This document shows positions 1 to 24,440 of a stretch of 24,440 nucleotides of DNA, piece after piece. The notes below the pieces were generated by a model. It saw nothing but the letters and a program-made list of their open reading frames with translations, was not told the DNA's origin and searched no databases. The translations under genes and the position numbers were made by a program. The DNA is from a virus. Each line of letters starts with the position of its first letter. Position 1 is the first letter of the stretch. The DNA lies in IMG/VR virus record IMGVR_UViG_3300046012_000279, positions 1 to 24,440 of that record. One strand, 5' to 3'.

Positions 1-134
1 ACTCATGCGTGCTTCGATTGAGATTTTATTCAGCAGTGGCGATTCTAACGTCACGAATCGTAGCGGGACTTTCTTTTTCACTGCGCTTGATTTTCAGAGA
101 GCTTGTACTCTGTAGCTTCTTGGCTACAAGAATG

Positions 135-163
135 AGTCTAGGAGCCTGCCAAAGAGTTGTCAA
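135..163 (-). promoter_or_regulatory. Putative sigma70-type promoter reading left out of the window
   Basis: On the - strand a perfect TTGACA box (158-163) is followed by exactly 17 bases and TAGACT (135-140), a 4/6 match to TATAAT. It lies just past the stop of the last leftward small gene, so it would drive genes beyond the left edge. The same design, TTGACA-17-TAnACT, occurs at 3091-3119. This is seen by eye only; no start site is known. Confidence 0.4.
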
Positions 164-178
164 GGGTAATTGTCGAGG

Positions 179-192
179 AATAAGGGCTTATT
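179..192. promoter_or_regulatory. 14-bp palindrome, possible operator
   Basis: AATAAG-GG-CTTATT is a perfect 6-bp inverted repeat with a 2-bp centre. It sits next to a second - strand TTGACA box (193-198), which has a weak -10-like GACAAT 18 bases away (169-174). It could be an operator inside a promoter spacer. It also overlaps the stop codon of the 47-residue gene, so it may be chance. Confidence 0.22.
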
Positions 193-331
193 TGTCAAGG
201 AGTTGCAAGAAATGCCGGGGAAGGGGGAAGAGCTGTTCCCCGGCGTAGACTCCCCAAATGAATCCTCCCCACAGCGAGAATCCGGCGATTAGTGGCCAGC
301 AGACTTGCATGATTCTCTGAAATTCAGTCAC
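188..331 (-). CDS. Small putative membrane protein (47 aa, GTG start)
   Basis: A 47-codon ORF starts with GTG inside a GTGA overlap with the stop codon of the upstream gene, the usual sign of translational coupling. Residues about 10-30 (from CWPLIAGFSL to GVYAG) are hydrophobic and rich in Trp, Gly and Phe, and look like one transmembrane segment; a short amphipathic tail ends in LQLLDK. No family is recognised. A small inner-membrane role is inferred only from this segment. A later in-frame ATG (codon 8) would still leave the hydrophobic part. It is the last gene of the leftward cluster in the window. Confidence 0.5.
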   Translation of the reverse strand: MTEFQRIMQVCWPLIAGFSLWGGFIWGVYAGEQLFPLPRHFLQLLDK

Positions 332-474
332 GATTCATTTCTCCTCTGGTTTGCCTGAACGATGGCTTCATAAAGCTGGTCGATGTCCAATTCATCCAAC
401 TTCCAGCCTTCGTATATGTCCTGGGCGCGATCTAGCCCTTTGCCGATTTCTTCCTTCGTGAATTTCTCTTCCAT
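328..474 (-). CDS. Small acidic hypothetical protein (48 aa)
   Basis: ATG at 474 follows an AAGGAGG Shine-Dalgarno and gives a 48-residue, charged, mainly helical protein (MEEKFTKEEIGKG at the N-terminus, NQRRNES at the C-terminus). The reading frame stays open far upstream, to 1296, but that extension runs antisense-like through the Cys-rich gene in another frame and looks non-coding, so the short form is preferred. A GTG at 510 with GGAGG upstream would add 12 residues. Its stop overlaps the GTG of the next small gene. Function unknown. Confidence 0.6.
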   Translation of the reverse strand: MEEKFTKEEIGKGLDRAQDIYEGWKLDELDIDQLYEAIVQANQRRNES

Positions 475-572
475 GATTATTTCCCCTCCTTGGACTTCGC
501 TATCAGCCACGCTCCTACCTCCCCAACCTTTTATTTTCAGGCTTTCCGCTCGAACGTTTGTGTCAGTGGGTC

Positions 573-659
573 CTAAGCCCGCCGTGAGCATCGCTCGTGT
601 TCGGAGTGGCAGTGCAGCGAGCGGCATATGATGAATGTAGCCTTGACTATCCTGTTCAT
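573..659 (-). CDS. Possible 28-aa ORF coupled to the Cys-rich gene
   Basis: The ATG overlaps the stop codon of the Cys-rich gene as ATGA, as at several other junctions in this cluster. The product would be 28 residues with three Cys and three His (CRSLHCHSEHERC), which could bind a metal. The position is favourable, but the length gives no statistical support and no family is recognised. From here to 475 no other gene is visible. Confidence 0.27.
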   Translation of the reverse strand: MNRIVKATFIICRSLHCHSEHERCSRRA

Positions 660-1333
660 TTGCTTCCTTTCTGAGTTGCAGCGGAAGAGTGCCAAGAATC
701 GGGACATTCCCATTTAAGGTTGCGCATGTTGACGTGGAAGGTTTGCGGATTAGCGCTTCCGCAGGTTGGGCATTGTTCGGGCGTGGGCGAGGCTTGCTCT
801 GACGTGCGACAGCCATGCGGCCAAGCACAGAACGCAACCTTGCAAGTATTCGGGTCTGTAGTGCATTGTTCCTGAACATGAGAAAGTATAGGCACCCCTC
901 CGTCATGGCAAGGGCATCCGCACTCTCTCCCGCACCAGCATCGGCATTCTGCGAGTTTGGCTTCCAGTCCCAAGTTGGGCGTGACCTGTGGGGTAGCCGC
1001 CAATCTGTGACTTCCGGATACCCACAGTTCAGAGCATTTCTCGCAGTACCATTGTTCTTTGGAAGTTGCCACCGGCCCAACTTCGCCCGCCGATAGAGCC
1101 GTTCCGCATTTTGGGCAGCGCGGTTGGGGTGCCGGAGCCGTACAATTCGCCGCATACTTTTCGGCAAAGTCGAATACATCCCAGAGGGGCATACACAGCA
1201 CGTCTTCAGCAATAGATTGCGCTGGGGATGCTCTCCGTACTCCAGCCCAGCCCGAAGCATCCTCCGGGTGATTCGGTCGTGGCACGTTGACAACATTGGT
1301 CGCGTTGGCTTCGTAGAATTCTTTTGCGCTCAT
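656..1333 (-). CDS. Cysteine-rich multi-zinc-binding hypothetical protein (225 aa)
   Basis: The start is set at ATG 1333 because a GGAG/AGGAG ribosome binding site lies 5-6 bases upstream; an earlier in-frame start at 1369 lacks this. The protein starts MSAKEFYEAN. It has a first zinc-ribbon pair CPKC (73-76) and CEKC (97-100), a very dense cluster C130-x-C-x-C-x3-C-x-C-x-CH to 143, a group at C157, C164, C169 and C175, and a last CPTC (188-191) with C210 and a His. Three or four metal sites are inferred. Such multi-ribbon proteins occur in phage accessory regions, but no exact family or function is recognised. Much of the frame opposite it is open, but only by chance. Confidence 0.7.
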   Translation of the reverse strand: MSAKEFYEANATNVVNVPRPNHPEDASGWAGVRRASPAQSIAEDVLCMPLWDVFDFAEKYAANCTAPAPQPRCPKCGTALSAGEVGPVATSKEQWYCEKCSELWVSGSHRLAATPQVTPNLGLEAKLAECRCWCGRECGCPCHDGGVPILSHVQEQCTTDPNTCKVAFCAWPHGCRTSEQASPTPEQCPTCGSANPQTFHVNMRNLKWECPDSWHSSAATQKGSK

Positions 1334-1420
1334 TTGCGCTCCTCTCCCCCCAGCAAGACCGCTGGTCACAGTTGGGTCATTCCGTGAAGCGCCTCGTCAA
1401 TAGTGCCGATGACCTTCTCT

Positions 1421-1507
1421 CTAGGCTCTATCTACTCCGATAGAGAACAGGTCAATAGACATCTCGGCATTCAGTTCGACCAGCAGTTGCGCCGCAGTAG
1501 TTACCAT
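1421..1507 (-). CDS. Possible 28-aa ORF with a good ribosome binding site
   Basis: On the - strand TGAGGAGAT lies 6 bases before ATG 1507, and the frame runs 28 codons (MVTTAAQLLVELNAEM at the start) to TAG. The peptide is helical and amphipathic. Its clear Shine-Dalgarno is the only support. It fills most of the gap between the 63-residue gene and the Cys-rich gene. Confidence 0.33.
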   Translation of the reverse strand: MVTTAAQLLVELNAEMSIDLFSIGVDRA

Positions 1508-1567
1508 AGAAATCTCCTCAGTTATTTGATGAAGCGCTCAGCTATATTAGTGACTTACAAAACCTTG

Positions 1568-1759
1568 TCAAGGGCGTATGTTGTCTAACTCTGCCAGGGC
1601 TAAATTAAGCTCTTCTAGCTCTATGCAGCGTTCATGGCAGAACTGGGACTTATAGACTTCCATATTGAACAGAGGCTCTTTCATCAGCACAAGATTCTCA
1701 CGGAGTATAAACTCGAATGCGCAGGCGCGAACGATTTCCAAGCGATGCTCAGGAGTCAT
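1568..1759 (-). CDS. Small hypothetical protein (63 aa)
   Basis: The ATG at 1759 overlaps the stop codon of the 44-residue zinc-finger gene (ATGA) and lies 6 bases after AAGGAG, so this start is preferred to the in-frame ATG at 1780. The product begins MTPEHRLEIVRACAF and ends LALAELDNIRP; it is acidic and predicted helical, with three Cys. No family is recognised. It is co-transcribed with its neighbours, judging by the chain of 1-4 base overlaps. Confidence 0.55.
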   Translation of the reverse strand: MTPEHRLEIVRACAFEFILRENLVLMKEPLFNMEVYKSQFCHERCIELEELNLALAELDNIRP

Positions 1760-1890
1760 AGCTTCTCCTTCATGCTGCACTTGCTACAGCGCTGATATAG
1801 GGCGAAGTCGCTATGCGGTGAGTCAGTCCAGATGAATGTGTGTCCCGTGACGCCGCATAGCCACTGACGGAAACGCCGAAGTGTTTTCAT
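1756..1890 (-). CDS. Small zinc-finger protein, DUF1660-like (44 aa)
   Basis: A 44-codon ORF, easily missed because of its size, linked by ATGA overlaps to the genes on both sides. It has the layout C12-G-V-T-GH17 and, after 18 residues, RC35-S-K-C38, with a basic N-terminus (MKTLRRFRQWLCG). The pattern C-x4-H followed by CxxC is typical of tiny phage zinc-binding proteins such as DUF1660, whose role is unknown. Family membership is inferred from this pattern alone. Confidence 0.6.
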   Translation of the reverse strand: MKTLRRFRQWLCGVTGHTFIWTDSPHSDFALYQRCSKCSMKEKL

Positions 1891-2069
1891 ATCTTCCCTC
1901 GTTTCTGAAATTCAGCGAGAGCCTCCAGCTCTGACAGAGGTACCCAGCTGCACAGCACCGAAAACTGCTGTTCCTGTGGTAAGTGCTCCAAAGACTTCAG
2001 CAGGCTCTTTACCGCAGCCTCACGTCTGGTTAGAACACAGTCAATGGCCTTGTTAATCATTACGCTCAT
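1887..2069 (-). CDS. Small hypothetical protein (60 aa)
   Basis: ATG at 2069 overlaps the stop of the preceding gene as ATGA, and its own stop overlaps the ATG of the 44-residue gene. The 60-residue product (MSVMINKAIDCVLTRREAAV at the start) is predicted all-helical. The second Met at codon 4 is a possible alternative start. No family is recognised; the tight packing on both sides is the main evidence that it is real. Confidence 0.55.
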   Translation of the reverse strand: MSVMINKAIDCVLTRREAAVKSLLKSLEHLPQEQQFSVLCSWVPLSELEALAEFQKRGKI

Positions 2070-2284
2070 GCCGCCCTCCGATCTTTACCTCGTCTACGTT
2101 CTTTTTTCTCGCATACCTGTTCCAGCAGTGTGGCGGGAGACCCGCTCCAACAGTGGCATACCGAGCATCTCCAGATGTTAGTCAGCTCGGACATGCCTAC
2201 GTACTTGCCACCGCTGTAGGAGCGGTATCTCCAGCGGGGCAGGAATACGAGGGTGCATCTGACTTCAGCGGGAACTTGCTTCAT
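2066..2284 (-). CDS. Small basic hypothetical protein (72 aa)
   Basis: The chosen ATG at 2284 overlaps the stop of the winged-helix gene as TGATG; a longer in-frame version from 2371 would overlap that gene by almost 90 bases and is less likely. The product has a CSVCHCW cysteine group near residues 43-49 and a strongly basic tail (KKERRRGKDRRAA), suggesting metal and nucleic-acid binding, but this is inference. No family is recognised. Confidence 0.55.
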   Translation of the reverse strand: MKQVPAEVRCTLVFLPRWRYRSYSGGKYVGMSELTNIWRCSVCHCWSGSPATLLEQVCEKKERRRGKDRRAA

Positions 2285-3042
2285 CAGTCTTCTCCTGTAA
2301 TGTCGATAACGTCTGGGTCCAGCTTGTCCGGCTGAGCAGGCAGCGAATAGTTGTTGATGTCGTACCAGCACAACTTCCCGTTTATAACCGTCTTAGGTAT
2401 CATGTGGCCCAGTCTGTAGCGGGCGTTAAAAACTACGTGCGACGACCATTTCTTCTCTTCCCAGGCTTTCTTTAATACGTCATCTTCAGGCACGGGACCG
2501 TTCTCAAGTACACTTTCCAACCACTCCTGCACCTCTGGCCCTCCCCAGACCCAATACCAATGACCGTCTATGAGAACATTTTTAATCTCCATCTCTTTAC
2601 GCGCTGTAGAGATTGCTTTACCCGTAGTGTGAATGTGCAGTCCGCGCAGATAGTCTCGGGCGTCAAGAGCAGAAGAACAGTAGTTGGAATAGCGGGATAG
2701 ATACTCGGTCAGCTGCTCTTGAGCCTCTTCAGCGTGACGCTGAGTAAAGTCTTGAGGGGCTTTGTAGGCATTGCCCTTATTGTGAACGTGACGCGCTGAC
2801 ATGTACTCAAGAGCTTCGGCAAGCGTACGTTTGGGATACATCCAGTACCATCGCCCAGCGATCTTCTGTGATATTACGCCCAGCGCCCTGCGTGCTCGGA
2901 TGATGCTGACGTGCGAACCACTGACCTGTTCAAGAGCTTCAGCGGATGCGATCTTTGGTTTTCTACCCGTGGTGTATTTGGGAAAGAGACGGTGAATCTG
3001 CCGAATAATTTGGGTAACTCGCTTGCGGTCTTTTATTCGCAT
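2284..3042 (-). CDS. Protein with three winged-helix-like repeats, possible repressor or initiator (252 aa)
   Basis: First gene of the leftward cluster, 48 bases downstream of the promoter at 3091-3119. Three related segments can be aligned by eye: residues 33-69 (ending AGRWYWMYP), 125-166 (ending DGHWYWVWG) and 187-228 (ending NGKLCWYD). Each has a helical stretch, a pattern like ARxxLGxI, then a hydrophobic strand with G-x-W-Y-W. This resembles the small winged-helix modules at the C-terminus of phage and plasmid AAA/primase proteins (ARKxLGV...GxWYWxLP). DNA binding is therefore likely, and repeated DNA sites lie just upstream. No ATPase or nuclease motif is visible. Whether it represses, activates or starts replication is unknown. 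Confidence 0.65.
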   Translation of the reverse strand: MRIKDRKRVTQIIRQIHRLFPKYTTGRKPKIASAEALEQVSGSHVSIIRARRALGVISQKIAGRWYWMYPKRTLAEALEYMSARHVHNKGNAYKAPQDFTQRHAEEAQEQLTEYLSRYSNYCSSALDARDYLRGLHIHTTGKAISTARKEMEIKNVLIDGHWYWVWGGPEVQEWLESVLENGPVPEDDVLKKAWEEKKWSSHVVFNARYRLGHMIPKTVINGKLCWYDINNYSLPAQPDKLDPDVIDITGED

Positions 3043-3090
3043 ATTTGCTCTGAATGCTGAGAAGTTCGCTCTTAGTGTACAAGAATGTGC

Positions 3091-3119
3091 AGTTTAGTGT
3101 GGTGACGTAGAGGTGTCAA
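3091..3119 (-). promoter_or_regulatory. Putative promoter of the leftward gene cluster
   Basis: On the - strand TTGACA (3114-3119, perfect) is separated by exactly 17 bases from TAAACT (3091-3096, 4/6 match to TATAAT). The predicted start would be about 40 bases before the ATG of the winged-helix gene. No transcription data exist; the call rests on box quality, spacing and position. Confidence 0.55.
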
Positions 3120-3165
3120 TAACATTGATCCTTTCTCTTTTTATAGCTGTTTCAACCCTATATCT

Positions 3166-3210
3166 ATTGAGATGACCCACATACATATACTTATTGAGAT
3201 GACCCACATA
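3166..3210 (+). repeat. Left pair of 27-bp-spaced direct repeats
   Basis: ATTGAGATGACCCACATA occurs twice, at 3166-3183 and 3193-3210, start to start 27 bp. The pair faces an inverted pair at 3267-3309 with the same spacing. Possible roles are operator or iteron sites for a DNA-binding protein, such as the neighbouring triple winged-helix protein. Confidence 0.85.
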
Positions 3211-3266
3211 CCAAGATTAAAAATAGCCAAATGAGATGTAAGAGTACATTTCAACTCTTCAAACTT

Positions 3267-3309
3267 TGTGGGTCATCTCAATGAATTGAGGATTGTGGGT
3301 CATATCAAT
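3267..3309 (-). repeat. Right pair of the same repeats, inverted
   Basis: TGTGGGTCATCTCAAT (3267-3282) and TGTGGGTCATATCAAT (3294-3309, one mismatch) are reverse complements of the left-pair motif, again 27 bp start to start. The array is thus a large inverted repeat about 56 bp apart, centred near 3238. The centre holds an imperfect hairpin of its own (GAGATGT and ACATTTC, 3233-3252). Confidence 0.85.
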
Positions 3310-3477
3310 GAGTAGAAGGTTGAATAATGGGGGTAAAGTGAATAGGAATACGATAGATATTAAGTAAAAGGCAAATTGAGTATACATACACAGAAGGGTG
3401 CAGTACGCGCGAGACGAGGCTTTCATCCATATCCTTTTTTAGGATGAGGTTAGGCTTAGGTTATCGGAATAAAGGGA
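3310..3477. other. AT-rich spacer with one small hairpin, no gene
   Basis: No credible ORF is seen. The left part is AT-rich. TCATCC (3423-3428) and GGATGA (3442-3447) can pair around a loop that contains a run of six T. A stretch like this beside iteron-type repeats would suit an origin or control region, but nothing proves it. Confidence 0.4.
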
Positions 3478-3506
3478 TTGACCAAGGCGAGGGGAAACCA
3501 TATCTT
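3478..3506 (+). promoter_or_regulatory. Putative rightward promoter
   Basis: TTGACC (3478-3483, 5/6 match) is followed by exactly 17 bases and TATCTT (3501-3506, 4/6 match). The start would be near 3513. It is divergent from the leftward promoter at 3091-3119, with the repeat array between them, and it precedes a structured leader and a terminator. Confidence 0.5.
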
Positions 3507-3593
3507 TCTCGCAATGGAATCTCTCTTCATGTCGCCGATGGCCCAAGCTGGCGCTAAGCCGTCGGCGGCGAATAACTCCTCGGAGGTGATCTT

Positions 3594-3608
3594 ATGCGGG
3601 ATCGGTAG
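3594..3608 (+). CDS. Possible leader peptide, four codons (MRDR)
   Basis: GGAGGTGATC (3582-3591) is fully complementary to the 3' end of 16S rRNA and sits 7 bases (counted from GGAGG) before ATG CGG GAT CGG TAG. The stop codon lies in the loop of the CGGG/CCCG hairpin, about 45 bases before the terminator. A ribosome on this tiny ORF could change the folding of the leader. The peptide is too short for other support. Confidence 0.25.
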   Translation: MRDR

Positions 3609-3653
3609 CCCGTCTGATATATCGAATCAATCCAAATGGGGTACGCAAGAGAG

Positions 3654-3685
3654 AGGGTCGGCTGATCAGTCGGCCCTTTGTTTTG
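3654..3685 (+). terminator. Intrinsic terminator upstream of the terminase operon
   Basis: AGGGTCGGCTGA (3654-3665) pairs with TCAGTCGGCCCT (3666-3677) along the whole length with two G-U wobbles; the central four bases form the loop. TTGTTTTG follows directly. It lies upstream of the structural genes, so readthrough or antitermination would be needed unless another promoter lies downstream. Confidence 0.65.
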
Positions 3686-3745
3686 TCTGTCCCAGTTCTA
3701 ATCAGTAACAAAGGTACAACTTATTCCCTCCGAGTCTTGTGGCTT

Positions 3746-3770
3746 GGAGGTGATCTCAACCTCGATCATG
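3746..3770 (+). promoter_or_regulatory. Shine-Dalgarno hidden in a small hairpin
   Basis: GGAGGTGATC (3746-3755), the same ten bases as at 3582-3591, precedes ATG 3768 by 17 bases from GGAGG, longer than usual. GAGGT (3747-3751) can pair with ACCTC (3759-3763) across a 7-base loop and would mask it. This could lower or control translation of the next gene. Confidence 0.3.
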
Positions 3771-4154
3771 CGAGTAGGAATTCTCACGGCTGCACAGCCT
3801 CCCGATACACCATACAGTCAAGCCTCGCGCTTTGTCTCCAAGAAAGCGGTAAAAGCGCTGCTCGTATCACTGTGTAAGCGTGTTGCTGGGCGTGCCGAGG
3901 TCATCCAAGAGCGTGCCAGCGTAGAAATACGAGTAGTCAGAGTCATACCTACTATTGTGGAAAAACAGTACGCCCGCAAGGCTTTGAGCAATCGCATAGT
4001 CAAGAAGGCGCTGCCTGAACCCGAGACTAACCCCAACCTGGACATGGCCTATCCCGAGGCGGGACGCACCAGCGTGCGACATAAGCATGAAGCTATGTTG
4101 AGAGAGTGCCAGGCGGCTAAGCGGCGCAATGCAGCTAATAAGGGAGCACAGTAG
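3768..4154 (+). CDS. Basic hypothetical protein upstream of the small terminase (128 aa)
   Basis: The frame is open from TTG 3744, but ATG 3768 is preferred; the only Shine-Dalgarno is the hairpin-masked GGAGGTGATC upstream. The product starts MRVGILTAAQPPDTPYS and is rich in Lys and Arg, with helical stretches to the C-terminal AAKRRNAANKGAQ. It ends three bases before the small terminase start, so the two are likely co-translated. No family is recognised; nucleic-acid binding is possible from its charge only. Confidence 0.55.
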   Translation: MRVGILTAAQPPDTPYSQASRFVSKKAVKALLVSLCKRVAGRAEVIQERASVEIRVVRVIPTIVEKQYARKALSNRIVKKALPEPETNPNLDMAYPEAGRTSVRHKHEAMLRECQAAKRRNAANKGAQ

Positions 4155-4156
4155 GT

Positions 4157-4738
4157 GTGGCAGGCAGCCCTCTCAAGAAGCTGCGCAAGAAGCTCCAGGA
4201 TGCCGATGAGTTTGGGCTCGATCCGCGGGACAGGGAATTCGTTGATGTGTGGTTCGCCTTCAAGGACGTCACCCGGGCCCTTCATAAAGCATACGGCCCC
4301 AAGGCGGGCAACATCAGCAGCCGCATCTTTGCCAAGCCCGCGGTGCAGACCTACATCGCCCACTTACAGAAAGAACAGCGGCAGCGCTATCCGCACCAAC
4401 ATGAGTGGGTCATCGACCAGCTGCTCTACATCCTCGGCTTTCGTAACAAGATGCTTACCGACGCCGATGGCGCCCCTCTCCCTCTACATGAATGGCCGGA
4501 CGCTGTCGATGCCGCGGTGCAGTCCATCAAGCGTAAGGACTACTTTGAGGGACACGGGGAAGAGCGTGACCTCGTCGGAGAGATTGTGGAAATCAAGACC
4601 TACTCGAAGACTGAAGCCGCACACATGCTGCTCCGCTACTTCGGTGTGGAGAACGGACGCGGCGGCAGCCAAGGCGACCGCTTGAATGAGGTCATCGCCG
4701 CTATGCGTGAAGGGCCGGTAGAACGTGCGAAGAAGTAA
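4157..4738 (+). CDS. terS: Terminase small subunit, Terminase_2-like (193 aa)
   Basis: Recognises phage DNA and hands it to the large subunit for cutting and packaging. A GTG start at 4157 follows GGGAG by about ten bases. Residues about 20-75 match the usual DNA-binding front part of the family: LDPRDREFVDVWFAF, then a helix-turn-helix-like region with HKAYGPKAGNISSRIFAKPAVQ, equivalent to the GYSPKTA...RLLRKPEV pattern of TerS proteins. The C-terminal part (KTEAAHMLLRYFGVENG) matches the helical segment seen in this family (ALxxLGKHxGM). Position before the large subunit supports the call. Confidence 0.8.
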   Translation: MAGSPLKKLRKKLQDADEFGLDPRDREFVDVWFAFKDVTRALHKAYGPKAGNISSRIFAKPAVQTYIAHLQKEQRQRYPHQHEWVIDQLLYILGFRNKMLTDADGAPLPLHEWPDAVDAAVQSIKRKDYFEGHGEERDLVGEIVEIKTYSKTEAAHMLLRYFGVENGRGGSQGDRLNEVIAAMREGPVERAKK

Positions 4739-4779
4739 GGGCTGGTTGGCCTGTCATCCTATTGAGAGGCAGATAGTCG

Positions 4780-4896
4780 GTGAAGAAGCTGACCCATATA
4801 GAGGCATGGTTCCTGCATATGAGAGAGCGAGCCAGAATACAGGGTATTCATCTGGAGCCGCTGTCAATCAGCGAGATATTAAGGTACGGCTGGTAA
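4780..4896 (+). CDS. Small hypothetical protein (38 aa)
   Basis: GTG at 4780 with AGAGG upstream gives MKKLTHIEAWFLHMRER at the start and ISEILRYGW at the end. A competing 61-codon frame (4725-4910) covers the same bases but starts inside the terminase gene, has lower third-base GC and reads less like a protein. The 38-residue version is preferred. Function unknown. Confidence 0.45.
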   Translation: MKKLTHIEAWFLHMRERARIQGIHLEPLSISEILRYGW

Positions 4897-4909
4897 AAAG
4901 GAGACGGTA

Positions 4910-5098
4910 ATGGATTACTTCGTGTTGACCACCAAGAGCGGCGGCTACTTCCGCATTAACAGTATAGTCCGCTGTAAAGATAGCAAGGGAGATGATGTCC
5001 TTCAGGCCACTTGCTCGGGGAAAGCTTTTATGATCGAGATGCGCAATGTAGCCGGCATCTTCCCTACTACCGTGTCTCTGGGATCAGTCGTAAGCTAA
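4910..5098 (+). CDS. Small hypothetical protein (62 aa)
   Basis: ATG 4910 follows AAAAAGGAGA by a suitable distance. The product (MDYFVLTTKSGGYFRINSIV at the start) looks like a compact beta-strand protein, with alternating hydrophobic residues and several Gly, and ends IFPTTVSLGSVVS. It lies between the terminase genes, a common place for tiny phage ORFs. No family is recognised. Confidence 0.6.
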   Translation: MDYFVLTTKSGGYFRINSIVRCKDSKGDDVLQATCSGKAFMIEMRNVAGIFPTTVSLGSVVS

Positions 5099-5101
5099 CC
5101 A

Positions 5102-6481
5102 ATGAGCGCTGTAGCACAGTCCGAGCTGTCTGTCCTTCCACTCGAAGAGCGCGTCCTGCGCCCGTTTGGGAAGAAGGCATATGCGTTCGCATTCCGGCCG
5201 CCTGAGCTGGACTGCCGCTACAACATACTCGAAGGCAGTGTCCGCTCAGCCAAGACGTGGGCCATGATACCGAAGATCATCCAGCTTTGTAAGTACAAGG
5301 TAAGAGGCTGGAAGGTTCTGTTCGGCGTAACCAAGTCCACCATCTACCAGAACGTGCTCAGCGATCTCTTCTCCGTGATAGGGCCCGACAACTACGGCTA
5401 CAACAGGCAGACCGGAGAGCTGGACTTGTTCGGGAGCAAGTGGCTGGTCATCGGCGCTAAGGATGAAGGGTCGGAGAAGGCTATCCGCGGGATGACCGTC
5501 GGGTGCAGCGTTGGAGACGAGCTTACGCTTATTCCCCGCTCTTTCGTCATGATGTTGATGAACCGCATGAGCGTGGAGGGTGCCCGCCTGTACGCCACCA
5601 CTAACCCTGACACGCCGCACCACTATGTCAAGACCGACATCCTGGACAACCAGGCCCTTATCAAGAGCGGCGAGCTGTGGACAGAGCACTTTGAGATTGC
5701 CGACAATCCGAACCTTCCCGCGGATTACTTCGCTCATCTCTGCCGCATGTACCCGCCGGGCTCGCTGTACTACCAGCGCTTCGTACTTGGCCTGTGGGTC
5801 ACTGGCGAGGGAGCGATCTACAAGGACGTGTGGTCGGAGAAGCTGCTCTACAGCTATCAGCCCTGGACAATGACCAACGGCGAGCCTGGCTGCGTTGCAC
5901 CCAAAGGACTGCTCGACCCGGGCCAGATCGTAGAGCGGTCTATCGCTATTGACTGCGGGGTAGATCACGTCCAGGTTTATCTCGACACCATTGATGACGG
6001 CGAGATTGTGTGGCTTGACCGCGAGTACTGGTGGGATTCGCATATCACTGGACGGCAGAAGACAGACCGCCAGTACCGCGAAGACCTTGAGATGTTCCTC
6101 ACCAAAGCGCCCGCGGCGAAGTGCATCCTGCCTCCTGAATGCGCCAGCTTCGCCGCGGAGCTTGTCCAGGCTGGTATCTGGTACTGCGATGCCGATAACG
6201 AAGTGCTGGACGGAATCAAGATGACATCTACCATGATGGCTCTGGGCAAGCTGCGCTTTCGCAAGCCGCCCGACGGCTACAGCTACGAGGTGTCCGATCC
6301 ATTCCATGATCACGTCGGCGAGACCATCAAGCAGATACAGACCTATATCTGGAATCCGAAGGCTTCATTGCGCGGCGTAGAAGAGCCGATGAAGACCAAG
6401 GATGACGGGCCGGACGCGGTGCGCTACAAGATCAAGACCGACATACCTGATTGGAGAATCGCTCATGCCCAAGCAGCCTGA
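5102..6481 (+). CDS. terL: Terminase large subunit, PBSX/Terminase_3 type (459 aa)
   Basis: ATPase and nuclease that drives DNA into the capsid and cuts it. Walker A-like GSVRSAKT is at residues 45-52, Walker B GCSVGDE at 134-140 with the catalytic Glu, and the coupling motif ATTNP at 165-169. The nuclease half has IAIDCG with Asp 284, an acidic site at PPE (344-346) in the place of the usual DPS, and DDGPDA (434-439) near the C-terminus. These fit the RNase H-like metal site of the family. Length is usual for TerL. The Shine-Dalgarno before ATG 5102 is weak, and the gene follows four bases after the small ORF, so coupling is likely. Confidence 0.93.
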   Translation: MSAVAQSELSVLPLEERVLRPFGKKAYAFAFRPPELDCRYNILEGSVRSAKTWAMIPKIIQLCKYKVRGWKVLFGVTKSTIYQNVLSDLFSVIGPDNYGYNRQTGELDLFGSKWLVIGAKDEGSEKAIRGMTVGCSVGDELTLIPRSFVMMLMNRMSVEGARLYATTNPDTPHHYVKTDILDNQALIKSGELWTEHFEIADNPNLPADYFAHLCRMYPPGSLYYQRFVLGLWVTGEGAIYKDVWSEKLLYSYQPWTMTNGEPGCVAPKGLLDPGQIVERSIAIDCGVDHVQVYLDTIDDGEIVWLDREYWWDSHITGRQKTDRQYREDLEMFLTKAPAAKCILPPECASFAAELVQAGIWYCDADNEVLDGIKMTSTMMALGKLRFRKPPDGYSYEVSDPFHDHVGETIKQIQTYIWNPKASLRGVEEPMKTKDDGPDAVRYKIKTDIPDWRIAHAQAA

Positions 6482-6674
6482 GGTAAATGCACTGATGTTG
6501 ATGGCGATGCTGAACCAGGGAGGCAGAGGGCGGGAGTTCCCTGCACCGCGTCCGACGCGCAAGGTGCGTGCCCGTATCAATAGCCCGGCCAAGTGCATCT
6601 GCGTCACCGGTGGAACGGGCTTCTGCAAGCGTCACCGCGTCTATGTTGATGACATTGGCGGTAAGGACCGGTAA
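6465..6674 (+). CDS. Small Cys/His-containing hypothetical protein (69 aa)
   Basis: ATG 6465 lies 8 bases after GGAG and overlaps the end of the large terminase gene by 17 bases; an earlier in-frame start lies deeper inside terL and is unlikely. The C-terminal half has C-x-C-x7-C-x2-H (CICVTGGTGFCKRH), possibly a metal site. The N-terminal half is Met-rich and then basic. Function unknown. Confidence 0.6.
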   Translation: MPKQPEVNALMLMAMLNQGGRGREFPAPRPTRKVRARINSPAKCICVTGGTGFCKRHRVYVDDIGGKDR

Positions 6675-7000
6675 TGAGCCCGTACGTAAACCCGTTGTCC
6701 GCCAGCGAAGTAGCCGAAGCTCTGGGCTTGCGCCGCTTCCTGTTGCTGTGTCAGATGTTCGATGGGCGCAAGAAAGAGAAGGAGTGCAAAGCGACCAAAT
6801 CTCTGGGAGCATTCGGCTATCTGGGTAACTTCCGCACCAGCGCTACCATCAAGGCTAGCACGCCCTACGCTCACTTCGATGTGCTGCGCATCGCTGAAGT
6901 ACGGGGGGTGCTGCACGTTCACTGCGAAGATGAGTACGGTCAGGTGTTCGATGTTACGGTAGACTACAAGGACAAAAGGCCAATTCATGTTGCATCCTAA
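6674..7000 (+). CDS. Hypothetical protein (108 aa)
   Basis: ATG overlaps the previous stop as TAATG, with GGTAAGGA upstream. It begins MSPYVNPLSASEVAEALGL, a short helical part, followed by a region of alternating hydrophobic residues (FDVLRIAEVRGVLHVHCED) that looks like beta strands. No family is recognised. Its end overlaps the following zinc-ribbon gene by 14 bases. Confidence 0.6.
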   Translation: MSPYVNPLSASEVAEALGLRRFLLLCQMFDGRKKEKECKATKSLGAFGYLGNFRTSATIKASTPYAHFDVLRIAEVRGVLHVHCEDEYGQVFDVTVDYKDKRPIHVAS

Positions 7001-7685
7001 CATGGGAACGTTCATTCCGGAAGAGCAGTGCCGTGTCCCAGCAGGCGCTAAGATTGTCCAGATGAAGTACTGCGAGCTGTGCGGGGTACCGTTCTCGCGC
7101 AGTTACACGCCTACGGTTCCTGCGCCGATTACGGAAGAGGAACATGTCCAAGTTCCTTCTTACCGTCACGCGCAATGGGTTTTCAAGAAAGTTAAGCACG
7201 ACCTGCGGCGGGACCGGGGCGAACGGCTTTGCCGGCGCTGCCATGCCCACCCTTCGCTGGAGCTAAGCGCTGAGGAGTTGCTCAAAGACCAGGAAGATTA
7301 TAAGGCGCAGTTACCGAACCTGGATAGTATCCACGTTTCCTCTCACCCTATTCACTACGAGCGGCTTATCGCGGGGCGCGAGACTTCGGCTCATCGGCTG
7401 AACGGGACGATTATCGTCAAGACCGCTACCCGACGCCGCAGTACTCGGCAGGAAGCGGCGGCTTGGAAAGCCCGCGTAGCGGAGGCGTTCCGTACTCGGG
7501 GGCGCTTAACCACGGAGGAGATTCAGAATCTCATCCCGAATTGTTTTACCCCGGCTTACGCTTACCAGCGCTGCATAACAGCAGGCATCAAACTGAAGCG
7601 GGTAGGCTTTGTTGAAGCCCAGGGCTTTTGCGGGTTACCTATGCGCATTTATGTTCTGGTCGGGGTGAGCCCGGAGACTCTATGA
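6987..7685 (+). CDS. Zinc-ribbon protein with a C-terminal winged-helix-like part (232 aa)
   Basis: Two CxxC pairs, CELC (29-32) and CRRC (82-85), should form one zinc ribbon interrupted by a roughly 50-residue insertion. Residues about 165-228 look like a winged helix: a helix with AEAFRTRGRLTTEEIQNLI, a second helix with AYAYQRCITAGI, then strands with RVGF and MRIYVLVG. DNA or RNA binding is likely. The start at ATG 6987 overlaps the previous gene by 14 bases and has AAAGG upstream; ATG 7002 is an alternative. A regulator or packaging helper are both possible; no exact family is recognised. Confidence 0.65.
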   Translation: MLHPNMGTFIPEEQCRVPAGAKIVQMKYCELCGVPFSRSYTPTVPAPITEEEHVQVPSYRHAQWVFKKVKHDLRRDRGERLCRRCHAHPSLELSAEELLKDQEDYKAQLPNLDSIHVSSHPIHYERLIAGRETSAHRLNGTIIVKTATRRRSTRQEAAAWKARVAEAFRTRGRLTTEEIQNLIPNCFTPAYAYQRCITAGIKLKRVGFVEAQGFCGLPMRIYVLVGVSPETL

Positions 7686-7921
7686 GCCGCCCGCGTAATT
7701 CAATTTGGGGCCGCGACGCGCTACCGGCGCACTTACAGCCGGTGCTGCCTACGCAGTTTGAACTAGAATGTCTGCGCCACGGAACGTTCACGCTTGAGGA
7801 TCAGCGACATCATCCCAAGATGAAGCTGTGGGTTAAGCGGTATTGGCGCACTCGTTATATTCCAGAAGAGTTGTTAGAAGCGATGAACTTAGATACCAAG
7901 GAAATTGAAGGAGGCGTATGA
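7682..7921 (+). CDS. Small hypothetical protein (79 aa)
   Basis: Starts MSRPRNSIWGRDALPAHL and overlaps the previous stop as ATGA, so this start is preferred to an upstream one at 7628. It is basic and Trp/His-containing, ending LDTKEIEGGV. No family is recognised. It is followed by another ATGA overlap, so the small genes between terL and the portal are translated as a chain. Confidence 0.58.
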   Translation: MSRPRNSIWGRDALPAHLQPVLPTQFELECLRHGTFTLEDQRHHPKMKLWVKRYWRTRYIPEELLEAMNLDTKEIEGGV

Positions 7922-8157
7922 AATACGAAACCTTCGAAGACTTTACGGAACTTCCCCCGTTGATTGCTACGGAAGACGCCGGGGTTATCGCCTTGAAAGC
8001 TCAGCATGCGTTGACCCCGTTCGATGACGTGATCAGCATCTCCTCTGGTACTATCATCGGGGGTCAGACGCGCCCACTTAACTACCTGTTCGTAGGCGAT
8101 GAGATGGCCGGGGTAGTAAGCGACAAGATGCTGGAGATGTTCGGCTACAAGGCATGA
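7918..8157 (+). CDS. Small hypothetical protein (79 aa)
   Basis: ATGA overlap with the previous gene and GAAGGAGG upstream make the start secure. The product is acidic (MKYETFEDFTELPPLI at the start), with a Gly/Ser-containing middle and a helical end (VVSDKMLEMFGYKA). No family is recognised. Confidence 0.6.
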   Translation: MKYETFEDFTELPPLIATEDAGVIALKAQHALTPFDDVISISSGTIIGGQTRPLNYLFVGDEMAGVVSDKMLEMFGYKA

Positions 8158-8171
8158 AGGGGGGTTAATCA

Positions 8172-8309
8172 ATGACAGAAGCTCTCAGTAAAAACGTGGC
8201 AGCTTTGCGTGAGATGGTCGCCGAATTAAGTAAGTCGCTTCGGGACGCTCATGCTCGCATTGAGAAGTTGGAGACCGTTGCTCACGCTACTCATAAGCTA
8301 AAGCCATGA
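8172..8309 (+). CDS. Small coiled-coil protein (45 aa)
   Basis: ATG 8172 lies 7 bases after AAGGGGGG. The 45-residue product (LREMVAELSKSLRDAHARI in the middle) shows heptad-like leucines and is predicted as one coiled coil. Its stop overlaps the next start as ATGA. Tiny coiled-coil proteins are common in phage genomes; the role is unknown. Confidence 0.55.
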   Translation: MTEALSKNVAALREMVAELSKSLRDAHARIEKLETVAHATHKLKP

Positions 8310-8614
8310 ACCTCGTCGCCCTATTGCTTCTGCTCTCGGTGAAAGTGCAGTTGCCGCCCGACGTGCATACTGTGGGCTGTAACGTTCATCAAGTGCAGGT
8401 CATGGTTCACGGTAACACGCCGGTACATTATGACGTGTGGGAAGCCGAGGCGTTCGCCTTGGTAGACAAGCAAGCGTTCGCTGATACGGATCATCGCTGG
8501 TCAGTGGGGCGCTTCCCCGACAACCCCAAGGGACGCCGCCGCGCCTGGAAAGCTTGCGATGAGTTCATTGAAGAAGCTGAGAGAATACTGAAGGATATGA
8601 GGAGCGGGCGATGA
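8306..8614 (+). CDS. Putative exported small protein (102 aa)
   Basis: Begins MNLVALLLLLSVKVQLPP, a short hydrophobic stretch without an early positive charge, so it may be a weak signal peptide or a membrane anchor. The rest is soluble-looking, with two Cys (VGCNVH and KACDEF), and ends in a charged helix. It is coupled by ATGA overlaps to the coiled-coil gene upstream and to the next exported gene. The setting of two short exported genes in tandem recalls spanin pairs, but no lipobox or Rz-like pattern is visible. Confidence 0.55.
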   Translation: MNLVALLLLLSVKVQLPPDVHTVGCNVHQVQVMVHGNTPVHYDVWEAEAFALVDKQAFADTDHRWSVGRFPDNPKGRRRAWKACDEFIEEAERILKDMRSGR

Positions 8615-8823
8615 GTTGTTCAATAATCGGGCGCTTACTATTTGCTGCTTTCATTATTACCCTGACTATGACGGCAGCCCAGCTTACTCAGCCTACGCAC
8701 GCCTCTACTGGTTTCGAGGAAAAGTTCTTCATGTCCCGCGCTTGCCCGGAGGGTTACTGGGAAGTGGATACGATAAACCAGGATGAGAGCAGCGTTACCA
8801 TGCGCTGTGAGGAGTCTCAATAA
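8611..8823 (+). CDS. Putative exported small protein (70 aa)
   Basis: The N-terminus has a clear export-type stretch (RLLFAAFIITLTMTAAQ) after a short polar lead with Arg 8, then a possible cleavage near THAST. The mature part has two Cys (ACPEG and MRCEES) that could form a disulfide outside the cytoplasm. ATGA overlap joins it to the previous gene, and its TAA overlaps the portal ATG. Function unknown. Confidence 0.6.
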   Translation: MSCSIIGRLLFAAFIITLTMTAAQLTQPTHASTGFEEKFFMSRACPEGYWEVDTINQDESSVTMRCEESQ

Positions 8824-10586
8824 TGCTTCCTCCTCTTACCGGCGTGCCTGTTGCTCAGGCGCAGCCTCCGATTAAGCCCCGTATGACGCTGGACGAGTTC
8901 CGCACTGTTAACAAACAGCGCGAGGGAGCTGTGTCCCGCGAGTTCTTCCAGGTCATGGACGCGTTTCAGAATGCGGCGGCGCGCACCGGCTTCGGCACCA
9001 GCAATCTGATGGAAGGGACGGCGTACCCTTTCAATCGCATTACTCTGAATTACATCCTGCTGACTTCGCTTTACCGCGGGAGCTGGATCATTCGCAAGGT
9101 GGTTGACTCCATTGTGGATGACATGTACAAAAACTGGCTCAATCCCATTACTGAGCTGGAGCCGAAGAAAGTGCAGCGTCTGAAGACCGATGGCATCGAC
9201 AAGACGGGTACGATACCTGCGCTGAAGAAGGCGCATAAGATGGGGCGTCTCTATGGCGGATCGGGCGCAGTCATGGTTATCGCGGGTAACGACCGCTTCG
9301 AAGAGCCACTTGAAGTTGATGATATTGAGCTGGGCTCCTATCGTGGTTTGCTGGTGTTTGATCGTTGGTCCGGAATCACTCCTTCCACTGAGATTGTGGA
9401 TGATCTCGAAAACCCGATGGCTTTCGGTTACCCTCGCTTTTATCAGATCACTACGGAAAAGTCGCAGATGATAAAGGTGCACCACTCCCGCGTGCTGCGT
9501 TTCTGTGGCCCGGACCTTCCGAACTGGGAGTGGCAAGCTAACATGCGCTGGGGCGCGTCTATCGTTGAGGCCATGTTTGATGAGCTGAAGAAGCGCGACA
9601 ACACCAGCTGGAACATCGCCTCACTGATCTTCCGCGCTAACATCATGGAGCTTCAATCGCCGGAGCTGGAGAAGATGCTCTCCGGTCTCGGTGCGAGTGC
9701 CGCTGTAGCTCAACGCTTCTACGCCGCTGTGTCCTCGATGAACCAGCTGATGTCGAATCAAGGGCTGGTTGTAACGGGCGAGAAACAGAGCATTGGCTCA
9801 CACTCTTACTCCTTCAGCGGTCTGTCTGACGTTTACACCCAGTTCATGCTGGACATCTGCGGCGCTACCGACTACCCGATGTCACGCCTGTTCGGGCGCA
9901 GTAGCTCCGGCCTAAGCGGCACTAACGAGGGCGACGAGCACAACTACTATGAGAGGGTTAAGCAGGTGCAGACCAGCGAGGTTGACCCGCAGCTGATGAA
10001 GCTGCTGCCGATCATCTCCATGTCTGTGTGGGGCAAAGTTCCCAAGGACATGACCTGGTACTGGAATCCAGTAAACGTGCCCCCTGACAAAGAACGTGTG
10101 GAGCTCGCGGCATCGTCTACAACTGCCGTGCTTGATGTCTACAACACAGGGGCTATCAGTCAGCAAACTCTATTGAAGGAGCTTAAAGAGCAGAGCACTG
10201 TCACCGGCATCTGGACTAACATCACCGATGAGATGATTGAAGAGGCTGATGACGAGACCCAGAGCGTGGGCGAGCAGATGGAGTCACAGCAGGAGATGGA
10301 AGGCGAAGGTGGCGAAGGCGGAGAAGACGATTCCGCTACGGCTGCCCTGCTCAGCACCATGCAGGACACTATGGACGCCACCGCTACCTGGGAAGAATCG
10401 AAGCATGCCCGAGCGGGTGCTGGCAAGACTGTGGGCAAGAGCAAGGGCGGTCAGTTCGTCAGCAAGGGACAGGGCGGAGGCGGTGGCGCGCCCGAGGGCG
10501 GTGAGGGCGGCGGTAAAGCCCAGCTTTCTAAGTCTGGCTCTTCTGACAAGATGGCCGGCCTGAAGAAGCGTCTGGAGGCTCTTTGA
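8823..10586 (+). CDS. Phage portal protein, DUF1073 family, with a Gly/Glu-rich tail (587 aa)
   Basis: Forms the ring at the capsid vertex through which DNA passes. Residues about 20-470 fit the DUF1073/Phage_portal_3 pattern: TAYPFNRITLNYILLTSLYR, IIRKVVDSIVDDMYKNWL, KMGRLYGGSGAVMVIAG, and later the conserved region TDYPMSRLFGRSSSGLSGT followed by NEGDEHNYYERV. A low-complexity tail follows, rich in Glu and Gly. It includes KHARAGAGKTVGKSKGGQFV (about 527-546), a linker type often seen in phage fusion (polyvalent) proteins. The gene ends in an RF2-like frameshift signal, so a longer portal-kinase-ART form is probable. NCBI may label this family Acb1-like; no HxT pair typical of Acb1 is seen. 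Confidence 0.88.
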   Translation: MLPPLTGVPVAQAQPPIKPRMTLDEFRTVNKQREGAVSREFFQVMDAFQNAAARTGFGTSNLMEGTAYPFNRITLNYILLTSLYRGSWIIRKVVDSIVDDMYKNWLNPITELEPKKVQRLKTDGIDKTGTIPALKKAHKMGRLYGGSGAVMVIAGNDRFEEPLEVDDIELGSYRGLLVFDRWSGITPSTEIVDDLENPMAFGYPRFYQITTEKSQMIKVHHSRVLRFCGPDLPNWEWQANMRWGASIVEAMFDELKKRDNTSWNIASLIFRANIMELQSPELEKMLSGLGASAAVAQRFYAAVSSMNQLMSNQGLVVTGEKQSIGSHSYSFSGLSDVYTQFMLDICGATDYPMSRLFGRSSSGLSGTNEGDEHNYYERVKQVQTSEVDPQLMKLLPIISMSVWGKVPKDMTWYWNPVNVPPDKERVELAASSTTAVLDVYNTGAISQQTLLKELKEQSTVTGIWTNITDEMIEEADDETQSVGEQMESQQEMEGEGGEGGEDDSATAALLSTMQDTMDATATWEESKHARAGAGKTVGKSKGGQFVSKGQGGGGGAPEGGEGGGKAQLSKSGSSDKMAGLKKRLEAL

Positions 10587-10587
10587 A
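10574..10587 (+). promoter_or_regulatory. Probable +1 programmed frameshift signal (prfB-like)
   Basis: GGAGG (10574-10578), two bases, then CTT TGA A. In prfB the signal is an internal Shine-Dalgarno (AGGGGG), three bases, then CTT TGA C; the Leu tRNA slips from CUU to UUU. A +1 shift here turns the last portal codons (RLEAL) into RLEAL-ESKLKEQHPDWDKDQLAEA and enters the 662-codon ORF. The +1 frame from 10564 to 10641 has no ATG, GTG or TTG, so this coding-like stretch could only be read by a shift. A one-base sequencing error would mimic it. Confidence 0.72.
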
Positions 10588-10641
10588 TCTAAACTCAAGG
10601 AGCAACACCCAGACTGGGACAAGGATCAGCTGGCCGAGGCC

Positions 10642-12630
10642 ATGGTCTCTTCGCTTGAGCAGGAGAAAGACCTCAAGAATAAAAACGACAACAAGGGCAG
10701 CGAAGACGAACCCCTCCATTGGGAAACCCCGATGGGAACGCCCTACTGGACTTACAAGAAAGACGGCAAGTGGTACGCCTCCCTCGATGAGGGTGGCAAC
10801 ATCGGCGAATTCCATGAGCTTAAAGACTCGGAGTACAACGGGTTGCTGGACAAGGAATTTGAGAGCGTTGAGTCTGGCATGGAAGAAAGTGGCGATGACC
10901 TTGAGCTTACCAAGAAAGCTAAGACTCCCGCTGAAGTTAAAGGCATTCTGCATGACGATGAGACCAAGAAGAAAGTCCTTGCCGACTACAAGCTGGGCAA
11001 GAGTACAGGCGCTATCGCCAAGGGTCTCGGGCTGCCGCAGGATAAGCCCACGCGCAACCTCATCCGCAACATCCTCAAGAAAGCGGGTATCTACAAGCAG
11101 AAGGACCTTAAGTTCGCCGGCCCTGACAAGAAAGACATCCAGCACAAAGAGGTCAAGGGCGTCAGCGCCATGGTCGCTCTCTTTAAGAAAATCGGCGAGG
11201 CGATGGGCAGCAACCCCGGCGGGCTGTATGAAGGCTCGGACGGAGTAAAGCGTTACGTCAAGTTCTACAAGGAAAAAGCACAAGCTTCCTGTGAGATGTT
11301 GAGCAACTCCATATACAACGACCTGGGATTGAACGCGCCCACGTCTACGCTCTTCGATGATAATGGCAAGGCGGCATTCGCCTCCGATTACATTGATGGG
11401 GCCAAGACGCTGAAGTCTTCTGGCTTGACTCCTGATCTAGCCAAGAAGGTAATGAAGGGCTTCGCCGCTGATGTGCTGCTGAAGAACTGGGACGCCATCG
11501 GGACTGGCATGGATAACATCGTAGTCAAAGGCGACCAGGTCTATCGCATTGACAACGGCGGCTCGCTGCTCTATCGCGCCAAGGCCGGCAAGAAGCAGGA
11601 CAGCAGCCTCAAGGACATGAGCGAGCTGACTGGCTTCTTCGATAGCAGCAAGAACCCGTACTACGCTCAGGTGGCCAAGGCAGCGGGCTATCGAGACATA
11701 AACTCTATGGGCAGTGAGCTGACCGCCCAGATCAGTGACATTGAAAGCCTGGTCAATCAGTCGGGCGGCTGGGAAGCTTACCTCGACAAGGTCAACCCGC
11801 AGCTGGACGTTACCAGCAAGCAAAAAGTTGCGGAGATGCTGAAGACCCGCACCGAAGCTCTTAAGGGCGTTGCCAAGTCCCTGGGACAGAAGCCTACCAA
11901 AGCTGCCGCGGGCGCAGAGCAGACTACTCTGCATTCTCCGACTACGTTCGAGCCGGGCAAGCTGACAGCCTGGGCAAAGAAGTATGCCGACCAGCTCGGG
12001 CCTTCTCCCAGTCCTTATGGCAGCGGTACTGCTGAAGCTATTTTCCACAACTATCTGAAAGAAGCTGGCATTAAGAACGGTGGAGAAGCTGTGAAGACCG
12101 CTATAAACGGCTGGACCGGTACTTCGCATGGTAAGGGCGCTGCGCTGTTAAAGATCGTTGCCGCTGAGTTCTATGGCAAGGACTATACCGGTGAGCCTAA
12201 GTTAGACAAGACAGTCGCTAACTACGGCTCTTTCGAAGTAGCCAAGCAGAAAGCCGACGCGATTAAGGAAGCTTTCATAGCCCACAAGGAGCTGACCAAA
12301 GAGTGGGTCAGTAAGTACGGAGCCAAGACGGTATACCGCGGGCTGCGCGGCGATATCGCCAAGAAGATCAAAGAAGCCATCCAGAAGGGAGACAAGGAGA
12401 TTGAATTCAGCGCCAACACTTTGTCCAGCTGGAGCGAGAGCAAGAATAAAGCGGAAAGCTTCGGCCATGGCGGAGTCATGCTGAAGATGAAGGTCAACCC
12501 TGACCACGTGTGGTCGTGTTACAAAGCTGCCCCCTACGGCTTCGGCTCTTTCATGGCTGAGAAAGAATACATCATGGGAGTTCCGGGAGAGACCTTCAAG
12601 ATTCCCATAGCTGATGTGGTGTCATTATGA
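10642..12630 (+). CDS. Kinase-like plus ADP-ribosyltransferase polyvalent protein, probably a frameshift extension of the portal
   Basis: First ATG at 10642, but coding-like sequence extends back to 10585 through the portal stop, so the product is probably the rear of a 1,268-residue fusion. By ORF numbering, residues about 110-150 look like a helix-turn-helix. About 188-320 resembles a HipA/PI3K-like kinase: GSNPGG (189-194), K207 in YVKFYK, NWD (282-284) with DN (291-292), and RIDNGGSLLYRA (302-313). Residues 548-662 resemble an R-S-E mono-ADP-ribosyltransferase: R566 in VYRGL, the STS-like TLSSWS (593-598), and ExE at E640/E642 in FMAEKEYI. Such domains act on host proteins in injected phage effectors like T4 Alt. 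Activity and targets are inference. Confidence 0.8.
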   Translation: MVSSLEQEKDLKNKNDNKGSEDEPLHWETPMGTPYWTYKKDGKWYASLDEGGNIGEFHELKDSEYNGLLDKEFESVESGMEESGDDLELTKKAKTPAEVKGILHDDETKKKVLADYKLGKSTGAIAKGLGLPQDKPTRNLIRNILKKAGIYKQKDLKFAGPDKKDIQHKEVKGVSAMVALFKKIGEAMGSNPGGLYEGSDGVKRYVKFYKEKAQASCEMLSNSIYNDLGLNAPTSTLFDDNGKAAFASDYIDGAKTLKSSGLTPDLAKKVMKGFAADVLLKNWDAIGTGMDNIVVKGDQVYRIDNGGSLLYRAKAGKKQDSSLKDMSELTGFFDSSKNPYYAQVAKAAGYRDINSMGSELTAQISDIESLVNQSGGWEAYLDKVNPQLDVTSKQKVAEMLKTRTEALKGVAKSLGQKPTKAAAGAEQTTLHSPTTFEPGKLTAWAKKYADQLGPSPSPYGSGTAEAIFHNYLKEAGIKNGGEAVKTAINGWTGTSHGKGAALLKIVAAEFYGKDYTGEPKLDKTVANYGSFEVAKQKADAIKEAFIAHKELTKEWVSKYGAKTVYRGLRGDIAKKIKEAIQKGDKEIEFSANTLSSWSESKNKAESFGHGGVMLKMKVNPDHVWSCYKAAPYGFGSFMAEKEYIMGVPGETFKIPIADVVSL

Positions 12631-13523
12631 CGAGCAAAGCCTTACACATCGATGACGATGACAACGGCGACTGGCTGCATCGCAAGGCCGCTACATCGTT
12701 CCTCATCTACCAGAAGGGCAGTCTTCTTGGGCGCTGCAATATCGAGACCGAGAAGGTCGAGACCAAGGACAGCGAGCTTGAGGAGTTCTTTTACCTGCTG
12801 ATCGATGAGGGTATCGACAACGGCCCTATCGGCCCAGATGACGGCATTGAGTTCAAGTCTTTGATGGAGCGCGCCGGCTACGAGGTAAAAGAGCAGCAGA
12901 CCGCCACTGACTGCGATGAGGAGAAAAAGCTCACTCAGAAGGAAGTTGACTTCGAGAAAGAAGCGAAGGGCAAAGACAGGTGTGAGAATTGCGAGCGCTT
13001 CGTGCCCGAGAGCGAGTGCCAGATTGTGCAGTCCCCCGTTAACCCGCAGGGCTGGTGTAGAGAGTTCAAGGTCAAGGCCATCAGCGTAGGCGATGCCTCT
13101 ACCCCTGATGTGTACCCCGGCAAGCCGGGTTTGGAAGCTAAAAACTGGGACTTTCAAGGCCTCACCATCGATATTGAGAATCTGAGAGGCAGTACGCGAC
13201 ACGGTGCGAGTCATCATACGAGATTAAACACCCCCTACGGCTTCATTAGAGGCTCCGTAGGCGCCGATGGTGACGAAGTTGATGTATTTGTCGGTGCGGT
13301 CTCTACGGCGCCGTATGCGTTCGTTATTCACACTAAGGACCCTGAGACTGGGACGTATGACGAAGACAAGGTCATCCTTGGGGTCGAGAGCGCTGGCGAG
13401 GCTAAGCAGCTGTTCGATGAGAACTATGACCGTCCCGGCTTCTTCGAGAGCATGGAGCGTATGACCATTTCTCATTTGAAGAGGAAACTGAAGTCTCTTC
13501 GAGGTCGCAAGATCACGGCATGA
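12627..13523 (+). CDS. HiPIP-like cysteine motif plus pyrophosphatase-like (InPase) domain protein (298 aa)
   Basis: ATGA overlap with the kinase-ART ORF. Residues 119-144 carry four Cys (C119, C122, C131, C144) ending in PQGWCREF, as in high-potential iron-sulfur proteins and their phage relatives, so a 4Fe-4S cluster is possible. Residues about 170-290 match the phage InPase-type domain of polyvalent proteins: KNWDFQGLTIDIENLRGSTR, GADGDEVDVFVG (212-223), YDEDKVILG (244-252). The Asp/Glu-rich core would bind metal and phosphate. Its substrate is not known. The N-terminal 110 residues are unassigned. Such proteins sit beside portal and MuF genes. Confidence 0.75.
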   Translation: MTSKALHIDDDDNGDWLHRKAATSFLIYQKGSLLGRCNIETEKVETKDSELEEFFYLLIDEGIDNGPIGPDDGIEFKSLMERAGYEVKEQQTATDCDEEKKLTQKEVDFEKEAKGKDRCENCERFVPESECQIVQSPVNPQGWCREFKVKAISVGDASTPDVYPGKPGLEAKNWDFQGLTIDIENLRGSTRHGASHHTRLNTPYGFIRGSVGADGDEVDVFVGAVSTAPYAFVIHTKDPETGTYDEDKVILGVESAGEAKQLFDENYDRPGFFESMERMTISHLKRKLKSLRGRKITA

Positions 13524-13747
13524 GCCCTCTGCTACGCAGTCCGCGGGAAGACGTGGTAGAGATGGGTGTGGTATCTGTCGAAGGCATCTGGCAGGTGCTC
13601 CCTACGTTCGTCTGTGGGAAGTGTGGCTGGATCGGGGCTATCAATGAAGCCGAGCAGATTTATTGCGACAACCGCAAGTGTGAGAACTACGGGCACCTGT
13701 TCGCTGTGAAAGTCATCACCTCGGAAATCAAAGAACTTGGAATTTAA
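13520..13747 (+). CDS. Small zinc-ribbon protein (75 aa)
   Basis: ATGA overlap fixes the start; MGVVSVEGIW at codon 15 is an alternative. The middle has C-G-K-C and, after a gap, C-D-N-R-K-C, a probable zinc ribbon of two Cys pairs. Position between the InPase-like gene and the Mu-F gene suggests a head or packaging accessory, but function is unknown. Confidence 0.6.
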   Translation: MSPLLRSPREDVVEMGVVSVEGIWQVLPTFVCGKCGWIGAINEAEQIYCDNRKCENYGHLFAVKVITSEIKELGI

Positions 13748-14546
13748 GCCCAACAAACGAATCGAGGCCCAGTACTACCGGGACATCCTCGGTATTGTAC
13801 GCAAGTACTTCCTTGATCCGTTCGGGAAAGTTCATGCAGCATTCATTACGCTGCCCGAGTGGTTGGAGAAGTTTGCACATCAGGCGGCCGAGCGCATGGT
13901 GCTGCATACGCTCGCCGAGAATGCCCGTGACTGGCGTACTGCCGCTCTGGAGTCTGGTCAGGGGCCACGAGTCTATCAGGCGCTTCAGCGAGAGCTTAAG
14001 GGAAAGACGGGAGACCGCTATCGTCAGCTGATCGCGCAGAATGCCCAGTTCATTACTACGTTGCCGCAGTCTGTGGCTTCGCAGTTCGTCAAAGAAGCTG
14101 CCCGCTACCAGCGTGAGGGCATAAGAGCAGAGGATTTAGCTTTTCATAGCAAGCTTCTCCAGCATGTTACCAAGGCTCAGGCGATGAGGCTGGCGCGTAC
14201 CGAGAGCGCAAAGGCCAGTGCCGCGCTAACTCAGGCGAGAGCCGAAGACTTGGGACTTCAGTGGTACGTGTGGCAGACTTCACAGGATCAGCGTGTAAGG
14301 CAGGGTCACCGCAAGATGCAGGGCGTCCTAGTCAACTTCGAAGACCCGCCCAGTCCCGAAGAGCTGGTGAATGAGCGGTCGTACGGGCACTACAACGCCG
14401 GCAACATCTTCAACTGCCGTTGCTACATGGAGCCGTTGCTTCGGTTAGATCAAGTTAAGTGGCCCCACCGAATTTATGCTGCCGGAGCGATTCGCTACGT
14501 AACTCTGGCTCAGTTTCGAAATAAAAACGCTGCCTTGGCAGCATAA
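13737..14546 (+). CDS. Phage head morphogenesis protein, Mu gpF/SPP1 gp7-like (269 aa)
   Basis: A minor head protein needed for capsid assembly or infectivity. The only usable start is TTG at 13737, overlapping the previous stop by 11 bases; no ATG or GTG lies between the upstream stop in this frame and that codon, and the Shine-Dalgarno is weak. Residues about 145-235 carry the family pattern: ARTESAKASA (153-162), WYVWQTSQDQRVRQGHRKMQ (176-195), and the terminal NCRCY (226-230) that precedes the final strands. The N-terminal half is helical. A Mu-F protein downstream of the portal is usual. Confidence 0.85.
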   Translation: MEFKPNKRIEAQYYRDILGIVRKYFLDPFGKVHAAFITLPEWLEKFAHQAAERMVLHTLAENARDWRTAALESGQGPRVYQALQRELKGKTGDRYRQLIAQNAQFITTLPQSVASQFVKEAARYQREGIRAEDLAFHSKLLQHVTKAQAMRLARTESAKASAALTQARAEDLGLQWYVWQTSQDQRVRQGHRKMQGVLVNFEDPPSPEELVNERSYGHYNAGNIFNCRCYMEPLLRLDQVKWPHRIYAAGAIRYVTLAQFRNKNAALAA

Positions 14547-14555
14547 GGAGAAAAC

Positions 14556-14981
14556 ATGCCGGCACCTTCAGGTACACGCATTACCACCAGTATCCTTCCC
14601 AACTCCGGGCTTATCGGGCTCAGCGGCGTGGGACCGGAGATCATTAACGAAAGCGCCACGGACGGCATTGTGGCTCACGCAGGGGGAGGCCAGGCTAGCG
14701 CCGTCCTTCTGACTACAGTAATCAATCGAGTTGGCACAGTAGCTACTGCGGGGGACTCTGTGCTGCTTCCGCCCGCTACCCCCGGAACGGACATCTTCGT
14801 TGCCAATGGAACAGCGACCAGCATGAACGTGTTCCCTTCGTCAGCTACCCAGGGCGGCGTAGCGGGCGGCGATCTAATTAATGCCGGGGCGCAGAACGCA
14901 GCGTTCGCCATGGCTAGCGGAAAGAACGCTCACTTCTTTTGCGCTGTTGCTGGCAAGTGGAGCGCGATTCTCTCCGCGTAA
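14556..14981 (+). CDS. Small putative virion protein (141 aa)
   Basis: ATG follows GGAGAAAAC. The product is Gly/Ala/Thr-rich. Its second half (ANGTATSMNVFPSSA, then INAGAQNAAFAMASGKNAHF and AGKWSAIL) matches a pattern common in small phage proteins of virion modules, where repeated strands make a jelly-roll-like fold. It could be a decoration or fibre-associated protein. Family assignment is by pattern only. Confidence 0.6.
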   Translation: MPAPSGTRITTSILPNSGLIGLSGVGPEIINESATDGIVAHAGGGQASAVLLTTVINRVGTVATAGDSVLLPPATPGTDIFVANGTATSMNVFPSSATQGGVAGGDLINAGAQNAAFAMASGKNAHFFCAVAGKWSAILSA

Positions 14982-15001
14982 CTCTAACAAGTTTGTAAAG
15001 A

Positions 15002-15016
15002 CCGCTTAGGAGGCGG
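15002..15016 (+). promoter_or_regulatory. Small hairpin with Shine-Dalgarno in its loop
   Basis: CCGC (15002-15005) can pair with GCGG (15013-15016), leaving TTAGGAG in the loop, 8 bases before ATG 15025. The stem is short. A loop can present or hide the AGGAGG; which one is unknown. Confidence 0.2.
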
Positions 15017-15024
15017 ATCAATCA

Positions 15025-15387
15025 ATGATTAAGAAAATGGTTATCTACGCTTTGTTCGGCTTGGCAGTTTGTGTGTGGTCTCGCGCAGAAGAGCCTAAGA
15101 AGACTCCGGAGACTCCCGCAGCTGCTACCGCAGTTAAAGACGCTGTACCGGATATTTCGGCGGATGAGCAGCTTCAACTGCGTAACATCCAGGTCGACAT
15201 TATGCAGACCTACCAGCTGTTGCTGGATTTGCAGGATCACCAGAAAAAGCTCTGGGGAGCGCTCTACGAAAAATACCACCTTAACCCGGACCAGTTTGCT
15301 GCTTGTGACGGGCCGGGCGTGAAGCCCTGTGACACAGTACCACACGGCAAGATTGCATTTAAGAAGAAGGAGGCAGAGAAGAAGTGA
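15025..15387 (+). CDS. Exported small protein with a helical middle (120 aa)
   Basis: A typical signal peptide is visible: KK, hydrophobic MVIYALFGLAVCVWS, then cleavage probably near SRAEE. The mature part is Pro/Ala-rich, then a long helix (LQLRNIQVDIMQTYQLLLDL), two Cys (AACDG and KPCDT) and a lysine-rich end. ATG 15025 follows AGGAGG. Its stop overlaps the GTG of the giant gene downstream as GTGA. Function unknown; the exported state is inferred from the leader. Confidence 0.65.
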   Translation: MIKKMVIYALFGLAVCVWSRAEEPKKTPETPAAATAVKDAVPDISADEQLQLRNIQVDIMQTYQLLLDLQDHQKKLWGALYEKYHLNPDQFAACDGPGVKPCDTVPHGKIAFKKKEAEKK

Positions 15388-18300
15388 AAAACCTGACGCG
15401 GTTTCTCCTTTTGCTGGCTATCTTGACCGGGGCTTCGGCCTTCGGTCAGGTAACCGCCAGTTGTAATAACGGGCCTTGCTCTCCAATTACTACCAGTGGA
15501 GGGACGCTGGTTGTACCAAACCTCTACGGTGGCATGAGCGCGGCTTTTGAAGAAATTGTAAGCGGCACTCCCGCTTCAGTAAGTATTACGGTCCAAGGCT
15601 GTATGCGCGGCGGAACGTGCGACTCCGCCATGGATACAAATACCCTGGTAGGCTCGGCTATTCGTTCTGTAGTCCCAGTGGCTAAGCCTTACGGTTACTT
15701 CCTGGTCACGGCAACTTGGTCAGGGGGAACCAACCCCACGGTACAGATTAATCCAGTTATAACTTCTGCCAAAGTTGGGGGCGGCGGTAACGGGGCTTTT
15801 GTAGGCGGGCTGGGCAGTAGCTTTCAGGACGTCGCTGAGATTGTAGCTCCGGGAAATCCTGGCGCGGGCAACGACCGGCTGTACCTGAATTCCACTACTC
15901 ATCTTCTAACCTGCTTGACCAGCTCGGGAGTTAGCTGTATGCCTTCGGGGGGCACTCCCGCGTTCTCCGCTATTGGCGCGGGAACCAACGCCGCCGCTTT
16001 GTTAGTTGGTACGGGCGGTTCGTTAGGACCTACAGGAACAGGGGTTATCACCTCTACCAACGTTCAAGCTTCGGCGGGCTTTGCTCCTACAGTAGATGGG
16101 GTAGTGGGTGTCAACACCACTAACCATACTTTTGTAAACGGTTCTAACGGCGCTACTATGGTTGGGGCCGTAGCGGCTACAGGTACGGGAGTGGCAACTA
16201 CTTGTACCAACCAAGTAGTTACTGTTGTGTCCGCTGTAGCTGCCCCCACCTGTACTTCGCTGTCCTTTACTTTTCTTCCTCTATCCGCCATGGGAACGAT
16301 CACGGGTGGAACCTGGCAGGGTACAGCAGTAGCCACTACCTTCGGCGGTACGGGCCTCGACTCTCATCTCTCTACTGGCGTTGCTCAAGTTGCTGCTGGC
16401 ACCTGGACCGTTTCTACCACACTGCCTAGCGGATTGAGCGCAACTAACTTGACCTTGGTAACACCGGCGCTAGGCACACCTGCTTCTGGTGTAGCTACCA
16501 ACATTACGGGGCTACCTATAGCTACCGGAGTCTCAGGGTTGGGAACGGGCATAGCAACGTTCCTGGCGACGCCTTCTAGCGCGAACCTGTTCTCCGCCAT
16601 GACCACTAAGACGGGCTCAGGCGGATCGTTGGTCTTCGCTACAGCGCCTACGCTCGCTTCTGCGATCTTAAGTACGGCGGCTCAGCTGAGCTATATTACA
16701 GGCGCTACGCAGTGCTTACACGTTGATACTACCGGGGCTATTACTGGGACTGGCTCAGATTGTGGCTCAGGCGCGGGTGGGGGTGTAAGCACTTTTAGTG
16801 CCGGCACTTTATCTCCGCTGTTCACTACTTCAGTAGCTACCCCGACTACAACCCCGGCACTGTCTTTTGTGTTATCGAACGCCGCAGCCAATACTGTATT
16901 CGCCAATTTTACTGGCTCCAGTGCTGCACCGTCTTACTCCACTATCAACGGAGGTGCCAGCTGCGGGGACGCTACTCATGCCCTAGCCTATACCAACGGT
17001 ACTGGCTTTGGGTGCCAAGCGATTAGCGTAGGAGGCTCTCCGGCTTGGTCTGCGGTTACGAACCCAGCCGGTAATCTGGCGTTAACGATGGGGGCGAACA
17101 CCTCTACGTTCAATACGACCACCGCTGTGGCTCAGTTCTTTAAGTGGGCTAATACTACCGCAGCGCTTAGCGGAGCCAGCCAGAGCTCCCCGATTCTTTC
17201 TTTGTGTGGTACAGAGTGGCATGCCGCAGCCTCGGTGGAAGGTTGCCTGGCGCTTCAGTTTATTCCCGGTACGGGAACGGATGCCGCTAGCACCTTTGCG
17301 GTTACACATACGGGGACGGCTACAGGAGCGCCGACTACGACTTTCCCAGGCCCACTTCAAATTGGTACGGCGGGCTCAGTAGGTGGCGGCGTCAGTCTTC
17401 CCGAAGGTACGGCGCTTACTGCCAGCGCAAGCAGCGATGTCTGTTATGCGGACTCTACGGCCCACGCCATTAAGTGCTCGTTCAATAACGACACATCGAG
17501 CCAGTTAGCGCGGTTCTCCAACAATTTAGGGGCGTTCGCTTCTACCACCTCTGCGCAGCTACTAGCCACGGTCTCTGATGAAACCGGCACTGGAGCCCTG
17601 GTCTTTGGTACTGCTCCAGTTATTACCCTGGCTAACGGGACTGGTTTACCAATCTCTACGGGCGTCTCTGGGCTCGGTACTGGCGTTGCGACGTTTCTAG
17701 CTACACCTTCCAGCGCGAATCTCTTCTCCGCATTAACGACTAAAACTGGCTCCGGAGGTTCAGTCGTATTTGCTACCGGACCTACTATTTCTTCAGTAGT
17801 TCTAAGTACGGCCGCACAATTAAGCTATATCTCCGGTTCAACACAGTGCTTGCACGTTGACACTACGGGCGCGATTACAGGTACAGGGGCCGATTGCGGG
17901 GCTGGCGGGGGGTCAGTTAATTCCATATCAAATTCAGATGGAACTTTAACAATATCTCCTACAACTGGTACTGTGGTCAGTTCCATCGCTTTAGGCCATG
18001 CGAATACATGGACAGCTACTCAAACCTTTCCTGCTACGTCTTTAACCGGCAGTGAGATGGTGAATAACACCGTCACGGCTACTCAACTTGCTGCGCAGTA
18101 TTCTAAAGGAAGCTGCACAGAAGTTTGGGGCGGCTCGGGAGCTTCCTTCGCCATGGCTTCGGGCGATGATGCCATCTCGAATAACACTTGCTACAACGAT
18201 TCCGGCGTGACGCGGACAATTACGGCGGTTAAGTGCCGAGCTGATAACGCGGCAAACACCACCGTCCTGACGCCTACTTTTGGAGCGTCCGGAACGGGTA

Positions 18301-18464
18301 CATCGATACTTACTGGGACGGTAACTTGCGGAAACTCTTACGCCTACTCCGCTACAGGAACCCTAACCAATACTGCTTGGACAACTGGAACTGGAATTAA
18401 TCCCGGCATGTCCACAGTCGGGAACGCTACAAGTATCGCTTTGATAATTGAGTACACATTCTAA
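15384..18464 (+). CDS. Large exported repeat-containing fibre-like protein (1026 aa)
   Basis: GTG start with AAGGAGG upstream and a GTGA overlap. Signal peptide MKNLTRFLLLLAILTGASAF, cleavage probably after FGQ. The rest is Gly/Thr/Ser/Ala-rich and beta-strand-like. Two copies of an 86-residue unit (376-461 and 754-839; GLPIxTGVSGLGTG at the start, CLHVDTTGAITGTG near the end) agree at 74 of 86 positions. The pattern is frequent in phage fibre-like proteins from environmental samples, so an adhesin or tail-fibre-like role is the best guess, but a signal peptide is unusual for a virion fibre. Confidence 0.72.
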   Translation: MKNLTRFLLLLAILTGASAFGQVTASCNNGPCSPITTSGGTLVVPNLYGGMSAAFEEIVSGTPASVSITVQGCMRGGTCDSAMDTNTLVGSAIRSVVPVAKPYGYFLVTATWSGGTNPTVQINPVITSAKVGGGGNGAFVGGLGSSFQDVAEIVAPGNPGAGNDRLYLNSTTHLLTCLTSSGVSCMPSGGTPAFSAIGAGTNAAALLVGTGGSLGPTGTGVITSTNVQASAGFAPTVDGVVGVNTTNHTFVNGSNGATMVGAVAATGTGVATTCTNQVVTVVSAVAAPTCTSLSFTFLPLSAMGTITGGTWQGTAVATTFGGTGLDSHLSTGVAQVAAGTWTVSTTLPSGLSATNLTLVTPALGTPASGVATNITGLPIATGVSGLGTGIATFLATPSSANLFSAMTTKTGSGGSLVFATAPTLASAILSTAAQLSYITGATQCLHVDTTGAITGTGSDCGSGAGGGVSTFSAGTLSPLFTTSVATPTTTPALSFVLSNAAANTVFANFTGSSAAPSYSTINGGASCGDATHALAYTNGTGFGCQAISVGGSPAWSAVTNPAGNLALTMGANTSTFNTTTAVAQFFKWANTTAALSGASQSSPILSLCGTEWHAAASVEGCLALQFIPGTGTDAASTFAVTHTGTATGAPTTTFPGPLQIGTAGSVGGGVSLPEGTALTASASSDVCYADSTAHAIKCSFNNDTSSQLARFSNNLGAFASTTSAQLLATVSDETGTGALVFGTAPVITLANGTGLPISTGVSGLGTGVATFLATPSSANLFSALTTKTGSGGSVVFATGPTISSVVLSTAAQLSYISGSTQCLHVDTTGAITGTGADCGAGGGSVNSISNSDGTLTISPTTGTVVSSIALGHANTWTATQTFPATSLTGSEMVNNTVTATQLAAQYSKGSCTEVWGGSGASFAMASGDDAISNNTCYNDSGVTRTITAVKCRADNAANTTVLTPTFGASGTGTSILTGTVTCGNSYAYSATGTLTNTAWTTGTGINPGMSTVGNATSIALIIEYTF
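16509..16766 (+). repeat. Internal repeat, copy 1 of an 86-codon unit
   Basis: Codons 376-461 of the large exported protein. The second copy is at 17643-17900. Protein sequences differ at 12 of 86 positions, all conservative, while the DNA differs at many third positions, so the duplication is old and held by selection on the protein. Confidence 0.85.
17643..17900 (+). repeat. Internal repeat, copy 2 of the 86-codon unit
   Basis: Codons 754-839 of the large exported protein; see copy 1 at 16509-16766. Part of the block just before it (VSDETGTGALVFGTAPVI) resembles a segment of the same unit, so a further decayed copy may be present. Confidence 0.85.
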
Positions 18465-19228
18465 TGAAACATTTTTACGCAACTCCTCTAGTAGCATTAG
18501 TCCTATCGGCAACTCTGCTGCTCAGCGGCTTCCAGCGGAATGAGACCATTGTTGCTCGCCGACGGGCCGCAGCAGGTGGTGGGGGAGTAGCGATCACCTA
18601 CGCCAGCATTGCGTGCGACAACTCGACAGCCGCCGCCTCAAACTTGAGTTGCAGTTCCAGCATGGTTGTTCCCGCGAACACGCTTGTTGTTCTGGGATGT
18701 GACGCGGACCAGACCGTTTCCACCATGACTGGAACGGACGAAGCGGCAAACTCCTACACGTCGCTCGGAAGCAGTTTGCTTACCACTTCTGTGTCCCGCA
18801 TTCAATTGTTCGCTTTCTACTATTCAGCCGGGGCAACGCACACGCCAAAATGTACCTACAACATCGGTACGGGAACTTATCGCCAGATGATCGCGGCTGG
18901 CTACTCTGGGGTAGCTTCTGCATCGTTTCAGGACGCTTCGCAAGTCACGGGAACTAATTCGGGAACAGCCAGCACAGCAGCCACAACGAGTTCCAGCATC
19001 ACCGCTACTCAATGTGGAGATGTGTTTGTGGAGTACGGCATGTCAGATGGGGCAGGAACGACCTCGGCCTCTGCCCCGTTCACCATGCGGCGAGCGCCTA
19101 CCAGTAATGGAAACGGCATGGCAGATTCAATCAAAACTACGACCGCAACTCAGGCGGGAGCCATGACCGTGCCTAGCGGCCATTGGGGACTGCTTCTAGT
19201 CGCATTGAAGGCGGCAAGCCATTGCTAA
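18464..19228 (+). CDS. Exported Ser/Thr-rich beta-sandwich-like protein (254 aa)
   Basis: ATG overlaps the previous stop as TAATG. The leader is MKHFYATPLVALVLSATLLL; no lipobox Cys follows, so ordinary Sec export is likely. The body is strand-like (NTLVVLGCDADQTVSTMTG, then YTSLGSSLLTT, FAFYYSAGA, AAGYSGVASASFQDAS), as in Acidobacteria-type surface proteins that have a carbohydrate- or Ig-like sandwich. An exact family cannot be named. It ends overlapping the next gene by 7 bases. Confidence 0.65.
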   Translation: MKHFYATPLVALVLSATLLLSGFQRNETIVARRRAAAGGGGVAITYASIACDNSTAAASNLSCSSSMVVPANTLVVLGCDADQTVSTMTGTDEAANSYTSLGSSLLTTSVSRIQLFAFYYSAGATHTPKCTYNIGTGTYRQMIAAGYSGVASASFQDASQVTGTNSGTASTAATTSSSITATQCGDVFVEYGMSDGAGTTSASAPFTMRRAPTSNGNGMADSIKTTTATQAGAMTVPSGHWGLLLVALKAASHC

Positions 19229-22200
19229 AAATCCTTAGCGCAATTCTATTTCTCGCGTCCGTTGCTGGCGCGACAGTCAACCCTACTGTAGTTCCTGACG
19301 CCAGCCAGAATGGAGTCACGGTTGGTCCCGGCTGGGATGACGCCGCGGTGCGGCAATTAATTCGCACTGAAGCCAACGTGGTCTATGTCATCGCCTCTGA
19401 CGACGATCCTTGCCAGATTGGTACAACATCTAGTGGAGTAATTCATGCTTACAAAGGGACTGGAGCACAAGTACAGAATTCCTTGGTTCCAACTTCATTT
19501 GCGGAAGTCGATGCCGCGCACCACCCGATTGCTACCAATGCCGGGAGTTGCGTTTTTACCGGCAACTTTCCCGCACTCGGCAGTCCTGATATCCGCTACG
19601 ACACCACCACGAAGACGATTCATGTTCTCTACACCGATTCAGGGACGACCACGCTCTACTACCAAACCTTTTCCACTGTTACCGATACTTGGAGCACTCG
19701 CGTCTCGTTAGCCACGAATGCCAACGGAGACTCAGGCAATGGCTGGGTACGGCAAAACCAAGTCGCGCTCACGCTGGACACCAACAACATTCCCCATATT
19801 CTGTATGCGACCTCTGGAACGTCGAACACGCTTCGTTATGCCAATCGCATCGGTGGAGTCTGGAGCGCCTTCACTACCGTAGCTTCGGGAACGAACATCA
19901 CCCATCCCAGCATGGTCACAGCCCTGGACGGCTCTATCCATGCAGCCTGGCTGAGCAATGCGTTAGCGGCTCATGCGCTTGTTCAATACTCGCATTACAC
20001 GGGAACATGGAGCGCTCCAGAAACTGTCGATACTGGCGGCCTTGTTCTCGCCAACGGAAACGGCGATCAGGGACCGAGCGTTGCCACTGACCTTAGCAGC
20101 CTTCCTCACGTTCTCTATCTTGTGGGCACGGTGAGCGGCGCAGACGACGATGTGCGTGTGCGCTATCGAACTGCTGGGGGAGTATGGACCAACAACACTC
20201 CACCCAGCACGGCAGGGGGAGCACCTAGCGCAACAGGAACATGGTTCACGCATACCCCACAGAATTACATCTCCAGTGTGGGCGATGGGTATGTCGTTCT
20301 CGGCCACGATGTCAACATTTCTCCCATCGTTTTTGAGTATCAACTCGGCGGAATAGGGAACAACTGGCACGCTGCCGTGCAAGCCGACCCGCGCAACCAG
20401 ACCAACACCACAGCAGGCGGAGTCGGGATTGACGGATCAGCCTCGGTACGCTTCGATCCCCTCCGCGACAACAATCCCGCCATCATGGACGTGCTCTTCT
20501 ACGACGAGAACGACGGCACGGCAGGGTATGACCATCACGCCACGCTCTATTACAAGGGCATCGTACTAGCCGCAGGGACAACGCGCTTAGTCAGCACCAC
20601 CGGAAGCAATGTCGGAACCTGCGCAGTCAATCCCTGCCTCACGATCACTTATGCCTATGGACAGGCGGCGGCCGGAGACACAGTTCAAGTAGCTTCAGGA
20701 ACCTATTCCGAATCGCTCAATCTGAATAAGGCAGGATCGGCGGGAAACCTGATTACGGTGCAGGGCTATCCCGTGGGCGGTTCATGTCCAACCACGCCGC
20801 AGACCGACGCCGAAAGTCCGATCTCGACGCGCACCGCTCCGACCGTCAACATCAATGGGGCTACGCTGGCAGCCAGTTTCAATACGCTCGACTGCTTCCA
20901 TCTGCCCACAGGAATCAACATCAACACCGGGGTGAATTCGTCCAACGTTCTCAATAACTACGTGGACTCATTGCCCAACCTGACCAACGTAGGCGTGAAC
21001 TTTACTCTGACCTTTGCTGGCCGCCCTACGAATATCCACGTCTCGCACAACTACATCCACGCCACGCAGTACGGCATGATGGTCATGGCGGACAATTCGC
21101 TATTCGATTTCAATGAAGTCGATGCGCTTACCCTGCCATCTAGCAGCGTGGATGATTGCGACTACAACCGCCTCTGGGGAGACAGCGACACTTTCCGAAG
21201 AAATTACTATCACGGAACAACTAAGGGCAGCAGCGGAACCTGCAAGTCTACCCAAGCCCATAACGACGGCTGGCAGGTATTTTCTGACAGCACGGCAAGC
21301 ACCTGGTTCTCCCGCAACATGACCTTTGACGGGAACACTGTAGACAACTTTGATGAAGGTTTCATCCTCTCGAACGACACCTCTGTAGCGAACTACTACA
21401 ATACCTGGACAATCGTCAACAATGTCATCGTAAATTCAACCGCTTGGTGCGGAACCTTTGACAGCCGTGATCTGCACGTAATCTTTATGAACAACGTGTG
21501 CTGGGGCGGGAATGCCCAGTTGCGGATCATAGACGACTGGGATGCCTTCGCCACCGCTACTATGCAAGTCAGCAACAACCTGTTCGATGGGATGAGTTCG
21601 TTCCTGAATGGTAGCTATTTCTACAGTGATACAGGTGGAGCGTTACTAACTGGCAGTGGGCACAACATACAACGCGACATAGGATTCACGCTGAGTAGTC
21701 CGGCTAATTCTGTTGGCGATCTGAACAACGTAAACCCTCAATTAGTCTCTCCTTCTTCAACGCCCGGAGCAGGAAATTACAGTATCACGTCTGCCAGTCC
21801 GGCCAGGGGATTGGCTACGAACGTAGGATTGACTACCGATCATCAAGGTAATGTCCGACCGAGCGGAGCGACAGGAACTGGCTTCGACTCTGGTGCATAC
21901 CAATTTATAACATCAGGCGGTACTGTCGCAGCTACTCCTACTTTCTCACCGGTAGCGGGAACATATTCTAGCGCGCAGTCAGTAACTATTTCGGCCACTA
22001 GTGGGAGCGTCATTTGTTACAATACCACCGGCGCTCCGGCTACTAACGGTACAACAGGGTGCGCCACGGGCAGTCTTTATTCTTCTCCGGTATCAGTGCC
22101 TTCTACTGAAACTTTATTCGCGGTTGCGGGAGGAACGGGTTTTACGGACAGTTCGGTGGGCTCAGCCGCTTACACGATCACTCCTCCCACACTCGGCAGC

Positions 22201-22248
22201 GTCGTACAGAACGGCGTCAAGTTTAGCGGCGGCGCAATCTTTAAGTAA
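19222..22248 (+). CDS. Large exported propeller plus beta-helix protein with a CHB_HEX-like end (1008 aa)
   Basis: TTG 19222 is preferred to ATG 19183 because it starts a signal peptide directly (LLKILSAILFLASVAGA), follows AAGGCGG, and overlaps the previous stop by 7 bases. Residues to about 440 show repeated strand units (HVLYTDSGTTTLYYQTF; HILYATSGTSNTLRYANR), like a sialidase-type propeller. From about 454 the pattern TTGSNVGTC...DTVQVASGTYSE is a DUF1565/pectate-lyase-like beta-helix. About 905-990 (ATPTFSPVAGTYSSAQSVTI) resembles a chitobiase C-terminal type domain (CHB_HEX_C). Carbohydrate binding or cleavage is inferred; catalytic residues were not identified. Confidence 0.72.
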   Translation: MLKILSAILFLASVAGATVNPTVVPDASQNGVTVGPGWDDAAVRQLIRTEANVVYVIASDDDPCQIGTTSSGVIHAYKGTGAQVQNSLVPTSFAEVDAAHHPIATNAGSCVFTGNFPALGSPDIRYDTTTKTIHVLYTDSGTTTLYYQTFSTVTDTWSTRVSLATNANGDSGNGWVRQNQVALTLDTNNIPHILYATSGTSNTLRYANRIGGVWSAFTTVASGTNITHPSMVTALDGSIHAAWLSNALAAHALVQYSHYTGTWSAPETVDTGGLVLANGNGDQGPSVATDLSSLPHVLYLVGTVSGADDDVRVRYRTAGGVWTNNTPPSTAGGAPSATGTWFTHTPQNYISSVGDGYVVLGHDVNISPIVFEYQLGGIGNNWHAAVQADPRNQTNTTAGGVGIDGSASVRFDPLRDNNPAIMDVLFYDENDGTAGYDHHATLYYKGIVLAAGTTRLVSTTGSNVGTCAVNPCLTITYAYGQAAAGDTVQVASGTYSESLNLNKAGSAGNLITVQGYPVGGSCPTTPQTDAESPISTRTAPTVNINGATLAASFNTLDCFHLPTGININTGVNSSNVLNNYVDSLPNLTNVGVNFTLTFAGRPTNIHVSHNYIHATQYGMMVMADNSLFDFNEVDALTLPSSSVDDCDYNRLWGDSDTFRRNYYHGTTKGSSGTCKSTQAHNDGWQVFSDSTASTWFSRNMTFDGNTVDNFDEGFILSNDTSVANYYNTWTIVNNVIVNSTAWCGTFDSRDLHVIFMNNVCWGGNAQLRIIDDWDAFATATMQVSNNLFDGMSSFLNGSYFYSDTGGALLTGSGHNIQRDIGFTLSSPANSVGDLNNVNPQLVSPSSTPGAGNYSITSASPARGLATNVGLTTDHQGNVRPSGATGTGFDSGAYQFITSGGTVAATPTFSPVAGTYSSAQSVTISATSGSVICYNTTGAPATNGTTGCATGSLYSSPVSVPSTETLFAVAGGTGFTDSSVGSAAYTITPPTLGSVVQNGVKFSGGAIFK

Positions 22249-22262
22249 GGAAAGGAACTTCG

Positions 22263-22562
22263 ATGCCTCTTAAAGAAGGTAATTCCCAGGAAACAGTGAG
22301 CCAGAACATCAAGACCGAAGTAGAAGCCGGCAAGCCGCAGAAACAAGCCGTGGCCATTGCGCTAAATAAAGCACACGACTGTGGCGGAGTTGAGCCTCCC
22401 ATAGCAATTGCTCCCGACATCATCCCTACCCACGACGATATGCTCAACTGGGCGGGCGGCAACTACGAATGGACGTCGGGCGGGCAGGGAGCGGAAGCTA
22501 ACCGGGGGCTACGCGGCGTTAGTGGTATGGACGCGATTACGCAGTTTGATGGGAGCGAGTAA
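22263..22562 (+). CDS. Small phage protein with a PQKQAVAIAL motif (99 aa)
   Basis: ATG follows AAGGAAAGGAAC. The N-terminal segment (SQNIKTEVEAGKPQKQAVAI) is a short motif seen in many small phage proteins encoded next to virion genes; its role is unknown. The C-terminal half is acidic and Gly-rich. It ends by a TAATG overlap with the protease gene. Confidence 0.65.
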   Translation: MPLKEGNSQETVSQNIKTEVEAGKPQKQAVAIALNKAHDCGGVEPPIAIAPDIIPTHDDMLNWAGGNYEWTSGGQGAEANRGLRGVSGMDAITQFDGSE

Positions 22563-23926
22563 TGGCGCAATTCTTTGCAGATCGCATAGCTCTTGGGAGT
22601 CATCGGGCGAAGACTCCTGAAGGGTACTTGCTGTGTAAAGACATCCCCTTCGCCCGCACTGGCTTTCAGCTATATAAAGCCAAGGACCTTGGGCTAGACG
22701 GTAACCCCGACCGCAAGGTTAAAGTATACCGGCGCTATGATGAAGTTTTTAATCCAGCTACTTTGGCTAGCTTCGAAGGAAAGACCGTAACGTCACCACA
22801 TCCGCCCACATTTCTTAATCCCGATAATGACTCTACTTACTACAAGGGGCATGTACAGAACGTCCGTCAGGGGCCGAAACTGTCAGATGGCGAGCATTCT
22901 TTGTTGGGCGATATCGTTATCAAAGATTCTCGGCTTATCTCACAGGTCGAGAGTAACGCCATTAATGAGCTGAGTGCGGGCTATCAGTGCGCTTACGAGC
23001 AGGACCCGCATACACCAGACATATATTACCAAGTGGAAATACGCGGTAATCACGTGGCAGTAGTGCCTTCCGGGCGGGCCGGAAGCTCAGTCAAAATTTT
23101 AGACGCAAAGGAGGAAGCCGTGACAGAAGTAGCAACTCCGGTTGTAGACGATAAAGTATCGGTCGGAGCATTGACCGGACTTTTACAGCTTCTTGGTTGG
23201 GGTCGCCGGAACACGGTGGACTCCGAGTCGGAAGCTGTTGAACGCAATGAAAAAATAACCAAAGAGGCAAAGGAGCGTGCTGTGGCCCGAAACAAAGATG
23301 AGGGTAAGGAAGAGTTGGAGCGCGAAGAGAAGGGCGCTGCCGCTCCAAAGGATAAGAAGACAACCAAGGACGGTGGCGATGACGATGAGAAGCCGTCCAA
23401 GAAGATGGTCGATGCCATCCGTTCAGCCGTGAAAGACGCGCTGGACGAGTACAAGGAAGAGGAGAAAGAGAAGAAGGAGAAAGACGCGAAGGACGCCGAA
23501 GAGAAAAAGGAAAAAGAGAAGAAGGAAGAAGCTGAGGACGCAGACCTCATTCCCACTCACGAAGTAGGGGCAGAAAACAAACCCAAGAACCCCATTCCTG
23601 GCGCCGACAAGGCCCTGGACTCGCTGAGGGGTATGAAGGAACGTATCGCTGACAGTGGCGATCCGGAGCTGGTCAAGCAATATAACGACACGGTGCGTTC
23701 GTTGAAGAAAGTGACAACGGACAACAGCTCTGAAGGTTATCGGGCGCTGTTGAGCACTTCCAGCAAGGACGTCAAGCGGGCTACCGAACTGGCAACCGTT
23801 GGCGTTCGAGACGCCTCCGAAGCGGGAGAAAGCTTCGAGATCATGGCGGAGCGTTTTCGCGGTAAAAATCCGAGCGAAGTAGCTGCTGAACTGGCTGCGG
23901 AAGCTCGCAATAAGGGAGGCAAGTAA
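22562..23926 (+). CDS. DUF2213 prohead protease with a C-terminal scaffold region (454 aa)
   Basis: Residues about 1-180 fit DUF2213, the capsid maturation protease-like family of tailed phages: YLLCKDIPFARTG, YRRYDEVFNPATLASFEGKT, VTSPHPPTFL, NELSAGYQCAYE, then RGNHVAVVPSGRAGSSV. In these proteins the conserved His and Ser make the active site; here H in SPHPP and H in GNHVAVV are candidates. The rest is extremely charged and helical (long Lys/Glu tracts), as in scaffolding proteins. An in-frame internal start at 23120 would make the scaffold alone. Confidence 0.83.
   Translation: MAQFFADRIALGSHRAKTPEGYLLCKDIPFARTGFQLYKAKDLGLDGNPDRKVKVYRRYDEVFNPATLASFEGKTVTSPHPPTFLNPDNDSTYYKGHVQNVRQGPKLSDGEHSLLGDIVIKDSRLISQVESNAINELSAGYQCAYEQDPHTPDIYYQVEIRGNHVAVVPSGRAGSSVKILDAKEEAVTEVATPVVDDKVSVGALTGLLQLLGWGRRNTVDSESEAVERNEKITKEAKERAVARNKDEGKEELEREEKGAAAPKDKKTTKDGGDDDEKPSKKMVDAIRSAVKDALDEYKEEEKEKKEKDAKDAEEKKEKEKKEEAEDADLIPTHEVGAENKPKNPIPGADKALDSLRGMKERIADSGDPELVKQYNDTVRSLKKVTTDNSSEGYRALLSTSSKDVKRATELATVGVRDASEAGESFEIMAERFRGKNPSEVAAELAAEARNKGGK
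23120..23926 (+). CDS. Nested scaffold protein from an internal GTG start (268 aa)
   Basis: At the junction of protease and charged tail, AAAGGAGG (23107-23114) lies 5 bases before an in-frame GTG (23120, codon 187), giving MTEVATPVVDDKVSV and the whole Lys/Glu-rich tail. The layout resembles lambda C/Nu3, where protease and scaffold share one frame and end at the same stop. The Shine-Dalgarno is among the strongest in the window. Expression is inferred. Confidence 0.55.
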   Translation: MTEVATPVVDDKVSVGALTGLLQLLGWGRRNTVDSESEAVERNEKITKEAKERAVARNKDEGKEELEREEKGAAAPKDKKTTKDGGDDDEKPSKKMVDAIRSAVKDALDEYKEEEKEKKEKDAKDAEEKKEKEKKEEAEDADLIPTHEVGAENKPKNPIPGADKALDSLRGMKERIADSGDPELVKQYNDTVRSLKKVTTDNSSEGYRALLSTSSKDVKRATELATVGVRDASEAGESFEIMAERFRGKNPSEVAAELAAEARNKGGK

Positions 23927-23930
23927 CCAC

Positions 23931-24440
23931 ATGCCAGGAGCTGTCGTTGGTACCCAGATGAACCAGGGTTTCCCTGGTACGTACAGCCAGAACGGGGATT
24001 GTGTGATTTCACCTTGCACGATCCGCAGTACCGATTCGGCTGGGCCGGCGTTCGGCAAAGTTGTCGTTTCGAACTTTGATGCCGCCGGAGACTTCAGTGA
24101 CGCCGCAGTCAGTATGGCTGCCGCTGTCACCCCCACCATGGCCCAAGGCGTTGCCGGCTCTATCGTCGGTATCGCTGTTCGCGAGGTCATTACCCAGGTA
24201 GCTTCCTACGTCTCCGCTCAGCCGCTTACGCCGCTGGTTCAGACGTATGCTCCCGGCACCGTTGCAGATGTGATCGAGCGCGGAACCGTCTCAGTGGTTG
24301 TAAAAGACCCTCAGGCAGCCGGTTACAAGCGCGGTCAAAAAGTGTATCTCCGCACGGTCGCCAACGGGGCTTTTCCCAGCGCGGCAGTAGGCGATCTGGA
24401 AACCGCTGCGGACGCCGGCAACACAGTTCAGCTTACCAAT
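23931..24440 (+). CDS. Structural cement or decoration protein, partial
   Basis: Starts at ATG 23931, 12 bases after GGGAGG, and runs 170 codons off the window end. It begins MPGAVVGTQMNQGFPGTYS and shows the pattern of gp24-like cement proteins: a central GIAVREV, then YAPGTVADVIERGTVSVVVK, then KRGQKVYLRT and a Gly/Asp-rich strand end. Such proteins stabilise the capsid and are usually followed by the major capsid gene, expected just outside the window. Confidence 0.65.
   Translation, partial: MPGAVVGTQMNQGFPGTYSQNGDCVISPCTIRSTDSAGPAFGKVVVSNFDAAGDFSDAAVSMAAAVTPTMAQGVAGSIVGIAVREVITQVASYVSAQPLTPLVQTYAPGTVADVIERGTVSVVVKDPQAAGYKRGQKVYLRTVANGAFPSAAVGDLETAADAGNTVQLTN

Follow-up and report, generated by a model that had tools for sequence, protein, structure and literature searches.

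The window (the whole virus record, 24,440 bases) is a linear, incomplete fragment of a tailed-phage genome. Rightward genes from about position 3768 encode small and large terminase subunits (TerS and TerL) and portal, head-morphogenesis, and head-protease proteins, with an inorganic pyrophosphatase-like domain (PF18823; 12627 to 13523) inside the head-gene cluster. Leftward genes, which are probably early genes, occupy the record from position 3042 to its left end. The gap between these divergent blocks, bounded by position 3042 and the terminase genes starting at 4157, holds an array of repeated sites (Table 1).

Table 1. Features of the array and the surrounding region
Feature	Coordinates	Strand	Remarks
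252-aa gene, candidate regulator	2284-3042	-	Internal repeats; winged-HTH-like by eye
Sigma70-like promoter match, TTGACA-17-TAAACT	3091-3119	-	10/12 consensus matches; consensus only
Whole inverted repeat	3151-3324		58-nt arms, 78% complementary
Site 1, ATTGAGATGACCCACA	3166-3181	+	Exact match
Site 2, ATTGAGATGACCCACA	3193-3208	+	Exact match; 27 bp after site 1
AT-rich center between half-arrays	3209-3266		58 bp, 29% GC
Site 3, inverted ATTGAGATGACCCACA	3267-3282	-	Exact match
Site 4, inverted, ATTGATATGACCCACA	3294-3309	-	One mismatch; 27 bp from site 3
Weak promoter-like site	3478-3506	+	9/12 matches; chance level
Strong intrinsic-terminator-like hairpin	3652-3679	+	Ends structured leader; precedes late genes
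TerS	4157-4738	+	PF03592; start 848 bp from array
TerL	5102-6481	+	Terminase large subunit

Four mirrored sites in an AT-rich gap

The preliminary description had reported four 16-bp motifs, two direct and two inverted, with identical 27-bp steps. This was confirmed: the gap left of the terminase operon contains three exact copies of ATTGAGATGACCCACA and one copy with a single mismatch (ATTGATATGACCCACA). When up to three mismatches to ATTGAGATGACCCACA were allowed over all 24,440 bases, exactly four matches were found (chance expectation, 0.14; 0 of 100 dinucleotide shuffles reached four). All of them fell within 144 bp; the motif search proposed for the rest of the genome returned, over this record, the array copies only. 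When the window was scanned for 14-mers with at least three near copies inside 300 bp, the array region alone was likewise picked out. The four-site array is non-random.

The large inverted repeat described for this AT-rich region was also upheld, with 58-nt arms (3151 to 3208 and 3267 to 3324) separated by a 58-nt gap. GC content is 0.54 over the record, 0.35 over 3151 to 3324, and 0.29 in the array center. Individual sites are asymmetric, and the two halves of the array are mirror images. The helical layout first proposed held only in part. The 27-bp step does correspond to 2.57 turns, but this places paired sites on roughly opposite faces of the DNA, whereas the inner inverted sites, 74 bp apart (7.05 turns), are in helical phase.

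Mirrored pairs of direct repeats starting with TGT also resemble IS21-type ends, and discovery of the arrangement within a known insertion sequence had been named as a refuting result. That the sites are such paired terminal repeats of a transposable element is very improbable. With TGT taken as the outer boundary, the ends point away from the 58-bp gap and enclose no element; the record contains no other copy, and no transposase was detected among the window proteins tested. In a limited check, covering the IS21 family in 19 genomes, none of them known to be related to the host of the phage, no known insertion sequence emerged as a source. GACCCACA was missing from 28 of the 30 loci recovered, including all three above the family cutoff, and was present as a single copy in the remaining two (L117 and L123).

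Flanking gene and promoter-like sites

The proposed placement of the array between divergent promoters was borne out only in part. On the leftward side, the TTGACA-17-TAAACT site is a fair promoter candidate by consensus, and its −35 element begins 47 bp from site 1 (the site reads 3119 to 3091). The rightward candidate is weak, and promoter-like matches were at chance level overall (2 found versus 1.4 expected). Downstream, the leader (3513 to 3695) is strongly structured (z = −3.6) and also contains a near-perfect Shine-Dalgarno sequence with a 4-codon open reading frame (MRDR). No RNA family reached its gathering score.

The 252-aa protein encoded left of the array is only a candidate for a regulator that would bind the sites. 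It contains a repeat at residues ~29 to 75, a second at ~119 to 172, and possibly a third at 173 to 235. Repeats 1 and 2 clearly resemble each other (0 of 2,000 shuffles attained their score), repeats 1 and 3 are weakly so (P = 0.035), and the similarity between repeats 2 and 3 was not significant. The protein had no match in Pfam, PHROG, or PDB, and no relative was found in the viral contigs or annotated phages searched or among the array-bearing phages tested. Its predicted structure was discarded (pLDDT of 40).

A ten-base core before the terminase genes of other phages

The preliminary description had proposed a search for the motif in relatives and had named absence of the array from close relatives with the same flanking genes as a refuting result. 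The viral contigs with the closest TerL (41 to 63% identity) showed no comparable array in the stretches examined, and their whole records held only scattered, single core matches. These phages also lack the flanking 252-aa gene, however, so that they are not the kind of relative specified, and the refuting result was obtained only in part. Since neither the array nor a relative of the 252-aa protein could be found, the array is untraceable along its own lineage. A TerL search of bacterial genomes yielded no relative, and blastn with the array as query found no match among plasmids or phages. The exact 16-mer ATTGAGATGACCCACA had five single matches in viral contigs, which we took as chance.

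Two copies of the ten-base core ATGACCCACA within 8 to 30 bp of each other occurred in 50 stretches of viral contigs, compared to 5 stretches (L138 to L142; raw count) for a reversed-letter control and 8 scattered stretches when the 5′ half of the 16-bp motif was used. Many of the 50 consist of densely clustered boxes in both orientations, commonly at steps of 9 to 12 bp and, in lake phages, including contiguous 9-bp boxes. About 23 array families remained after de-replication, among which the 27-bp step occurs four times. Bases flanking the core are variable, except for an A/T preference after CACA. The window sites stop at the same CACA boundary as the lake-phage boxes, and their conserved part reaches 6 bp further 5′ (ATTGAG). 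The same core-pair search of bacterial genomes gave 34 stretches from varied taxa, judged by eye to be mainly isolated pairs or tandem repeats within genes. A Treponema metagenome-assembled genome (MAG) has more than 20 TGTGGGTCAT-like, tandem-repeat-like units at steps of 21 bp or multiples (L077, 136 to 880), and in an Omnitrophota MAG, TGTGGGTCAT boxes in mirror orientation precede a 370-aa gene, Fic-like by eye (L088, 1982 to 2061). A limited search of open-access papers found no description of the motif.

The core arrays of other phages mostly share one location. Together with five loci found by an inverted-pair search alone, the pair search gave 55 viral array loci, and in 49 of them TerS starts 20 to 769 bp from the array and reads away from it. 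At least two of the remaining six (L042 and L059) have the array near the end of the examined stretch. The distance in the window, 848 bp, lies slightly beyond this range. In most members of one terminase set, a conserved 67- to 70-aa gene has its start codon 24 to 34 bp beyond the nearest box, a usual operator position. Its product has a ribbon-helix-helix (RHH)-like pattern with helices as expected; the fold was not confirmed, with no match in PDB. No relative of this small gene was found in the window. Boxes immediately precede a perfect TTGACA-16-TATAAT in L020 and directly follow a promoter-like site in L040.

The position of the array upstream of TerS, in the window as in most other array loci, would also suit a packaging site, in which the repeats would be bound by the small terminase upstream of its own gene (cosB- or pac-like). 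Lambda cosB likewise has repeated 16-bp sites. The core accompanies two dissimilar TerS/TerL sets, and the window terminase is a third; thus, the box does not track TerS. Conversely, the motif differs between phages with about 71% identical TerL. The gap before the terminase genes of DSL-LC05, a relative of the array-bearing set other than that with the 67- to 70-aa gene, holds a repeated TGACCCACTGGG motif instead, and that of Rhodoferax phage P26218 holds a different repeated motif, CTGCTACAAC. P26218 is tied to the array-bearing set of DSL-LC05 through a gene-sharing network (PMC10611076). The TGACCCACTGGG-type repeats lie ahead of TerS (L151, 3598 to 4122) and are overlain by the hypothetical protein WJZ48182.1 (3713 to 4078, minus strand), an annotation that may be an artifact; in P26218, TGCTACAA occurs six times on both strands upstream of the terminase genes (L157, 33141 to 33660). 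Given this mismatch in both directions, the motif does not follow the terminase, and in the window another gene and a terminator-like hairpin intervene between the array and TerS. We therefore regard a packaging function as improbable.

Alternatively, as the preliminary description had suggested, the sites could be iterons of a replication origin; a phage initiator would then bind them, and the AT-rich center would melt. Repeated asymmetric sites do flank an AT-rich stretch, sliding-clamp and primase genes are often present within several kilobases in other array phages, and TGACCCACA shares 7 of 9 positions with the DnaA box. The window itself offered no positive support: it has no exact DnaA box (TTATCCACA), and no initiator or replication gene was recognized among the proteins scanned, although missing genes prove little in a record that is a fragment. 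In the array regions of other phages, a single TTATCCACA contrasts with 125 TGACCCACA, and of 24 records, a single one, which lacks TGACCCACA boxes, had DnaA domain IV above the cutoff. DnaA boxes or a phage DnaA were not supported on these counts, and an origin appears unlikely. A small protein matching DnaA domain IV is encoded among the leftward genes of a circular phage genome (L152, 510 to 806; MW202483.1; E = 3.4 × 10−19).

The likeness of the window array to those of the lake phages may reflect shared specificity or coincidence. Under the latter, the window array would be a real operator or other site, and its likeness to the lake arrays would be fortuitous, many unrelated motifs filling this position. 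Phages with related terminases do bear other motifs in the same gap, and no protein common to the window and the array loci was found among the window proteins tested. Moreover, the core was picked after the window had been seen, so part of the overlap could be luck. Ten identical bases that end at a shared CACA boundary, in a matching genome position, argue against coincidence, as does the tenfold excess of core pairs over the reversed-letter control; this excess shows the core to be common in phage arrays but does not show shared descent of the window array with them. We consider coincidence a serious possibility, somewhat short of an even chance.

A putative operator and comparison with known systems

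We favor, with modest confidence, an operator function for the array: a phage regulator would bind it within the divergent control region, perhaps with DNA looping between the halves. Directly observed are the sites, how they are spaced and located, and the recurrence of the core in same-place arrays of other phages. A conserved location with a varying motif is as expected for regulator/operator pairs and, together with promoter-like positions in some members and independence from the terminase, fits such pairs more closely than it fits packaging sites or origins; these two and insertion-sequence ends are less well supported. Between the cooperative operator with looping and the iteron origin that the preliminary description had offered, the operator is thus the better-supported half, given that boxes with the same core lie before terminase genes elsewhere, between divergent blocks and in some cases at promoter-like sites. 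Against the operator reading stand the absence of the array from the nearest TerL relatives (41 to 63% identity), the failure to find the 252-aa protein in the array-bearing phages tested or their small gene in the window, the longer conserved site and greater TerS distance of the window, and the 27-bp pairs on opposite faces.

As an operator, the array would work as follows. A phage-encoded DNA-binding regulator would occupy the four asymmetric sites between the leftward genes and the terminase/late operon. With mirror-image halves and in-phase inner sites, the bound protein could bridge the two halves, bending or looping the AT-rich center, and the looped array would set the activity of the leftward promoter and might do the same for late transcription. 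Occupancy of the sites, the identity of the protein, and its action as a repressor or an activator are inferences; for the window array, operator function is suggested by position and core motif. If true, arrays at this fixed pre-terminase place would mark, by sequence, the control region in many uncultured phages and offer a route to their regulators, the same motif being found alongside packaging systems that are dissimilar. A bolder version, which we hold to be quite unlikely, is that ATGACCCACA is a common regulatory code at the pre-terminase junction of otherwise unrelated aquatic and soil phages, read by a widely exchanged regulator or a conserved host protein and letting phages sense or repress one another.

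Several known systems share parts of this layout. In lambda OR and OL, a single regulator has several sites between divergent units, with looping between site groups, and the window array has a similar multisite divergent arrangement. However, the lambda operators are individually near-palindromic whereas the window sites are asymmetric, and no CI- or Cro-like gene was recognized in the window. The structured leader recalls another lambda layout, in which the late genes are preceded by a promoter, a short RNA, and a terminator. Operators of the Omega/ParG/MetJ RHH type are tandem short boxes; the contiguous 9-bp boxes of the lake arrays are similar, and one set lies beside the small RHH-patterned conserved gene, whereas the window has a 27-bp step and lacks this gene. 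Iteron origins likewise have repeated sites near AT-rich DNA, but no initiator was recognized here, and lambda cosB is similarly near the terminase, but the window motif does not follow the terminase. Finally, cluster A mycobacteriophages also carry many copies of a short asymmetric site (operators and stoperators), which in the L5 type is read by a repressor monomer with two DNA-binding domains (PMC9283540). These two domains could parallel the repeated domains of the 252-aa candidate, although no homology to the repressor was found. Cluster A stoperators are scattered genome-wide, whereas the four sites of the window are gathered in one gap and arranged with mirror symmetry.
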